DNA of 64,000 bases. Source: Candidatus Alcyoniella australis (GTDB lineage Bacteria > Lernaellota > Lernaellaia > JAVCCG01 > Alcyoniellaceae). Location: positions 31,978 through 95,977 of the forward strand of contig JAVCCG010000098.1 in NCBI GenBank assembly GCA_030765605.1, written 5' to 3'. Of this stretch, positions 1 to 64,000 are shown in pieces. How positions within the stretch are numbered: position 1 is the stretch's first letter; each line of letters starts with the position of its first letter. The notes under the pieces were generated by a model. It was given only the letters and a program-made list of their open reading frames with translations, made no database searches and had not been told where the DNA came from. Both the position numbers and the translations under genes were made by a program.

Positions 1-1
1 C

Positions 2-2116
2 AGCGACGAGGTGGTGCTGGTCGCCATTGAAGAAGACGACGCGCTGAGCAGCCCGGGCCGCCAGCGGCTGGGGCGAGCGGTCGGCGCGGTCCGCGAGCTG
101 CCCGGCGTGGTGCGGGTACGCAGCCTGCTCGACGCCCAGCGGGTCCAGGGCGATGCCCAGAGCATCTGGGTGCGCGACTACGCCGCGCTGGCCGAGCAAG
201 ATCCCGGACAGATCCCGCAGCTTATCGAACAACTGACCCAGGATCCGTTCTACGGCGGCCTGCTGGTCTCGGACGACGGCGCGCACCACGCGGTGATCGT
301 CCAGCTACAAACCGAGGACGACCGGCCGGTGGAACAAACGCCGGAGCTGATCCAACGCATCCTCTCCGCGTTTACCGACGCGGGCTACGCGCGCGAGTCG
401 CTGCATCCGCTGGGCGCGCCGGTGAGCTTCAGCTCGGTGGTGTCCGAGAGCATCGCCAATATCAGCACGCGGCTGCCGCTGGTTGCCGTGCTGCTGCTGC
501 TCACCGTGTGGCTGATGTTCCGGCGCATGTGGCCGGTGCTGGTGACCTCGCTGGTCGCCGCTCTGGCCTCGCTGTGGACCATGGGTTTCGCCGTGTTGCT
601 CGATCCGCGAGTAAATATCCTGGCCAGCATGGTGCCGATGGTGATCATGATCATCGCCTTCTCCGACGTGGTCCACCTGTGCAGCGCCTACCTGCTTGAG
701 CTCGGCGCGGGAAAAAGCAAATCCGAGGCGATCTTGCACAGCGGCTCCGACGTGGGACGCGCCTGCCTGATGACTTCGGCCACGACCTTCGTTGGTTTCG
801 TCTCAATGTCGATCGTGCCCGCGCCGATCTTCCGCCACCTGGGGCTGGTGCTGGGCTTCGGCGTGGCCGTGGCGCTGTTGATCGCAGTGACCTTGGTGCC
901 GATCCTGTTCTCGCTGATTCCGCAGCCCAAGCCCTGGCGCAGGGGCGCGGCCGGTCGCGTACAGGACCTGCTCGATCGCTTCCTGCACGGCGCGGCGCAG
1001 CTCGCCGCCGCCCGTCCGCGCACCTTGATCGCGCTGTTCGCCCTGCTGGGGCTAGTCGCGGTCTACGGCATGACCCGAATGCACGTCGAGACCGACTTCG
1101 CCAAGCGGCTGACCTACGACCATCCGTTGCGCGTCGATGCCCGCTATTTCAACGCACACTTCGGCGGGGCCAACTCGGTCGATATCTACGTTGACTCCGG
1201 CGAGATCGACGGATTGCTCGACCCCGAGCTGATCGGGCTGGTCGCCGCTTATCAACGCGATTTGGCGCGCCTGCCCGGGGTGACGCGCGTCTCCTCAATC
1301 GTCGACCTGATCGCGCCGCTGCATGCGGCGATCCACTACGGCCAGAGCGCTCCGGGCGACTTGCCGCGCACGCGCTCGGCCCTGGCCGACGACTTTCAAC
1401 TGCTCGAGATCAAGGGCTACAACGATCTGGAACAGCTGATCGACTTCGACCGTCGCCGAATGCGCCTGACCCTACAGCTTCCCGAGGAGGGAGTGCGCGC
1501 AACCCAAGAGATCGGCGAGCAGGCCGCGCGTCTGGGACGCCAGATGCTTGGCGAACAAGCGGACGTGGAGGCCACGGGTATGCTGTTTCTGCTCGGCCAA
1601 TGGCTGGGCGAGATCGTCGCCGGACAGCGCCGCGGCCTGGCCTTCGCCGTGTTCACCATCGCACTGATGATGATCATCGGCCTGCGCTCGTGGCGCGTGG
1701 GGCTGTGGTCGATGATCCCCAACCTATTGCCGCTGGCCGTACTCGGCGGTTACCTCGGTCTGGCCTGGGAGCAGATCGACTCCGACGTGCTGGCGCTGAT
1801 GATGATCGCCCTGGGCATCGGCGTGGACGACACGATCCATTTCCTGATGCGGCTGCGCATCGAGTGGAAACGCCACGACGACGTGGAGGGTGCGCTACGC
1901 AGCACATTCAATTTCTCCGGCCGCGGGATCGTGATCACGACAGTGATCCTGGTCGTGGGATTCGCACCCTTTGCCTTGTCGGACTACCTAAGCGTGAACA
2001 TGCTCGGCACCCTGTTGCCATTGACGTTGATCGTGGCGCTGCTCGCGGACTTGCTGCTTCTGCCCGCCCTGGTTAAGGTCGGATTGCTAAGTTTTGATGA
2101 AAGATCACAACAATGA
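2..2116 (+). CDS. RND superfamily (MMPL-type) exporter, 5'-truncated by window edge
   Basis: The reading frame is open from the first bases, so the N-terminus lies outside the window; about 704 codons are present. What remains has the RND layout: a periplasmic loop, a helical block (about residues 150-305), a second periplasmic loop and a C-terminal helical block (about 530-690). The motif GIGVDDTIHFLMR followed by a Gly/Thr-rich helix is characteristic of the second transmembrane half of MMPL/SSD-type RND proteins, which export lipids, hopanoids or other hydrophobic compounds with proton flow. The substrate cannot be read from sequence. The stop overlaps the start of the next small ORF (ATGA), suggesting cotranscription. 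Confidence 0.85.
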   Translation, partial: SDEVVLVAIEEDDALSSPGRQRLGRAVGAVRELPGVVRVRSLLDAQRVQGDAQSIWVRDYAALAEQDPGQIPQLIEQLTQDPFYGGLLVSDDGAHHAVIVQLQTEDDRPVEQTPELIQRILSAFTDAGYARESLHPLGAPVSFSSVVSESIANISTRLPLVAVLLLLTVWLMFRRMWPVLVTSLVAALASLWTMGFAVLLDPRVNILASMVPMVIMIIAFSDVVHLCSAYLLELGAGKSKSEAILHSGSDVGRACLMTSATTFVGFVSMSIVPAPIFRHLGLVLGFGVAVALLIAVTLVPILFSLIPQPKPWRRGAAGRVQDLLDRFLHGAAQLAAARPRTLIALFALLGLVAVYGMTRMHVETDFAKRLTYDHPLRVDARYFNAHFGGANSVDIYVDSGEIDGLLDPELIGLVAAYQRDLARLPGVTRVSSIVDLIAPLHAAIHYGQSAPGDLPRTRSALADDFQLLEIKGYNDLEQLIDFDRRRMRLTLQLPEEGVRATQEIGEQAARLGRQMLGEQADVEATGMLFLLGQWLGEIVAGQRRGLAFAVFTIALMMIIGLRSWRVGLWSMIPNLLPLAVLGGYLGLAWEQIDSDVLALMMIALGIGVDDTIHFLMRLRIEWKRHDDVEGALRSTFNFSGRGIVITTVILVVGFAPFALSDYLSVNMLGTLLPLTLIVALLADLLLLPALVKVGLLSFDERSQQ

Positions 2117-2340
2117 AAATCGACGACGAGAGCATCGCGCGCATCCGCGAACGACTGCGGATACTGGCAACCCAGGGGATCGAGCCGGACCTCTACTGTT
2201 CTTTCAGGTGCAGCTTCTCCGACTCGGGACAGGCGCAGCACGCGGCCTGCCTGGCGGTCAACGGCGTGCATTGCCGATTAATCGAGGGTGTGGTGGAAAA
2301 GGGCGCTCCATGCCGGGTGCGCTCACTGATCGAGACCTGA
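2113..2340 (+). CDS. Small Cys-rich hypothetical protein (75 aa)
   Basis: Starts inside the stop codon of the RND exporter (ATGA overlap), which is the best evidence that it is translated. The protein has five cysteines, including a C-x3-C pair near residue 29 (YCSFRC), another near residue 45 and a late APC, and no membrane segment or signal peptide. A metal-binding role is possible but unsupported. I do not recognise the family. It sits between the exporter and the CocE-type hydrolase lipoprotein and ends 46 bases before the latter. Confidence 0.45.
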   Translation: MKIDDESIARIRERLRILATQGIEPDLYCSFRCSFSDSGQAQHAACLAVNGVHCRLIEGVVEKGAPCRVRSLIET

Positions 2341-2386
2341 GCACGGCCCGGCCGTTCACAGCCAATTTCAACGTCGAGAACCAATC

Positions 2387-4282
2387 ATGCGTAGAACACG
2401 AAACTTGAACCTTGGATTGCCGGCGATCCTGCTGCTGATCGCGGCCCTGGTCTGCACAGCTTGGGCCTGCGCGGGATCGCGCCCGGCCAAGGCCCGGCTG
2501 GATCGCAATTGGTACCTTGACGATGCGCAGCAGCGGGAAGCGACCGAGGCCGGCCGCGTCGTGCGCAGCTCGCTGTACCTGACCATGCGCGACGGCGTGC
2601 GTATCGCCGTTGACGTCTACCTGCCCGCGAACCTCGAGCCCGGCGAGAAGCTGCCCACGCTGCTTAACCAGACGCGCTATTTGCGCCACCTCGAGCTCTA
2701 CCCGCCCTACAACGAACTGCTGATGCCGCCCGAGGAGATCCTGCAAATTGTCGGACTCGGATACGCCGTGGTGCGCGTGGACGCCCGGGGCAGCGGAGCC
2801 TCGTTCGGCACACGCCCCTGCCCGTGGTCGGCCGACGAGGTGACGGACGGCGCCCAGGTCGTGGACTGGATCATTGAGCAGCCGTGGTCCAACGGCTTGG
2901 TCGGCGCGGTGGGTGGATCCTACGAGGGAACCGCCGCCGAGATGCTGCTGGTCAACCGCCACCCGGCGGTTAAGGCCGCAGCCCCGATGTACGCGCTGTA
3001 CGACGCTTACGCCGACATCGCGTTTCCCGGCGGAATTCACCTCTGGTGGTTCACCCAGATCTGGCAGCGCGGCAACCTGGCGATGGACGCCAACGACCTG
3101 TCGCAGGCCGCATGGTTCGCGCCGCTGTTCACCAGCGGCGTCTCGCCGGTGGACGACGATCATGACCGCGTGTTGCTCGAACAGGCCGTTGCCGAACACG
3201 CGACCAACTACCATGTACACGAAGAGGCCGCGCAGATTTTCTATCGCGACGACGTGAGCAACGGCGGTTTGCACATCGACAGCTTCAGCCCGCATCATTA
3301 TCTTGGGCAGATCGCCGAATCGGAAGCCGCGATCTACAACTACAGCGGATGGTTCGACGGCGGATATGCGCACTCGGCCATCAAGCGCTACCTGACCATG
3401 GGCCAACGACCCCAGGATCGGCTGATCCTCGGGCCCTGGGATCACGGCGGCGACGATCACGTGCGGCAATTCCAGCGGCCCTATCGCTCGAACTTCGATC
3501 ACATGGCCGAGCTGGCCCGCTTCTTCGACTATCACCTCAAGGGGATCGACACCGGAATCTACGACGAGCAGCCGGTGCACTACTACACCATGGGCGAGGA
3601 CACTTGGCACGCGGCCGATACCTGGCCGCCGCCCGAGGCGCAGCCCGTTGCGCTGTATCTGCGCGCCGACGGGACCCTCGATTTTGCGCCCCCCGACCAG
3701 GTGCAAAGCGTGGAGTACGCGGTGGACCCCAAGGCCGGTACCGGAGGCTACGCCCGCTGGAACAGCCTGGCCTTGGGCATGGCCGTGCGCTACCCCGACC
3801 GCCGCAAGGCCGATCGGCGTCTGCTGGTGTTTCAAAGCGCGCCGCTCGATCAAACGCTGGAGGTAACCGGCCATCCACTGGTCCACCTCTACATCAGCAG
3901 CTCCAAGACCGACGCCGACGTGTTCATCTACCTTGAAGACGTGGACCCCGCGGGGCGCGTGGGCTACGTCAGCGAGGGCATGCTGCGCGCCTCGCACCGC
4001 AAGCTGTGCGACGAGCCGCTCTACACCACGCCCGCGCCGTGCCACAGCTTTCTGCGCGCCGACGCCATACCGCTGGAGCCTGGCGAGCCGACCGAGCTGA
4101 TCTTCGACCTGCAGCCGACCTCCTACCTGTTCAAACGCGGCCACAGCCTGCGCATCGCCGTGGCCGGGGCTGACGCCGACCACTTTCGGCCGCTGCCCGG
4201 AGATCCGTCGCTGCTTACGGTGCATACCGCCCCAAAGCTTGCCTCACGGATCGTGCTGCCGCTGATCGTGCGAGATGAGTGA
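2387..4282 (+). CDS. CocE/NonD family serine hydrolase, probable lipoprotein
   Basis: 631 aa. Residues 1-28 form a signal peptide ending in an Ala-x-Ala-Cys-like segment (TAWACAG), fitting export, probably with lipidation. An alpha/beta-hydrolase core follows with the nucleophile elbow GGSYEG (Ser178), and a later GPWDHGG segment that should carry the His of the triad. The C-terminal third (from about residue 440) resembles the jelly-roll domain of X-Pro dipeptidyl-peptidase S15/CocE enzymes. Family members hydrolyse esters, amides or peptides such as glutaryl-acylases and cocaine esterase; the substrate here is unknown. The stop overlaps the next start (TGATG), linking it to the GHMP kinase. 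Confidence 0.85.
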   Translation: MRRTRNLNLGLPAILLLIAALVCTAWACAGSRPAKARLDRNWYLDDAQQREATEAGRVVRSSLYLTMRDGVRIAVDVYLPANLEPGEKLPTLLNQTRYLRHLELYPPYNELLMPPEEILQIVGLGYAVVRVDARGSGASFGTRPCPWSADEVTDGAQVVDWIIEQPWSNGLVGAVGGSYEGTAAEMLLVNRHPAVKAAAPMYALYDAYADIAFPGGIHLWWFTQIWQRGNLAMDANDLSQAAWFAPLFTSGVSPVDDDHDRVLLEQAVAEHATNYHVHEEAAQIFYRDDVSNGGLHIDSFSPHHYLGQIAESEAAIYNYSGWFDGGYAHSAIKRYLTMGQRPQDRLILGPWDHGGDDHVRQFQRPYRSNFDHMAELARFFDYHLKGIDTGIYDEQPVHYYTMGEDTWHAADTWPPPEAQPVALYLRADGTLDFAPPDQVQSVEYAVDPKAGTGGYARWNSLALGMAVRYPDRRKADRRLLVFQSAPLDQTLEVTGHPLVHLYISSSKTDADVFIYLEDVDPAGRVGYVSEGMLRASHRKLCDEPLYTTPAPCHSFLRADAIPLEPGEPTELIFDLQPTSYLFKRGHSLRIAVAGADADHFRPLPGDPSLLTVHTAPKLASRIVLPLIVRDE

Positions 4283-5292
4283 TGAAAATCGTGACCCAAG
4301 CCTTTTCCCGCGCCGGGCTGATGGGCAACCCCGGCGACGGCTATTGCGGCAAGGCGCTCGCGTTGAGCGTGCGCAATTTCAGCGCGCAGGCGACCATCGA
4401 GCCCAGCGCGCGGCTGTGCATCGCGCCCCAGCGTCAAGACCTGCTCGAGTTCGACAACGTGCAGCAGCTAGTGCGCGGCGTGCGCGAACACGGTTATTAC
4501 GGCGGCGTGCGACTGCTCAAGGCGACGATCAAGCTCTTTGCCGAGCACTGCATTGCCCGGGGGATAGAGCTGCGCCCGGATTGCTTCACCATCAGCTATT
4601 GCACCACGATCCCGGTGCAGGTCGGACTGGCCGGATCCAGCGCAATCATCACCGCCGCGATGCGCGCACTGATGCGCTTCTACAACGTCGAGATCGAGCG
4701 CGAGCTGCTGCCCTCGCTGATCCTGAGCGTCGAGCGCGAGGAGCTGGGCATCGGCGCGGGGCTGATGGACCGCGTGATCCAGGTCTACGAGGGACTGGTG
4801 TTCATGGACCTCGGCCGCGAGCTGGTTGAAGGTCGGGGCTTGGGCGACTACGTGCCGCTGGACCCCGCGGCCCTGCCGCCGCTTTACCTGGCCTACAACG
4901 AGGGCTTGGCCAAGGGCAGCGAGTTCACGCACAACCCGTTGCGCGCGCGCTTTGAACGCGGAGAGCCGGAAATGCTCGCGAAAGTCGCTCAACTGGCTGA
5001 GTTGGCCGTACGCGCACGAGAGCTGCTCGAACACGGGCGCGGCGACGAGCTCGGGTCGCTGATGGATGAGAACTTCGATTTGCGCGCCGCGCTGTGCAAT
5101 ATCGGCCCGGGCGATATGCAGTTGATCAACATTGGCCGCGAGCTGGGCGCGCATCCCAAGTTCGCCGGATCGGGCGGCGCGGTGATCGGCGCGTTCGATG
5201 GCGACCCACAGCGCCTGGAACGTCTGCGCCGCGCCTACGCCAAGATCGACGCCACGCTGATCGTGCCGCAGATCGCGGCCGAGGAGGACTGA
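4282..5292 (+). CDS. GHMP-family sugar kinase (glucuronokinase-like)
   Basis: 336 aa from the ATG at 4282, which overlaps the upstream stop (TGATG); a GTG one codon earlier is possible. The N-terminus (AGLMGNPGDGYCGKAL) matches the opening of glucuronokinase/mevalonate-kinase-like GHMP proteins. The phosphate-binding motif is seen at VGLAGSSAIITAA (about residues 114-126), and a C-terminal GSGGAVIGAF supplies motif 3. The enzyme should phosphorylate a sugar or isoprenoid alcohol using ATP in the cytoplasm. Glucuronokinase resemblance is by eye; other anomeric sugar kinases are equally possible. The stop overlaps the start of the next gene. Confidence 0.75.
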   Translation: MKIVTQAFSRAGLMGNPGDGYCGKALALSVRNFSAQATIEPSARLCIAPQRQDLLEFDNVQQLVRGVREHGYYGGVRLLKATIKLFAEHCIARGIELRPDCFTISYCTTIPVQVGLAGSSAIITAAMRALMRFYNVEIERELLPSLILSVEREELGIGAGLMDRVIQVYEGLVFMDLGRELVEGRGLGDYVPLDPAALPPLYLAYNEGLAKGSEFTHNPLRARFERGEPEMLAKVAQLAELAVRARELLEHGRGDELGSLMDENFDLRAALCNIGPGDMQLINIGRELGAHPKFAGSGGAVIGAFDGDPQRLERLRRAYAKIDATLIVPQIAAEED

Positions 5293-6410
5293 TGCGCTTC
5301 AGCCTCGGCGTTGCGGCCCTGGCGCTGGCATTGTCGCTGCTGCCGGTCGGGTGCGCGTCGCCGCCGGACGGGGGAGAGATGGACCGTACATTGACCGTGA
5401 TCGACTACAACCTCTGGCACGGGCTCAATCCCGTAGGGCTGCTTAAGTTCGACGAGTTCGAGACTCCGGCCGAGCGTGAGCTGCGGCTCGAGGGATTCCT
5501 GGCCCAGGCGCGGGCCCTACAGCCGGACCTGATCTTTCTGCAGGAGGTCAACCCGGTGCCGGGCCTCTCGGCGCGGATCGCCGACGAGCTGGGCATGCAG
5601 CGCGTGTTCCAGGTGGGCAACTCCGGAATCAAGATCGGTTCTCTGGGGCCGCCGATCAACCTGCGCTCGGGCCTGGCGATCTTGGCCGCCCCACAGTTGC
5701 ATCTTGAGAAGCTCGACGGCTGCAAACTCTCGGGATCGACCGGGCGTTGCGGCCCGTGGCTCTCGATCCAGACCGGGGAGTTCCGCTACGCGCTGGTCGC
5801 CCGCGTCGAGATCAACGGCCGCGAACTGATGCTGATCAACACCCATCTGCACCACGGGATGGAGATCGACCAGCAGGTGCGGCAGGGGTTGGATGAGCTG
5901 GTCGATAAAGGAACGATCACGCGCGAGCAGGCCGACGCTGCGCTGGCCGAGGTGGCCCTGGCCTCGCAGCGCAGGCGTAGCGAGATCGAGCGCGCCTTGG
6001 ACTGCGCCGCGGACGCCGGTCTCGACCAGTCCACGCCCGTACTGTTTGCCGGCGACTTCAACGCCTCGCCCGATGCCCCCGAGCTCACGTGGCTGAAAAG
6101 CCATCTGGGCTTCGCCTCGGTCACTGACGATAGCGACCCGCAGAACCTGCTTTACACCTGGGACCCCCAGCGCAATTCCAACACGCTGTTCGTCAGCGAT
6201 TTCAAGCCGCCCAGCGACGGCGAGGGGCTGATCTTCGCGCACCTGGGGCAGACGCTGGTTCATCAGCGACGGCGGCTGGACTACATCTTCACGCGCTCCA
6301 CCGGCTCGCTGCTCGAGCCGCGCGAGTCCGGCCTGTTCGCCGACCAGCCGCGCAACGGCACGATGAGCTCGGACCACTTCGGCGTGTTCGCCAAATTCGA
6401 GATCAAATAA
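5292..6410 (+). CDS. Endonuclease/exonuclease/phosphatase (EEP) family lipoprotein
   Basis: 372 aa starting at the ATG overlapping the upstream TGA. The N-terminus is a lipoprotein signal (hydrophobic stretch then LPVGC), so the mature protein is probably membrane-anchored outside the cytoplasm. EEP catalytic signatures are in order: IFLQEVNP (metal-binding Glu), INTHLHHG, FAGDFNASPD, RRLDYIF and a terminal SSDHFG (catalytic Asp-His). Exported members include sphingomyelinase-like phosphodiesterases, inositol phosphatases and nucleases; the substrate cannot be chosen from sequence. The last gene of the overlapped run; downstream is a 394-base gap with repeats. Confidence 0.8.
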   Translation: MRFSLGVAALALALSLLPVGCASPPDGGEMDRTLTVIDYNLWHGLNPVGLLKFDEFETPAERELRLEGFLAQARALQPDLIFLQEVNPVPGLSARIADELGMQRVFQVGNSGIKIGSLGPPINLRSGLAILAAPQLHLEKLDGCKLSGSTGRCGPWLSIQTGEFRYALVARVEINGRELMLINTHLHHGMEIDQQVRQGLDELVDKGTITREQADAALAEVALASQRRRSEIERALDCAADAGLDQSTPVLFAGDFNASPDAPELTWLKSHLGFASVTDDSDPQNLLYTWDPQRNSNTLFVSDFKPPSDGEGLIFAHLGQTLVHQRRRLDYIFTRSTGSLLEPRESGLFADQPRNGTMSSDHFGVFAKFEIK

Positions 6411-6411
6411 A

Positions 6412-6480
6412 GCAGCTATGAGCTGCACCAAAACTCGCAAGCGAACCTTGCGCGTTGCTCTACGATATTTTCCGCGTCGC
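6412..6480 (+). repeat. Dispersed intergenic repeat, copy 1 (forward)
   Basis: Begins right after the EEP stop codon with a perfect 6-bp hairpin (GCAGCT/AGCTGC, 3-nt loop), then an AAAACTCGC block and an ending ACGATN...TTCCGCGTCGC. This order matches the unit of the tandem array at 57907-58310. A short inverted fragment of the same end (CGCGGAGTGGATCGT) follows to about 6493. The hairpin could slow or end transcription, but there is no T-run. Confidence 0.55.
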
Positions 6481-6611
6481 GGAGTGGATCGTAGGTAACC
6501 GACAAACGTAATACACGAGATTTGTGCCGACTCAGAGCCGCTCGCGTTGGATGGGGCGGCAAGGTGAATTGTTTTAATTAATCTCGAGCCAATACCCCGC
6601 GAGCCTTCACC

Positions 6612-6635
6612 TAATAATGTTATTCAACATTATTA
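6612..6635. repeat. AT-rich perfect inverted repeat
   Basis: A 10-bp perfect stem (TAATAATGTT with AACATTATTA) and 4-nt loop, within the 394-base gap between the EEP gene and tatA. It is strikingly AT-rich against the GC-rich background. It could be a weak transcription terminator or a protein-binding palindrome; no flanking T-run is present. Otherwise this gap holds only the repeat copies and the tatA terminator. Confidence 0.5.
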
Positions 6636-6652
6636 TCCCTCCCCGATGCTTA

Positions 6653-6722
6653 GTCGCGGGGTGGATCGTTGCATCAAGACCGGCGTACTGCGCGAGCCTT
6701 GCCGCGGCTCCAAGCCGCCTCC
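6653..6722 (-). repeat. Dispersed intergenic repeat, copy 2 (reverse)
   Basis: Read on the minus strand it starts with a hairpin (GGCGGCT-TGG-AGCCGC), passes through a GGCTCGCG block and ends with CAACGATCCACCCCGCGAC. This is the same order and nearly the same length as the array unit at 57907-58310. Confidence 0.6.
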
Positions 6723-6732
6723 AAGGTGCCCA

Positions 6733-6779
6733 AACAAAAACCGCACCTGCTGGGATGTCGGTCCCGGCCGGTGCGGTCT
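6733..6779 (-). terminator. Rho-independent terminator downstream of tatA
   Basis: On the minus strand ACCGCACC pairs with GGTGCGGT (8 bp, loop about 22 nt) and is followed directly by TTTTTG. It lies about 25 bases beyond the tatA stop, correctly placed to end the tatA transcript. Confidence 0.7.
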
Positions 6780-6804
6780 TGGTCGCAGGTGCGTCAGGCG
6801 GCGG

Positions 6805-6999
6805 CTACTCTGCCTTGTCTTCGTCTTTGAGCTGTTTATCTTTAGGCGTCACGTCGATCTCGTCATGGTTGGCCTTGCGAAACTCGCGGATGCCCTTGCC
6901 CAGGCCGGCGCCGATCTCAGGCAGCTTGCCCACGCCAAAGATGATCAGCACGATGGCCATAATAATTACCAGCTCGCCCATGCCCAAATTGCCGATCAT
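6805..6999 (-). CDS. tatA: Sec-independent protein translocase subunit TatA/TatE
   Basis: 64 aa, the usual TatA length. One N-terminal membrane helix ([16 protein letters not shown]), the invariant [10 protein letters not shown] hinge, an amphipathic helix ([12 protein letters not shown]) and a short charged tail. TatA oligomers form the protein-conducting part of the twin-arginine pathway for folded proteins in the inner membrane. An AAGGAG ribosome site precedes the ATG. tatB/tatC are not in the window. It follows the carboxypeptidase and a small membrane peptide on the same strand, and a terminator closes the unit. Confidence 0.93.
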
Positions 7000-7030
7000 G
7001 GTCTTTCTCCTTGTTTAGTCGGCCGACACT

Positions 7031-7168
7031 CTAACGGAAAAACCCGGCCAGCAGCCCCCAGCCGAGGATATCGTCGGCCGTGGCGAAACATAACAATAGC
7101 GTATAGACGATCATCGCCGCAAGAGCGAGTTTGCCGGTCCGGCCGCCCTCTTGATCGCGCTGTTCCAT
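7031..7168 (-). CDS. Small single-span membrane protein (45 aa)
   Basis: Starts at an ATG preceded by a strong GGAGGAAAGGCGG ribosome site, 31 bases after the carboxypeptidase stop and 31 bases before tatA. The peptide has a charged N-terminus (MEQRDQEGGRTGK), then one hydrophobic helix (about residues 14-32) and a C-terminal GWGLLAGFF segment. I do not recognise it. Its position suggests cotranscription with tatA, possibly as a membrane accessory factor, but function is unknown. An in-frame extension upstream would read into the Asp-codon tract of the neighbour and is unlikely. Confidence 0.6.
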   Translation of the reverse strand: MEQRDQEGGRTGKLALAAMIVYTLLLCFATADDILGWGLLAGFFR

Positions 7169-7199
7169 CCGCCTTTCCTCCTTAATCGAACGGCGCTGC

Positions 7200-9275
7200 T
7201 CAGCCGCAGCACGCGTCGTCATCGTCGTCGTCGCCCGCACTATCGTCATCGTCGTCGTCGTCATCGCCGCCGGTGATCACGATGTAGTCGGCTTTGGTTT
7301 CGACGTTCTCACCGGCCACGCCCAGGCCGGTGAGTGAAACCGTGTAGATGCCCGGCGTATTGAAGATGTAGGTCGGCGAGTTCTCGGTGGACGAGCCGCC
7401 GTCGCCGAACTCCCAGTACTGCCCCAGCAGGCAGCCGGGCAGCACATCGATCGCTGAGCTGAAGTTTACGCTCAGCGGCGCGGCTCCCTGGGTCACGTCG
7501 GCGCTGAAGTCGACGACCGGCGCCTCGCAGGGGACCGTAACCACTACCGCGTCGAGATCGAAGCCCGGGGTCGCTCCGCTGCCGCCGCTGCCGTCGTCCT
7601 CGATCTTGATGTAGCGCGCCTCGGACAGGCCCGAGGGCGAGATGTCGAGGTCGGTAGTGCCGTCGGCCACGCCGATCACCTGCCAGGGCCCCAGCCAATG
7701 CTCGGCAACGAAGATCGCAGCTCCCTCCGGGTCGGAGCCGGACTCGACGATCTGCACGTCGGCCCCGGCCGAATCGACGATCGGCGTACCAAGGCCCATG
7801 TCGAGCACCACGTAGCCGTCGTTGCCGATGGAGTAGGCATAGCCATCGGGCGCACCCAGGGCGGTCAGGGGCATCGAGGGATTGGCGTGGGTCCAGCCAT
7901 CGGCGCGGTCGTTGGCGATCACGCGCATGGCGTAATATTCGGGAGTCGCCGCCGGCACCAGCTCAAAGCTGAGTTCCTCTTTGGATCCGTCGAACACCTG
8001 CGCGGAGGATGTGGCCGGGGCGTAGCCGTTGGCCCAGGCGACCACGGTCCAATCACCGGCGCGGATGTAGCGGTGGAAGTCGCCAAGATCCGAATCGCTG
8101 TAGAACGCCCAACCCTCCTGGGCGATGCGCAACATGGCGAACAGCGGCGCGCCCGAGGCCGCGTCGACCACCGTGCCGCTCAGCCCCTGGTCGAGCACAT
8201 CGAGCAGCGCCAGTTGGCCGCTGAGATTGCGCGCATTGTAGCTCGGAATCTGCGAGTACGACGGCGTCTTGGTGCTGCTGACCTCGACGATGAACGCCAT
8301 GGCGCCGCCGGCCAGATAGTAGGTCTCCTCGCTGATGCCCTGCACCTCGTACCAATCGTAGCCGTTGGTGATCGGATAGCTCGCGGCGCTGCCGTAGACA
8401 GATGCAAGCCCGCTCAGCGTGGTGTCGTCCGGCGCGAGTTGGGGTTGGGAATCCATCGGGTAGTTGATCGTCTCTGCACCCGAATGATAGTTCGCGCCGA
8501 AGGTCAGGGCGTGCTCGAGGAAGAACTCGGTCACCGCCTGCAATTCGGGTTCGCTGCCGCCGACTCCCGAGCCCTCGTAGAAGATCGGGAACGAACGGTT
8601 CAGATCTTTGCCGTGGGAGTTGTAGCGTGTGCTCGCGGTGCAGCCGTCGGGGTTGAGCATCGGCATGATGTAGATCTCGAACCCGTCGACCAGCTGCTGT
8701 ACGCTCGCGTCGCTGTCGTACGTGCTGAGCAGATGGTTGGCGAGGTTGATCACCGCCTCAAAGCTGCTCCATTCGTCGCCGTGGATTCCGCCATCGAACC
8801 AGACCTCGGGCTCGGGCTCGTTGGTATCGGCGTTGTCGCTGATTTTAATCACCCACAACTCGCGGCCATCCACGCTCTGGCCGATGCTGAAAAGCTGCGT
8901 CAGCGCGGGGTAGCCGTCGGCCAGGTTGCCAAGCAGCGCGGCCATCGAGCTGTAGTCGTAATACCCGTCGGGCTTGGGCGAGGAGAGCTGCTGCGGTGTT
9001 TGCAGCACCTCGATCTCGTAGCCCAGGGCCTCGAGCTCGTCGATCTCCTGCGGATTGAGAAACGCCTTGAGCCCGAACTCGTCGGCCCCGTCGACGATCA
9101 GTCCCATGTGCGTTAAGGCGTCGCGCTCCGCGCGGTCCTGGGTCAGGATCAGACAGTACGACTCGTTGGCGTAATCGCGAATCTCGTCCTGGGCCGCAAC
9201 CACCGTACAAGCCAGCAGCACCGCCAGGGCGCTTGATATCGCGAGAGTCAAAGCTGAGGCTCGTTTACGTCTCAT
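7200..9275 (-). CDS. Secreted M14-family zinc carboxypeptidase with PKD domain and poly-Asp tail
   Basis: 691 aa. Residues 1-28 are a signal peptide. The M14 catalytic domain (about 105-350) shows the zinc ligands HGDE (His165, Glu168) and NYHSG (His264), the substrate-binding DLNR segment and the catalytic Glu331 (FIVEVSS). An unassigned beta region follows, then a PKD domain (about residues 588-670; YWEFGDG). The last 20 residues are two Asp runs (8 and 6) ending in Ala-Cys-Cys-Gly. Family members remove C-terminal residues from peptides; location is periplasmic or extracellular. GAGGAA precedes the start. The poly-Asp/CCG end is odd and recurs in the pilin at 52975-53880. Confidence 0.88.
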   Translation of the reverse strand: MRRKRASALTLAISSALAVLLACTVVAAQDEIRDYANESYCLILTQDRAERDALTHMGLIVDGADEFGLKAFLNPQEIDELEALGYEIEVLQTPQQLSSPKPDGYYDYSSMAALLGNLADGYPALTQLFSIGQSVDGRELWVIKISDNADTNEPEPEVWFDGGIHGDEWSSFEAVINLANHLLSTYDSDASVQQLVDGFEIYIMPMLNPDGCTASTRYNSHGKDLNRSFPIFYEGSGVGGSEPELQAVTEFFLEHALTFGANYHSGAETINYPMDSQPQLAPDDTTLSGLASVYGSAASYPITNGYDWYEVQGISEETYYLAGGAMAFIVEVSSTKTPSYSQIPSYNARNLSGQLALLDVLDQGLSGTVVDAASGAPLFAMLRIAQEGWAFYSDSDLGDFHRYIRAGDWTVVAWANGYAPATSSAQVFDGSKEELSFELVPAATPEYYAMRVIANDRADGWTHANPSMPLTALGAPDGYAYSIGNDGYVVLDMGLGTPIVDSAGADVQIVESGSDPEGAAIFVAEHWLGPWQVIGVADGTTDLDISPSGLSEARYIKIEDDGSGGSGATPGFDLDAVVVTVPCEAPVVDFSADVTQGAAPLSVNFSSAIDVLPGCLLGQYWEFGDGGSSTENSPTYIFNTPGIYTVSLTGLGVAGENVETKADYIVITGGDDDDDDDDSAGDDDDDDACCG

Positions 9276-9290
9276 GGTTGGTTCCTCTAT

Positions 9291-9360
9291 GCGGCTTTGA
9301 GCCGTTGCAAAACTCGCGTATCTCTATGGTCGTTTACTAAAAATCCACTCCGCGTCGCGC
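9291..9360 (+). repeat. Dispersed intergenic repeat, copy 3 (forward)
   Basis: Hairpin GCGGCT-TTG-AGCCGt, then CAAAACTCGCGTA, CTATGGTCGTT and AATCCACTCCGCG. The order and spacing match the array unit at 57907-58310 closely. It lies in the upstream region of the M14 gene. Confidence 0.65.
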
Positions 9361-9389
9361 AGAGCATCATTGAACAATGACTACTGTCC

Positions 9390-9421
9390 GCTCGCGTGCT
9401 TTGCCGCAGCGCCAAGCTGCC
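9390..9421 (-). repeat. Dispersed intergenic repeat, partial copy 4 (reverse)
   Basis: On the minus strand: imperfect hairpin GGCAGCTTGGCGCTGC followed by GGCAAAGCACGCGAG, resembling the first half of the repeat unit. The second half is not recognisable. Confidence 0.4.
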
Positions 9422-9468
9422 TGATTGATAAATCATCATGAATAATCCGGACTGGGGTTTCAAGCGAG

Positions 9469-10425
9469 CTAATGCACCGTCTCGGTGCTCAGACTGCGCT
9501 CGAAGGCCAGGCCCACGCGGCGCGGTTCGCCCTCGTGCTCAAAGGTCAGCCGGACCTGGGTGGTCGATTCGATCGAGACCACAACTCCCTCGTGGCGGTC
9601 CAGGACCATCGTCCCGGCCAGGGAGCCGACTTCGACCTCGTACTTAACTCCGTGCAGGTCGTTGGCCGGAAACTCGAGTTCATCGATCAAGGGCGCGATA
9701 TCGGCGGAGAAGCTGATGATCGCCAGCGAGTCGTGTCGGCCCTCGAGCCGCTCGAGGGTATAGCGCGTGCGCAGCTCCAGATCGCCCAGCAGCGGATCGC
9801 TCCACGTGCGGTTCGCGTGCCAGCTGCGGCCGGGCGAGACCCGGCCCGCGGGAAGCGGCGGAAAGCGCAGATGCAGCAGCCGCAGCAGGAAGTCCGAGCG
9901 CAGCACATCGGCCAACCGCTTTGCCAGCTCGTCGGCCTGGGGCCCCTCGCCCAATGCCTGGGCAATGCTGCGGGCCGCCCCGTCGATCCCGTCGACCAGC
10001 TCGATTGAGCCGTCGTCGTTTAGGGCGATGGTGACCGGCCGCTGGAGCAGCATGGTCATCGGCGCGTAGGCCTCGCGCGCCAGGAGATCTTCGTCTTGAC
10101 TGTCGAAGCTGCGCCGCGGTCTGCTGGGCAGATCGTTTTCGCTGATGAACCGGCTACAGGTCAGACGCATCAGCCGCGGGCCGCGTTGCTCGGATTTGAG
10201 GTGCTCCAGCCGGTAGTAAAGCGTGTGGCTCTCGACGAACTGGTGGGGCACGCCCTGGATCGAGCCGACCCCGCTGATCCGCTCCTGGGCGCGGTATTCC
10301 AGCGGCCGTCCCGGGTCGGGATCATAGGTCAGCCGCACGCCCTGGGCGCAGCCGGGAATCAGCCAAGCCGCCCACAGCGCGGCGAGGACAATCGATCCCC
10401 ATCTGAAGCACGGTTTGCGTTTCAT
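9469..10425 (-). CDS. Lipoprotein of unknown function (DUF6263-like architecture)
   Basis: 318 aa with a lipoprotein signal peptide (hydrophobic stretch ending LIPGC, Cys at residue 26). The mature part is predicted mixed alpha/beta with no catalytic motif I recognise. Layout resembles the neighbour at 10489-11415: an early YRAQERI-like strand, a central helical part and a late segment in which a Gly-x-Met-Val-Leu-Asp 'background' strand precedes a Val/Ser-Ile strand. This suggests the two are distant paralogues. Similar envelope proteins are grouped as DUF6263, but that assignment is only by eye. No Shine-Dalgarno is obvious before the ATG. Confidence 0.6.
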   Translation of the reverse strand: MKRKPCFRWGSIVLAALWAAWLIPGCAQGVRLTYDPDPGRPLEYRAQERISGVGSIQGVPHQFVESHTLYYRLEHLKSEQRGPRLMRLTCSRFISENDLPSRPRRSFDSQDEDLLAREAYAPMTMLLQRPVTIALNDDGSIELVDGIDGAARSIAQALGEGPQADELAKRLADVLRSDFLLRLLHLRFPPLPAGRVSPGRSWHANRTWSDPLLGDLELRTRYTLERLEGRHDSLAIISFSADIAPLIDELEFPANDLHGVKYEVEVGSLAGTMVLDRHEGVVVSIESTTQVRLTFEHEGEPRRVGLAFERSLSTETVH

Positions 10426-10488
10426 CTTAGCCCGTATTATTCACGAAGCTTCGACTACAGCACGGGCGGTGCAATCGACGGCAGGCAG

Positions 10489-11415
10489 CTATTTGACCTG
10501 CAGTATGATCGTGGCCGTAATCGCCATCGACATCGTTGCCTGACCCTCTTCGCCCATGGACATCGCCATATCGATCAGGTCCTCGGAGCGCACCACGGTG
10601 CCGCTATTGGTGTTGAAGTCGATGTTGCCCTCGACCTTGAGCCGGTCGACCTTGGTCGGCGGATCTCCGGGATTGGCCGGCTGCTCCAGGGTCTTGCGCA
10701 GATCGTCGGTCTTGACCGCGTACTCGAGCTTGGCCAGGTCGCCCTCGCGCGATTTAAGCGTGATTTGGGCCGGCATTGTATCGGCGTCGACCACCTCTCC
10801 GCCCCAGATCTTCTCCCAGGAGTCACCGGGTTTGACCTTCTTTTGCGGGTCCAGGTCGCGGATGTTGACTAGCGCGCCGATATCGGTGGTATCGGAGAAC
10901 AGGCTGTCGAACTCACCGGCCACGGCCTGCTTATCTTCGGGCGTCGAGATCTTGGACTGAACCGACTCGACCAACGCTTCGCGTCCGTCGACCTGCACCA
11001 CGTTGTTCTTGTTGTCCAGCACAACGACCACCGGCTTATTGACCAGCGCGGCATAGAGCTGTTGCTCCGGAGCGCCGGGCTCATCGCCGGAAATGGTGCT
11101 GTAGGTCTTGGCCGGCTCGCCCTGGCTTGTCTCCTCGAGCTGCACCGAGCGCACTGTGATCTGAATCCGACGTCGTTTCTGATCGTTGGGCTTGAGCACC
11201 TCGCGGTCGAACTCGATGGTGCGCTTGGTCTGCGCGTCGCCAAGCGAAGAGCCGAACATCGTCAGGCTCATCTGTAGGTTCATCGTCTGTACGTAGCCAA
11301 GCTTGTCGCCCGGCTTGAACTTGGACTCCAGCTCGCCCGCGACAGCGGCCGTGGCGACCATCGCCAGGCACAGGGCGATCGACAGGGTCCAGGCAGTGCG
11401 TCTCGAAATAATCAT
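10489..11415 (-). CDS. Exported protein of unknown function (DUF6263-like)
   Basis: 308 aa from the ATG at 11415, chosen because GGAGG sits 8 bases upstream and the protein then opens with a clean signal peptide (MIISRRTAWTLSIALCLAMV...AVAGELES). The mature region begins FKPGDKLGYVQTMNLQMSL and ends with a GNIDFNTNSGTVVRSED strand and a long hydrophobic Met-rich beta segment. No enzymatic motif is visible. Likely periplasmic. It is the upstream member of a pair with the lipoprotein at 9469-10425 and is divergent from the MscS gene. Confidence 0.6.
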   Translation of the reverse strand: MIISRRTAWTLSIALCLAMVATAAVAGELESKFKPGDKLGYVQTMNLQMSLTMFGSSLGDAQTKRTIEFDREVLKPNDQKRRRIQITVRSVQLEETSQGEPAKTYSTISGDEPGAPEQQLYAALVNKPVVVVLDNKNNVVQVDGREALVESVQSKISTPEDKQAVAGEFDSLFSDTTDIGALVNIRDLDPQKKVKPGDSWEKIWGGEVVDADTMPAQITLKSREGDLAKLEYAVKTDDLRKTLEQPANPGDPPTKVDRLKVEGNIDFNTNSGTVVRSEDLIDMAMSMGEEGQATMSMAITATIILQVK

Positions 11416-11544
11416 CGAACAATCCTCCACGCGGATGTGAAGCCTCCGTTTATCATGGGGCGAATTCCAGAGCAAGCGGGATTGACATCGCCGGGTCGAT
11501 CTGGAAGTTTCAGCCCTGTGCCTGGATAACCGTAGAGGAGCTAG

Positions 11545-12696
11545 ATGGAAACCAACGCGGCCAACGGACTAATGGCGATGATCCTGGAATACGTCAAATA
11601 CGAATTCATGGGGATCGCGGCCTGGCAATATTTGGCGGCCTTCGGGCTGATCTTGCTGGGCTACGTGCTCAAGCGGGTCGTGGTCGCGGTGCTGGGCAAG
11701 GCGCGCTGGGTGGCCGACAAAACCACGGTGCGCATCGACGACATCGTGATCACCGCACTCGAGCGCCCGTTGGGAACGGCCTGCGTGCTCGGCGGCCTGG
11801 CCCTGGCGGTGGTGATCTTGCCGCTGCCCACCGAGCCGTTGAACATCGAGCGCTTTGCCTACGCCGTGCTGCGCGCCGCCTCGACCCTGCTGGTGATCTG
11901 GTTCCTGGTGCGCCTCTCCGACGGGCTGATGAGCTACTGGGAGGAGCGCGCCGAAAAGACCGAGAGCAAGTTCGACAACCAGTTCGTGCCGATCCTGCGT
12001 AAAAGCCTCAAGGCGTTCCTGGTCGTGATCGGACTGGTGATGATCCTGCAACACCTGGGCTACTCCGTGACCTCGCTGCTCGCGGGACTTGGCATCGGCA
12101 CCGCGGCCATCGCCCTGGCCTCCAAAGACACTTTGGCCAACCTCTTTGGCTCGATCGTGATCTTCGTGGATCGGCCCTTCGCCGTGGGCGACTGGGTCGA
12201 GATCGGCTCGGTGGAGGGGACTGTCGAGGAGGTCGGCCTGCGCGTGACCCGCATTCGCACCTTTGCCAACAGCCTGATTACGATTCCCAACTCCCAGCTG
12301 ACCACCACCGCCATCAACAACTGGTCGCGGATGAAAAAACGCCGAATTAAGATGCGCGTGGGCCTGACCTACGACACCACGCCCGAGCAGATGGAGGCCG
12401 CGGTGCTCAAGATCCGCGAGGCCATCGAGTCCGACCCCAACCTGCACCACGACTTCTATTTGGTGAACTTCGAGGAGCTGGCCTCAAGCTCGCTGAACAT
12501 CTTTATCTACTGCTTTACCGTGACCACCAACTGGGCCGAGCATATGCAGGCCAAACAGGAGTTCCTACTGCGGCTGATGCGCGTGACCCACGAACTCGGC
12601 CTGGAGTTCGCCTTCCCGACCCAAACCTTGCACGTGCCCGAGCTGACCCTGGAATCAGGCGCACCCGAGGCCATGCTATCGGACGTACCTCGATAG
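11545..12696 (+). CDS. MscS-family mechanosensitive ion channel
   Basis: 383 aa preceded by GAGGAG. Three to four membrane helices (about residues 28-50, 70-98, 105-122, 150-172), then the MscS core: pore helix GIGTAAIALASKDTLANLFGS, beta domain FVDRPFAVGDWVEIG, EGTVEEVGLRVTRIRTFANSLITIPNS, and a cytoplasmic alpha/beta domain. These channels open under membrane tension and release solutes on osmotic downshock. Length fits the larger MscS/YnaI-type proteins. It ends 11 bases from the convergent pentapeptide gene. Confidence 0.92.
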   Translation: METNAANGLMAMILEYVKYEFMGIAAWQYLAAFGLILLGYVLKRVVVAVLGKARWVADKTTVRIDDIVITALERPLGTACVLGGLALAVVILPLPTEPLNIERFAYAVLRAASTLLVIWFLVRLSDGLMSYWEERAEKTESKFDNQFVPILRKSLKAFLVVIGLVMILQHLGYSVTSLLAGLGIGTAAIALASKDTLANLFGSIVIFVDRPFAVGDWVEIGSVEGTVEEVGLRVTRIRTFANSLITIPNSQLTTTAINNWSRMKKRRIKMRVGLTYDTTPEQMEAAVLKIREAIESDPNLHHDFYLVNFEELASSSLNIFIYCFTVTTNWAEHMQAKQEFLLRLMRVTHELGLEFAFPTQTLHVPELTLESGAPEAMLSDVPR

Positions 12697-12707
12697 GTAG
12701 AATCGAA

Positions 12708-13634
12708 TTAGCTTCTGCGAGCCAACTTGCTGACGAAGGCCGGGATCAGGATAACGAGCATCACGTAGCCCAGTAACATTTCTATATTCACTGCTGTGGC
12801 CGCGACGTTTGTGTGGGGAACTAGGTTGCTGGAACCAATGGGTACGAAAGTGAAAAAGCTGTAGTGCATGACGCTGAATCGGGTCCAAGGCAAAGGCTCA
12901 GCATCAAATGAGCCAGGCGGCAGAAAGTCATAGAATAAGAATCCGAAGCCAATAGGTAGGACAATACATAAGCCAAGCAAGAGCCAGAGAAACCTCCCGC
13001 AGTCAGCGAATATCAGCCAGGGATAGTAGAGGACTTTTTCCCTCTTCGTCTCCTGTAGCTCTTCAAGATAATCCTGGTCCTGGGCAAAGCGCTTGAAACG
13101 CTGACTGCCGTAGCAACCCTCGACACGAATGCCTCTGCACCTCGTTTTTCGATTAAAAGTAACCCCAGCAACATTGGCTTTTTCCAGGTTCGCGAAGCCG
13201 AGGTAAGCGCCCTTGAGGTGTGACCCAATGAGGTCAGCTCCATCGAGGTGTGCCCCATTTAGGAAAGCGCCCTTGAGATGCGCCCCAGAGAGGGCAGCGC
13301 CCTGGAGCTGCGCCCCCAAGAGTTTAGCTCCCTCGAGATGCGCCCCTACAAGGTTGGTTTTCTCGAGATGCGCCCCAATGAGGTAAGCGCCATTGAGGTG
13401 TGCCCTGCTGAAGTTAGCACCCTCGAGGTGTGCCTCAAAGAGGTTAGCGCCCTCGAGGTGTGCCTCGCTGAGGTCAGCGCCCTTGAGGTGTGCATCATTG
13501 AGGATAGCGCCCTTGAGGTGCGGAAACCATCTAGGGTTTTCCTTGCGAAGTTCGTTCCATTCCTTGACCCGGCTTTCCTGAAGCATGGCGATTGCTTCTT
13601 CTTTGGAAATCGGGGGCTGATATTTGTCGGTCAT
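12708..13634 (-). CDS. Pentapeptide-repeat protein with C-terminal pore-like membrane domain
   Basis: 308 aa. Residues 40-150 are eleven consecutive ten-residue units of the form (K/E)GA-x-L-x-x-A-H-L, i.e. paired pentapeptide repeats that fold as a right-handed quadrilateral beta-helix. A charged linker follows (about 160-200), then a membrane helix (about 212-236), a re-entrant-like stretch (HYSFFTFVPIGSSNLVP, 257-273) and a second helix (283-302). This helix-loop-helix resembles the two-helix K+ channel pore, but the TxGYG filter is missing. At DNA level the repeats are near 30-bp tandem repeats (13184-13515). The gene is visibly less GC-rich than its neighbours, suggesting transfer. Confidence 0.75.
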   Translation of the reverse strand: MTDKYQPPISKEEAIAMLQESRVKEWNELRKENPRWFPHLKGAILNDAHLKGADLSEAHLEGANLFEAHLEGANFSRAHLNGAYLIGAHLEKTNLVGAHLEGAKLLGAQLQGAALSGAHLKGAFLNGAHLDGADLIGSHLKGAYLGFANLEKANVAGVTFNRKTRCRGIRVEGCYGSQRFKRFAQDQDYLEELQETKREKVLYYPWLIFADCGRFLWLLLGLCIVLPIGFGFLFYDFLPPGSFDAEPLPWTRFSVMHYSFFTFVPIGSSNLVPHTNVAATAVNIEMLLGYVMLVILIPAFVSKLARRS

Positions 13635-13811
13635 GGTCCAACCCTTAATAGACTTAGTTGCTAAGTGTACAAGTCATGCAAGCCCTGCGTCGATTAGTTA
13701 GACATTCCACAAGAGCCTTTGCAACCTGCAACAACCGGCCCGCAATACGAGCTACGTCATAAGCTGCCTTGCGATGCTCTGCGAAGATCCTATCCAAGAT
13801 TGGAGGGCACT

Positions 13812-15395
13812 ATGCAGAGCAATCCCAAGGATGCGGACCCTAAAAATATAATCCTCTCACGCAGCCCGTCCACTGGCGAGATTTTAGGCGAGGTGCCGAT
13901 CACATCGCGCGAGCAGGCGGCCCAGGCTATCGAGTCGGCGCGCGTGGCGGCCCGGCAGTGGGGCGAGACCGACTTTCGCGAGCGCGAAAAGGTGCTCAAG
14001 GCTGCCAACGACTACATCTACAAGCACTTCGACCGCATTGCCAAGCTGATCTCGGATGAGAACGGCAAGTCGCGGGTCGAGGCGGTGAGCGCGGAAATCA
14101 CCCCCGCGATGTACACGATCAAACATCTGGCGGACAACGCCCGGCGCATTCTCTCGGACGAGCCGATCTCGATGTTCCTCTGGGGACTGGCGGGCAAGAC
14201 CAGCACGATCCACTATTTGCCCTGGGGAGTGATCGGCATCATCTCGCCCTGGAACTACCCTTTCGGCATCCCCATGACCCAGCTCAGCGCGGCGCTGGTG
14301 GCGGGCAACGCGGTGGTGCTCAAGCCCAGCTCGTCCACGCCGCTGATCGGCGAGATGATCAACGAGATCTGGGCCGCGGCCGGATTGCCCGCGGACGTGC
14401 TGAGCGTAATCCAGGGGCCCGGACCTTTGGGCGAGGTGCTCATCGAGCAACGCGTGGATCGGCTGGTGTTCACCGGCTCGGTGGAGATCGGCCGCCACGT
14501 GGCGCGGCTGGCCGCGGACAAGCTGATCCCGCTGACCCTCGAGCTGGGTGGCAAGGACCCGGCGATCGTGCTTGAGGACGCGGACCTCGAGGCGGCCACC
14601 AGCGGCATTCTCTGGGGCGCCATGGCCAACGCGGGCCAAACCTGCGCGAGCATCGAGCGCGTGTACGTACACGACTCGATCTTCGAGCCGTTCGTCGAGC
14701 TGATCACGAAAAAGGCGCGCAGCCTGCGGGTGGGGCCGGACCGCGATTTCGACACGGACGTGGGCGCGATCACCAGCAGCGGCCAATTGCGAATCATCGA
14801 GCAGCAGGTCGAGCAGGCGCGGGCCGCCGGAGCCACGGTGCTCTGCGGCGGGGACTCGCCACAGATCGAGGGCGGGCGCTTTTTTCCGCCGACGATTATC
14901 ATCGACGTGGATCACACAATGCCGGTCATGGCCGAGGAGACCTTCGGCCCGCTGCTGCCGATCATGCGTTTTACCGATGTGGAGCAGGCAATCGAGCTGG
15001 CCAACGACTCGCCCTTCGGCCTCTCGGCCAGTGTCTGGACCGCGGATATCGCGCGCGGCAAAGGCATCGCCCGCAAGCTGCGGGCCGGGACCGTGACCCT
15101 CAACGACAGCCTCTACACCTACGGCTTGGCTGAGACGCCCTGGGGCGGAATCAAGGACTCGGGCTACGGCCGGACCCACGGTCGCGACGGACTGCTGGAG
15201 ATGGCGCGGCCGCTGCACGTGGCGTCGGATCGCTTCTTTAAAATGAAGAAGCCCTGGTGGTACCCCTACAACCGCGAGCTGTACGACTCGCTCAAGCGCG
15301 GCCTGGCGTTCCTCACCGGCGTCAATATTGGCAAGCAGCGCAGTGCGGGATTATTCAAGCTGATTAAAAGCTTCTCGCCCAAGAGCAGGCTCTGA
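13812..15395 (+). CDS. NAD(P)-dependent aldehyde dehydrogenase
   Basis: 527 aa starting at the ATG at 13812, preceded by GGAGG; an earlier in-frame ATG lacks a ribosome site. Complete ALDH fold: cofactor region PWNYPFGIPM, VVLKPSSSTPL, FTGSVEIGR, general base in LELGGKDP (Glu244), nucleophile in NAGQTCASIE (Cys278), and EETFGPLLPI. These enzymes oxidise aldehydes to acids. The C-terminus is longer than usual (about 40 residues after the HGRDGLLEMARPL segment, with KKPWWYPYN), as in some fatty-aldehyde or ALDH22-like forms. It ends 6 bases from the convergent lipoprotein gene. Confidence 0.9.
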   Translation: MQSNPKDADPKNIILSRSPSTGEILGEVPITSREQAAQAIESARVAARQWGETDFREREKVLKAANDYIYKHFDRIAKLISDENGKSRVEAVSAEITPAMYTIKHLADNARRILSDEPISMFLWGLAGKTSTIHYLPWGVIGIISPWNYPFGIPMTQLSAALVAGNAVVLKPSSSTPLIGEMINEIWAAAGLPADVLSVIQGPGPLGEVLIEQRVDRLVFTGSVEIGRHVARLAADKLIPLTLELGGKDPAIVLEDADLEAATSGILWGAMANAGQTCASIERVYVHDSIFEPFVELITKKARSLRVGPDRDFDTDVGAITSSGQLRIIEQQVEQARAAGATVLCGGDSPQIEGGRFFPPTIIIDVDHTMPVMAEETFGPLLPIMRFTDVEQAIELANDSPFGLSASVWTADIARGKGIARKLRAGTVTLNDSLYTYGLAETPWGGIKDSGYGRTHGRDGLLEMARPLHVASDRFFKMKKPWWYPYNRELYDSLKRGLAFLTGVNIGKQRSAGLFKLIKSFSPKSRL

Positions 15396-15401
15396 TCGGA
15401 A

Positions 15402-15842
15402 TCAGGGGTTGTAGCGGTCGACCCAGACGCGGACCACGCTTGCGGCGCGGTTGCCCCGCGCATCTTCGGCCATGGCGTAGATGTCCAGGTAGCGAAAGTT
15501 GGGGTTGAACGGGACGTTGAGCGTTCCCGCGATCCGCGCGTCGCGCAGCGGCACGGCCAGCCGTTCCAGCCCGTACTGGAGCTGCATCGGATGCACGTTG
15601 AGCAGCGCCACGCAGTGCCACTGGATCATCACCACGTCGTAGGGGCCTGTGGCGCGCACGCTGATCGCCAGCTCGTCGCCGATGGTCGCTCGGACGCCGT
15701 TGGCCGGAGTCTCGATCGATACGCTCAGGGCCTGCTCGCCTTGATCCGGGCAGTCCAACTCGTCGCGCTCCTCCTCGCAGGCGCACAGCGCCAGGCAGGC
15801 GATCAACGCGGTTATCATTAACAATTCGGTAAATCGCCTCAT
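15402..15842 (-). CDS. Small lipoprotein with Ig-like fold, unknown function
   Basis: 146 aa from the ATG at 15842, which overlaps the stop of the upstream beta-helix gene (ATGA) and has GGAGG 7 bases before it. Signal peptide with lipobox (LALCAC), followed by an acidic EEERDELDC stretch. The rest (LSVSIETPANG...GDELAISVRATGPYDVV...) reads like an Ig/fibronectin-type beta-sandwich. No enzyme motif. Translational coupling suggests it works with the secreted beta-helix protein upstream. Confidence 0.6.
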   Translation of the reverse strand: MRRFTELLMITALIACLALCACEEERDELDCPDQGEQALSVSIETPANGVRATIGDELAISVRATGPYDVVMIQWHCVALLNVHPMQLQYGLERLAVPLRDARIAGTLNVPFNPNFRYLDIYAMAEDARGNRAASVVRVWVDRYNP

Positions 15843-16498
15843 CTGCCGACCTCCAAACATCCCGCACCGACCTCCACCAGGTTCTCATTGCCGGCGTTGC
15901 CCAGATATTCGACCAACGCCCCGTCCTCGCACTGGACCACGGCGCCGTTGCCCACGGCCACGTTGGAGTACATCCCGATCCAGCTATCGGCGTCGGCAAT
16001 CAGCGAATAGTCCGAGAACTCGAGGATCGAGTCGGCCACCACAACTTCGGAGTTCTGGGCCAGTACGCCGATCTCGAGGTAGGGCAGTTTGCAGCTGAGC
16101 ACGGTCACTCGGTCGCTGTCGATCACGTGCAGCGCCGTGCCAAATGTCTGGGGCAGGTCCGGATCGCCCAGCAGCACCAGGCCGCTGATCGTCACGTCCG
16201 AGGTGCCCGCGATCGTGCTGGCCTGCTGGCCCTGAAACAGGCGCGCCGCGTCGATCCCGCCGGCGCAGAGGTACAGCGGCTTGTCGATGTACAGGCTCTC
16301 GTAGTAGTTGCCGCGCAGCACATAGACCGTGCCGCCTGCCGCGCAGGCGTCGATCCCCTGCTGGATCGAGACGAACGGAAGCTCGGCGCTGCCGTCGCCG
16401 TCGGGCTCGGCGTCGATGGAGACGTAGACTTGATAGGGGTCCAGGGCGCAGGCCGGACCCGCCGCGAGCAGCACGGCCGCCAGGATCAAAGTCAGCAA
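15839..16498 (-). CDS. Secreted right-handed beta-helix (pectate-lyase-like) protein, TTG start
   Basis: 219 aa. After a hydrophobic signal (ending GPACA) the sequence opens with the DGDGSAELPFVSIQQGIDA segment typical of DUF1565/pectin-lyase-fold proteins, followed by short repeated strands (VTISGLVLLG, VTVLSCKLP, VVVADSILEF). No catalytic residues of pectate lyases are evident, so binding or structural roles are as likely as lyase activity. The only standard start in frame is TTG, 17 bases after the phosphofructokinase stop; no ATG or GTG exists before the upstream in-frame stop, and the signal peptide then lacks basic residues, so the real start is uncertain. Confidence 0.6.
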   Translation of the reverse strand: MLTLILAAVLLAAGPACALDPYQVYVSIDAEPDGDGSAELPFVSIQQGIDACAAGGTVYVLRGNYYESLYIDKPLYLCAGGIDAARLFQGQQASTIAGTSDVTISGLVLLGDPDLPQTFGTALHVIDSDRVTVLSCKLPYLEIGVLAQNSEVVVADSILEFSDYSLIADADSWIGMYSNVAVGNGAVVQCEDGALVEYLGNAGNENLVEVGAGCLEVGR

Positions 16499-16514
16499 TC
16501 TTTGGTTCGTGAGT

Positions 16515-17735
16515 CTAGTCTCCGAAGCTGATACCCATCAGTTTACTGTTCTGCACCAAGTCCGACTCGGGGTCAACCTTGCGCAGGTGGCCCACGGCGT
16601 CGGCGATCGGGACGCTGCGGATCTTGGTGCCGCGGATTACCACCATCCGGCCCCACTTGCGTTCGGCCACCGCATGCGCCGCGGCCATGCCCAGCCTGGT
16701 GCACAACACCCGGTCGTGGGGTGTGGGCGTACCGCCGCGCTGCAAGTGTCCCAGAACAGTATAACGGGTTTCCAGCCCGGTGAGCTCGTGAATCCTGGTC
16801 GCGACCTCGGAGCCGATCCCGCCAAGGCGGACCGGATCGCAGCTGTCGTTGACCATCTCGCGCACCACCATCTCGCCGTTCTTGGCGCGTGCGCCCTCGG
16901 CCACGCAGATAATCGAGAAACGACGACCGCGGCGGTTGCGCTCGAAGATCTTGCGGCAGATCTCGTTGTAGTCGAAGGGGATCTCGGGGAGCAGGATGAT
17001 GTCTGCGCCGCTTGCCACCCCGGAGTGCAGCGCGATGTGACCCGTATAGCGCCCCATGGTCTCCAGCACCATCACCCGGTGATGGCTCTCGGCCGTGGTC
17101 TGCAACTTGTCGATGGCCTCGGCGGCCGTATTCATCGCCGTGTCAAAGCCGAAGGTCACGTCCGTGGCCGGCAGGTCGTTGTCGATGGTCTTGGGAACGC
17201 CCACCAGGCGCACGCCGATCTTGTCGAATTCATTGGCAATGTGCATTGTGCCATCGCCGCCGATCACCACCAGCGCGTCGATGTCCTGACGCCGCAGAGT
17301 ACCGATCACCTTCTTTGAGTAATCGACGGTCACAACCTTACCATCCTCCTCCTCTTTCCAGGCGAAGGGGTTGCCGCGGTTGGTCGTGCCCAGGATGGTT
17401 CCGCCACGACGCTCGAGACCGGAAACATTGTCATAAGTCAGTTCGACGATCCGCGGACGCCGCACCAGTCCCTCGAAACCGTCGCGCACGCCGATCACCC
17501 GCCATTTGTAGCGATACTGCGCGGTCTTAACCACCGCGCGGATCACTGCATTGATCCCCGGGCAATCCCCACCGGCGCTGACGACCCCGATTTTTTTAAT
17601 GCGAAATCGTCTTTTAGTCCGAGGTCCGTCAGGCGAAAAATCCGACGAAGCGTCCTGTTCGCCTTGGGCTTCGTTGGAATATTCCTCGTTGTCTTGGTCT
17701 TGCCTTTCGTCGATCTCTTCCTCGAACGGATTCAT
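16515..17735 (-). CDS. pfkA: 6-phosphofructokinase, group III (Gly104/Lys124 type)
   Basis: 406 aa; GAGG precedes the ATG. Core PFK motifs: SAGGDCPGINA (53-63), VIGGDGTM (157-164), PKTIDNDLPATD (181-192, catalytic Asp185), METMGRY-like segment LETMGRYTGH, and AEGARAKNG. Equivalents of E. coli positions 104 and 124 are Gly162 and Lys182. Gly104 is the ATP-type residue, while Lys124 is typical of PPi-dependent enzymes; this mixed pair defines group III PFKs, which in described cases may use either donor. A 46-residue acidic Glu/Asp/Gln-rich N-terminal extension precedes the catalytic domain. Phosphorylates fructose 6-phosphate in glycolysis. Confidence 0.92.
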   Translation of the reverse strand: MNPFEEEIDERQDQDNEEYSNEAQGEQDASSDFSPDGPRTKRRFRIKKIGVVSAGGDCPGINAVIRAVVKTAQYRYKWRVIGVRDGFEGLVRRPRIVELTYDNVSGLERRGGTILGTTNRGNPFAWKEEEDGKVVTVDYSKKVIGTLRRQDIDALVVIGGDGTMHIANEFDKIGVRLVGVPKTIDNDLPATDVTFGFDTAMNTAAEAIDKLQTTAESHHRVMVLETMGRYTGHIALHSGVASGADIILLPEIPFDYNEICRKIFERNRRGRRFSIICVAEGARAKNGEMVVREMVNDSCDPVRLGGIGSEVATRIHELTGLETRYTVLGHLQRGGTPTPHDRVLCTRLGMAAAHAVAERKWGRMVVIRGTKIRSVPIADAVGHLRKVDPESDLVQNSKLMGISFGD

Positions 17736-18017
17736 GAGTATTCCTCATAGTACGATGAATTAACGATCAAATACTGGGGGTGCCTCCACCTGAGATAAGC
17801 TCATAGCACAACCCAAAGGCTATTTCCAGAAATTTTTGCTTAGCTTTTCACTTCAAGAGAGCAGGAGGATACAATTTCTTGTATTCAAGCCCAGCCATTG
17901 CAAATGATCAACCGCATTTAGACTTGGCGGAAAGGGCGAAATTGTCGGAACTGCAACCACGATCCGCGTTGATAAAAATTGTTAAACCATCGAGGTACGG
18001 GTAATCTCTTTACACTG

Positions 18018-20033
18018 ATGACAAGCTCGATGATCAGACTGTCAATGTTGGGCGATCTGGGTGCGCCGGCGATTTTGCGCGGGTTCGCCCTGGTGGCGCT
18101 GGTGCTGCTGGGCAGCGCCGGGATCGGACGTTTTCTGCGCAAGCGCATGATTGCAAAGGCGATCCCCGCGCAGAACAGTATCGACATCGCCCTTGGCCTG
18201 GGCCTGTGGGGCCTAATCTGCCAGTTCTATGGACTATTTGTGGGCGTGGGCCGCAGCTCGGCGCTGGTGCTGCTGATCGTGCTCGCCGCGTTGGGTGCAC
18301 CGAGCCTGGGACGTGCTTTGCGTTGGGTGGTGCGCGCCAATAAATCGCGCGGCCCGCTGCTCGGCGCGTTGGCAAGCGGCCCGCTTTTCGATCGGCTGTT
18401 GGGTCTGAGTATTTTGATCGTCAGCAGCTGGACCGTGCTCGCGGCGCTGACCCCGGAGATCGAGCCCGACGCACTGGCCTACCACCTGCAACTTCCACGG
18501 CTGTGGCACGAGCAGGGGCGGATTTTCCTGCCCTACGATTTATACATGGCGGGCTATCCGCTGTTGGCCGAGACGCTGTTCTGGCCGTTGTGGTCGTTGG
18601 GCGCGCCGCTGGCCGCCAAGTGGCTGCATCTGGCCGCGGGCCTGGTCGTGGTCATGGGCGTGATCGATTTCAGCGCGGCGTTGCACGGCCGTCGCGCCGG
18701 GCTGCTCGCCGGGCTACTGCTGGTCTCGGTCCCGGGCTGGATCTGGTCGAGCACCACGGCCAACGTCGATCTGATGCTATGCCTGTTCGTCTGGGCCGCG
18801 GTGGTGCTGGTGCTGCTGCGCGAGCTGGAGTGCGGTCGCGGCGTGCTGCTGCTCGCCGGGATCTGCGCCGGACTGGCGCTGAACGTCAAGGTCACGGCCG
18901 TGATCTTTGTCGCCCCGCTGTTCGTACTGGCCGCCGGGCTGTCCCTGCGGCGCTCCCGGCTGAATTACGGCAAGCGCAAGATTTTGATCGCGCTGTTCGA
19001 CCTGGCGCTGGCGGCGCTGCCGGCCGTTGCACTGTTCATGCTTTGGCCGCTGAAGAATTGGTTGCTGGGCGTGCCCGCGCTCTATCCCGCGGCGATCGAC
19101 CCCTGGCGCGCGGGCTGCACGGTGCTTCGCATTGCCCAGCATCCCTGGTGCGCAGCCGGGCCCAATTGCGAGCTGTGGTGCGAGGACGCGGCCCTGGTGA
19201 CCTTCATCAAGGTCCAGCTGCTCAACCTGTTTGGCATGGGCAAGGACGCCGCCGGGTTCGCCTTGCTGCCCTGGAACCTGACGTTGCACCCGGAGAAGTT
19301 CGGCGGCGTGCCCCTGGGATTGGCCTGGCTGCCGCTGTGGGCCCTGGTGCTGGGCCTGCGCAAGCCCGACGTGGGCAGCGTTAGTTTGTTGTTTGCAAGC
19401 GCCCTGGGCTTTGTTGCCTGGTCGCTGGGCAGCCAGCAGTCGCGCCTGCTGCTGCCGTTGCTGCCGCTGTGCGCCACGCCCCTGGTGCTGCCCCTGGCGC
19501 AGCCTGCACTCCTGCGCATGGGCAAAGGCAGCGCAAAGCTGATCAGCACAATTTTCAGCGCGCTGCTGGTGGCCGCGGCCGTGGCCGGGCTGCCCGCGAT
19601 CTATCCGCTGTTGTATGGTGATCCGCTGTTCAAGACCCAATCGGCATTGACCGTGTTCGAGCGCCGCGCACCGCTGGAGCTGCTCGTTTCGCATGCGCAT
19701 AACGACGCGCTGAGCCTGCTGCTATCCGCCGAGCAGGTCGTGGCCGCGGACGAGGCCGTGCTCACCAGCGGGGTCGAGGAGTACCTCTACACTGACCTGG
19801 AGCTGATCTCGCCGTCCCACTCCCCGCGCGCATTTGGGGTGGAGTACGAGCTGCGCAACGGGTCGTGCGATCGCGCCCAAGAGCTGTTGCAACTCCACCG
19901 GCTGCGCTACGCGATAAGCAGAAACGATGAGGCGGCCGAGCGCTTTGGCCGCTGCGCCGTCGAATTTAAGCCGCTACTGCAAACCCGCCACAGCGGCTAT
20001 TCGCTGTTTGAATTAAACCCAGGCGGGCAATGA
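18018..20033 (+). CDS. Polytopic membrane glycosyltransferase, GT39/ArnT-like
   Basis: 671 aa from the ATG at 18018 (an ATG at 18030 and an upstream TTG are alternatives; no clear ribosome site decides). About a dozen hydrophobic helices fill residues 10-540. The first luminal loop has EIEPDALAYHLQLPRLW, in the place where GT39/PMT-type enzymes carry the catalytic Asp, and YPLLAETLFWPL follows as in that family. Such enzymes transfer sugars from polyprenyl-phosphate donors outside the inner membrane. The C-terminal 130 residues are soluble. Acceptor unknown. The gene ends 5 bases from convergent coaE. Confidence 0.65.
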   Translation: MTSSMIRLSMLGDLGAPAILRGFALVALVLLGSAGIGRFLRKRMIAKAIPAQNSIDIALGLGLWGLICQFYGLFVGVGRSSALVLLIVLAALGAPSLGRALRWVVRANKSRGPLLGALASGPLFDRLLGLSILIVSSWTVLAALTPEIEPDALAYHLQLPRLWHEQGRIFLPYDLYMAGYPLLAETLFWPLWSLGAPLAAKWLHLAAGLVVVMGVIDFSAALHGRRAGLLAGLLLVSVPGWIWSSTTANVDLMLCLFVWAAVVLVLLRELECGRGVLLLAGICAGLALNVKVTAVIFVAPLFVLAAGLSLRRSRLNYGKRKILIALFDLALAALPAVALFMLWPLKNWLLGVPALYPAAIDPWRAGCTVLRIAQHPWCAAGPNCELWCEDAALVTFIKVQLLNLFGMGKDAAGFALLPWNLTLHPEKFGGVPLGLAWLPLWALVLGLRKPDVGSVSLLFASALGFVAWSLGSQQSRLLLPLLPLCATPLVLPLAQPALLRMGKGSAKLISTIFSALLVAAAVAGLPAIYPLLYGDPLFKTQSALTVFERRAPLELLVSHAHNDALSLLLSAEQVVAADEAVLTSGVEEYLYTDLELISPSHSPRAFGVEYELRNGSCDRAQELLQLHRLRYAISRNDEAAERFGRCAVEFKPLLQTRHSGYSLFELNPGGQ

Positions 20034-20038
20034 CGCCG

Positions 20039-20638
20039 TCAATGCTGTGATTTGAGGGTCTGCCAGAGCCGCTCGACCTGGCGCTGCAACGCTTCGAGGC
20101 TGCCGTTGTTGCGAATCGCGAAGTCGGCGTAGTCCAGCTTCTCCTTCATCGGCATCTGCGAATCCAGGGCTGCTTGAGCTTGCTGCTCGTCCACACCGTC
20201 GCGCTGGATCAGTCGCTGGATCTGTTTGCGCTGCGTGCAATAGACCACGATCAAGCCGCTAAGCGGAAACGGATGCTCGGTCTCGATCAGCAGCGCCGCC
20301 TCGACAATCACCGGCTCGGTGCTGTGCTCGAAATGGTCGCGCACGCGGCCGACGATGCTGCCGATAATCAGCGGATGGGAGATCTCGTCGAGCTTGGCCT
20401 TGGAGTCGGGGTCGGTGAAGATCTGCTCGCGCAGCCGCCGGCGGTCGATCTCGCCGTCCGGGCCGACAATTCCGCTGCCGAACTCGGCCACGACCCGATC
20501 AAAGGCCGACTGCCCCTTGGCCATCACGTCGCGCGCCACCTGGTCGGCATCGATCACCGTGGCGCCGAGCTTGGCAAAGACCTTGGCCGCAGTGCTTTTT
20601 CCCGAGGCGATGCCTCCGGTCAATCCGTAGATTTTCAT
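20039..20638 (-). CDS. coaE: Dephospho-CoA kinase
   Basis: 199 aa from the ATG at 20638, chosen because translation then begins with the family N-terminus MKIYGLTGGIASGKST (P-loop, residues 8-15) and the ATG overlaps the stop of the upstream PHP gene. Also seen: VIDADQVARDVM, the LID-region ISHPLIIGSIVGRV and IVEAALLIE. It catalyses the last step of coenzyme A synthesis, ATP-dependent phosphorylation of dephospho-CoA. Length is normal for bacterial CoaE. Confidence 0.93.
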   Translation of the reverse strand: MKIYGLTGGIASGKSTAAKVFAKLGATVIDADQVARDVMAKGQSAFDRVVAEFGSGIVGPDGEIDRRRLREQIFTDPDSKAKLDEISHPLIIGSIVGRVRDHFEHSTEPVIVEAALLIETEHPFPLSGLIVVYCTQRKQIQRLIQRDGVDEQQAQAALDSQMPMKEKLDYADFAIRNNGSLEALQRQVERLWQTLKSQH

Positions 20639-21339
20639 CCGTTGCCAAGCATCCGTTGGGCCTCGGGCAACAATTGGATCTGCAGCCCGCCGAAGCGTTC
20701 GCGGTCGTAATGCGGAACAACCTTGCCCTGCTTCAGCGCATCGATCATCCGGCGCGGAGTGTCGGCTGATTCGGGGAAAGTGGTCCAACACTTGAAAAAG
20801 CTTTCCTTTTCGTGGGCGTCGGAACCGGCAGTGCAGGTCAGTTTCTGCGATGTGGCGATCTGCTGCAGACGGTCGAAGTAGACCTGCCGTACCGAGCCCA
20901 TGGTCGCCAGGAACAGCATTGTGCCGTTGTACAGCTCAAGGCCGTCGATGTGGCGCGCCACCTCGAGAATCTCCTTGGAGATCGGGTCGGGTCCGGTCCA
21001 GCCCGAGGATTGCGGCACGCGCGGATGGGCCCAGATCACTGCGTTGTGCTCGTCGCGGCGCAGATCGCACACCGAGCGGTGGAACACGGTGAGAGAGGAC
21101 AGGTAGTCGGTGTCCTCTGAGAAAATCAGGAAATCGCCCTCCTCGGCCGTGACCTCGACCCCCCAGAGCACGCACAACTCGGGGAAGTCGCGGCTGAGCC
21201 GCGCACAGGCCTTGACGCTGCCGTGGTCGGTGATCGTGATCGCCAGGGGCATTTGCTTCTCGACGTACTCGCAGACCGTTTCGTAACTCAGGCTCGAGCA
21301 GTCGGAGAAGGTCGTGTGTAGGTGGAGGTCGATATCCAT
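20635..21339 (-). CDS. PHP-domain metal-dependent phosphoesterase
   Basis: 234 aa. The N-terminal motif DLHLHTTFSDCSSLSYE is the PHP metal-binding signature; further ligands are in ITITDHGS and WGVEVTAEEG, with WAHPRVP and AGSDAHEKE completing the metal site. Small stand-alone PHP proteins hydrolyse phosphoesters (for example histidinol phosphate, 3',5'-bisphosphates or short RNA-derived substrates). Substrate not assignable. The stop overlaps the coaE start, so both are expressed together. Confidence 0.82.
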   Translation of the reverse strand: MDIDLHLHTTFSDCSSLSYETVCEYVEKQMPLAITITDHGSVKACARLSRDFPELCVLWGVEVTAEEGDFLIFSEDTDYLSSLTVFHRSVCDLRRDEHNAVIWAHPRVPQSSGWTGPDPISKEILEVARHIDGLELYNGTMLFLATMGSVRQVYFDRLQQIATSQKLTCTAGSDAHEKESFFKCWTTFPESADTPRRMIDALKQGKVVPHYDRERFGGLQIQLLPEAQRMLGNG

Positions 21340-21480
21340 TCGGTGGTGTTCCCAGGCCTTTATATCACCCTAGCGAGCGGCCGGTCGGTTCCTCGGAATA
21401 CGGACGAGGCCGACAAGCTGCAATCCTATGGCCGGTCGGCCAAGCTGTCAATTATCGATCTGGGCGTAAAAACTGTTGTC

Positions 21481-21509
21481 TTGCATTACCACTACCGCAC
21501 AACTAGGAT
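21481..21509 (+). promoter_or_regulatory. Candidate sigma-70 type promoter of the acyl-CoA ligase operon
   Basis: TTGCAT and TAGGAT separated by 17 bases, 34 bases before the ligase ATG in a locally AT-rich stretch. Both hexamers are imperfect, so the call is tentative. Confidence 0.35.
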
Positions 21510-21542
21510 TGATTTTTCACCATAAGATGGGGATTTATTAAA

Positions 21543-23336
21543 ATGGAACAGCTTACCATTCCCCGTATGGTGTTCGGCCGCGTGGCACGGCAGGGCGATC
21601 GTTTGGCCGTGCGCCATCGCCGCGGCGGGGTGTTCCACGATCTATCCTGGAACCAATACGGCGAGGCGATCGCCGACGTCGCACGGGGGCTCGAGGCGCT
21701 GGGTCTCGAGGAGGGCCAGCGCACTGCGATACTCTCCAACACGCGCATCGAGTGGCATTTCGCGGACCTGGGCACCCAGAGCCTGGCCGGCATCGCCGTG
21801 GGGATCTACCCCACGCTGCTGGCCGAAGAGGTGGGATTCATCCTGCGCGACTGCGGCGCCAAAGTCGTATTTTGCGAGGACTGGACCCAGTACGAAAAGG
21901 TCGTGCAGGTACGTGCCCAATGTCCGGAGCTGCTCCAAATTGTACTGTTGGATCCCGAGGGCGTGCAGCTCGGAGCCGACGTGCTGTCGCTCGATCAGCT
22001 ACGCGCCAAGGGAGCGCAACTGCGCGAGGCCGATCCGGGCGGATTTGGCGACCTGCTCAAGCGCGGCAAGCCCGACGACCTGTTCACGATCATCTACACC
22101 TCGGGCACTACCGGCCGTCCCAAGGGGGCGATGATCTCCCACAACAACGCCCTGTCGGTCTGCCGCGCCATCGAGGAGCTAAACATCATCTCCGAGCGCG
22201 ACGTATCGATCGAGTACCTGCCGCTGGCGCACGCCTACGAGCGGATCGGCGGGATGCTCCTCGGGCTCTACGCCGGCGGCGTCACCGCGATCGCCGAGAG
22301 CTTCGAGACCTTGCGCGACGACATCATCACCGTGCAGCCGACCGTGATGGTTGGAGTGCCGCGGGTGTTTGAGAAGATCTACGACTCGATCCGCAACTCG
22401 GTCGAGCAAAGCGGGACGGCTCGCCGCAAACTTTTCGAGTGGGCACTTAGCGTGGGGCGCGAGGCGCTGCCCTATCGCCTCAAACGGCTGCCGTTGCCCT
22501 ACCAGCTCAAGCTGCGCTACGCCCTGGCCGACAAGTTGGTATTCACCCGGCTGGCCCAGAAGCTGGGCGGCAGGCTGCGCTTTGCGCTCTCCGCGGCCGC
22601 TCCGTTGTCCCAGGAGATCATCGAATTCTATTTCAGCCTCGGCGTGACCCTGTTGCAGGGCTTTGGCATGACCGAGTGCTCGGCTCCGGCGGCGATCACC
22701 ACTCCCGAGGACCCGGCGATCGGCACGGTGGGCAAGCCGCTGAGCTGCAACGAGATCAAGCTGGCCGACGACAGCGAGGTGCTGATCCGCGGCGCCAACG
22801 TGTTCAAAGGCTACTGGAACAATCCCAAGGACACGGCCGAGGCGCTCGACGATAAAGGCTGGCTGCACACCGGAGACATCGGCGTCATCGACGCCGACGG
22901 CAACCTGATCATCACCGACCGTAAAAAGCACTTGATCATCACCGCCGGCGGCAAGAACATAGCCCCCGTGGCAATCGAGAACGCGTTGAAGTCCGAGCCG
23001 TACATCACCGAGGCGCTGGCCTACGGCGACAGGCGGCCCTACCTGGTGGCGCTGCTCACCGTGGACGAGGAACGCATCCAAAGCTTCGCCCACGAGCAGC
23101 AAATCCAGGCCGACGACTTCGCTACGCTGCTCAATAACCCGTCGATCAAAGTCTTGATCGACCACTGCGTCGAGAAGGCCAACTTGACCCTGCCGCGCTT
23201 CGAGCAAATCAAGCGCTTCCATATACTGCCCGGTCAATTCTCGATCGAAGACGGGACCCTGACGCCGACACTGAAACTCAAACGCCGTAAGATAATCGAA
23301 AGGTACTCTGAACTCATCGACGAGATGTACAACTAG
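21543..23336 (+). CDS. AMP-forming long-chain acyl-CoA ligase (FadD-like)
   Basis: 597 aa. ANL-superfamily motifs: P-loop YTSGTTGRPKGAMISHNN (about 191-208), QGFGMTE, WLHTGDIG and the hinge/C-domain ITDRKKHLIITAGGKNIAP. Length and the N-terminal GDRLAVRHRRGG...LSWNQYGEA fit bacterial FadD15-type long-chain acyl-CoA synthetases. It should activate a carboxylic acid to its CoA thioester in two steps via acyl-AMP. Fifty-five bases upstream of the dehydratase-type genes, so it may make their CoA-ester substrate; the acid could be fatty or aromatic. Confidence 0.88.
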   Translation: MEQLTIPRMVFGRVARQGDRLAVRHRRGGVFHDLSWNQYGEAIADVARGLEALGLEEGQRTAILSNTRIEWHFADLGTQSLAGIAVGIYPTLLAEEVGFILRDCGAKVVFCEDWTQYEKVVQVRAQCPELLQIVLLDPEGVQLGADVLSLDQLRAKGAQLREADPGGFGDLLKRGKPDDLFTIIYTSGTTGRPKGAMISHNNALSVCRAIEELNIISERDVSIEYLPLAHAYERIGGMLLGLYAGGVTAIAESFETLRDDIITVQPTVMVGVPRVFEKIYDSIRNSVEQSGTARRKLFEWALSVGREALPYRLKRLPLPYQLKLRYALADKLVFTRLAQKLGGRLRFALSAAAPLSQEIIEFYFSLGVTLLQGFGMTECSAPAAITTPEDPAIGTVGKPLSCNEIKLADDSEVLIRGANVFKGYWNNPKDTAEALDDKGWLHTGDIGVIDADGNLIITDRKKHLIITAGGKNIAPVAIENALKSEPYITEALAYGDRRPYLVALLTVDEERIQSFAHEQQIQADDFATLLNNPSIKVLIDHCVEKANLTLPRFEQIKRFHILPGQFSIEDGTLTPTLKLKRRKIIERYSELIDEMYN

Positions 23337-23391
23337 GACCCGGATCTTTGATGATGGTTATCAGGCAATCATCCGGGCGAGTGAGGAGCTT

Positions 23392-24501
23392 ATGAGCGAA
23401 CAGATCCAGAGAATGGTCGAACTGGCCGCCGATCCCGCGGCCACGCTGGCCGACTACAGAAAAAGCAGCGGTCGGCCGGCGATGCTCATCGTGCCGCTGT
23501 ACTTCCCACGCGAGGTGCTCGACGCCGCGGGCTTCATCCCAGCCGAGATCTGGGGCGCTGCCCTGCCGTTGGACGAGTCCGGCGCGTTTTTACAGCCGAC
23601 GATCTGCTCGTTGATGGTCGGGCTGTTCGAGCTGGGACTGTCCGGCGGCCTGGAAGGGGTCAGCGGGGCTGTGTTCCCCTCGACCTGCGACACGGTGCAA
23701 AACTCCGAGAGTATCTGGGCCTCGCGTTTCCCCAAGATGTTTGTCGGCCACGTGGTGATGCCCAAGATCACCAGCGCCACGGGCGCGGGCGAGTTCATCG
23801 CGGCCCAAATCCGCGAGTTCATCGCCGCGCTGCATAAGGCCACGGGCGCCACTCTCGACGACGAGTCGTTGGCGCGCTCGATCGCCTTGGGCAACACGGC
23901 GCGCGCCGCGGCCAGAGGGCTGCTCGATCTGGCGGGGCGCGGGCTGCTCAGCGCAACCGAGCGCAACGCGGTCTACGTGCTGTACAACCTGCTGCCCTTC
24001 GACGCCTTTATCGAGCTGGCCGCAGCCGCGGCCGCCCAGGCCGAGCAGCGCAGCCCGGCCCTCGATGCCAAGCCGGTGCTGGTCTCGGGCATGGTGCTCG
24101 GGCCGCGGCCGGTGATCGCGCTCTACGACGAGCTGGGCGCGCGGATTGTAGACGACGATCTGGGCATCGGCCGCCGCAGCATCGACCCGGACGTCGACCA
24201 GAACGGCGACCCGATCGTGGCGCTGGCCGCACGGCAGCTGGGACGCCGTGCGTGCTGCACGATTCACGACTCGCAGCGCGATCGCGCGGCGGAGTTGGTC
24301 GAGCAAACCAAAGCCTGCGCAGCCGAGGGCGTGATCTTCTCGCGCCTCAAATTCTGCGACCCCGAGGCTTTCGACTACCCCTGGCTCTCCGGCGCGCTCA
24401 AAGAGGCCGGAGTACCCAGCACGTTGCTCGAGATCGACCTGGGCAGCGACGCAATCGAGGCCACAACAACCCGCATGCAAGCATTTCTGGAGAGCCTCTG
24501 A
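23392..24501 (+). CDS. 2-hydroxyacyl-CoA dehydratase / benzoyl-CoA reductase-type subunit (first of pair)
   Basis: 369 aa. The fold and Cys positions match the HgdB/BcrC/FldC family: PAEIWGA near the N-terminus, TICSLMVG, STCDTVQNS, and the late KFCDPEAFDYPWL segment with the typical Cys-Asp-Pro. Three of these cysteines normally bind a [4Fe-4S] cluster. Such subunits form the dimeric component that removes water from 2-hydroxyacyl-CoA or reduces aromatic CoA esters with low-potential electrons delivered by an ATP-driven activator. No activator gene is visible in the window. TGATG overlap with the next gene. Strict anaerobic function is expected. Confidence 0.8.
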   Translation: MSEQIQRMVELAADPAATLADYRKSSGRPAMLIVPLYFPREVLDAAGFIPAEIWGAALPLDESGAFLQPTICSLMVGLFELGLSGGLEGVSGAVFPSTCDTVQNSESIWASRFPKMFVGHVVMPKITSATGAGEFIAAQIREFIAALHKATGATLDDESLARSIALGNTARAAARGLLDLAGRGLLSATERNAVYVLYNLLPFDAFIELAAAAAAQAEQRSPALDAKPVLVSGMVLGPRPVIALYDELGARIVDDDLGIGRRSIDPDVDQNGDPIVALAARQLGRRACCTIHDSQRDRAAELVEQTKACAAEGVIFSRLKFCDPEAFDYPWLSGALKEAGVPSTLLEIDLGSDAIEATTTRMQAFLESL

Positions 24502-25712
24502 TGAACGACAAAGCAGCAATCCCGCGGATCGAGGCGACGCGCAAGCTCAAAGAGCTGATGGGCATCTACTATCTCGAGGCCAAGAACGCCGAGTACAACA
24601 ACCAGAAGGTGGCCTGGGTCACCTCCGGCTCGCCGGTCGAGACCTTGATCGCCATGGACGTGATCCCGATCTACCCCGAGAACCACGGCGCGATGATCGG
24701 CGTGACCCGCATGGGCGTCGAACTCAGCGAGGTGGCCGAGGGCATGGGCTACTCGCCGGACCTCTGCTCGTACTTCCGCGCCGACGTGGGCCAGGCCGCA
24801 ACCGGCAACAGCCCCATCGCCGGACTGCCCAAGCCGGACTTCCTCTACTGCTGCGACAACATCTGCTCCACAGTGGTCAAGTGGTACGAGGTCCAGGGGC
24901 GCAAGTACGACGCGCCGGTGTTCTGGATCAACACGCCCTTCGTGCCCGACGAGATCACCCCGGCGCACCGCAGCTACGTGGCCGGCCAGCTCGAACAGCA
25001 GGCCTACGCCATTGCCAAGCTTCTCGGGCGCGAGTTCGACATGGAGCACTTCATCGACGTGCTGCGGCTCTCCGAACAGGCGACCCGCGTGTGGCAGGAG
25101 TGCCTCAACCTCTGCCAACACAAGCCCGCGCCCATGAGCTCCATCGACAGCTTCTTTCACATGGCGCCGATCGTCACTCTGCGCGGCACGCAGAAGTGTC
25201 TGGACTACTACACCATGCTGCGCGACGAGCTGCAGGACCGCATCGACAAGGGGATCGGCACGGTCCCCCAAGAAAAGCACCGGCTGCTGTGGGACAACCT
25301 GCCGATCTGGTTCTGGACCAAGGGGCTGGCCGAGCTGACCAACAGCCTGAGCGCGGTGTTCGTGGTCTGCACCTACACCTCGAGCTGGGATATCGGCGCG
25401 GACACCATGCTCGTGGACGACCCCTGGCAACCGATGGCCGACACCTACCTCTTCCCGTACATCAACCGCGGGATGGAGGTGCGCATCAGAATGCTCGAGA
25501 ACTGGATCAAACAGTTCGACGTGGACGGCCTGGTGTTCCACTCCAACCGCTCGTGCAAAGCCTACACCCTGGGCCAATACGAGCTGGCCAAGCTGGTCAG
25601 CGAGCGCACGGGCAAGCCCAGTCTGGTGATCGAGGGCGACATGTGCGACATGCGGCTGTTCAGCGAAGCCCAGACCGTCACCCGGCTCGAGGCGTTCATC
25701 GAAAGCCTCTAA
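24501..25712 (+). CDS. 2-hydroxyacyl-CoA dehydratase / benzoyl-CoA reductase-type subunit (second of pair)
   Basis: 403 aa, start ATG overlapping the upstream TGA. Family features: ALpha-type opening WVTSGSPVETLIAMDVIPIYPEN, LCSYFRADVG, YCCDNICSTVVKW, and SNRSCKAYTLGQ, which place the cysteine ligands as in BcrB/HgdA/FldB subunits. It should pair with the preceding subunit, each carrying one [4Fe-4S] cluster. Which reaction is catalysed (dehydration or aromatic ring reduction) cannot be decided from sequence; the neighbouring acyl-CoA ligase fits either. The stop overlaps the LarE gene start (TAATG). Confidence 0.82.
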   Translation: MNDKAAIPRIEATRKLKELMGIYYLEAKNAEYNNQKVAWVTSGSPVETLIAMDVIPIYPENHGAMIGVTRMGVELSEVAEGMGYSPDLCSYFRADVGQAATGNSPIAGLPKPDFLYCCDNICSTVVKWYEVQGRKYDAPVFWINTPFVPDEITPAHRSYVAGQLEQQAYAIAKLLGREFDMEHFIDVLRLSEQATRVWQECLNLCQHKPAPMSSIDSFFHMAPIVTLRGTQKCLDYYTMLRDELQDRIDKGIGTVPQEKHRLLWDNLPIWFWTKGLAELTNSLSAVFVVCTYTSSWDIGADTMLVDDPWQPMADTYLFPYINRGMEVRIRMLENWIKQFDVDGLVFHSNRSCKAYTLGQYELAKLVSERTGKPSLVIEGDMCDMRLFSEAQTVTRLEAFIESL

Positions 25713-26530
25713 TGCGTAACCCCGCGGGCCGGATCGTTGCCCTGCGTGAGCAGATCCGCGGACTGGGCTCGGCCCTGATTGCGCTCTCCGGCGGCGCGGA
25801 CTCAGCGCTGCTCGCTGCCCTGGCCGCGGATGAGCTTGGAGAGAGTGCTGCAGCGGCAACCGCCGTGGGACCATTGTTTGCGCAGCACGAGGTCGAGCGC
25901 GCCCAAGGTTTGTGCCGCCGCCTTGGCCTGCGCCACGAGCTAATCGAGTTCGATCCGCTGCACCACGAGGCGTTCGTGCGCAACCCGCCGGATCGCTGCT
26001 TTTTTTGCAAACACGAGATGCTGCGCCTCTGCCGCGAGATGGCCGACCGGCTGGAACTGGAGCACGTGTGCGAGGGGACCAACGCCCAGGAGCTCTCCGA
26101 GCACCGTCCGGGCCTGGCCGCAATCCGCGAGCTTTGCATACAAACGCCACTGCTCGACGCGGGCCTGGACAAGTCCGATGTACGGCGCGCCTTAGCCAAG
26201 TTGGGGCTAAACGACTGGGTCCGGCCTTCATCAACCTGCCTGGCCACGCGCTTTGCCCACGGCATGCCGATCACCCGCGAGGGTCTGCGTCGGGTGGAGG
26301 CCTGCGAGCAGGACCTGGCCCGGATGGGGTTTACAGAGTTCCGCGTGCGACACCACGGCGATAGCGCGCGCATCGAGCTTTGCGAAGATCAACTCAGCCG
26401 GGCCCTGGATCCCAAGCTGCGGCGCGCCATCGTGACTGCCCTGCGCGGCCATGGCTTTTCCTTTGTCAGCCTCGACCTCGAGGGCTTCTCAAGCGGCAAG
26501 ATGGAGCGTAACGCTGACAAAGGGGTGTAA
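25712..26530 (+). CDS. larE: LarE-type ATP-dependent sulfur transferase (three-Cys form)
   Basis: 272 aa. PP-loop SGGADS (26-31) for ATP, then PPDRCFFCKHEM with Cys96 and Cys99, and SSTCLATRF with Cys176. LarE adenylates and thiolates pyridinium dicarboxylate on the way to the nickel-pincer nucleotide of lactate racemase and relatives. Single-Cys LarE sacrifices its cysteine sulfur, while three-Cys versions are known to bind a [4Fe-4S] cluster and act catalytically; this protein has all three. No larB or larC is in the window. It is translationally coupled to the dehydratase subunits, so a different sulfur-transfer role in that pathway is possible. Confidence 0.8.
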   Translation: MRNPAGRIVALREQIRGLGSALIALSGGADSALLAALAADELGESAAAATAVGPLFAQHEVERAQGLCRRLGLRHELIEFDPLHHEAFVRNPPDRCFFCKHEMLRLCREMADRLELEHVCEGTNAQELSEHRPGLAAIRELCIQTPLLDAGLDKSDVRRALAKLGLNDWVRPSSTCLATRFAHGMPITREGLRRVEACEQDLARMGFTEFRVRHHGDSARIELCEDQLSRALDPKLRRAIVTALRGHGFSFVSLDLEGFSSGKMERNADKGV

Positions 26531-26561
26531 CCAACGCCGCGGCGCTGTAATATCTGAGCCC

Positions 26562-29500
26562 ATGGAGTTCACCGGAGAACGGCTGGTCCCAGGCAAGACG
26601 CCGGACCGCGACCTGGAGCGCGAGCATCTGGCGCGCTACATCTTTGCCGCGGGCCTGGCCAAGGGCCGCCGCGTGCTCGACCTGGGCTGCGGCGCAGGGT
26701 ACGGCGCGCAGCTATTGCTCCAATCCGGCGCACAGAGCGTTCTGGGCCTGGACGTCGCATCCGAGGCCGTGGAGTACGCGCGCCAAAATTACAGCGCCGA
26801 TAACCTGCGCTTTGAAATCGGCGACGCCGCGAACCCCGAGATCGAACCACAGAGCTTCGACCTGGTGGTCTGCTTCGAGGTCATCGAACACCTGCTGCAG
26901 CAACGCGAGCTGGTCCAGGCAGCGGCGCGCACCCTGGTGCCCGGCGGACTGTTCGTAGTCTCCACGCCCAACGTCGCGGCCCCCAGCTACGAGGAACACG
27001 ACAATCCGTTCCACGTCAAAGAGCTCAACCGCAAGCAGTTCGACAAGTTGCTGCACGGCGCGTTTCAACACGTCGAACTGCTGGGACAGTCGCGCTTCGC
27101 AGGCCACGCGGTGCTGCCGATTAAGGGCGATGCACAGCCGCGCATCGAGCGCCTCGACCTTAAGCAAAGCGATCTGGAGCCGCTGTACTTCGTGGCGGTC
27201 TGCTCCTCGCGCAAGCTGCCCAAAATCAAGCCGCTGCTGGCGCGCGCGCCGTATTTTGGCAACCTCGACGAACTGCTAAGCCACCTCAAGACGCGCGATG
27301 CGCAGATCGAGCAGCGCGACGAGCGGATCGTCGAGCTACAGGACGAGGTCGGCCGCTCCAACCAATGGGCCCAAGGCCTGGATCAAGACCTCAAGCGCAA
27401 TGAGCGCGAGCTGTCGCGGGCCAAGCTGCGCATCGCGCACCAGAGCGCCGAGATCGAGCGCGTGCGCCAAACCCTGGGCTACCGACTGCACCAAAAGCTC
27501 GCCCCCTGGGCACGCGGCACGCTGACCGTGCTCAAGTTCGCAACGCGGCTGACCGCAGTTGCTTTAGGCCTGGTTCTGGCCGTGCCGCTTGGCGCGCTGG
27601 CGCTGGTGCTGCTCGTACCGCGGCTGCTGCTGGCAATCGGGCTGACGCCGCTGGCGCTATACGTCTGGCTGCGCCTACGCCTGGCCGGAAGTGCTCAGCC
27701 CAAGCCCACGGGGCCCATCGCGCCCGCGCAGCCCATCGAGCCGCAGCGCGACGGGATCAGCGTGATCGTCCCCACCTGGAACGGCCTGGACCTGGTGCGC
27801 GAATATCTACCGGGCGTGGCGCAGGACATCGCGGGCTATGCGTTCGAGGTCGAGCTGATTTTGGTGGACAACGGCAGCGACGACGGCACGGCCCAGTGGG
27901 TTGAGCAGCACTTGCCGCAGGTGCGCGTGCTGCGTTTGGATCGCAACCTGGGGTTCGGCGGCGGTTGCAACGCCGGGGTCGAGGCCGCGCGCTTCGGCAT
28001 CGTCTACATGCTGAACAACGACATGCGGGTCGAGCCCGGATTCCTCGAGCCGACCTGGCAAGCGTTCGAGGATCGCGAGCTGTTCGCCGCCACCAGCCGC
28101 ATCAGCTTTGAGCAGCGCGACGGCGCAGCGCGACGCAGCGAGGAGTCGGGCCTGACTGTTGCGCATTGGCATCGCGGCCTGCTGCAACTGCGGCACCTGT
28201 TCGACAACCAAAGCGACGTTGCGCCCGCGCTCTACGCCGGCGGCGGTTCCAGCGGCTATTGCAAGGCCAAGTTCCAGGCGCTGGGCGGGTTCGACGCGCT
28301 CTACGAGCCGTTCTACGTCGAGGATCTCGACCTGTCGTATCGCGCGTGGAAACGCGGATTCCGCGTGCTCTACCTGCCCCAAAGCGCGGTGGTGCACAAA
28401 CATCGCGGCACCATCGGCAAACACTACAGCCGTGCGCGTCTGTTCGACGTGTTCAGCCTCAACTATTTGCGTTTCACCTGGCGCGACATCACCGGCCGTG
28501 GCGAGCTGCTGCGCCACTGCCTGTGGCTGCCGTGGTCCGCGGCCCGCACGCTTTACGGCCGCAGCTCTCCGGGACAGGGCGTGAGCCTGCGTGCGCTGAT
28601 CGGCGCGCTTAAAGACTTGCCGCAGATCTGCGCCGGTCGAACCCTCGAGTGCAAGGCGGCGGTTGTAAGCGACGATACGGTGCTGCAAATCAGCTCGAAC
28701 CCCCTGGCGTTCCGCGAGCGTTGCGCACGTTTGGCAAAGTCGCCCCATCGCAGCGATAAAAGCGGCGCGCCGATCTTGTTCATCTCGCCCTACTGCCCCT
28801 TTCCGCCAACCCACGGCGGCGCAGTGCGGATGTACAACGTGATGCGCCAGGTGGCCAAGCACCATCCCATCGGGCTGGTCTCGATGATCGAGCACGAGCA
28901 TGAGCGCGACTCGCGCGACAAGCTGCTCGAGATCTGCGACGAGGTGCACTTCATGCTGCGCGGTCAACCCGACCGCATCAGCTGGAGCGATCCGGCCAGC
29001 GTACAAGAGTTCTACAGTGACGAGTTCGCGCGGTTGATCCAGCGTGTGCTGGCCCGCGGCGACTACCGCATTGTGCAGATGGAGTACACGATCCTGGCGC
29101 ACTTCATGCCGCAAGATCCGCGGGTCAAGACCGTGTTGACCGAGATCGATCTGTACTTCGTCAGCTATCTGCGCGCAGCACGCGCGCAACGCGCATTGGG
29201 CAAACGGCTGCTGGGCTTTTACGAGTGGCTGCGGATGTTCCGCTACGAGCTGCGCTGGTGCCGACGCTACGATTTGCTGCTGGCGATGAGCGAACACGAC
29301 CGCGACGTGCTGGCGCAGTACGTGAAGGAAACGCCGATCGAGGTCGCGCCCAACGGCGTGGACGTCGAGGACTTCAAGCTTTTGCCGCGCGAGCCCGACG
29401 GCCCGGAGCTGCTGTTCGTGGGCAACTTCCGTCACGCGCCGAACCTGGACGCCGCGTTGTGGATGGCGCGCGAGATCTTCCCCGAAGTGCGCAAGCGCGT

Positions 29501-29939
29501 ACCCGATGCACGGCTGGCGATCTGCGGACCCAATCCGCCGGAGTCGATCGCGCGCTGCTCAGCCGACGAGGGGATCGAGGTCGCGGGATTCGTGCCCGAC
29601 CTGGCGCCGCGCTACCAACGCGCCGCGTGCTTTGTCGCGCCGATCACCCGCGGCTCGGGCACCAGACTGAAAATTCTCGAGGCGCAAAGTTCGGGCCTAC
29701 CGGTGGTCAGCACAACCCTCGGGGCCGAGGGGCTGGCAATCGAGCACGGCGAAAATTTACTTATCGCCGACAACACCGCAGACTTCGCCCAGGCCTGCGT
29801 GCGGCTGCTGACCGACGAAGCGCTGGCCCTGCGACTGCGTCGCAACGGCCGCGAGCTGGTCGAACGGGTCTACGCCTGGGAGCGAGTCGGCGATAAGCTC
29901 GAGGCGGCCTACGCGCGGCTGCTGGAGGAGGACCGATGA
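26562..29939 (+). CDS. Three-domain fusion: SAM methyltransferase - membrane hairpin - GT2 - GT4
   Basis: 1125 aa from the ATG at 26562. In order: a class I methyltransferase (LDLGCGAGYG, residues 40-48) to about 230; a coiled coil (about 238-305, TRDAQIEQRDERIVEL); two hydrophobic helices (about 325-376); a GT2 glycosyltransferase (about 395-660; ISVIVPTWNG, then NND near 484 and the ED-x-DLSYR segment); and a GT4/GT1-type glycosyltransferase (about 735-1125; FISPYCPFPPTHGGAVRMYN, FVGNFRHAPN, GSGTRLKILEAQ). Likely membrane-bound and acting on a cell-surface polysaccharide or O-antigen. Overlaps the next gene by ATGA. Confidence 0.82.
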   Translation: MEFTGERLVPGKTPDRDLEREHLARYIFAAGLAKGRRVLDLGCGAGYGAQLLLQSGAQSVLGLDVASEAVEYARQNYSADNLRFEIGDAANPEIEPQSFDLVVCFEVIEHLLQQRELVQAAARTLVPGGLFVVSTPNVAAPSYEEHDNPFHVKELNRKQFDKLLHGAFQHVELLGQSRFAGHAVLPIKGDAQPRIERLDLKQSDLEPLYFVAVCSSRKLPKIKPLLARAPYFGNLDELLSHLKTRDAQIEQRDERIVELQDEVGRSNQWAQGLDQDLKRNERELSRAKLRIAHQSAEIERVRQTLGYRLHQKLAPWARGTLTVLKFATRLTAVALGLVLAVPLGALALVLLVPRLLLAIGLTPLALYVWLRLRLAGSAQPKPTGPIAPAQPIEPQRDGISVIVPTWNGLDLVREYLPGVAQDIAGYAFEVELILVDNGSDDGTAQWVEQHLPQVRVLRLDRNLGFGGGCNAGVEAARFGIVYMLNNDMRVEPGFLEPTWQAFEDRELFAATSRISFEQRDGAARRSEESGLTVAHWHRGLLQLRHLFDNQSDVAPALYAGGGSSGYCKAKFQALGGFDALYEPFYVEDLDLSYRAWKRGFRVLYLPQSAVVHKHRGTIGKHYSRARLFDVFSLNYLRFTWRDITGRGELLRHCLWLPWSAARTLYGRSSPGQGVSLRALIGALKDLPQICAGRTLECKAAVVSDDTVLQISSNPLAFRERCARLAKSPHRSDKSGAPILFISPYCPFPPTHGGAVRMYNVMRQVAKHHPIGLVSMIEHEHERDSRDKLLEICDEVHFMLRGQPDRISWSDPASVQEFYSDEFARLIQRVLARGDYRIVQMEYTILAHFMPQDPRVKTVLTEIDLYFVSYLRAARAQRALGKRLLGFYEWLRMFRYELRWCRRYDLLLAMSEHDRDVLAQYVKETPIEVAPNGVDVEDFKLLPREPDGPELLFVGNFRHAPNLDAALWMAREIFPEVRKRVPDARLAICGPNPPESIARCSADEGIEVAGFVPDLAPRYQRAACFVAPITRGSGTRLKILEAQSSGLPVVSTTLGAEGLAIEHGENLLIADNTADFAQACVRLLTDEALALRLRRNGRELVERVYAWERVGDKLEAAYARLLEEDR

Positions 29940-30454
29940 GGTTCCTGCTCTCGCGCGGCGCACAGACCGACGACCCGGGGCGGGTGCTGATCGTGCAGAC
30001 CTGCAACCCCAACCTGCTCGAGTACGTGATCGTTGACGCGCGCAAACGCTGGCCCGGGGCCGATCTGAGCGTGCTGCTACAGCGCGGGATGCGCGAGCAC
30101 GTGCGCCTGCCCCAGGGCGTGCGCGGACTGGACAATCCCGCGGGCGGACATGGGCAGTTCGCGCGCGAGCTGCGCTCCGAGCGCTTTGATCTGATAGCGT
30201 TCAGCGGCGTGCGCGACCCGGGCTATTGGAAACTGCGGCTGCTGCCGTTCTATCTCAACCCGCCGCGGATCGCGCTTTACGATCGCCACGCGCGTCCCGC
30301 TGACCTCGGACTTGCCGGATTGCTCGCAACGTTGCTGGGATCCGTGGGTCCGACCGGCGGCCCCAAGCGCCTGCTGCGCCGGCTGCTCGCGCCGCTGATT
30401 GCGGGCGGGCTGTTGCTCTACCTGTGGTACGAAAGGGCGAGGAGGGCCCGATGA
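29936..30454 (+). CDS. Hypothetical protein with C-terminal membrane helix (172 aa)
   Basis: Starts in the stop of the fusion glycosyltransferase (ATGA) and ends in the start of the nucleotide-sugar dehydrogenase (ATGA), so it belongs to the polysaccharide operon. Residues 17-110 look like a Rossmann-type half (VLIVQTCNPNLLEYVIVDARKRWPGADLSVLLQ) as in GT9/GT-B N-domains, but too short for a whole transferase. Residues 125-165 are hydrophobic and end in a basic tail (RARRAR), suggesting a membrane anchor. No family recognised with certainty. Confidence 0.6.
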   Translation: MRFLLSRGAQTDDPGRVLIVQTCNPNLLEYVIVDARKRWPGADLSVLLQRGMREHVRLPQGVRGLDNPAGGHGQFARELRSERFDLIAFSGVRDPGYWKLRLLPFYLNPPRIALYDRHARPADLGLAGLLATLLGSVGPTGGPKRLLRRLLAPLIAGGLLLYLWYERARRAR

Positions 30455-31752
30455 ACCTGCTGAAAAAAATTGAGAACCGCCAGGCCCGCGTGGGCGTGAT
30501 TGGAGCCGGATACGTCGGCCTGCCGCTGGCCGTGGAGTTTGCCAAGGCCGGGTTCGACACCACCTGCTTCGACGTGGACCCCGACCGCATCGAGTCGATC
30601 AACCGCGGACGCTCGCAGATCCAGGACGTGCCCAGCGCCGATGTGCTGCGGCTCAAACGCGACGGCCTGCTGCGCGCCACCGGCGACTTTGAAGAGCTGG
30701 CCCAGATCGACGCGATCAGCATCTGCGTGCCGACCCCGCTGCGCAAAACCAAGGACCCGGACGTGAGCTACGTGGTGGCCGCGGTGGAGGAGATCGCCCT
30801 GCGCTTCAGCCCGGGCAAGCTGGTGGTGCTCGAGTCCACGACCTACCCGGGCACCACCGACGAGATCCTGCAGCCGGTGCTCGAAAGCTCGGGCCTGGTC
30901 TGCGGCAAGGACTTCCATCTGGCGTTCTCGCCCGAGCGCGTGGACCCAGGCAACCAACAATACAACACCAGCAACACGCCCAAGATCATCGGCGGCGTGA
31001 CCCCGCGCTGCACCCAGGTCGCATGCGCGCTGTACGGCGCGGCGGTCGAGAAGGTTATCCCGGTCAGCTCGACGCGCGCGGCCGAGATGGTCAAGCTTTT
31101 GGAAAACACATTCCGCGCTGTGAACATCGGCCTGGCCAACGAGACCGCGCTGATGTGCGACCGGCTGGGGATCGACGTCTGGGAAGTAATCGACGCCGCG
31201 GCGACCAAGCCCTTCGGCTTCATGCCCTTCTACCCCGGACCGGGCCTGGGCGGCCACTGCATTCCCATCGACCCGCACTATCTGAGCTGGAAACTGCGCT
31301 CGCTGAACTACACCGCGCGCTTTATCGAGCTGGCGGGCGAGGTCAACTCCTCGATGCCGCGCTACGTGGTCGAGCGCTTGGCCGACCTGCTCAACGCGCG
31401 GCGTAAGCCGCTGAACGGCAGCCGGGTGCTGGTGCTGGGCACGAGCTACAAACGCGACGTGTCCGACACCCGCGAATCCCCGGCCCTGGACATTATCAAG
31501 CTGTTGGCCCAACGCGGCACGCTGGTCGCGTATCACGATCCTTTCGTCAAAAGCCTCGATTTGGGCGAGGTCGAGCTGGAGTCGGTGCGGCTAACGCCGC
31601 AGGAGCTGTCTTCAGCCGACCTGACGTTGATCGTAGCCGACCACTCGCGCTTTAACTACAACTCGATCGTGCGCAACTCGCAGCTGGTGCTGGACACGCG
31701 CAACGCCACGCGCAACGTGCGCCGCGGCCGCGACAAGATCGTTTTACTTTAG
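30451..31752 (+). CDS. Nucleotide-sugar 6-dehydrogenase (UDP-GlcNAc/UDP-ManNAc type)
   Basis: 433 aa with GGAGG before the ATG. UDPG/MGDP dehydrogenase family: NAD site VGVIGAGYVGLPLA (13-26), SICVPTPL, VLESTTYPGTT, SPERVDPGN, and catalytic Cys in GLGGHCIPIDPHY. The closest resemblance is to WbpA/TviB-type enzymes that oxidise UDP-N-acetylhexosamines to uronic acids for surface polysaccharides, rather than UDP-glucose dehydrogenase. Context with glycosyltransferases supports a role in polysaccharide synthesis. Overlaps the convergent RluA-family gene by four bases at the 3' end. Confidence 0.87.
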   Translation: MNLLKKIENRQARVGVIGAGYVGLPLAVEFAKAGFDTTCFDVDPDRIESINRGRSQIQDVPSADVLRLKRDGLLRATGDFEELAQIDAISICVPTPLRKTKDPDVSYVVAAVEEIALRFSPGKLVVLESTTYPGTTDEILQPVLESSGLVCGKDFHLAFSPERVDPGNQQYNTSNTPKIIGGVTPRCTQVACALYGAAVEKVIPVSSTRAAEMVKLLENTFRAVNIGLANETALMCDRLGIDVWEVIDAAATKPFGFMPFYPGPGLGGHCIPIDPHYLSWKLRSLNYTARFIELAGEVNSSMPRYVVERLADLLNARRKPLNGSRVLVLGTSYKRDVSDTRESPALDIIKLLAQRGTLVAYHDPFVKSLDLGEVELESVRLTPQELSSADLTLIVADHSRFNYNSIVRNSQLVLDTRNATRNVRRGRDKIVLL

Positions 31753-32483
31753 GCTGAATACTTGCGCAGCATCTTCAGCGCCAGGGCGAAGTCGGCTGCC
31801 TGTGGCGCCTCGAACGCTTGCGGCAGATCGCTTGCGGGCAACTTAATCTCGAGTCGCGCGCAGTGTAGCGCCTGACGGCTGATCAGCGGCCGCTCGGGCC
31901 GTTCGGACTTACTGCGGTAGCCGCGCTTGATCGAGCTGAGCAGCAGTTCGCGTTCGCCGCTGTTGGCCGCGTCGCCCAGCAAAGTGAAACCCGCTGCCGC
32001 CAAATGCTCCCGCACCTGGGTCTGATTTGCTCCGTTGGTCCGGCAGGCGACCATTGCGTGGCGCGCAAAGCGTTCCAAACAGATCATCTGGGTCCGGACA
32101 TCCACGCTCCCGCGCGCTTTCATGGCGCGCAACGGCAGGTCGATGGTCGCGGCCGCGGGCGGCGCGCCGCTGACGATGGCTAGGTAGAGCTCGCCGACCT
32201 GTTGCTCCTGGAACTGCCGCTCGAGAAAACTGCGTGCCTGCTCATGGCGCGCGACGATCGTCACTCCCGACGTCCAGCGCTCGAGCCGGTGCACCGGCAG
32301 CACCTCATAACCCAGCTCGATCTCGATCAGGTCCAGCAGCGTGCCCTCGAGCTTATCGCGTCCCGGATCGCTGAGCAGTCCGGCGTCCTTGTCGGCGACC
32401 ACCAGATCGTCATCGCAGTACAGCAAGCGTATTCCCGGTAACGGCGCAGGCCGCTCGCGCTTAGGCCCCTGTTCGCGAATCAT
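31749..32483 (-). CDS. RluA-family pseudouridine synthase homologue with Asp-to-Glu change at catalytic site
   Basis: 244 aa. Motif I region LVVADKDAGLLSDPG and motif II VHRLERWTSGV are clear, but the residue that is the catalytic Asp in RluA enzymes (HRLD) is Glu68 here; I checked the codon (GAG). Motif III (REHLAAAGFTLLGD) is present. No S4 domain. The enzyme would isomerise uridine in rRNA or tRNA if active, but Glu at this position usually abolishes pseudouridine formation, so the protein may bind RNA without catalysis. Start overlaps the stop of the next RluA gene upstream. Confidence 0.8.
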   Translation of the reverse strand: MIREQGPKRERPAPLPGIRLLYCDDDLVVADKDAGLLSDPGRDKLEGTLLDLIEIELGYEVLPVHRLERWTSGVTIVARHEQARSFLERQFQEQQVGELYLAIVSGAPPAAATIDLPLRAMKARGSVDVRTQMICLERFARHAMVACRTNGANQTQVREHLAAAGFTLLGDAANSGERELLLSSIKRGYRSKSERPERPLISRQALHCARLEIKLPASDLPQAFEAPQAADFALALKMLRKYSA

Positions 32484-33409
32484 GGTTGAGCCGCTCCGAC
32501 CATCGCATGCTTGAGCGCCTCGAAATCCTCGGGGGTCGGGCAGCGAATCTCGAGCGGTACGCCCGAGCGCGGATGGTCGAACTCAAGTCCCGCGGCGTGA
32601 AGCATCGTGCGCGGTGCGCCGCGGCTCTCGCCGTAGAGCGGGTCGCCGACGATCGGCCAACCGGCGTTGGCAAGATGCGCGCGCACCTGGTGCCGCACTC
32701 CGGTGCGCATCACGGCCAAGACAAGGGCCGCACTGACGAAGCTCTCGATCACGTAGACGTCGGTACGCGCCTCGAGCGCAACGCGCGGCGCCTCCTGCGG
32801 GTCGCGCAGTACCCGCACCCGCTGGTTGCCGCGTCCCACGGCCGAGCTGATCGGCCAGGTCAGCCGCGTGTTCTCGGGCTCACCGCGCACCAGCGCCAGG
32901 TACGACTTGGCAATCCGCTTGTACGAAAACAGCGTGCGGAAGGCCTCGAAGGTCTGCTGATCGCGCGCCGCGAGCACCAGGCCCGAGGTATGAAAATCGA
33001 TACGGTTGACCAATCCCGGCTGCTCGGGGCCGAAGCCCACGCCGGACATCTCGGGGTAGCGCGCCAAAATCGTGCCGGCCAGAGTCCCGCGCTCGCCGGG
33101 TTTGAGCGGATGCACGTGCTGGAACGGCGGCTTGTCCACCGCCACGAAGAACTCGTCCTCGAACGCCACGCGCAACGGCATGTCGGGTTCGGGGTCGACC
33201 GCCATGTCCAGGACCGGTGGATCGAGCTCCACCACGTCGCCCGGATCAAGCAACGCGCCCTTGACCTTGCACGGACGGCCGTTGAGCAACACCTCGCCGC
33301 CCTCGATCAATTCACGGGCGTGATTACGGCTCAGATCGTTGATCGCCGCGGCCAGGTAGGCGTCGAGCCGCACTCCTTCGCAGGAACCATCAACAGTCAG
33401 TTTGATCAA
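32480..33409 (-). CDS. RluA-family pseudouridine synthase with S4 domain
   Basis: 309 aa. N-terminal S4-like RNA-binding domain (residues 12-60; LSRNHARELIEGGEVLLNG), then the synthase with VAVDKPPFQHVHP, LVNRIDFHTSGL (catalytic Asp138), SYLALV and the RAHLANAGWPIVGDPLYG motif III. This is a normal RluA/RluD-type architecture for modifying 23S rRNA uridines. The adjacent gene is a diverged copy lacking the Asp. Both ends overlap neighbours by four bases. Confidence 0.88.
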   Translation of the reverse strand: MIKLTVDGSCEGVRLDAYLAAAINDLSRNHARELIEGGEVLLNGRPCKVKGALLDPGDVVELDPPVLDMAVDPEPDMPLRVAFEDEFFVAVDKPPFQHVHPLKPGERGTLAGTILARYPEMSGVGFGPEQPGLVNRIDFHTSGLVLAARDQQTFEAFRTLFSYKRIAKSYLALVRGEPENTRLTWPISSAVGRGNQRVRVLRDPQEAPRVALEARTDVYVIESFVSAALVLAVMRTGVRHQVRAHLANAGWPIVGDPLYGESRGAPRTMLHAAGLEFDHPRSGVPLEIRCPTPEDFEALKHAMVGAAQP

Positions 33410-34191
33410 CTGCGCGTCTCCTTTCGCGCGTTGACGCGCAACGCAGTGCTCAGCAATTTCAGCGGCCAGAGGCTCGTCAGCAAACGGTCGAGCCCCAGGT
33501 AGGCCCGCACGATCACTCCCGGCTCGCGCCCCAGCCCCAGGCGCGTGGGCAGGTTGCGCGGCAGCCAGTGATAAGACTCCACCAACTCCACCTTAAAACC
33601 ATGTTCTCGCAACAGCCGCCCCACCCCGCGCCGCGAGTATAGCCGCTCGTGGGCAATGCGGCCCAGCAGCCGCCCCAGCGCCTCGGTCCACGACAGACGG
33701 TTGGGCAGATGGTAGATCGCCAGCAGGCCGCCGGGACGCAGAATGCGTTGGATCTCGTCAAGGGAGGCCATGTCGTCGGGCACGTGCTCGAGCACGCCGC
33801 AGCTGAGCACCGCGTCGAACGAGCCATCGGCGAACGGCAGCGCGGAATCGTCGGCTCCGCCGATTAGGGGACGCGTGCTTTGATCACCGAACAGCCAGGG
33901 CCAGGCTTGATAGTAAGTCGGCCGCACGTCGAAGCTCGTGACCTTGAGCCCGGCCGCGTCGAGCAAAAAGCTGTTGTGTCCCCAGCCCGATCCCCAGTCG
34001 AGCACGCTCGCGCCCGGCGGCAGCTGCGCGGCCAGCTCGCGCGCGATTTGCACGTACTGCGCCGCGCCCAGAGCCGAGCCGATGTGAATGCTGCGCCGGT
34101 GGCGCGTCAGCTCGTCGACCTCCAACCGCCGGCCGTACTCGATAATACGACTCAGGGCCGTATCGAGCCGCGGGGTGAGATCGTCGCTCAT
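33406..34191 (-). CDS. Class I SAM-dependent methyltransferase
   Basis: 261 aa. SAM site VLDWGSGWGHNS (about residues 62-73), acidic loop SFDVRP, ALPFADGSFDAVLSCGVLEHVPDD and ILRPGGLLAIYHLPN: a UbiE/Coq5/type-11 methyltransferase. The target is unknown. It lies between an RluA enzyme and an IspH-UbiA fusion, overlapping both by four bases; a role in quinone or isoprenoid modification is an attractive inference from the UbiA neighbour, but methylation of RNA or sugars cannot be excluded. Confidence 0.78.
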   Translation of the reverse strand: MSDDLTPRLDTALSRIIEYGRRLEVDELTRHRRSIHIGSALGAAQYVQIARELAAQLPPGASVLDWGSGWGHNSFLLDAAGLKVTSFDVRPTYYQAWPWLFGDQSTRPLIGGADDSALPFADGSFDAVLSCGVLEHVPDDMASLDEIQRILRPGGLLAIYHLPNRLSWTEALGRLLGRIAHERLYSRRGVGRLLREHGFKVELVESYHWLPRNLPTRLGLGREPGVIVRAYLGLDRLLTSLWPLKLLSTALRVNARKETRS

Positions 34192-35912
34192 TGGACGATC
34201 GCCATCAGCAACACGGCCAGGAGGAAGTGGGCCTCAATCAACGCCTGGGTCCAGATTCCGTTGACCTTGCGCGGTAAGCGCATCAGCAGCGCCTCGATTC
34301 CGACCAACGCGCCGATCAGCCCCGCGGCCCAGGGCAGCCAACCCAGCAGCGCGCAACAGATCAGCCACAGGCCCAGGCCCAGGGCGGCCAGTCGCGCGGC
34401 GCGCACGCTGGCGTCGATGCCGAAGATCGTCGGCACGCTCTCGCGGCCTGCGAGCCGATCCGAGGCGAAGTCGGCCAAATCGAACAGCAGCGAGCGCAGC
34501 CAGGTCGCGGCAAGCAGCGCCAGAGTCGCGGCCAGGCAGGGTGCGGCCGCGGGGCGCGCGTACCAGGCAATGGGCCCGGCGGTGATGATCGTCCAGCCCA
34601 AAGCGACCGAGACGTTCTTGCTCGCGGCCAGGTCCTTGAGCCGCGCGGCGCCCAGTCGCGTTGCCGCCACTTTTGGAAGCAGCGGCACCGAGTAGACGAA
34701 CCCGAGCAACGCCGAGACGAGCACGATCAGCGCCGGGACCGCGCCCAGCGCCGTTGCCGCAAATGCCGAGCCGACTCCCGCGGCCAGACACAGCGGCCAC
34801 AACGCCAGCCGGTAGCGCCTCATGAAGCGTTGGCGTTGGGGCTCGTCGCGGTAGCGGTCCGCGGCAAAGTCGGTCAGGCGGTTGAGCAGATGGATGAACA
34901 TCACGAACAGCGCCGGGACCAACAACGCCGGCAGATACAGCGCACGGTCGACGGCGAGCAGGAAGAACGCGGCCAGCGCGGCCGCGGCCAGGGCGGATGA
35001 TAATCCGGCGAGCACCAGGCCGCGCAGCCCGGCGAAAAGATACAGGCTCAGCCGCCGCAGGCCCGTGGCCTCGGCGTAGGCCGCGCGTTCGCCCAGGCGC
35101 TGGACCACCTGTTCGATAACCCACGAGGGCGTGCTTGCGCCCGCGGTAATTCCCAGCCGTTGCACGCCCTCCAGGTCCAGCTCGTCGACCTGCTGCGGCT
35201 GTTCGATTTGCACGGTGCGCACGATCCCCCGGCCGATCTGCGTCAGCCGCGAGGTGTTGCCGCTGTTGCTGCCGCCGACCACCAACAGCAGGTCGACCTT
35301 GGCGGCCAACTCGCGTACTTCCTTCTGCCGCGCGCGCGTGGCGTCGCAGATCGTGTTGCGCACCTCGGGCTCGCCGGTTGCCAGCTCGCGGGCGCGATCC
35401 ACCACCTCGCGGAACAACTCGGGGTCCTGGGTAGTCTGAGCCACCAGGCAGACCGGCTCGGGCAGCGGGTCGGGCAGCTCCTGCGGCCCGCCGATCACCA
35501 GGCCGCGCCCGCCGGCATAGCCCAGCAGCGCCCGCACCTCAGGGTGGTCGCGGTCCCCGAGGATGATCACGTGCTTTCCCTCGGCCGCCTGCTTGGCGAT
35601 CACCTTGTGCACTGCCTTGACCTTGGGACAGGTGGCGTCGAGGATCCGCAACCCGCGCTCTCGCAGTTCCTGCTCTTGCCGCGGTCCGATGCCGTGACTG
35701 CGGATCACCGCGGTGCCACCCTGGATCTGCGCCGCGTCCGCCGCGCACAAAACGTTGCGCAGTTCGAGCAGCTCGACCACCTGCGGGTTATGCACCAGCG
35801 GACCGACAGTGGCCATCTGCCCGGCGCCGGGCCGGACCGCCTCGAGCACCATGTCCACGGCGCGGCGCACTCCCATGCAGAAGCCCGCGGTCCGGGCGAG
35901 GATAATCTCCAT
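34188..35912 (-). CDS. ispH: Fusion of IspH (HMBPP reductase) with a UbiA-type prenyltransferase
   Basis: 574 aa. Residues 1-275 are a complete IspH: cluster cysteines Cys12 (AGFCMGV), Cys95 (DATCPKV) and Cys189 (NTICDAT), substrate-binding His41 and His73, GGSNSGNTSRL and TAGASTP. IspH reduces HMBPP to IPP and DMAPP in the MEP pathway. Residues about 290-574 are multi-helix membrane sequence with two Asp-rich motifs, N344-x3-D348-x3-D352 and D478-x2-D481-x3-D485 followed by RLAGRES, the metal-diphosphate sites of UbiA prenyltransferases. The fusion would join isoprenoid production to prenyl transfer. First gene of the four-gene overlapped minus-strand operon. Confidence 0.88.
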   Translation of the reverse strand: MEIILARTAGFCMGVRRAVDMVLEAVRPGAGQMATVGPLVHNPQVVELLELRNVLCAADAAQIQGGTAVIRSHGIGPRQEQELRERGLRILDATCPKVKAVHKVIAKQAAEGKHVIILGDRDHPEVRALLGYAGGRGLVIGGPQELPDPLPEPVCLVAQTTQDPELFREVVDRARELATGEPEVRNTICDATRARQKEVRELAAKVDLLLVVGGSNSGNTSRLTQIGRGIVRTVQIEQPQQVDELDLEGVQRLGITAGASTPSWVIEQVVQRLGERAAYAEATGLRRLSLYLFAGLRGLVLAGLSSALAAAALAAFFLLAVDRALYLPALLVPALFVMFIHLLNRLTDFAADRYRDEPQRQRFMRRYRLALWPLCLAAGVGSAFAATALGAVPALIVLVSALLGFVYSVPLLPKVAATRLGAARLKDLAASKNVSVALGWTIITAGPIAWYARPAAAPCLAATLALLAATWLRSLLFDLADFASDRLAGRESVPTIFGIDASVRAARLAALGLGLWLICCALLGWLPWAAGLIGALVGIEALLMRLPRKVNGIWTQALIEAHFLLAVLLMAIVQ

Positions 35913-36040
35913 GATCTTTCCCTGCTGCTGATCAAGACTCGACTTCGAACACGTAAGTTTACATGATCAGAGTCCGCGAGACAGCCTGCGAGAGCCGCGC
36001 CCCTTTACAAGCATCGCGCCGATCTGACAGATTCTGCGGC

Positions 36041-37285
36041 ATGACGTCGGCGGGAACATCGGGTAACGGCCGTTTTACGCTCAGCGGCGCGTTCCGCGCC
36101 CTGGGCAACCGCAACTTCCGTTTGTTCTGGTCCGGCCAGGTAGTTTCGCTCACCGGCACCTGGATGCAGATGGTCGCCCAATCGTGGCTGGTCTATCGAC
36201 TTACCGATTCGGCGCTGCTGTTGGGGCTTACCAGCTTCTTACAACGCGCGCCGATGTTCTTCCTCTCGATTCCCGCGGGCGTGGTCGCCGATCGGCTGCC
36301 CAAGCGCAGCCTGGTGATCGGCACCCAGTTGCTGGCCATGCTCCAGGCCGGAGTAATGGCTTGGCTGACGCTCAGCGGCCGCATCACCATCACCGAGGTG
36401 CTGGTGCTCTCCACGCTGCTGGGGCTGATCTACTCGCTGGACATGCCCTCGCGCCAGGCGTTCATCGGCGAGATGGTCGGCCCCTCCGACCTGGGCTCGG
36501 CGATCGCGCTGAACTCCACGGCGGTCAACGCCGCGCGGATCGTCGGACCGGCGCTGGCCGGAGTGCTGGTGGCGGCGATCGGCGAGGGACTGTGCTTCCT
36601 GGTCAACTGTCTGTCGTACTTGGCGGTGCTCGCCGGACTGCTGATGATGCGCGTACCGCGCGCCGCGCCCGGACCCTGGAGCGGATTCCGCCGTGAGATG
36701 TTTGCCGGGCTGCGCTACGTACGCGACACCAAGTGCGTGCTCTATCCGCTGCTGGCCGTGGCCGCGGTGAGCTTCTTCGGCATGCCCTACGTGGTGCTGA
36801 TGCCGATCATGGCCCAGGACGTGCTGATGCGCGGCTCCCAAGGCCTGGGACTTTTGATGGCCGCCGCCGGAGTCGGCGCGCTGATCGGCGCATTTGTGCT
36901 CGCCGGGCAGCCCGACGCGCGCCGGCTGCCGCGGATGATCGCACTGGCCGCGCTGCTGATGGGCTTCGGCCTGACCGGGTTCGGCCTGAGCCGCAGCTTT
37001 GCGCTGTCGATGGCAATGATGCTCGGGGTGGGGATGTGCCTGATGATGGTCACCGCCTCGACCAACACCTATTTGCAAAGCGTGGTGCCCGACAAGCTGC
37101 GCGGCAGGCTGATGAGCGCCTACGCAATGGTCTTCCTCGGCGTGGTCCCCTTCGGCGGCCTGGCCGCAGGCACGTCGGCCCACCTGATCGGCGCGCCGCT
37201 GACGATCGCGATCTGCGGCGGGCTGACCATGCTGCTTTCGCTGCCGCTGGGCCGAGCAATCCAACGCCACTGCCGGCTAGCTTGA
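36041..37285 (+). CDS. MFS exporter (EntS/MFS_3-like)
   Basis: 414 aa from the ATG at 36041, after which the protein begins with a short Ser/Gly/Thr-rich segment and then ALGNRNFRLFWSGQVVSLTGTWMQMVAQSWLVYRLT-like opening typical of the DUF894/EntS subgroup. About twelve membrane helices and a LDMPSRQAFIGEMV motif after helix 4 are visible. These carriers export siderophores, macrolides or other small molecules using the proton gradient. The substrate is unknown. Transcribed alone; divergent from the ispH operon. Confidence 0.83.
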   Translation: MTSAGTSGNGRFTLSGAFRALGNRNFRLFWSGQVVSLTGTWMQMVAQSWLVYRLTDSALLLGLTSFLQRAPMFFLSIPAGVVADRLPKRSLVIGTQLLAMLQAGVMAWLTLSGRITITEVLVLSTLLGLIYSLDMPSRQAFIGEMVGPSDLGSAIALNSTAVNAARIVGPALAGVLVAAIGEGLCFLVNCLSYLAVLAGLLMMRVPRAAPGPWSGFRREMFAGLRYVRDTKCVLYPLLAVAAVSFFGMPYVVLMPIMAQDVLMRGSQGLGLLMAAAGVGALIGAFVLAGQPDARRLPRMIALAALLMGFGLTGFGLSRSFALSMAMMLGVGMCLMMVTASTNTYLQSVVPDKLRGRLMSAYAMVFLGVVPFGGLAAGTSAHLIGAPLTIAICGGLTMLLSLPLGRAIQRHCRLA

Positions 37286-37341
37286 CCGCGACAGGCCCGG
37301 CGTCATAGGTTTGTTTTGAATCCCACAGAGAGGAACCGACG

Positions 37342-38574
37342 ATGTTCGACGTGTTGCTGAGCCCCGAGGAGCGCGCGGTCCGCGACGAGGCGCGCGAGTT
37401 CGTCAAGGCGGTCGATCCGCAGATGATCCGCAAGATGGAGAGCGAGCAGATCCGCTTTGCCCGCGAGTTCGTGGAGGAGGCGGGTCGACGCAAGCTGCTG
37501 GGCCTGCGTTTTCCGACCGAGTACGGCGGACGCGGCCTGAGCTGGGTCGGCGAGTGCGCGGCGATCGAGGAGGTCGGCGTGTTGGGCAACACCCTGGGCT
37601 GCCACTACTCGATGCCGAGCATCGTGGGCGAGGCGCTGAACACCTTTGGCACCGATGAGCAGAAACGCAAGTTCCTCAAGCCCACCTGCGAGGGTCGGCT
37701 GACCTCGGCCGAGGGGCTGACCGAGCCGCGCGGCGGATCGGACTTCTTCGGCGCGACCACCCGCGCGGTCAAGGACGGCAACGAGTGGGTGCTCAACGGC
37801 CAAAAGCGCTTCGTGGTCGGAGCCGAGGGGGCCGACTACTTTCTGATCTACGCCAAGAGCGACCCCGAGGCCGAGCCGCACCTCTCGCTCTCGCTGTTCA
37901 TCGTCGAACGCGATCACGGGGTTAAGGTCGAGCACCTCTACGGCCTGATGGGCTGCCGTGGCGGCGGCACGGGCCGCATTGTGTTCGAGGACGTGCGCAT
38001 TCCCGCCGACTGCCTGGTCGGGCCGCAGGGCGGCGGCGGGATGATCTTCAACCGCATGATGCTCCCCGAACGAATGACTTCGGCCGCCGGAGCGATCGGT
38101 GCGGGTCGCGCCGCGCTGGAGGTGGCGGCGCGTTACAGCAACAAGCGCAAGGCCTTTGGCCGCTTCATCCGCAAATTCCAGGCGGTGAGCTTTAAGGTCG
38201 CCGACTCGGTGGCGCGAATCGACGCGGCGCGCGCCCTGACCTACGTGGCGGCGCGCACCATCGACGCCGAGCTCGACGCCCGGCGGATGGTCTCCGAGGC
38301 CAAAAAGGTGGCGACCACCGCGGCCTGGGACACGATCAACGACGCGATGCAGGTGATGGGCGGCATCGGCTACACCCACGTCTTCCCGGTGGAGCGGCTG
38401 CTGCGCGACAGCCGACTTTCGATGATCTGGACCGGGACCAACGAGATCATGAGCCTGCTGATCCAGCACGAGTACTATAAGGAACTACTGCAAAACGCCG
38501 GCAAGACCCGCAACGTGGAAATCGACGCCATTGAGGAAGATGCCGAGGCGGAAGCCGAAAAGATCTTCGAATAA
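37342..38574 (+). CDS. Acyl-CoA dehydrogenase
   Basis: 410 aa, start preceded by AGAGAGGA. Three-domain ACAD fold: FAD/substrate segment SAEGLTEPRGGSDFFG (about 130-145), central LNGQKRFVVGAEGADYF, R-x-x-FGRFIRKFQAVSFKVAD and the C-terminal MGGIGYTHVFPVERLLRDSR...IWTGTNEI. Such flavoenzymes introduce a double bond into acyl-CoA and pass electrons to ETF. Chain-length preference is unknown. A Glu/Asp-rich tail (residues 396-410) is slightly unusual. It may serve the same acyl-CoA pathway as the ligase and dehydratase-type genes upstream. Confidence 0.9.
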   Translation: MFDVLLSPEERAVRDEAREFVKAVDPQMIRKMESEQIRFAREFVEEAGRRKLLGLRFPTEYGGRGLSWVGECAAIEEVGVLGNTLGCHYSMPSIVGEALNTFGTDEQKRKFLKPTCEGRLTSAEGLTEPRGGSDFFGATTRAVKDGNEWVLNGQKRFVVGAEGADYFLIYAKSDPEAEPHLSLSLFIVERDHGVKVEHLYGLMGCRGGGTGRIVFEDVRIPADCLVGPQGGGGMIFNRMMLPERMTSAAGAIGAGRAALEVAARYSNKRKAFGRFIRKFQAVSFKVADSVARIDAARALTYVAARTIDAELDARRMVSEAKKVATTAAWDTINDAMQVMGGIGYTHVFPVERLLRDSRLSMIWTGTNEIMSLLIQHEYYKELLQNAGKTRNVEIDAIEEDAEAEAEKIFE

Positions 38575-38616
38575 TCCGGACCCCCGTCCTGGGTTCCGGG
38601 AATGAGGGGGGTGACG

Positions 38617-39057
38617 ATGAGACATGCGGCTCTGTACGTATTGGCGGCCGTTCTGGTCGCGGCGTTGGCAGCGCCCGCGTCCGCGGGAATTATCGAGAAT
38701 GCCGTGGACCGGATTTACGACATCGCCGATCCGGTGGCCGAAAACATCCTCGGCGCTTTGCGCGAGGGCGACTATCAGCGGGCGGTACGCGACTTCGATG
38801 CGACCATGCTCGCCGCGTTGCCGCCGGACAAGCTCGCAGTGGTCGACCAGACCAACCGCGAGCTGATCGGCACCTACCTGATCAAGCGCCGTCACAGCGT
38901 GACGATCACCGAGGAGGGCTTCATCGTTGTGCAGTACGCTTGCAGCTTTACCCTTGAGGATCCGGTGATGGTGCGGGTGGTCTTCCGTCGCGGCGTGGAC
39001 GACCACAAGCTCACCGGCCTGTGGTTCGATTCTCCCAAGCTGCGGCAGGCCCAGTAG
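38617..39057 (+). CDS. Exported DUF3887-like protein
   Basis: 146 aa from the ATG at 38617, preceded by GAGGGGGGTG. A signal peptide (residues 1-23, ending ASAG) leads to a small NTF2/cystatin-like domain: a helix with ALREGDYQRAVRDFDATMLAAL and then beta strands (HSVTITEEGFIVVQYACSF, DPVMVRVVFRRG, LTGLWFDSP). This pattern matches DUF3887 domains, which are of unknown function and often exported. No partner is evident. Confidence 0.6.
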   Translation: MRHAALYVLAAVLVAALAAPASAGIIENAVDRIYDIADPVAENILGALREGDYQRAVRDFDATMLAALPPDKLAVVDQTNRELIGTYLIKRRHSVTITEEGFIVVQYACSFTLEDPVMVRVVFRRGVDDHKLTGLWFDSPKLRQAQ

Positions 39058-39277
39058 CAGCGCCTGGCAGCGAATCTTTAGTCAATTCAATTGAGCCGCG
39101 CCAGTCCTAAAAGCACCGCGCCGCAGTGCTGTTGCGAAGGTCTGTGAGAGGAAATCGCAGCCTTCGCTTGGGAGCACGATTTTAATTACTGTGCTATAGT
39201 GCCGCTCGTTGCGACATCCTTTTCGGTAATATGCCGCAATCCGCGAAAATATGAGATAGATCAGCAAATTCGGCGGT

Positions 39278-39295
39278 CTGATCGGCAAAGATCAG
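39278..39295. promoter_or_regulatory. Palindrome in leader of the metal-uptake operon
   Basis: CTGATC and GATCAG arms (6 bp) with a 6-nt spacer, 45 bases before the first gene of the Znu locus. The surrounding 39060-39335 stretch is AT-rich and must hold the operon promoter, but I could not fix clear -35/-10 hexamers (a TGTGCTATAGT extended -10-like element lies near 39190). May be an operator or just a chance palindrome. Confidence 0.3.
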
Positions 39296-39339
39296 GTGAA
39301 TAAACTGGATAACAACAGAATCGACCAATGGAGAGAGTG

Positions 39340-40572
39340 ATGTCCAGATTCCAGACCGCTATTTGCTACGTCTCGGCCACAGCGCTGCTCCTGGCTCTGG
39401 CCATGGCGCCGCCGCCGGCATTGGCCCACGGCGGACACGGCAAGCCCGAGCTGCAGTTTATCCTCTCCCCGACCCAGCCCATATCCGACCCCGACGTCGC
39501 ACTGATCAAAATCGATGGGATCGAGATCTCGCGGGCCGAGTTCCTGGCCTACATCCGCGCGGTTGCCGCGTTCCAGATGCGCGCCGACCTGCTGCAGCGC
39601 GACTTCATGCTGCATTACTGGATTGCCGAGGGGCTCTCGCGTTACTACCCAGCCGACATCAACGAGGTAATGCCGCGGATCATCGTGCTCGGGCCGGACC
39701 ATCCCAAGTCAAAAGAGCTGATCTCGGACTGGATCGACAAACAGGCCGGGCTGGCTGGACTTTTCTACTATTACGCACGCAAGGCCCAGCGCGCGGGCCG
39801 GGCCGACGATCCGCAGACCCTGGCGGCACTCGACGTGTTCAACGCCCACATCAAGGCCGAGTTCCTCGAGGACTTGGTCAGCTTAGGCCAGATGGAACCG
39901 ACCAAGGACGGCCTGCGTCAATTCGTAGGCGGGATCTCGGCCGAGGATAAGCTGGGGATCGCCAAATTCTACGCAGATCCGAACAAGGTCGGCAGCGTCC
40001 AGCGCAACATGGGCAAGCAACGCTGGGTCGGCTATCGCCGCGAGCTGCTCAAGGACACGGTCGTCACACGCGAATACCTCAAGGTCGATTCTCTTGATGT
40101 AGCGGCGGACACCGTGCTGCTGACCGTGGGCGATCACAAGCTGACCATGGGACAGTTCCTGGCAGTCTACGGACCGGTGCCCGACGAGCTGAACTGGAAC
40201 AACATTAAAAAAACGCGTTGCGCCCAGGTAATACGCGCCTACGCCTTGGCCGACGAGATCGACAAGCTGGGGCTGGCGCCGCAATTCCTCGACGAAAAAA
40301 TCGTGGCCGCGCGAATCTTCTACCTTGCAGCGGACCAAGCGGTGCGCGATTTCGGACCACAGACGCTAAGGATCTCCAACCCGGTGATCGACTTCCAGTT
40401 CTTGCGCCAAGTGGCGTATTACCTAAACCTGACCCTGTTCGAAAAAATATTCATCGACGCCAACATGCAGAACGAGGTCTACCGCAAAATGTGGATCGAC
40501 CGCGAATACCTCGGCGGGCTGAAGTGGAACGTCGAGGAGGCGTACACCGGGCAGCAGGCCCAATATTTCTGA
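39340..40572 (+). CDS. Exported protein of metal locus, SurA/PPIase-like layout
   Basis: 410 aa from the ATG at 39340, six bases after GGAGAG. Signal peptide ends ALAHGG, and the mature N-terminus has HGGHG, a possible metal ligand. Two segments resemble each other, ALIKIDGIEISRAEFLAYI (about 45-63) and LLTVGDHKLTMGQFLAVYG (about 262-280); both resemble the 'VNG-x-x-I-T-x-x-EF' helix of SurA/PrsA-type chaperones, but no rotamase domain is seen. Its stop overlaps the next gene (TGATG), which overlaps the ZnuA gene, so it belongs to the Zn/Mn transport operon. Function unknown; a periplasmic metal-delivery or folding factor is an inference. Confidence 0.6.
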   Translation: MSRFQTAICYVSATALLLALAMAPPPALAHGGHGKPELQFILSPTQPISDPDVALIKIDGIEISRAEFLAYIRAVAAFQMRADLLQRDFMLHYWIAEGLSRYYPADINEVMPRIIVLGPDHPKSKELISDWIDKQAGLAGLFYYYARKAQRAGRADDPQTLAALDVFNAHIKAEFLEDLVSLGQMEPTKDGLRQFVGGISAEDKLGIAKFYADPNKVGSVQRNMGKQRWVGYRRELLKDTVVTREYLKVDSLDVAADTVLLTVGDHKLTMGQFLAVYGPVPDELNWNNIKKTRCAQVIRAYALADEIDKLGLAPQFLDEKIVAARIFYLAADQAVRDFGPQTLRISNPVIDFQFLRQVAYYLNLTLFEKIFIDANMQNEVYRKMWIDREYLGGLKWNVEEAYTGQQAQYF

Positions 40573-41288
40573 TGGTGAACGCGCAGATCCGTGGATCACA
40601 GGGCGCGGGGCACACTGTTGATCGCGTGGTCCGGCCGGCCAACGGCCGGCGCGAGACCCTGCTGGTGCTGCTGGCCCTAGCTGCGATCATCGCGCTGATG
40701 CTGGTGCGCGCCTGCGCCTTCGGCGGCGAGCAACAACAAACCTACCTGCGCCCCTACCAGCAACTGGACAGTGTGCTGAGCAACCCCGAGCGTACGCTGT
40801 TCCAGAGCCTGCTGGCGAGCATGGGCGAGATCGAGGGCCTGCGCGAAGACGAGGGGCAGTGGCCTGAGGCAGCGCTGCTCGCCATGGATTCGATTCCGCC
40901 GTTCGATCCGCGCTTTTTGCCCTCGACGCTTCAGGGATACCTTTGGACCGACTACAACAACCAGTCGTGGGTCGACTACATCGGCACCCTTCCCGAGGCC
41001 GGCCAGGGCCGCACCTTTTTACTGCGGCTGATCGATCTGCACGCTGAATACCACCCGCACCCGCATCCGGGCATTGACTACGATCCGAACATGCGCGTCA
41101 GCTCGCAGATCTGGATTTACGACGAGCCCGACCGCTTCTATCCCGGCGAACGCCTGGCCGAGGCTGGATGGATGTGGGTCGTCACTCCCAACGACCGCTC
41201 GCTCAACGCCACAGAGGAGCAGGTCGAGCAGGCCAACCAGGTCTATCAACAGAACGATGAGAAAAACGAACAGGAGAATGGGCAATGA
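40572..41288 (+). CDS. Membrane-anchored periplasmic protein of metal locus (238 aa), unknown
   Basis: ATG overlaps the upstream stop (TGATG), and its own stop overlaps the ZnuA gene (ATGA). A basic N-terminus (RRETLLV) is followed by one membrane helix (about residues 30-50), so the rest faces the periplasm. The soluble part has a His-rich EYHPHPHPG segment (about residue 160) and ends in a Gln/Glu/Asn-rich tail. It recalls DUF6162-type proteins encoded near zinc ABC transporters, but I cannot confirm the family. His-rich segment plus context suggest metal binding. Confidence 0.6.
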   Translation: MVNAQIRGSQGAGHTVDRVVRPANGRRETLLVLLALAAIIALMLVRACAFGGEQQQTYLRPYQQLDSVLSNPERTLFQSLLASMGEIEGLREDEGQWPEAALLAMDSIPPFDPRFLPSTLQGYLWTDYNNQSWVDYIGTLPEAGQGRTFLLRLIDLHAEYHPHPHPGIDYDPNMRVSSQIWIYDEPDRFYPGERLAEAGWMWVVTPNDRSLNATEEQVEQANQVYQQNDEKNEQENGQ

Positions 41289-42211
41289 GACTGCGAACGT
41301 TCGTCGCATTGCTTGCCATGTTGCTGATCGCAACAGCCGCGCCCGCGGTTGCTGCCGACAAACTGATTATCGGCGTGGCGCTGCACCCCTACTACTCATG
41401 GGCGCTAAACATTGTCGGTGACCGCGCCGAGGTGCGCACGGTGATTCCACCGGACAGCGACCCGCACAGCTACCAACCGCGGGCCGAGGATCTGGCCAAC
41501 CTCTCCAACCTCGACGTGGTGATCTTCAACGGCCTGGGACACGACCAATACCTGGAACAGATGATCCAGGCCGCGGGGCGCACTGACATGCCGCTGATCC
41601 GACCCAACCAGGGGCTGCCGCTGATCCCGGTGTTCCGCGAGACCTACGAGCTGGTGGACGGCAAGCCGCAAATTCGTCAACACACGGCCTACAACAGCCA
41701 TTCGTACATCGCGATCCTTGGCGCGATCCAACAGATAAACACCATCGCCCGCGAGCTGGGAAACCTCGACCCGCCCAACGCCTCGTACTATCGCTCCAAC
41801 GCCCGGGCCTACAACCGCCGCCTGCGCAACATGCTGGGCAACGCCTTGGACAAGATCAACGAGATCGACGCCGCGGGGACGACCCTGGCCACGGTCCACG
41901 ACGGCTACGCCTACCTGTTCCAGGAGCTGGGACTGAATGTCTCGGCGGTAATCCAGCCGCGCCACGGCATCGAGCCCTCGGCGCGCCAACTGGCCGACAC
42001 GATCGAGCAGATTAAAAGCAAGGGCATCACCATCCTCTTTGCCGAGCTGGACTACGACAAGAAGTACGTGGATATAATCTTTCAGGAGACCGGCTGCCGA
42101 ATTTACCAGCTCAGCCACATCTCCCACGGCGAGTTCTCGCCCGAAAAGTTCGAGCGCGACATGCAGGCCAACCTCGATTCGATCATCAAGGCGCTAAGCG
42201 AGGCGCGTTGA
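41285..42211 (+). CDS. znuA: Zn/Mn-type ABC transporter substrate-binding protein (ZnuA/TroA family)
   Basis: 308 aa with a signal peptide (residues 1-23, AVAADK). Cluster A-I binding protein: GVALHPYYSWAL opening, first metal-ligand His in PPDSDPHSYQPRAEDL, second in YNSHSYIA, third in TVHDGYAYLFQELGL and a final SHGEFSP acidic/His region. The usual DPHxW segment around the second ligand is altered (NSHSY), and the His-rich loop of ZnuA proper is absent, so Mn, Fe or Ni cannot be excluded. Three bases before the ATPase gene. Confidence 0.85.
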   Translation: MRLRTFVALLAMLLIATAAPAVAADKLIIGVALHPYYSWALNIVGDRAEVRTVIPPDSDPHSYQPRAEDLANLSNLDVVIFNGLGHDQYLEQMIQAAGRTDMPLIRPNQGLPLIPVFRETYELVDGKPQIRQHTAYNSHSYIAILGAIQQINTIARELGNLDPPNASYYRSNARAYNRRLRNMLGNALDKINEIDAAGTTLATVHDGYAYLFQELGLNVSAVIQPRHGIEPSARQLADTIEQIKSKGITILFAELDYDKKYVDIIFQETGCRIYQLSHISHGEFSPEKFERDMQANLDSIIKALSEAR

Positions 42212-42214
42212 AAG

Positions 42215-42949
42215 ATGGCCGCGATTCTCGATATCCGTGACCTGAACGTCGAACTCGGCGGGCAAACAATTCTCGACCGGGTGAGCTTCAAGGTCGAGCG
42301 CAGCTCGATTCACGCGCTGATCGGCCCCAACGGCGCGGGCAAGACCACGGTGATCCGCAGCATCCTCGGCGGCATGCCGCACCGCGGTTCTATCGTTTTT
42401 CACAGCAACGATGGCGGCTGGATCGGTCACGTGCCGCAGTTGCTCGAGTTCGACCGCTCGCTGCCGATCACCGTGGCCGATTTCATCATGATCAGCCTAC
42501 GCCGCAAGCCGTGCATGATCTGCCGTCACAGTACGATGCGCATGCATGTGTCCCGGGTGCTCGAGCGCATGGAGTGCGCGCACCTAGCCGATCGTCTTCT
42601 CGGCGGACTATCCGGCGGCGAGCTGCGGCGGGTGCTGCTTGCCCAGGCGCTGGAACCGCTGCCCGAGATGCTGCTGCTCGACGAGCCGACGAGCAGCATC
42701 GACGAGCACGGCGCGCGGCTGCTCGAGAATCGGCTGGCACGGCTGTGTAGCGAGCAGGGTGTGACGATCCTGATGGTAGCCCACGATATCGCGCAAATTT
42801 TGCGCATCGCGGATCACGTAACCGCAATCAACCGCACGGTGACATACGACGGCGGACCCGAGCGGCTGCGCGATCCTCAGCACCTGGGCCTACTGTTCGG
42901 CATCGAGGGTCGGGCCAACGACGCGCCGGTCAAACGGGAACTGGATTGA
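42215..42949 (+). CDS. znuC: ABC transporter ATPase of metal uptake system
   Basis: 244 aa. Walker A GPNGAGKTTV (about 38-47), Q-loop HVPQLLEFDRSLPITVADFI, signature LSGGELRRVLLAQAL, Walker B MLLLDEPTSSID and switch His VAHD. Pairs with the following permease and the ZnuA-type protein. A C-x-x-C in RRKPCMICRHS in the helical domain is unusual for this family and could bind metal or be redox-sensitive. Stop overlaps the permease start (TGATG). Confidence 0.9.
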   Translation: MAAILDIRDLNVELGGQTILDRVSFKVERSSIHALIGPNGAGKTTVIRSILGGMPHRGSIVFHSNDGGWIGHVPQLLEFDRSLPITVADFIMISLRRKPCMICRHSTMRMHVSRVLERMECAHLADRLLGGLSGGELRRVLLAQALEPLPEMLLLDEPTSSIDEHGARLLENRLARLCSEQGVTILMVAHDIAQILRIADHVTAINRTVTYDGGPERLRDPQHLGLLFGIEGRANDAPVKRELD

Positions 42950-43842
42950 TGGACTGGTTCTACGAGTTGGTCGCCGGCTGGGCTAGGGAGGGATGGCTGC
43001 CCTCGACGTTCGAACACGCTTTCATGGTGCGCGGAATGCTCGCGGCACTGCTGATCGGCCCGCTGCTCGGCGGCATGGGCACGATGGTGGTAACCAAAAA
43101 ACTCTCGTTCTTCACCCAGACCGTGGGCAACGCCGCTCTGAGCGGGGTCGCCCTGGGTCTGCTGATCGGCGAATCTGTGGACGGCACCTACTTCGGCCTC
43201 TACGGTTTTTGCCTGGCCGTGGCGCTGCTGATGAATTATGTGCGCAACCGCACGCGCATCGCCGTGGACACCGTGATCGGCGTGGTGCTGGCCCAGGTGT
43301 TGGGCCTGGGTGTGGTCCTGCTGGTGCTGGTGACCAAACAGTTTAACATCCACCAAATCGAGGCAATCCTCTTTGGCAGCCTTATAACCCTACGCGACAT
43401 CGACCTGTTACTGCTGCTGATCGTCGGTGTGCTGGCAAGCGGCCTGGGGCTGCTGCTGTTCAACCGCACGATGCTGGTCAGCTTCAACCCGGTGCTGGCC
43501 AAGGCGCGCGGCCACAACCCGCTGCTGATCGATTACCTGTTCATCACCGCGCTCACCGCCGTGGTGGTCGCCAGCCTCAAATTGATCGGCGCACTGCTGG
43601 TGCTGGTGCTGATCGTTGTCCCGGCGGCCGGCGCGCAGAACGTGGCGCGCAACCTGCGCTCGTTCTTTTGGCTCAGCGTGGCGCTCTCCACGGTGAGCAC
43701 CGTGGCCGGGCTGCTGATCTCCAGCGCCTGGCCGGTTCCCACAGGCGCGGCGATCGTGCTGGTGGCCTCGCTGTTGTTCTACATGGCGTTGATCCTCAGG
43801 CCGCTGTTCGGGCGCTCGGGCATCGGGCAGGGACAGGCCTGA
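42949..43842 (+). CDS. znuB: ABC transporter permease of metal uptake system
   Basis: 297 aa from the ATG that overlaps the ATPase stop. About eight to nine membrane helices; the cytoplasmic coupling segment (GTMVVTKKLSFFTQTVGNAALSGVALG) and the ALKLIGALLVLVLIVVPAA-like late helix are those of ABC-3 family permeases (ZnuB, MntB, TroC). Completes a ZnuABC-type importer. Thirty bases before the NikK-like gene, so the two groups are likely cotranscribed. Confidence 0.9.
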   Translation: MDWFYELVAGWAREGWLPSTFEHAFMVRGMLAALLIGPLLGGMGTMVVTKKLSFFTQTVGNAALSGVALGLLIGESVDGTYFGLYGFCLAVALLMNYVRNRTRIAVDTVIGVVLAQVLGLGVVLLVLVTKQFNIHQIEAILFGSLITLRDIDLLLLLIVGVLASGLGLLLFNRTMLVSFNPVLAKARGHNPLLIDYLFITALTAVVVASLKLIGALLVLVLIVVPAAGAQNVARNLRSFFWLSVALSTVSTVAGLLISSAWPVPTGAAIVLVASLLFYMALILRPLFGRSGIGQGQA

Positions 43843-43871
43843 GCTGATAAGCATTGATATAGAAAGAGGAG

Positions 43872-44648
43872 ATGAAAATGAGCAAGCGAATGGCGATAGC
43901 GATGATGCTTGCGGCGGCCCTGCTGCTGCCGTTGAGCGCACTGGCACATTTCGCCGTGGTTCAACCCTCCGACGATATCGTCGCGGCCGGCGACTCCAAG
44001 ACGATCAAGGTCGATCTGCGCTTCGGCCACCCCTTTGAACAGGGGCTGATGAATATGGTCAAGCCCCAGCAGTTCGGCGTGCTGGCAGGCGGAGAGAAAC
44101 AGGACCTGCTGAGTTCGCTGCAACTGGTCAAGCAGGGCGATTTCAGCACCTGGAGCACCGAGTACCAGATCGGACGGCCCGGCGACTATGTGTTCTACCT
44201 CGAGCCCACCCCCTACTGGGAACCGGCTGAGGGCAAGCTGATCATCCACTACACCAAGGTGGTGGTTCAGGCCCTGGGCCTGGAGGAGGGCTGGGACGAG
44301 CTGCTGGGCTTTCCAATTGAGATCCGGCCGCTGACCAGGCCCTACGGCCTTTGGACAGGCAACGTGTTCTCCGGCCAGGTGCTGCTCGAGGGCAAGCCCG
44401 TGCCGTTCGCCGAGGTCGAGGTCTCCTACGACAACAAGGACAAGATCCCGTCCCCGGACGAGGTCTACTGCATCCAGGTGGTGATCGCCGACCAAAACGG
44501 CGTGTTCTCCTACGCCATGCCGCGAGCCGGTTGGTGGGGATTCGCCGCGCTGGAGGACGGGCCCGAGCAGCTGCTGGCGCCCGATGGCGAGAAACACCCG
44601 GTGGAAATCGGCGGCCTGATCTGGGTCAATACCGTCGATTTCAAGTAG
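43872..44648 (+). CDS. DUF4198 periplasmic protein (NikK-like)
   Basis: 258 aa preceded by AGAGGAG. Signal peptide ends LSALA, exposing a mature N-terminal His (HFAVVQPSDD), as is typical of DUF4198/NikK proteins in which the N-terminal His can bind metal. The family's FGHPFE motif (about residue 55) and PYWEPAEG segment are present, followed by an Ig-like EVEVSYDNKDK...GVFSYAMPRAGWW domain. These proteins accompany nickel/cobalt transporters as extracytoplasmic components. Here the only transporter nearby is the Znu-type ABC system, so the metal is uncertain. Confidence 0.8.
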   Translation: MKMSKRMAIAMMLAAALLLPLSALAHFAVVQPSDDIVAAGDSKTIKVDLRFGHPFEQGLMNMVKPQQFGVLAGGEKQDLLSSLQLVKQGDFSTWSTEYQIGRPGDYVFYLEPTPYWEPAEGKLIIHYTKVVVQALGLEEGWDELLGFPIEIRPLTRPYGLWTGNVFSGQVLLEGKPVPFAEVEVSYDNKDKIPSPDEVYCIQVVIADQNGVFSYAMPRAGWWGFAALEDGPEQLLAPDGEKHPVEIGGLIWVNTVDFK

Positions 44649-44656
44649 AGGTCAAG

Positions 44657-45025
44657 ATGAGAAACATAAAGCTGCTTTTAGTCGTATCGATGTTGGTCCT
44701 TGCATCCTCGGCCCTGGCCCACGGGGTCAGCCTCTGGGCCTATGTCGAGGACGGCACGGTGTTCATCGAGGCCTTCTTCTCCAACGGCAACAAGGTAATG
44801 AGCGGCCAGATTTTCGTGCTCGACTCGAGCGGCGAACAGATCCTCGCCGGCGAGACCGACAATCAGGGCAAGTTCAGCTTCAAGCCGCCGAAGATCGACG
44901 ATCTCAAAATCGTCCTGATCGCCGGAGAGGGACACAGCGCGGAATACCTGCTCAAGGCCGACGAGCTGCGCGGCGATACGCCGCAGCCAACTCCCACGCC
45001 CGCGGAGCAGCCAACGAAACAATAG
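44657..45025 (+). CDS. Small periplasmic NikL-like protein
   Basis: 122 aa, AGAGG before the ATG, nine bases after the NikK-like gene. Signal peptide ends SALA, again exposing His (HGVSLWAYVEDGTVFIEAFFSNG), the conserved NikL-type start. The body is one beta-sandwich (QIFVLDSSGEQILAGETDNQGKFSF) and the C-terminus is a Pro/Thr-rich linker (TPQPTPTPAEQP) with no membrane helix, although many NikL proteins end with one. Probably acts with the NikK-like protein in metal capture. Confidence 0.7.
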   Translation: MRNIKLLLVVSMLVLASSALAHGVSLWAYVEDGTVFIEAFFSNGNKVMSGQIFVLDSSGEQILAGETDNQGKFSFKPPKIDDLKIVLIAGEGHSAEYLLKADELRGDTPQPTPTPAEQPTKQ

Positions 45026-45082
45026 GCCCGCATCGACGGAAGATCGAGACGAGACGAAACGAGCGGCCCGCAGGCTTCCTCC

Positions 45083-45112
45083 TTGACAATTGATACTGAG
45101 TTTCAATAAAAT
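45083..45112 (+). promoter_or_regulatory. Promoter of the fur-fur/feoA-feoAB operon
   Basis: Consensus -35 TTGACA (45083-45088) and -10 TAAAAT (45107-45112) separated by 18 bases, in an AT-rich patch between the NikL-like gene and the first fur. The -10 box lies inside the palindrome at 45099-45123, so a bound repressor would block RNA polymerase. Confidence 0.6.
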
Positions 45113-45131
45113 GAATTGAAACTTGGTTTCA
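45099..45131. promoter_or_regulatory. Overlapping palindromic operator, probable Fur-family site
   Basis: AGTTTCAAT (45099-45107) and its exact complement ATTGAAACT (45115-45123), 7-nt spacer, overlap the -10 box. A second palindrome, TGAAAC-TTG-GTTTCA (45117-45131), shares the right arm. Two overlapping dyads of this kind fit binding of one or two repressor dimers and probable autoregulation by the adjacent Fur. The sequence differs from the classical Fur box, so the metal sensed is open. Confidence 0.6.
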
Positions 45132-45167
45132 TTTAGCCCGCGTTTTCGTGAGGGTTTGATCGAGGAA

Positions 45168-45620
45168 ATGAAGTCGCCGCTGGAACAGTTCAGAGAGTTC
45201 GCCGCTTGCGAAGGCCTGCGCCTGACCCGCTCGCGCGAGGACGTTGTTCGGGCGGCCTTCGCGCTGGACGACCATTTCAACACCGATGATTTATTGCGTG
45301 TGCTGCGTCGACGGCGCTTGCACGCCTCGCGGGTTACGGTCTACCGCACGCTGCCGCTGCTAATCCGCGCCGGGCTGATCCGCAAGGCCCTGCCCTGCGC
45401 GCAGAACGAGCAGCAGCTCTACGAACACGTTTGGGGCTTGCCGCACCACGATCACCTGGTGTGCGAGGTCTGCGGCCGGATCGTCGAGTTCGCGGACCAG
45501 CGCATCGAGCGCGCCCAGCGCCGGGTCGCCGAGGAATACGGCTTTGCACTGAATCGCCACACCCTGGAGCTGCGCGGCGTATGCGGCGATTGCAGCGCCA
45601 ATCCCGAGGTAGAGCAATAG
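45168..45620 (+). CDS. Fur-family metal-responsive repressor
   Basis: 150 aa from the ATG at 45168 (GAGG upstream; in-frame TTG earlier would read across the operator). Winged-helix N-domain with recognition helix ASRVTVYRTLPLL (53-65), then the metal-binding dimerisation domain: HHDHLVCEVCG (93-103) and GVCGDC (138-142), giving the structural zinc Cys pairs 99/102 and 139/142. Could be Fur, Zur or another branch. The clear operator just upstream and the Znu and Feo genes on both sides suggest control of this locus. Stop is immediately followed by the next ATG. Confidence 0.87.
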   Translation: MKSPLEQFREFAACEGLRLTRSREDVVRAAFALDDHFNTDDLLRVLRRRRLHASRVTVYRTLPLLIRAGLIRKALPCAQNEQQLYEHVWGLPHHDHLVCEVCGRIVEFADQRIERAQRRVAEEYGFALNRHTLELRGVCGDCSANPEVEQ

Positions 45621-46361
45621 ATGTACAGCATCGACGACGCAACCAACGCTTTCAAATCGTACCTGGCCGGCACGGGCAAGCCCTTCGGCCTTGACCGCGA
45701 GGCGGTGCTGCTGGCGGCCCTGGACACCCACGAGCACTTTACCCACGGCCGGCTTGTGGACCGACTGCGCGAGGCCAACCCCGAGATCATGCCCGATCTG
45801 GTGCAGATGGCTCTGGGCGAGATGGTGCGCGCGGGCTTAATTCGCAAGGTGTTTTTCGGCGAGGGACCTGTCTACTACGAACACGTCTACGGCCATTTGC
45901 ACCACGACCACTTGGTCTGCGTGCGCTGCGGAGAGCTGATCGAGTTCCGCTCTGACGTGATCGAGGCTGAGCAGCGCCGGATCGCCGAACAGCATGGGTT
46001 CAGGATTTTGCGTCACAGCCTGCAGATCATGGGCGTCTGCGAACGATGCAGCGCCGAGCCGCTGTCCCAGCTGCCGGAATTCGCAATCGAGGAGCAGCCG
46101 GACCCGGACCGCGTGCTGCCCTTGAGCCTGGTGCGCGACGGCCTACGCGCCCAGGTGGTGCAGATCGAGGGCGGCAGCAACCTCAAGCAGCGACTGACCT
46201 CCCTGGGTTTGACCCCCGGCGACGAGATCGAGGTCTGCCACAACACCTTTGCCGGACCGTTCGTGATCAAGGTCAAGGGCTCGCGCATCGCCCTGGGTCG
46301 CGGGATGGTCGATCGAATCCAGGTACGGCGCATCCTCGAACCTGCAGAGGACGACGCATGA
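45621..46361 (+). CDS. Fur-like protein fused to a FeoA domain, recognition helix degenerate
   Basis: 246 aa beginning at the base after the previous stop. Residues 1-145 align with Fur: HEHFTHGRLVDRLRE, LIRKVFFGEG, HHDHLVCVRCG (Cys100/103) and GVCERC (Cys140/143). Where Fur has the VTVYRTL DNA-recognition helix, this protein has IMPDLVQMALGEMV, so normal DNA reading is doubtful. After a Glu/Pro-rich linker (150-164), residues 166-238 are a FeoA SH3-like domain (GSNLKQRLTSLGLTPGDEIEV, GSRIALGRGMVDRIQV). It may sense metal and act on FeoB, or form mixed dimers with the upstream Fur. Overlaps feoA by ATGA. Confidence 0.85.
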   Translation: MYSIDDATNAFKSYLAGTGKPFGLDREAVLLAALDTHEHFTHGRLVDRLREANPEIMPDLVQMALGEMVRAGLIRKVFFGEGPVYYEHVYGHLHHDHLVCVRCGELIEFRSDVIEAEQRRIAEQHGFRILRHSLQIMGVCERCSAEPLSQLPEFAIEEQPDPDRVLPLSLVRDGLRAQVVQIEGGSNLKQRLTSLGLTPGDEIEVCHNTFAGPFVIKVKGSRIALGRGMVDRIQVRRILEPAEDDA

Positions 46362-46633
46362 GTCCCGGGCATCGCCACGGACACGGTCACGACCACGGGC
46401 CGACGCTGCGCGACTGTCGCGAGGGCGACGTGGCGACCGTGCTTCGCGTGCACGGCTCCGGCGCGTTCCGCCGGCGGCTGATCGAGATGGGCTTTACACC
46501 CGGCAGCGTGGTGCGCGTGGAGAAGTACGCCCCGCTCAAGGACCCGGTGGAGTTCGTGCTCAAGGGCTACCACGTCAGCCTGCGCCGCGAGGAGGCCGAC
46601 CTAGTCCAGGTCGAGAAGCCAACCGAAGATTGA
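46358..46633 (+). CDS. feoA: FeoA with His-rich N-terminus
   Basis: 91 aa. Opens with a His-rich stretch (HRHGHGHDHG, residues 5-14), a likely metal-binding addition, then a standard FeoA/SH3 domain (CREGDVATVLRVHGSGAFRRRLIEMGFTPG with VSLRREEADLVQV at the end). FeoA is a cytoplasmic partner of FeoB in ferrous iron uptake. ATG overlaps the Fur-FeoA stop; feoB starts 7 bases downstream. Confidence 0.88.
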   Translation: MSPGHRHGHGHDHGPTLRDCREGDVATVLRVHGSGAFRRRLIEMGFTPGSVVRVEKYAPLKDPVEFVLKGYHVSLRREEADLVQVEKPTED

Positions 46634-46640
46634 GACGACA

Positions 46641-48818
46641 GTGAAACGCATCACTATCGCCCTGGCGGGTAATCCAAACTCGGGCAAGACCACGATCTTC
46701 AACGCGCTGACCGGCGCGCGGCAGAAGGTCGGCAACTGGGGCGGCGTGACCGTCGAGCGCAAGCAGGGACACCTGGAGTTCGAGGGGTACGAGGTCACGG
46801 TTGTCGATCTGCCGGGCACATACTCGCTCACCGCTTACTCGATCGAGGAGCTGGTCGCCCGCAACTACATCGTGGACGAGCGACCCGACGTGGTGGTGGA
46901 CATCGTCGACGCGGGCAATCTGGAGCGCAACCTGTACCTGACCACCCAGCTTGTGGAGCTGAGCTGCCCGCTGGTGATCGCGCTGAACATGATGGACGTG
47001 GCCGAGCAAAAGGGGCTGAAGATCGCCATCGGTCGGCTCAGCGAGATCTTCGGCGCGCCGCTGGTGCCCACGGTCGGCTCACGGGAAAAGGGACTGGAAA
47101 GCCTGCTGCGAGCCTGCATCGAAGTCGTCGAGGGGCGCAACGACGCAATACGCCCAGTGCGCATCCCCTACGGCTCCGAGGTCGAGGGTCACCTGGCCGA
47201 GCTGACACAGATGTTGCCGACCAGCCAAATCGAGCGCTGCTACGCTGCGGAGCGCTGGATGGCGATCAAACTGCTCGAGAACGACCGCCGGGCGATCGAG
47301 AACATCGCCGAGGCCGAAAATAGCGAGAAGCTGCTGCTGACGATTGAGCGCCTGCGCGAGCATCTGGTCTCGCTTTACGGCGACGACCCGGAATTGCTGT
47401 TCGCCGAACGACGCTACGGCTTCATCGCCGGCGCGCTTAAGGAGACGCTGACCGAAACGCTGATCGACCGCGTCTCGGTCTCCGAGCAGATCGACCGCGT
47501 GCTGACCAACAGGCTGTTCGGCCTGCCGCTGTTCGCGCTGATGGTCTGGGCGATGTTCCAGTTCACGTTCACGGTCGGCGCCTACCCGATGGACTGGCTG
47601 GACATCGGCGTTTCCTGGCTCGGCCGAAGCGTGGGCGCGCTGCTTCCCGCGGGACTGCTGCGCGGGCTGATCGTCGAGGGCGTGATCGGCGGCGTGGGCT
47701 CGGTACTGGTGTTCATGCCCAACATCCTGCTGCTGTTTTTGTGCATCAGCTTCCTCGAGGACTCGGGCTACATGGCGCGCGCCGCTTTTTTGATGGACCG
47801 CGTGATGCACCTGCTGGGTCTGCACGGCAAGAGTTTTATCCCGTTGCTGATGGGCTTTGGCTGCACGGTTCCGGCGGTGATGGCCACGCGGACTCTGGAA
47901 AGCGAACGCGACCGGATTCTGACGATCATGATCAATCCGCTGATGTCGTGCTCTGCGCGGCTGCCGGTCTACGTGCTGCTCGCCGGCGCGTTCTTCCCCC
48001 CGGCGCGTGCCGGGACCGTGATCTTCTCGATCTATTTGCTTGGCGCGCTGCTGGCGGTGCTGGTCGGCAGGCTGTTCTCCAAAACAATCCTGCGCGGTCA
48101 GGCCGCGCCGTTCGTGATGGAGCTGCCGCCCTACCGCCTGCCCACGTTCAAAACCACGGCGATTCACATGTGGGAGCGCTCCAAGATCTTCGTGCGCAAG
48201 ATGGGCGGCGTGATCCTTGTGGGCAGCATTGTGATTTGGTTTCTTGGCGCGTTCCCGGTGCACGGACCGCGGCACCAAGAGCTGACCGGGCGGATCGATG
48301 CCCACGGCCTGAGCTACGGGCTGTACCAGGCCGGTGCCAACTCCAAACAGCGGTTGACCATCGAGCTTTACCACACGGAGCACGTGGCCCAATTACAGCA
48401 AACACTGGAGGCCGATCGCATCGCTGAGAGCTACATCGGCCGCATCGGCCGGACCATCGAGCCGATCTTCGCGCCGCTTGGACTGGATTGGCGCGCGGCC
48501 GTGGCCGTGCTCACCGGGTTCGTGGCCAAGGAGATTGTGGTCTCGACCCTGGGCGTGCTGATGCAGGTCGACGACGAGCAGCAGCCGGGCAACGCGGGGT
48601 TGATCGTCGCCCTGCGCAATACCGGCATGACCCCGCTGATCGCCTACGCTTTTATGGCGTTCATTTTGATCTATACGCCGTGCCTGGCCACGGTGGCCGC
48701 GATCCGCCGCGAGACCAACTCGCGCAAGTGGGCGGCGTTCAGCGTGGCCTACTCGTTCGTGCTGGCCTGGGTCGTGGCCTTTTCCATCAAGTCGGTCGGC
48801 GGGTTGCTCGGATTTTAG
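46641..48818 (+). CDS. feoB: Ferrous iron transporter FeoB
   Basis: 725 aa, GTG start. N-terminal G domain with G1 GNPNSGKTT (10-18), G3 DLPG and G4 NMMD, a helical GDI-like segment, then the membrane part with Gate motifs GFGCTVPAVMATRTL and NPLMSCSARLPVYVL. A soluble insertion of about 60 residues (HGPRHQELTGR... to SYIGRIGR) precedes the last helices. FeoB moves Fe2+ across the inner membrane under anoxic conditions. Third Feo-related gene in the operon after the Fur-FeoA fusion and FeoA. Confidence 0.95.
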   Translation: MKRITIALAGNPNSGKTTIFNALTGARQKVGNWGGVTVERKQGHLEFEGYEVTVVDLPGTYSLTAYSIEELVARNYIVDERPDVVVDIVDAGNLERNLYLTTQLVELSCPLVIALNMMDVAEQKGLKIAIGRLSEIFGAPLVPTVGSREKGLESLLRACIEVVEGRNDAIRPVRIPYGSEVEGHLAELTQMLPTSQIERCYAAERWMAIKLLENDRRAIENIAEAENSEKLLLTIERLREHLVSLYGDDPELLFAERRYGFIAGALKETLTETLIDRVSVSEQIDRVLTNRLFGLPLFALMVWAMFQFTFTVGAYPMDWLDIGVSWLGRSVGALLPAGLLRGLIVEGVIGGVGSVLVFMPNILLLFLCISFLEDSGYMARAAFLMDRVMHLLGLHGKSFIPLLMGFGCTVPAVMATRTLESERDRILTIMINPLMSCSARLPVYVLLAGAFFPPARAGTVIFSIYLLGALLAVLVGRLFSKTILRGQAAPFVMELPPYRLPTFKTTAIHMWERSKIFVRKMGGVILVGSIVIWFLGAFPVHGPRHQELTGRIDAHGLSYGLYQAGANSKQRLTIELYHTEHVAQLQQTLEADRIAESYIGRIGRTIEPIFAPLGLDWRAAVAVLTGFVAKEIVVSTLGVLMQVDDEQQPGNAGLIVALRNTGMTPLIAYAFMAFILIYTPCLATVAAIRRETNSRKWAAFSVAYSFVLAWVVAFSIKSVGGLLGF

Positions 48819-48876
48819 CTCGTGGCGTTATGAGCGTTATAATCGATTTCTAAATACGTCGACTGCGAGGGAAAGC

Positions 48877-49512
48877 ATGGGCGAGCGGCTCGATCTGGCA
48901 TTGTTCGACCTGCGGTCCGGCTGGGCCGCGCTGAAGATCCTGGCGTCCGAGCTGGGCTGGTTCGGGGCGCTGGGGGTCGGCCTGCGGATCGCGGTCGGCC
49001 AGGCGCGCGGCGAGCCGTTTAAAAAGCTCGGCCCGCCGCAAAGCCGTGGCGAGGAGCTGACCCGGCGGCAGGCAGCGGGCGCGGTGCTGCTCGAACGCGC
49101 GTTGGCGCGGCGGATGGAGAGCGACCAGGCGTTTAACCTCACCCAGCGCGTGGTCGAGGAGGGCTCGCTGATCTTCCTGCGCGCGCAGATCCCGCGCATT
49201 GAGCGGCCGCGGGTGCTGGCGATGTCCGGCGACGAACGGTTGGCGTTTTTGCGCGGCATCAGCGCGCGCTTTCCCAACTCCACGGTCGAGGGGCTGAAGA
49301 TCGAGGGCGAGAGCGAGTTCGAGTTCAAGGTGGTGCGCTGTTTGTTCGTCGAACTCTGCGCGCGCATCGAGCGGCCCGACTTGGCGCCGTTGTTCTGCGC
49401 CGGCGATTTGCTGTACTTCGAACGCGAGCAACCCCAGGTGCGGCTGCAACGGCCCAGCACGCTGTCCGAGGGTGGCGAGTGCTGCCATTTCCAGTTCCGC
49501 TGGAAAGGTTAA
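48877..49512 (+). CDS. ATC hydrolase-like protein (L-2-amino-thiazoline-4-carboxylate hydrolase family)
   Basis: 211 aa. The C-terminal segment CAGDLLYFEREQPQVRLQRPSTLSEGGECCHFQF has the Cys...Asp and late 'Gly-x-x-Cys-x-F-x-F' pattern of the ATC hydrolase family, and the helical N-terminus also fits. The founding enzyme opens a thiazoline ring during cysteine formation, but most relatives are uncharacterised. Stop overlaps the PolX start (TAATG). Confidence 0.6.
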   Translation: MGERLDLALFDLRSGWAALKILASELGWFGALGVGLRIAVGQARGEPFKKLGPPQSRGEELTRRQAAGAVLLERALARRMESDQAFNLTQRVVEEGSLIFLRAQIPRIERPRVLAMSGDERLAFLRGISARFPNSTVEGLKIEGESEFEFKVVRCLFVELCARIERPDLAPLFCAGDLLYFEREQPQVRLQRPSTLSEGGECCHFQFRWKG

Positions 49513-51227
49513 TGGACAACCGCGGAATCGCCGAGAAGCTCGAACAGATCGCCCTGCTGCTCGAGCTGCGCGGCGAGGTGGTGTTCAAAATTCGCGCCTA
49601 CCAAAACGCGGCGCGGATGCTCAAGGGACTCGAGGAAGACCTGGAGCAGTTCGTCCAGCGCGCCAATGCCGGCGAGGTCAAGGGAATCGGCAAGGCGCTG
49701 AGCGAAAAGATCGAGGCCCTCTATCGCACGGACGAACTGCCCTACCTCGAACGCCTGATCGCCCAGTTCGAGCCCGGAATGCTCGAGCTGCTCAAGGTGC
49801 CCGGCCTGGGAGCGAAAAAGGTGCGGGCGCTGCACGAGCAACTGGGGATCAGCTCATTGGGCGAGCTGGAGTACGCCTGCCACGAGAACCGGCTTGTAGA
49901 GCTCAAGGGGTTCGGCGCCAAGAGCCAGGCGGCGATTCTTGAAGGCATCGTGCGCGTGCGGCGCTTCTCCCGCCGCGTGCGCTATCCCACGGCCCGCACG
50001 GCCGCCGATGCCATGCTTCAAACGTTGAACAGCAGCGGATTGGCCCAGAGGATCGAGGTCGCCGGCTCGTTGCGGCGCAGGCTCGAGACGGTCAAGGACC
50101 TCGACCTGCTCGCCGCCTCGAACGACCCCGAAGCCATGATGCGCGCCTTTATCGAACAGCCCGAGGCAACGCAAATCATTGGCCACGGCGAGACCATGTC
50201 ATCGCTGGTGCTGCAATCGGGAATCGCCGCGGATCTACGCGTGGTCTCATCCGAGCAGTGGCCCGCGGCCTTGATACACTTCACCGGCAGCAAAGAGCAC
50301 AACACGCAGCTGCGCTCGCGCGCCAAAGGCCTGGGGTTCAAGCTCAACGAGTACGGATTGTTCCGCGGCGAGACGCCCCAGCCGCTGGCCGACGAGGCCG
50401 ATCTCTACGCCAAGCTGGGTCTGCACTATATCCCGCCCGAGGCGCGCGAGGGCCAAGGCGAGATCGAGCTTGCCGAACGCTCGAAGTTCCCGCGGCTGGT
50501 CGAGGTCTCGGACCTGCGCGGGATAGTGCACTGCCACACCACATTCTCCGACGGCAGCAACACGCTGGAGGCCATGGCCCACGCCGTGCTTGAGCGCGGC
50601 TACCAATATTTGGGCGTGTCCGACCACTCCCAAAGCGCGTCGTACGCCGGCGGACTCAAACCCGACGACATCAAACGCCAGCGCGAAGAGGTGCAGCGGC
50701 TCAACAGCGAGCTGGCGCCGTTTCGCATTTTGCACGGTATCGAGTCCGACATTCTGGCCGACGGATCGCTGGACTACGACGAGGCGCTGCTGGACTCCCT
50801 GGACTTCGTCATCGCCTCGGTGCACTCGCAATTCAACATGAGCTTCGAGCAGATGACCGCGCGGATCGTCGCCGCGGTGCGCAACCCCTACACCACGATC
50901 CTGGGCCATCCCACGGGCCGGCTGCTGCTCTCGCGCGAGGCCTACCCGCTGGACGTCGAGGCCGTGCTCGAGGTCGCGGCCCAAACCGGCACGGCCATCG
51001 AGCTCAACGCCAATCCGCACCGTCTGGACCTGGATTGGCGTCATCACCGCCGTGCCAAGCAGCTCGGCGTCTTGATTGCAATCTGCCCTGACGCGCACTC
51101 GATCAAGGGCATCGACGACGTGGCCTACGGCGTGGGCATCGCACGCAAGGGCTGGCTGGGTCCGCAGGACGTGTTGACCTGTCTGGACCTGCCGCACCTG
51201 CTGTCGTTGCTGCGGGCGCATGGCTGA
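49512..51227 (+). CDS. polX: DNA polymerase/3'-5' exonuclease PolX with PHP domain
   Basis: 571 aa starting in the upstream stop. Helix-hairpin-helix segments VKGIGKALSEKI (57-68) and VPGLGAKKVRAL (96-107), then the pol-beta-like nucleotidyltransferase with GSLRRRLETVKDLDLL (metal Asp196, Asp198) and a third acidic residue in IAADLRVV. From about residue 335 a PHP domain (IVHCHTTFSDGSNTLE, SDHSQSASYAGG, HPTGRLL, CPDAHS) supplies the exonuclease. PolX fills short gaps in base-excision repair. Length is standard for bacterial PolX. Confidence 0.92.
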   Translation: MDNRGIAEKLEQIALLLELRGEVVFKIRAYQNAARMLKGLEEDLEQFVQRANAGEVKGIGKALSEKIEALYRTDELPYLERLIAQFEPGMLELLKVPGLGAKKVRALHEQLGISSLGELEYACHENRLVELKGFGAKSQAAILEGIVRVRRFSRRVRYPTARTAADAMLQTLNSSGLAQRIEVAGSLRRRLETVKDLDLLAASNDPEAMMRAFIEQPEATQIIGHGETMSSLVLQSGIAADLRVVSSEQWPAALIHFTGSKEHNTQLRSRAKGLGFKLNEYGLFRGETPQPLADEADLYAKLGLHYIPPEAREGQGEIELAERSKFPRLVEVSDLRGIVHCHTTFSDGSNTLEAMAHAVLERGYQYLGVSDHSQSASYAGGLKPDDIKRQREEVQRLNSELAPFRILHGIESDILADGSLDYDEALLDSLDFVIASVHSQFNMSFEQMTARIVAAVRNPYTTILGHPTGRLLLSREAYPLDVEAVLEVAAQTGTAIELNANPHRLDLDWRHHRRAKQLGVLIAICPDAHSIKGIDDVAYGVGIARKGWLGPQDVLTCLDLPHLLSLLRAHG

Positions 51228-52896
51228 ATCGAAGCACACCTCAGCCCATCCACGGGCAATCCGTCAACACCGCGCCGCGTACAACGCCCTAGGCTACCTG
51301 ATGCGTACGCTGTTGGTGTGGGCTGCGCTGATCTACGTGATCAAGCAGCTGCACGAGCGCTACTTCTCGATCCGCAACGCCGTCGGCCTGATGGACGTGA
51401 TCGCGCAGCTCGACCTGTTCCACGATTTAAGTTACGCGCTGCTGCCCGCGGCGCTGCTGTTGCTCTTGGCGCCGCGATTGCGCACCAAGCCGCTGCCACG
51501 TTTGATGCTGCTGCTTGCGCTGCCCGTCGCACTGGCCGTGTCGTTCTACTTGTCCCGACTCCCGTTGCACGTCGCGCAGGGCTACTGGCCGCAGACCGCG
51601 GAGGTCAACGGATCGGACCGGGCCGCAAACTATCTGGGTCTCAACCTGTTCATCGTGCTCTGGTTTCACGTGCTCGGGCAGTCCGGCGGCGCCTTGCAGA
51701 CGGCGGCGGCGCGTCTGCCGCTGCTCTCCGACCTGTTGGTACCGTCTCTGGTCTGGGCCACCGGCCGCGCGCGCAACGGGCTGTGGTTCGCCCCTTTGCG
51801 CGTATTTCAGACGGCGCTGGTCTGCACTGCGCTGTTCGTCCCCTGGGTGATCCACCCCCATCCGCTGGAGTCGATCCCCCCGGAACTGGACCGCTTCAGC
51901 AATGCGCCGATGCGGCGGCTGATCGGCCCGCCCGCGTACCAGGTCTTCGTGCATCCAAATAACGGCACGCTGCTGATGACCATCAACACCCAAGGGATCT
52001 ACCTGATCGATCCGCAGGACGGTTCACGCCTGGCCGAGCTCGAGCCCGGGCTGCCGAACATGCAGATCGTGGCCTATGACGATCAAACCGATCAATACGT
52101 GTACGTCGATGCGGACGCGGGACGCACCCTGGAGCTCGACGCAGCGACCCTGCAGATCGTGCGTGAGACTGCAATCGAAAATCCGATGCCCGATCTGATC
52201 GAACAGTACATGCTGATGACGCTGCTGCCGGACGGACGCGACACGCTGGCGGTCTACTGCCAGGTGGCGGTCTTACGCGTCACTCCCCAGGGCGATCGAA
52301 TCAGCGCCTATAATATTCACCAAAGCCTGCTCTCCTCGGTGGAGTACGACCCACGCCGCAAGACTTACCACGTCCCGTTGTGGGCGCCTGGAGAGCTGGT
52401 CGAGATGGACGGCGAGTCGCTGTGGATCGGGCGCAGGCTGGCCATCCCCAACTTCGCCGAGCGCACGGCTCTGGACCCGCAGACCGACCTGTTGTACGTG
52501 GCGTTGCCCCTGCGCGGCCAGTTGCTGGCAGTGGATTTGGAGCGCTATCAGCCCGCGGCGCTGGTGCCAAGTTTTCCGGGACTGCGACTGGTCAGCCTGG
52601 ATCACGCCGGCGGCCGGATGATTATCTCGGGCTTCGCCCCGCTGATCGAGGTGCGCTCGCTTAGCGATTACTCGCTGATCGACCGCATCCCCGGACCGCC
52701 CTGGGCGCGCTGGATGGACGTCGACGAGCGCAACTCCAAGCTCTACCTCACCTCTTGCATCTATGGACTGTACGAGTTGGACCTGGATGCGCTGGGCGGC
52801 GATTCGTGGCCCGCACGCTGGCGGCGCATGGATCCGTTCTACCCGGCGGCCGGCCTGCTCGCGCGCCTCATCACAAGCTTGCTGGGATGGAACTGA
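51220..52896 (+). CDS. Membrane protein with C-terminal beta-propeller-like domain
   Basis: 558 aa; start overlaps the end of polX by 8 bases. Residues 25-220 hold about five hydrophobic helices separated by short loops. The remainder (about 235-535) is periplasmic and made of repeated four-strand blades such as LLMTINTQGIYLIDPQDGSRLAEL, YVYVDADAGRTLELDAATLQIV and LYVALPLRGQLLAVDLERYQP, the pattern of YVTN/NHL-type beta-propellers. No catalytic motif. Function unknown; binding of an envelope ligand or protein partner is likely. Confidence 0.65.
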   Translation: MAESKHTSAHPRAIRQHRAAYNALGYLMRTLLVWAALIYVIKQLHERYFSIRNAVGLMDVIAQLDLFHDLSYALLPAALLLLLAPRLRTKPLPRLMLLLALPVALAVSFYLSRLPLHVAQGYWPQTAEVNGSDRAANYLGLNLFIVLWFHVLGQSGGALQTAAARLPLLSDLLVPSLVWATGRARNGLWFAPLRVFQTALVCTALFVPWVIHPHPLESIPPELDRFSNAPMRRLIGPPAYQVFVHPNNGTLLMTINTQGIYLIDPQDGSRLAELEPGLPNMQIVAYDDQTDQYVYVDADAGRTLELDAATLQIVRETAIENPMPDLIEQYMLMTLLPDGRDTLAVYCQVAVLRVTPQGDRISAYNIHQSLLSSVEYDPRRKTYHVPLWAPGELVEMDGESLWIGRRLAIPNFAERTALDPQTDLLYVALPLRGQLLAVDLERYQPAALVPSFPGLRLVSLDHAGGRMIISGFAPLIEVRSLSDYSLIDRIPGPPWARWMDVDERNSKLYLTSCIYGLYELDLDALGGDSWPARWRRMDPFYPAAGLLARLITSLLGWN

Positions 52897-52923
52897 GAAA
52901 CACGCCATAAATACAAACAAGAC

Positions 52924-52945
52924 GGGCGCGGCCAAGGCCGCGCCC
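52924..52945 (-). terminator. GC-rich hairpin between convergent genes
   Basis: GGGCGCGGCC and GGCCGCGCCC form a 10-bp perfect arm pair around AA. On the minus strand it is followed by a T-rich tract (GTCTTGTTTGTATTT), so it most likely terminates the poly-Asp pilin transcript; it may also stop the plus-strand read-through. Confidence 0.6.
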
Positions 52946-52974
52946 GCCATTCTCGGTTGCTGGCTATCCGGGGC

Positions 52975-53880
52975 TTACTTTCCGCAGTTTGACTGGGCGG
53001 CGATGGAGGTGATCATCCCCTTCTCCGCTCCGCTGATGATCCCTGCCTTCTTGCACTCATTGGTGTAGTGGGCCACGCAGGACTCGTACTCACCGTGGTT
53101 GGCCCAATCCCAGTCGCAGGGGCACATTGCCTCGATCGGGCAGTCGCCGGGATACACCGGATTGTCATCATCATCATCATCATCGTCGTCGTCGTCGTCG
53201 TCGCCGCCAATGTCGTCGTCATCATCGTCGTCGGCATCGTCGTCATCGTCGTCGTCGCCCAGGTCGTCGTCATCGTCGGCGTCGTCATCGTCGTCGCCGT
53301 CATCGTCATCGTCGGCGTCGTCATCGTCGTCGCCGCCCAGGTCGTCGTCATCGTCATCGTCGTCGCCCGCGACAGCCCCGTCTCCGGGCCCGCAACATAG
53401 AGGAGCCATCGGATCCTCGTCAAACTCGGCGACGTCAGGGGCGTTGTCGTCAAGGGCATAGATATAGTTGGAGCTGTTGAGCTGCGAGGTGCTGCAGATC
53501 ACCCAGTCATGCGGCTGGTATCCGTCTATTCCCTCGGGAAAGGCGTTGACCAGGGTGCCCGATCCGCCCTCACCGTCCTCGTCGATGTAGGGGCTGATGA
53601 TCTCGTATTCACCTGCAATCGAATCCTTGCCCGTGCGGCTGTACATATCATCCAACTCGGCCGTGGTCGGCGGCATGCCATGGTCCTCCTGGAAGATAAC
53701 CGCCAGGGACTGCAGATTGCGAACGTCCATCATCACACTTGCGTTCTCGGCGTCTCCGCGCACTGAGGCGTAAATCGGGATGGCGATCGCCGACAAAATG
53801 CCGATCACTGCGACCACGATCATCATCTCGATCAGAGAGAATCCGTTCTCTGCTCTTGTGTGCATTGCTTTTCTTTCCAT
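52975..53880 (-). CDS. Type IV pilin-like protein with large poly-Asp insertion
   Basis: 301 aa from the ATG at 53880 (GGAGGGG upstream). A short leader ends RAENG, followed by the class III cleavage/hydrophobic helix FSLIEMMIVVAVIGILSAIAIP, so a prepilin peptidase should cut before Phe. The pilin body (RNLQSLAVIFQEDHGMPPT, TGKDSIAGEYEI) closely resembles the pilin at 54195. Then an LCCGPGDG segment leads into residues 173-239, where 55 of 67 residues are Asp, followed by a Cys-rich end (GDCPIEAMCPCDWDWAN, final NCGK). The Asp run is encoded by GAC/GAT repeats. Could be a surface pseudopilin binding cations. Confidence 0.82.
   Translation of the reverse strand: MERKAMHTRAENGFSLIEMMIVVAVIGILSAIAIPIYASVRGDAENASVMMDVRNLQSLAVIFQEDHGMPPTTAELDDMYSRTGKDSIAGEYEIISPYIDEDGEGGSGTLVNAFPEGIDGYQPHDWVICSTSQLNSSNYIYALDDNAPDVAEFDEDPMAPLCCGPGDGAVAGDDDDDDDDLGGDDDDDADDDDDGDDDDDADDDDDLGDDDDDDDADDDDDDDIGGDDDDDDDDDDDDDNPVYPGDCPIEAMCPCDWDWANHGEYESCVAHYTNECKKAGIISGAEKGMITSIAAQSNCGK
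53164..53364 (-). repeat. Trinucleotide (GAY) repeat tract coding for poly-Asp
   Basis: About 200 bases of mostly GTC/ATC on the plus strand (GAC/GAT on the coding strand), with occasional GGC, GCG and CAG-type interruptions. In frame with the pilin. Such tracts are prone to replication slippage in multiples of three, so tract length may vary between strains. Confidence 0.85.
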
Positions 53881-54152
53881 GACAGCCCCTCCATTTTGAG
53901 CGCCAGCGAATAAGAGATATTCACGAAGCATGCCAAGGGCTTCGCTAAATATAAACGACCTGATTACAATGAGTTGAATGCCATAAGGGATGAAGTTCCG
54001 TAATTGCTCAAGTTGGTTATAAAACTTTTTGAAACCAACTGTTTACAATACGTAACAGCGACCCCGCACAATTGGTCGCCAAACAGCGGCGCCAGCCCGG
54101 AATTGGGGCGGTCCGCGTTTAGCCCGATTTTATCTTTGGAAATAGGTGGTCG

Positions 54153-54177
54153 GTGCGGCGGCTGTGAGCCGCCGCAC
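54153..54177. repeat. Perfect 11-bp hairpin downstream of second pilin gene
   Basis: GTGCGGCGGCT and AGCCGCCGCAC with a GTG loop, 17 bases beyond the pilin stop. No T-run follows on either strand. The GGCGGCT/AGCCGCC core is the same as in the dispersed repeats, so it may be a hairpin-only remnant as well as an RNA 3'-end stabiliser. The rest of the 53881-54194 gap is AT-rich and shows nothing else I can name. Confidence 0.5.
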
Positions 54178-54194
54178 TCGAAGAATAATGCGGG

Positions 54195-54704
54195 CTATAA
54201 AAACTGGTCGATATTCAGTGGATCCTGCCCGTCGGGCACGCGCACCAGCGGGTTGTCGTCCATGCCGAAGATGTATTCGTATTTCGGAAGTTCGCGGGTG
54301 CTGAAGATCAGGAAGAACTTGGGCGCGTATTCCGATGGAGCAGGCAGGCCGTTGGCGCCGCCCACACCGGGATTGCCGTCGTCCCAACCGTCCCAGTCGT
54401 TGCCGTGGCCGTTGTTGTCGTCTTCACTGTTGATCATGATCATGTATTCGCCCACGATCGAGTCCTTGCCCGACCTACGATACATTTCGTCGAGCTGATC
54501 GAGCGTCGGCGGCGTCCCCTTGTCCTCCATGTAGATCACGGCCAGCGACTGGAGGTTGCGGATATCGCTCACAACTTCAATGAGTTCGGCATCGGCCCGC
54601 ACTCCCCTGTAGGTGGGAATTGCGATTGCAGACAGAATACCGATAATACCGATCACAATCACAAGCTCGATTAGGGTGAATCCTGCTTTCGCTCGAGCAT
54701 CCAT
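54195..54704 (-). CDS. Type IV pilin-like protein
   Basis: 169 aa from the ATG at 54704 (GGAGG 8 bases upstream). Leader MDARAKAG then FTLIELVIVIGIIGILSAIAIP: a prepilin with cleavage after Gly and Glu5 present. The body shares RNLQSLAVIYMEDKGTPPT...RRSGKDSIVGEYMI with the pilin at 52975, so the two are paralogues, but here the Asp-rich part is only a short DNNGHGNDWDGWDDGN segment. No other pilus genes (ATPase, PilC, prepilin peptidase) are in the window. A minor pilin or pseudopilin of a type II/IV system. Confidence 0.82.
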   Translation of the reverse strand: MDARAKAGFTLIELVIVIGIIGILSAIAIPTYRGVRADAELIEVVSDIRNLQSLAVIYMEDKGTPPTLDQLDEMYRRSGKDSIVGEYMIMINSEDDNNGHGNDWDGWDDGNPGVGGANGLPAPSEYAPKFFLIFSTRELPKYEYIFGMDDNPLVRVPDGQDPLNIDQFL

Positions 54705-54963
54705 TTTATCGCCCTCCTCGCCTTTGGATCGGCTCCGTCGCTCCAATTGCGGTGTTTCATGCTACCTCTCCGTCTTGATGAGATACATTCCCCATGCCAC
54801 AATGGAGATAAATCTTGATTGCTTTATCGTTTCAACTGATTGATGTTAGAGCTGCACAACATGTGGGGGCGATCGCTGCATAACTTATTCGCCAACAGGC
54901 TTACAAAAGGTAAGTATTTAGCCCGTAATACTAGTATTAAACTTGTCTTTGTTTACGCGATTG

Positions 54964-56763
54964 TCAGTACAGCAGCTCTGCGTAGCGGGCGATCTCCATC
55001 CGTTCGCGGGCCTGTTCGCTGAGTTCGGAGAACAGCTCGGGAGTCAGGCGGGAGCACTGGGTCTCCAGGCGCTGCTCGAACACCTGCTCGAGCCTGCGCA
55101 CCAGCGTGGAGTCGAACAGGTTGATCATATTCTCGGACTCGATGTAGCACGAGCGCATGGTCAGATTGAACGAGCCGACAGCCGCAACCTCGCCGTCGAC
55201 GATGATCTCCTTGGCGTGGTAATACGGCTGGGGCTGCTCCGAATCGCCGGTGCCGTTGACTAGATAGACCTCGATCCCGGCGCGGATCAGCTCGCCGAAG
55301 TGCCGTAGCGAGACAAAGTACCCGCTGCCGAAGGTCACTTCGCTGCTGGTCTCCAGCGAGTTGCTGATCAGCTTGACCCGCACTCCGCGCTGCACCGCAT
55401 CGAACAGCGCTCGGCGCAGCAGGCAGTCCTGAAGCGCCACGTACTGCGAGCCGATCAGCACCCGCTGCCTTGCAAGCTGGATCAGCGTGACCACGCTGTG
55501 CAGCACCGACAGGTCGCCGGCCCAAGGGCGCGATTGTACGAATTGCGCCTCGACCGAGCCTGAGGGCGCGGGATCGGGCAGCAGCTCGATCGGCTGTACG
55601 CGCTGCTCGTCGTCCGCGGAAAACTCGTTGAAGCTGCGCAGGAATCCGCGCTGGATGGATTTAACCAGCGGCCCGTGGATCATCAGGTCGAGGTCGATCC
55701 AGCTATGGAAGTAGCGGTCGTCGAGGTTGCGTCCGCCGACGATCGCCCGTTCGCCGTCCACGATCAGCAGCTTCTCGTGGATCGCATAGTCCAGCAGCGG
55801 CAGTGCCGGCAGGCCGCCGGGGCCCTGGAATCCGGGCAGCCAGTCGGGTACCCGGCCCTCACGTTTGGCAGCGTTGCGCTCCGAATAGGCGCGCAGCCAG
55901 ACCGCCCAGCCCGGCCGCTCCTCGGGCGGTCCCTGGGCCTTACGCAGCCGGTCGGGGTCGAACATCACCAGGTTGACCCCCTGCATACCGCGGTCGAAAC
56001 CGCGACGCGCCTCATCGAAATACTCACGGAACGTCTCACGGCTGCCCAGGCGCGAGATGTCGAACTCAATTCGGCGTCCCAGGCTCTGTAGCTCGCGGAC
56101 CACGCCCGCGAACTTCAGCCGTAGCGCGCTCAGCGGCGAGGCCGCAATCTGAGTCGTGGCGTTGAGGATCACGTTGACCTCGATCCCCGCCGCAGCGCGT
56201 TCCTGCAGCGCCTTGACGATCTCGCCGACCTGCCCCTCGTCGTCCATGATGTAGGTCTGGAGGTTGATCTGCCGCTTGGCCGAGCGGATCAGCTCGAGCC
56301 TGTCGCGCATCGAATCATCGCCGCTCAGCAGCGGCTCAATGCGGTTGCCCCCCACCGTCTCAACCTTGCCCGCGCGTTCGAGCATCCACCGGCCCAGATC
56401 CGCGCCCGGCCCGCCCTGGGCCGCGATTCGCGCGTATTCCACTTCCAGTCGCGCCCGACCTTTGGCCGAATTCCCCTCACTGTCCAGCGCCCTGACCAAC
56501 GGATCGTGCCGTCCGGTCTCGGCCAGCAGCGGCACCTCGATCTCGACGTGGTAGACCCCTTCGCGGGTCTCGGGGATGCTGCGCCCCGGGTCAAGCCGCA
56601 TGGCCGCGTCCGCCGGGCCGCCCAGGGTGCGCAGATCGACGCTCACCGATTCGATCGTCACCGCGTCAGCGCGCGAAAATACTGTACAGCAGACGCGCGT
56701 ATGGCCGCTGCCGTCGTTGGGCGCGCTCGCGGGTTGGGCTCGCAGATCTTTGATTATTGCCAT
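54964..56763 (-). CDS. Phospholipase D-family protein (cardiolipin synthase-like) with N-terminal Ig-like domain
   Basis: 599 aa. Residues 15-115 look like an Ig/bacterial sandwich domain. Two HKD motifs follow: HEKLLIVDGERAIVGGRN (His329) and HAKEIIVDGEVAAVGSFN (His516), both complete, as in PLD phosphatidyltransferases and cardiolipin synthases. No signal peptide or membrane helix, so it is probably cytoplasmic or membrane-associated, unlike classical Cls. An extra segment of about 60 residues before the first HKD (YFDEARRGFDRGMQG...) is unusual. May cleave or exchange phosphodiester headgroups, or act as a nuclease. Confidence 0.82.
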   Translation of the reverse strand: MAIIKDLRAQPASAPNDGSGHTRVCCTVFSRADAVTIESVSVDLRTLGGPADAAMRLDPGRSIPETREGVYHVEIEVPLLAETGRHDPLVRALDSEGNSAKGRARLEVEYARIAAQGGPGADLGRWMLERAGKVETVGGNRIEPLLSGDDSMRDRLELIRSAKRQINLQTYIMDDEGQVGEIVKALQERAAAGIEVNVILNATTQIAASPLSALRLKFAGVVRELQSLGRRIEFDISRLGSRETFREYFDEARRGFDRGMQGVNLVMFDPDRLRKAQGPPEERPGWAVWLRAYSERNAAKREGRVPDWLPGFQGPGGLPALPLLDYAIHEKLLIVDGERAIVGGRNLDDRYFHSWIDLDLMIHGPLVKSIQRGFLRSFNEFSADDEQRVQPIELLPDPAPSGSVEAQFVQSRPWAGDLSVLHSVVTLIQLARQRVLIGSQYVALQDCLLRRALFDAVQRGVRVKLISNSLETSSEVTFGSGYFVSLRHFGELIRAGIEVYLVNGTGDSEQPQPYYHAKEIIVDGEVAAVGSFNLTMRSCYIESENMINLFDSTLVRRLEQVFEQRLETQCSRLTPELFSELSEQARERMEIARYAELLY

Positions 56764-56811
56764 TAAGATCAGTATTAAGCGCTACGGCACCCCGGGTCAA
56801 TCGCACCCATT

Positions 56812-57699
56812 TTACGCGTCGAGCTTGTCCAGCACCGAGCGCAGTAGGTCCTCGGCCGTGGCGACCGATGCGTCGGCCTCCACCAGCGCGCTGGAGACGC
56901 TCAGTTGCAGCGGTTCGTCGTCGAGGTCGAACATTGAAGAACCGATCAGATTCACCAGTTGCTCCAACTGCTCGGCCGCCTGCTGATAGTTCAGGCTGGG
57001 CAGCACCAGGGCGAAGGTAGCCGGTGCGATGTTGTACAGCGACTCGTCGGTGTTCAGCGATGTCAGGGCCAGCGCACGGAACTGGGCCAGCAGCCGGTCG
57101 CGCGACTGCGAACCACGCTCGTTGAGCACACCGTCGAGCTGGTCGATGCGCAACACGGCCAGGCACAGTTGCCTGCCATAGCGCTTGAGGCGGTACAGCT
57201 CGCGCTCGAGCTCCTTGGTCACCGAGCTGCGGTTGAACTCGATCACCAGATTGTCCACGCTGTTACACGTAGCAAGTTCGTTTTCCAGCTCGCGATCGGC
57301 CTCCTCGCCGGCCAGGAACAGGAAGCGCGACTCGCCGACCTTGATCCGATCACCGTTCTCGATGGGCTGCGAGGAAACGCGTCGGCCGTTGACATAGGTG
57401 CCGTTGGTCGAACCCAGGTCCACGATGTACGGCCCCTCGTTGCTGACCACGATCCGGCAGTGCAGCCGCGAGACGAATTGCTGGTTGAGCGTCACGTCAC
57501 ACTTATGGGAGCGGCCCATCAGTAACGAGGAATTACGGATCGAAAATAACTTGCCGACCTCGTCGCCCTGAATCGTAACCAGGCAGCAGAACAGAGCCTT
57601 ATCCTGGAAAATGTCGCTGTCCGTGATCGATTCACGGTTAATCATGGTGATTCCGCTGGTTTGCCTAGCGTGTTCCACTTGACTTTCCTCACTGCTCAT
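56812..57699 (-). CDS. FHA domain protein with degenerate GGDEF-like domain
   Basis: 295 aa from the ATG at 57699 (GAGG nearby); an ATG at 57720 is also possible. An FHA domain occupies about residues 45-125 (LLMGRSHKCDVTLN, VSRLHCRI, DLGSTNGTYVNGRRV), which binds phosphothreonine peptides. The rest (about 150-295) has the length and strand order of a GGDEF domain (LAVLRIDQLDGVLNERG..., FALVLPSLNYQQA), but the GGDEF loop reads NIAPATF, so it cannot make c-di-GMP by the usual mechanism. Likely a signalling adaptor. Confidence 0.75.
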   Translation of the reverse strand: MSSEESQVEHARQTSGITMINRESITDSDIFQDKALFCCLVTIQGDEVGKLFSIRNSSLLMGRSHKCDVTLNQQFVSRLHCRIVVSNEGPYIVDLGSTNGTYVNGRRVSSQPIENGDRIKVGESRFLFLAGEEADRELENELATCNSVDNLVIEFNRSSVTKELERELYRLKRYGRQLCLAVLRIDQLDGVLNERGSQSRDRLLAQFRALALTSLNTDESLYNIAPATFALVLPSLNYQQAAEQLEQLVNLIGSSMFDLDDEPLQLSVSSALVEADASVATAEDLLRSVLDKLDA

Positions 57700-57906
57700 C
57701 TTTTTTAGCCTCTCGTTCATGACCAAACTAAACAGCAACCCGCATGCCGAACTGTGGACAAGACGCTGTATCTACTTGATATTAGGCTAATCTTATTTTT
57801 TTAGTGTTCTTTGGCCCAATCCAGCCCAAGCAAGCTGCTTCACACCTAGCGGCCCAATTTGACCCAATCTTCCCCAATCCGAATCTTAATTTTCCACCCC
57901 GCACCC

Positions 57907-58310
57907 GGCACCTTGGAGGTGCCCGCATGACTCGCGTAGTTCGATGGTTGTTAGGCAACGATCCACCCCGCGACGACACCTTTGAGGTGCCACAAAACTC
58001 GCGTAGCTCGCTGGTCGTAATGCCACGATCCACTCCGCGGCGGCACCTTGGAGGTGCCCACAAAACTCGCGTAGTTCGATGGTTGTTAGGCAACGATCCA
58101 CTCCGCGGCGACACCTTTGAGGTGCCACAAAACTCGCGTAGCTCGATGGTTGTTAGGCAACGATCCACTCCGCGGCGACACCTTGGAGCTGCCACAAAAC
58201 TCGCGTAGTTCGATGGTTGTTAGGCAACGATCCACTCCGCGGCGACACCTTGGAGCTGCCCGCAAAACTCGCGGATTACGCTGGTAGTTGACCAACGTGC
58301 CACTCCGCGA
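57907..58310 (+). repeat. Tandem array of six to seven 67-68-bp repeats
   Basis: Units start at 57907, 57975, 58042, 58110, 58177 and 58244 with a partial, diverged last unit to about 58310. Each has a hairpin (CACCTTTGAGGTG or CACCTTGGAGCTG-like), then CAAAACTCGCGTAG, TCGATGGTTGTTAGGCAACG and ATCCACTCCGCGGC. There are no unique spacers, so it is not CRISPR, and the period alternates between 67 and 68, so no reading frame is conserved. It fills most of the 57700-58387 gap; the remaining 57782-57900 part is AT-rich with no gene. Single copies occur at 6412, 6653, 9291 and 60331. Confidence 0.85.
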
Positions 58311-58370
58311 CCAAAGATCGGGGAGGTGGGGTAAAGATCGTAGAAACGATCTTTGTTTGTAGGCTCGCCG

Positions 58371-58387
58371 AGGCGGCTTGGAGCCGC

Positions 58388-58389
<2 letters not shown>
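58371..58389. repeat. Hairpin-only repeat remnant at 3' end of poly-Asp lipoprotein gene
   Basis: AGGCGGCT-TGG-AGCCGCCT, 8-bp perfect stem. It overlaps the stop codon of the poly-Asp lipoprotein gene, and its GGCGGCT/AGCCGCC core matches the hairpins of the dispersed repeats. Confidence 0.5.
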
Positions 58390-60139
<1,750 letters not shown>

Positions 60140-60330
60140 ACGCGTCTCCCAATGGAAGGCTGGGGCCAATAGGATTAGCATGCCACGAACGGCCGGTCAA
60201 AAGCCCGTCATCGCATTTGGAATTGTTTTCGCGCTAGCCTGGATTATTTATGATGGTGCGTAGCGAGGAGTACAAGATGCCGCAAGAACAAGGAAGCACT
60301 CCTAACTCAAAGGCCGACGAGGGTCTCTGC

Positions 60331-60398
60331 GACGCGGGGAGGTTCGTTGGTCAACGAGAGGCGCGATACGCGAGCTTTGCGGGCGGCTCAAAGCCGCC
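60331..60398 (-). repeat. Dispersed intergenic repeat, copy 5 (reverse)
   Basis: On the minus strand: hairpin GGCGGCT-TTG-AGCCGCC, then CGCAAAGCTCGCGTATCG, GTTGACCAACGAACC and CCCCGCG. Same order as the array unit. It sits in the 452-base gap between the poly-Asp lipoprotein and folD; an ORF of 85 codons crossing it is not a credible gene. Confidence 0.6.
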
Positions 60399-60490
60399 TG
60401 CGCAGGCGTACCAATTGAGGTACGTCGAGGACGGATCGGCGAGGATGACACAGTTATTGCCAGCAGATTGTGCCCGCAGTAGAACCCTTA

Positions 60491-60548
60491 TGAATAATCC
60501 CGGCTAGGCCGTTTGACACGGCGCAGGCCAGCCGGGATCATTCATTCA
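60491..60548. terminator. Long imperfect hairpin upstream of folD
   Basis: ATCCCGGCT (60497-60505) pairs with AGCCGGGAT (60530-60538); flanking TGAAT and ATTCA and inner GGCC/GGCC extend the pairing. It lies 44 bases before the folD ATG. It could end upstream transcription or form a folD leader structure; there is no T-run, so the class is uncertain. Confidence 0.4.
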
Positions 60549-60591
60549 AGCTTCACAGGCCGGTATTTCCAGACAGTGGGAGGTGTGCACG

Positions 60592-61473
60592 ATGACGGCG
60601 CAAATCATCAGCGGCAAAGAGATCTCGCAGCAGATCCGCGACGAGCTGCGGGACGAGGTGGCCGAGTTTAAAGCCTCGCGCGGAATCGTTCCCGGACTGG
60701 CCACGGTGTTGGTGGGCGAGGACCCGGCGTCGGTCTCGTACGTGCGCGGCAAGGCCCGCGGCTGCGAGCAGATCGGGGTCGCCAACTTCCAGCACAACCT
60801 GTCCGCGGATGTGTCCGAGGCCGAGCTGCTCGAGCTGGTGGCGCAGCTCAACGCCCGCGCCGACGTACACGGCATCCTGGTGCAGCTCCCGCTGCCGCAG
60901 CAGATCGACGAGAACAAGGTGCTCTACGCCATTGACCCGGACAAGGACGTGGACGGGTTCCACCCGTTCAACGTGGGGAGGCTGCTGATCGGCCAGGAGC
61001 GTTTCGCACCCTGCACCCCGGCCGGGATCAGGGAACTGCTGCTCCGCTCGGGCACGCAAACCGCCGGGGCCGAGCTGGTGATCGTCGGCCGCAGCAACCT
61101 GGTGGGCAAGCCGCTGGCAGCGATGATGGTGCAAAAGCAGGTGGGCGCAAACGCCACGGTCACGATCTGCCACACGCGCACCCGCGAGCTGGCCGAGCAT
61201 ACCCGGCGCGCCGAGATCCTGATCGTGGCCGCAGGACGTCCGGGCGCGATCACAGCCGAAATGGTCAAGCCCGGAGCCACGGTAATCGACGTGGGCGTCA
61301 ACCGCATCGGCGTAACCGAGTCGGGCAAGGCCCGGCTTTGCGGCGATGTGGACTTTGAGGGAGTCAGCCAAGTGGCGGGCAAGATCACGCCGGTGCCCGG
61401 CGGCGTGGGTCCGATGACGATCACGATGTTACTGAAAAATACGGTCAAAGCCGCCAAATTAGCATCCGCGTAA
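60592..61473 (+). CDS. folD: Bifunctional methylene-THF dehydrogenase/methenyl-THF cyclohydrolase
   Basis: 293 aa from the ATG at 60592, with GGGAGGTG upstream (a GTG at 60583 is in frame). FolD motifs: VGEDPASVSYVRGKARGCEQIG with the catalytic Lys, VQLPLPQQ, DKDVDGFHPFNVG, VIVGRSNLVGKPLA and PVPGGVGPMTITML. It interconverts methylene-, methenyl- and formyl-tetrahydrofolate. Only 12 bases separate it from hdrC, placing it in the same transcript as the HdrCBA genes, which suggests a link between C1 metabolism and Hdr-type electron transfer. Confidence 0.95.
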   Translation: MTAQIISGKEISQQIRDELRDEVAEFKASRGIVPGLATVLVGEDPASVSYVRGKARGCEQIGVANFQHNLSADVSEAELLELVAQLNARADVHGILVQLPLPQQIDENKVLYAIDPDKDVDGFHPFNVGRLLIGQERFAPCTPAGIRELLLRSGTQTAGAELVIVGRSNLVGKPLAAMMVQKQVGANATVTICHTRTRELAEHTRRAEILIVAAGRPGAITAEMVKPGATVIDVGVNRIGVTESGKARLCGDVDFEGVSQVAGKITPVPGGVGPMTITMLLKNTVKAAKLASA

Positions 61474-61485
61474 CATCAACGGACA

Positions 61486-62052
61486 TTGCGCCGGGAGGCG
61501 ATCATCAGCGAACACGCGCAGCATCCCAACTCCGATCTTCTCGACGAGATCAACGCGCGCGGCCATGCGAACGTAGCGCGCTGCTTCAACTGCGGAAAAT
61601 GCAGCGGCGGCTGCCCGCTGGCGTTCGCCATGGAGTTCGGGCCGCAGCAGATCGTACGCATGGTGCAACTGGGGATGCGCGACGCGCTCTTGCACTCCCA
61701 CGCGATCTGGGTCTGCGCCTCGTGCCAGACCTGCACCGCGCGCTGCCCCAACGAGGTGGACGTTGCCGGGCTGATCGACGAGCTGCGGCGGATGAGCCTC
61801 GAGGCGGGCCTGGAACCGGCCGAGCCGCGAGTGGCGCAGTTCCACCGCGCGTTTTTAGAAACCGTCCAACGCAGCGGTAGGGCCCACGAACTGGAGCTGA
61901 CCGCACGCTTCAAGCTCGCGGCGCGCGACCCACTGGGCGACGCCCGGCTGGGCCTGGAGCTGCTGCGTCGCGGCAAGCTCAAACTAACGCAGGGCAAGGT
62001 CCGCGGCCGCGACGAGGTGCGCCGAATCCTCGACCGCCCCAAGGGGAGCTGA
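61486..62052 (+). CDS. hdrC: Heterodisulfide reductase subunit C-like iron-sulfur protein
   Basis: 188 aa if started at TTG 61486, the only standard start in frame. Two classic [4Fe-4S] motifs, CFNCGKCSGGCPLA (about 33-46) and CASCQTCTARCPNE (about 77-90), plus the family's helical surroundings. HdrC passes electrons between HdrA and HdrB. The start is uncertain: a strong GGGAGG lies inside the frame at 61493-61498, 5 bases before an ATC codon at 61504, so a non-AUG start there is possible. The protein continues normally to the C-terminus. Confidence 0.85.
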   Translation: MRREAIISEHAQHPNSDLLDEINARGHANVARCFNCGKCSGGCPLAFAMEFGPQQIVRMVQLGMRDALLHSHAIWVCASCQTCTARCPNEVDVAGLIDELRRMSLEAGLEPAEPRVAQFHRAFLETVQRSGRAHELELTARFKLAARDPLGDARLGLELLRRGKLKLTQGKVRGRDEVRRILDRPKGS

Positions 62053-62054
62053 CC

Positions 62055-62906
62055 CTGCGCGCGGCGTACTACCCGGGCTGCTCGCTGGCCGGCATAGCCA
62101 ACGACTACGACCGTAGCGTGCGCGCGGCCTGCGCGCTGCTGGGGGTAGAGCTGGTCGAGCTGCCCGACTGGAGCTGCTGCGGTGCGACCTCGGCGCACAT
62201 GCTCGACCCGCAGGCGGCAGTGATGCTCCCGGCGCGCAACCTTTTAATTGCAAATAAGTTGGGGCTGGCCGAGCTGCTGGTTCCCTGCTCAGCCTGTTTC
62301 GCGCGGCTGCGCGCGGCTGACATTGAATTGCGCAACGACCCCGGTCGCCTGATCAACGAGCCGTACGACGACCCACCGACGATTTTTCACATCAACGAGT
62401 TTTTCGACCGGCCCGAGCTGCTCGAGCGCCTGACGCAACGCGTCAAACAATCGCTGCACGAGCTGCGCGGCGTGTGCTACTACGGCTGCCTATCCCAGCG
62501 CCCGGCCGCAATCACCGGCAGCGCGCGGCCCGAGGACCCGCTGTCGATGGAACGCGTGCTCGAGGCGCTTGGCATGCGCGCGCTCCCCTGGTCGTACAAG
62601 ACCGACTGCTGCGGCGCTTCGCTGAGCCTGTCGCGACCCGACCTTGTACGGCAACTCAGCGGAAATCTGTTCCAGGCGGCCAAACTTTGCGGGGCCGAGC
62701 TGATGGTGGTCGACTGCCCGATGTGCCAATCCAACCTCGACACGCGCCAATCGCAGATCGAGGACGAGCGCAACACGCGCTACGGCCTGCCGATCGTCTA
62801 CATCAGCGAGCTGATCGCCCTGGCATTGGGCGACGAGGGGAACGATTGGTGGCCGGGGCACCTGGTCGACCCGCGTCCGCTACTACACGACAAGGGGCTG
62901 CTCTAG
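62055..62906 (+). CDS. hdrB: Heterodisulfide reductase subunit B-like protein, CTG start
   Basis: 283 aa starting at CTG 62055, 2 bases after the hdrC stop and 7 bases after GGGGAG. The conserved HdrB N-terminus (RAAYYPGCSLAG) begins at this codon, while the first ATG/GTG would remove the YYPGC motif. Two CCG domains: WSCCGAT with the later LVPCSACF, and CYYGCL ... TDCCGASLS with VDCPMC. These bind the non-cubane clusters that reduce disulfides (or a related acceptor). Immediately followed by hdrA. Confidence 0.85.
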   Translation: MRAAYYPGCSLAGIANDYDRSVRAACALLGVELVELPDWSCCGATSAHMLDPQAAVMLPARNLLIANKLGLAELLVPCSACFARLRAADIELRNDPGRLINEPYDDPPTIFHINEFFDRPELLERLTQRVKQSLHELRGVCYYGCLSQRPAAITGSARPEDPLSMERVLEALGMRALPWSYKTDCCGASLSLSRPDLVRQLSGNLFQAAKLCGAELMVVDCPMCQSNLDTRQSQIEDERNTRYGLPIVYISELIALALGDEGNDWWPGHLVDPRPLLHDKGLL

Positions 62907-64000
62907 ATGGCCGGACAGCGGGGACGCAGCGTGGGCTCGGTGCTGGTGGTCGGCGCGGGGATCGGCGGAATGCAGGCCTCCCTGGACCTGGCCAACGCCG
63001 GGTTCCACGTCACGCTGGTCGAACGCTCCACGGCCATCGGCGGCCGGATGGCCCAACTGGACAAGACCTTCCCCACCAACGACTGCTCAATGTGTACGAT
63101 CTCGCCCAAGCTGATCGAGGTCGACAAGCATCTGAACATCGACGTGCTGACCGACAGCGAGGTCACTGCGCTGCGCGGCGAAGCGGGCGACTTCCGCGTG
63201 CGCCTGCTGCGCGCCCCGCGCTACGTGGACCTGGAGCGCTGCAACAACTGCGGCGACTGCCTCGAGGTCTGCCCGATCAACGTGCCCAGCGAGTTCGACC
63301 AGGGACTGGGCACGCGCCACGCGATCTACAAAAGCTACCCCCAGGCGATCCCCGCGGCCGTGGCGATCTCCAAGGCCGAGCGTCCGCCGTGCGTGCTCGC
63401 CTGCCCGGCGGGGGTCAACTGCCAGGGCTACACCGCGCTGATCGCTGACGGCCGGTTCGCCGAGGCCTACGCGCTGATCCGCGAGCGCAACCCGTTCCCC
63501 TCGGTCTGTGGCCGGATCTGCCACCATCCCTGCGAGGCCGAGTGCAACCGCTCGCAGCTCGACCAGGGCGTGGCGATTAATGACCTCAAACGCTTTGTGG
63601 CGGACTGGGTCGCAACGAGGCGCGCCCAGGGCGACGATCCCGCGCCTTTGGAACAAATCGAGATCGACCCGCACAAGGCGCGCGTGGCCGTAATCGGCGG
63701 CGGTCCGGCCGGGATAAGCGCGGCGCGCGATTTGCGGCGATTGGGCTACCCGGTGACGCTGTTCGAGGCCGCGGACGAGCCCGGCGGCACGATGCGTAGC
63801 GCGATTCCGCGCTTCAGGTTGCCTGACGAGGCGCTGCAACGCGACATCCACGAGGCGATTGCCGGTGTGGAGCTACGCCTGGGGCGCAGCCTGGGCCGCG
63901 ACTTCACACTCGACGAGCTACGGGCCGAGGGGTTCGCCGCAACATTCGTGGCCCTGGGCTGCGCAGCTCCGTTACGAATCGAGCGTGCGAGCGACGGCTC
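62907..64000 (+). CDS. hdrA: HdrA-like flavoprotein with inserted GltD-type domain, 3'-truncated by window edge
   Basis: 364 codons visible, open to the end. N-terminal FAD site VLVVGAGIGGMQASLDLA (12-29) and HdrA signature GGRMAQLDKTFPTNDCSMCTISPKL, then ferredoxin-like CNNCGDCLEVCP (112-123) and GLGTRHAIYKSYPQAIP. From about residue 155 the sequence switches to a GltD/DPYD-like Fe-S module (CVLACPAGVNCQGY, CGRICHHPCEAECNR) and a second FAD site VAVIGGGPAGISAARDL. This architecture suggests an additional NAD(P)H/ferredoxin entry for flavin-based electron bifurcation. What follows (MvhD, MetF or others) is outside the window. Confidence 0.88.
   Translation, partial: MAGQRGRSVGSVLVVGAGIGGMQASLDLANAGFHVTLVERSTAIGGRMAQLDKTFPTNDCSMCTISPKLIEVDKHLNIDVLTDSEVTALRGEAGDFRVRLLRAPRYVDLERCNNCGDCLEVCPINVPSEFDQGLGTRHAIYKSYPQAIPAAVAISKAERPPCVLACPAGVNCQGYTALIADGRFAEAYALIRERNPFPSVCGRICHHPCEAECNRSQLDQGVAINDLKRFVADWVATRRAQGDDPAPLEQIEIDPHKARVAVIGGGPAGISAARDLRRLGYPVTLFEAADEPGGTMRSAIPRFRLPDEALQRDIHEAIAGVELRLGRSLGRDFTLDELRAEGFAATFVALGCAAPLRIERASDG

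Follow-up and report, generated by a model that had tools for sequence, protein, structure and literature searches.

Fur proteins are known to regulate transcription in response to metals, and the fold of FeoC is a winged helix. How Fur depends on single residues for reading DNA has been worked out in M. gryphiswaldense Fur (MgFur), in which the exchange R57A leaves no detectable DNA binding, Y56A leaves very weak binding and K15A makes binding more than ten times weaker (Deng et al., PMC4506495). FeoA contacts the G domain of FeoB and stabilises its GTP-bound form (PMC8980893), while FeoC controls FeoB post-translationally (PMC10710835). Stand-alone, tandem and FeoA-FeoB forms are the architectures covered by a survey of FeoA, in which DtxR-type fusions and other non-Feo ones figure solely as having been removed from the data; the FeoA-NFeoB protein of B. 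fragilis shows that FeoA can regulate the G domain of FeoB (PMC8980893). On the side of the regulators, PgMntR is of the DtxR/MntR type and carries twin FeoA domains (PMC4805248). No description of a Fur-FeoA protein was found in the literature searched, where one of three text matches to 'Fur-feoA' was the paper on the Fur-feoAB1 operator complex, and this supports the initial annotation of the present locus, which called the architecture unusual. In domain databases Fur-FeoA may stand under automatic annotation.

The protein described here is encoded in a 64 kb stretch of DNA (the window) and resembles each of these systems in part. Like MgFur (4RAZ/4RB3) and C. jejuni Fur (6D57), it has the two-domain fold and all metal ligands, the Zn(Cys)4 cysteines among them, but it is without the Y56/R57/T54/K15/R20 DNA-contact set and carries an added C-terminal FeoA domain. 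It shares with the FeoA-bearing DtxR/MntR-type regulators the order of a winged helix, a metal-binding dimer domain and a C-terminal FeoA domain, yet it belongs to the Fur superfamily, its DNA-reading residues are lost, and a Pfam profile search found no match to the DtxR domains PF01325 and PF02742. Its FeoA domain also differs in subtype from that of the DtxR-FeoA proteins seen in FCPU426-like genomes. In B. fragilis FeoA-NFeoB, FeoA is likewise covalently joined to another part of the iron system, with the difference that it is fused to FeoB itself and without a metal sensor (PMC8980893). The protein may further be likened to FeoC, a small cytosolic protein acting on FeoB after translation (PMC10710835), although FeoC carries an Fe-S cluster where Fur has its metal sites, lacks a FeoA domain and is, by the family matches, no Fur homologue; a profile search with the FeoC family model gave no match for the fusion protein.

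The fusion protein and its operon

The gene at 45621-46361 (plus strand, 246 aa) has a start that abuts the stop of fur1 and a stop that overlaps the start of feoA. Pfam finds a FUR match (PF01475) at residues 26-136 of its product (E 2.6e-18, 66.7 bits against a cut-off of 23.1) and a FeoA match (PF04023) at residues 167-236 (E 3.4e-19), both in one frame without interruption, and by this evidence from the sequence the gene encodes one intact Fur+FeoA protein. The profile matches, the single frame and the adjacent genes thereby confirm that a Fur-FeoA fusion lies beside a normal Fur, FeoA and FeoB, as first proposed. The conserved Fur metal ligand H39 is found in the N-terminal domain, and the Fur hinge and metal-binding/dimerisation domain (residues 84-146; 45870..46058, plus strand) holds E87, H94, H95, D96, H97, C100, C103, E108, E115, H132, C140 and C143, of which C100, C103, C140 and C143 are the four cysteines of the protein. 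Each of these ligands is present in all eight fusions of this kind that were found, so that the four-cysteine metal/dimer domain noted initially is indeed kept. A variable, low-confidence linker (about residues 147-165; 46059..46115, plus strand) leads to the FeoA domain (46119..46328, plus strand), which is of the 'GP' FeoA subtype. This domain matches 3e19 with an rmsd of 1.0 and 44% identity over 75 columns, and the SH3-like fold and the profile match together bear out the FeoA assignment.

Transcription of the fur1-furfeoA-feoA-feoB operon would start from a predicted sigma-70 promoter, TTGACA-18-TAAAAT (45083..45112, plus strand), which is a consensus match only, at 11 of 12 positions. 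A Fur-type 7-1-7 inverted repeat, TGATACTGAGTTTCA, lies in the promoter spacer (45091..45105, plus strand) and a second, TGAAACTTGGTTTCA, just past the -10 element (45117..45131, plus strand). With up to three mismatches allowed, these two are the sole matches to the 7-1-7 pattern in the 64 kb; as the pattern was derived from the promoter site itself, and 18 of 100 shuffles gave at least two matches, the pair of boxes is to be read as anatomy and not as proof. The first gene encodes Fur1 (45168..45620, plus strand), a canonical Fur with an intact recognition helix (SRVTVYRTLPLL). Downstream of the fusion follow a stand-alone FeoA of the other, 'DP', subtype (46358..46633, plus strand) and FeoB, which has a GTG start (46641..48818, plus strand). 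The genome (98% complete, 157 contigs) has no Fur or FeoA match outside this operon, which holds two of each.

The stand-alone FeoA has a His-rich N-terminus (MSPGHRHGHGHDHG, 46358-46426), absent from the FeoA proteins of the related genomes G003 and G005, which is possibly a metal-binding tail. Upstream, at 41285-45025, the feo operon is adjoined by a cluster of metal-uptake genes comprising a ZnuABC-like zinc/manganese ABC transporter (41285-43842), a DUF4198 protein (43872-44648) and a NikL-type nickel/cobalt ECF subunit (44657-45025; NCBIfam NF058648, just above the cut-off).

The recognition helix and the DNA-contact residues

The initial annotation held that the recognition helix of the fusion was missing. 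The AlphaFold2 model of the fusion retains a well-predicted winged-helix domain in which residues 58-70 form a helix, and the model of an FCPU426 relative likewise has a winged helix, with its helix at residues 53-65; the models are built on few sequences, with pTM of 0.45 and 0.49 and an unreliable relative placement of the domains. The helix is therefore not missing, and the view of an absent helix has to give way to that of a helix which is present without its contact residues, the loss of which stands. Its codons (residues 58-70, PDLVQMALGEMVR) lie at 45792..45830 on the plus strand, and the canonical Fur segment 'TVYRTL' reads 'LVQMAL' at residues 60-65. The positions of MgFur Tyr56 and Arg57 are taken by Gln62 and Met63, and across the contact set of the recognition helix and L1 loop the window fusion has Q62, M63 and P21, with only R26 kept.

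The same loss is seen when the eight fusions are set against 65 other Furs collected in the analysis, with MgFur as the reference for DNA-contact positions. Arginine at the R57 position is invariant among the comparison Furs (65/65) and found in one of the eight fusions, and the R20 position gives the same counts. Tyrosine or phenylalanine at the Y56 position drops from 63/65 to 0/8, threonine or serine at the T54 position from 65/65 to 3/8, and lysine or arginine at the K15 position from 62/65 to 2/8. As judged from these alignments, the fusion clade has kept the metal switch of Fur but not the residues that Fur uses to read DNA; operator binding would be expected to be lost in vitro. Some affinity for DNA may remain because the wing has an invariant R75-K76 and the helices of the FCPU426-type proteins keep some basic residues.

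Distribution and origin of the fusions

Eight degenerate Fur-FeoA fusions were found, and they come from two bacterial phyla. In the window's phylum three of seven genomes carry one (G000, G003, G005), in an FCPU426-like phylum five of 45 (G386, G387, G403, G404, G405). At a strict cut-off none was seen in the rest of a broad sample of 386 genomes, nor was any found, at E 1e-48, in 396 genomes sampled from the phylum of G358, which has the nearest canonical Fur, a placement that is itself weak (support 85/61). In the Fur tree all eight Fur domains fall into a single clade (99/93). Their FeoA domains also cluster together (92/72), inside the '...GP...AIG...' subtype, which elsewhere is encoded by a separate gene adjoining a canonical Fur. 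A plausible history would be that such a fur-feoA gene pair fused and that the DNA-contact residues were lost afterwards. The fusion is not a recent duplicate of Fur1, as the two fall in different Fur clades, though they are 41% identical.

Comparison of the close relatives G404 and G405 gives dN/dS values of 0.26 (N-terminal DNA-binding domain), 0.13 (dimerisation domain), 0.20 (FeoA) and 0.91 (linker), while the value of about 1.1 for the recognition helix alone comes from 13 codons and has little meaning. These ratios indicate that all folded domains are maintained in this pair, the degenerate DNA-binding domain included and the linker exempt, and such purifying selection argues that the fusion proteins are functional.

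Two further Fur-FeoA fusions, in G048 (L074:2304-2984) and G235 (L075:6338-7057), have the same domain order as the window protein and an intact recognition helix. Each is the sole Fur of its genome and lies immediately before feoB, its FeoA domain being of the 'DP' subtype ('APLGDP...SLR'). Upstream of them are Fur boxes with 0 and 1 mismatch in a 9-1-9 pattern (shuffle p 0.004 and 0.026, respectively). Both fall elsewhere in the Fur tree than the degenerate clade, and the Fur tree and FeoA tree rule out a shared origin. Therefore, the Fur-FeoA fusion must have arisen at least three times.

Gene neighbourhoods

In the window's phylum, the order Fur1, Fur-FeoA, FeoA and FeoB is found in all three genomes with the fusion. 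G005 and G003 have, between fur1 and fur-feoA, a small zinc-ribbon-like ORF with two CxxC pairs (L073:8378-8629 and, on the minus strand, L072 about 9319-9630), which is not found in the window. Another genome of the phylum, G001, has fur-feoA-feoB genes and no fusion protein; its FeoB open frame (L078:7475-10126, 883 aa) is longer than usual and probably extended to an upstream start. A search for 9-1-9 palindromes before the fur genes of G003, G005 and G001 gave nothing significant, and shorter GAGACT-type repeats overlap the promoter in G003 and G005.

In the five FCPU426-like genomes, the fusion gene lies away from feoB in a two-component/sigma-factor locus, with the gene of a CheY-like receiver before it and, where the contig extends, a methyltransferase-like gene after it. 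The conserved set of this locus consists of a receiver/histidine kinase, a sigma-54 activator, a sigma-70-family factor and the CheY-like receiver. The block (L131, L132, L133, L076, L077) also encodes a small protein whose C-terminus looks by eye like that of the anti-sigma factor FlgM and which has no Pfam match. Palindromes before these loci were no better than in shuffles. In G386, G387 and G403, feoB adjoins the gene of a DtxR-FeoA regulator. No other Fur homologue was found in G386, G404 and G405, three of the five FCPU426-like genomes with the fusion, and no FeoB match in G405; these are draft genomes, which makes the absences provisional.

Possible functions of the fusion

The reading that we favour, while giving it slightly less than an even chance, is that the protein derives from Fur, senses metal as a dimer, no longer recognises Fur boxes in the canonical way and signals its metal state to a partner protein. 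The signal would be passed on by the C-terminal FeoA (SH3-like) domain, perhaps together with the repurposed winged helix. When iron is plentiful, the normal Fur1 would probably repress the window operon, and the fusion would therefore be produced, along with FeoA and FeoB, under iron shortage. As iron refills, metal on the Fur domain would change the contact of the FeoA domain with the G domain of FeoB (or with FeoA), and the altered contact would tune transport after translation, as proposed for FeoA and FeoC. We infer that the protein dimerises, which metal it senses and in which direction it acts, and FeoB would be its likeliest target in the window genome. This choice is based on the known contact of FeoA with the G domain of FeoB, on the control of FeoB by FeoC and on the five clamp positions of B. 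fragilis FeoA, all hydrophobic in the window's fused FeoA, one of them being proline in the G003 and G005 proteins.

A sensor acting directly on FeoB had been suggested from the start. In the window, as in two relatives, the gene shares an operon with feoB, so that such an action is possible in this lineage; as a general mechanism, dedication to FeoB is weakened because in the second phylum the gene is found apart from feoB, in a two-component/sigma-factor locus, and G405 gave no FeoB match. Besides these five genomes and the missing match, several points count against the favoured reading: the fused FeoA ('GP') differs in subtype from the stand-alone FeoA ('DP') of its own genome, FeoB need not require a fused FeoA because a stand-alone one is already present, and some DNA affinity may remain, as set out above. 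B. fragilis FeoA (BfFeoA) aligns via 'APLKDP...SLRR' like the stand-alone FeoA and unlike the fused domain. The change of context speaks for a partner that is not fixed, and in the second phylum the fusion probably serves a different one, given the locus in which its gene lies. With less confidence than the favoured reading, it may be proposed that this two-phylum Fur clade no longer consists of transcription factors and that its FeoA/SH3 signalling gates FeoB in one phylum and feeds a two-component/sigma-factor cascade in the other. As far as the sequences go, a metal-dependent protein-protein switch via the FeoA/SH3 domain is the simplest reading of the clade.

Next in standing, though unlikely, comes a neofunctionalised transcription factor, in which the winged helix would bind operators other than Fur boxes and FeoA would act like the SH3 domain of DtxR-type repressors. 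The winged helix is predicted to be intact in both lineages, the wing R75-K76 is invariant, and the FCPU426-type proteins have helices with basic residues, a DNA-binding domain with a net charge of at least +4 in three of the five, and genes embedded among transcriptional regulators in genomes that also encode DtxR-FeoA proteins, DNA-binding regulators by homology. Against this, the helices of the eight differ at nearly every outward position, the L1-loop minor-groove and backbone residues are lost too, no significant palindrome precedes the FCPU426-type loci, and the proteins of the window's lineage carry a net charge of -2 to -3 on the DNA-binding domain and of -1 to -4 on the helix. DNA binding of altered specificity is a minority option, mainly for the FCPU426-like members with their basic helix residues, and the invariant R75-K76 of the wing speaks for it as well.

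It is less probable still that the protein is a dominant-negative or modulating partner of Fur1, forming mixed dimers through the conserved dimerisation domain and so weakening or re-tuning operator binding. Such mixed dimers, also considered in the initial annotation, are possible in the window's lineage, where in 3/3 fusion genomes the fusion gene stands next to fur1 and in the same direction, between it and feoA-feoB; they are weakened as a general mechanism, and unlikely to be the general function, because no other Fur was found in three relatives. This explanation further leaves the FeoA domain unaccounted for and faces the placement of Fur1 and the fusion in different clades, with no recent duplication between them.

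Hardly more than a slim chance is given to a plain FeoA helper of FeoB with the Fur part as a structural or iron-storing remnant. The operon with feoAB in three genomes fits such a helper, as does the comparison of the window's fused FeoA with the BfFeoA clamp, in which all five positions are hydrophobic by sequence (L, L, L, I, L), but the G003 and G005 fusions have Pro at clamp position F23, the regulatory metal ligands retained in all eight proteins are not ones that a structural remnant would have to keep, and the genome already encodes a stand-alone FeoA. A frameshift, mis-assembly or pseudogene in decay, at which the draft state of the genome (157 contigs) and the degenerate recognition helix could hint, is ruled out for practical purposes by the same architecture and the same loss in seven other genomes, giving eight unbroken relatives in separate genomes of two phyla, and by the purifying selection on the G404/G405 pair.

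Implications for Fur and FeoA

A conserved clade in which the metal switch is retained while the residues for reading DNA are gone would be a natural experiment in the re-wiring of metalloregulators, and it could link iron sensing straight to the importer FeoB. With at least three origins of Fur-FeoA, and with FeoA found on DtxR-type regulators as well, FeoA seems to have been joined to metalloregulators time and again, and this recurrent pairing makes the poorly understood role of FeoA easier to test.
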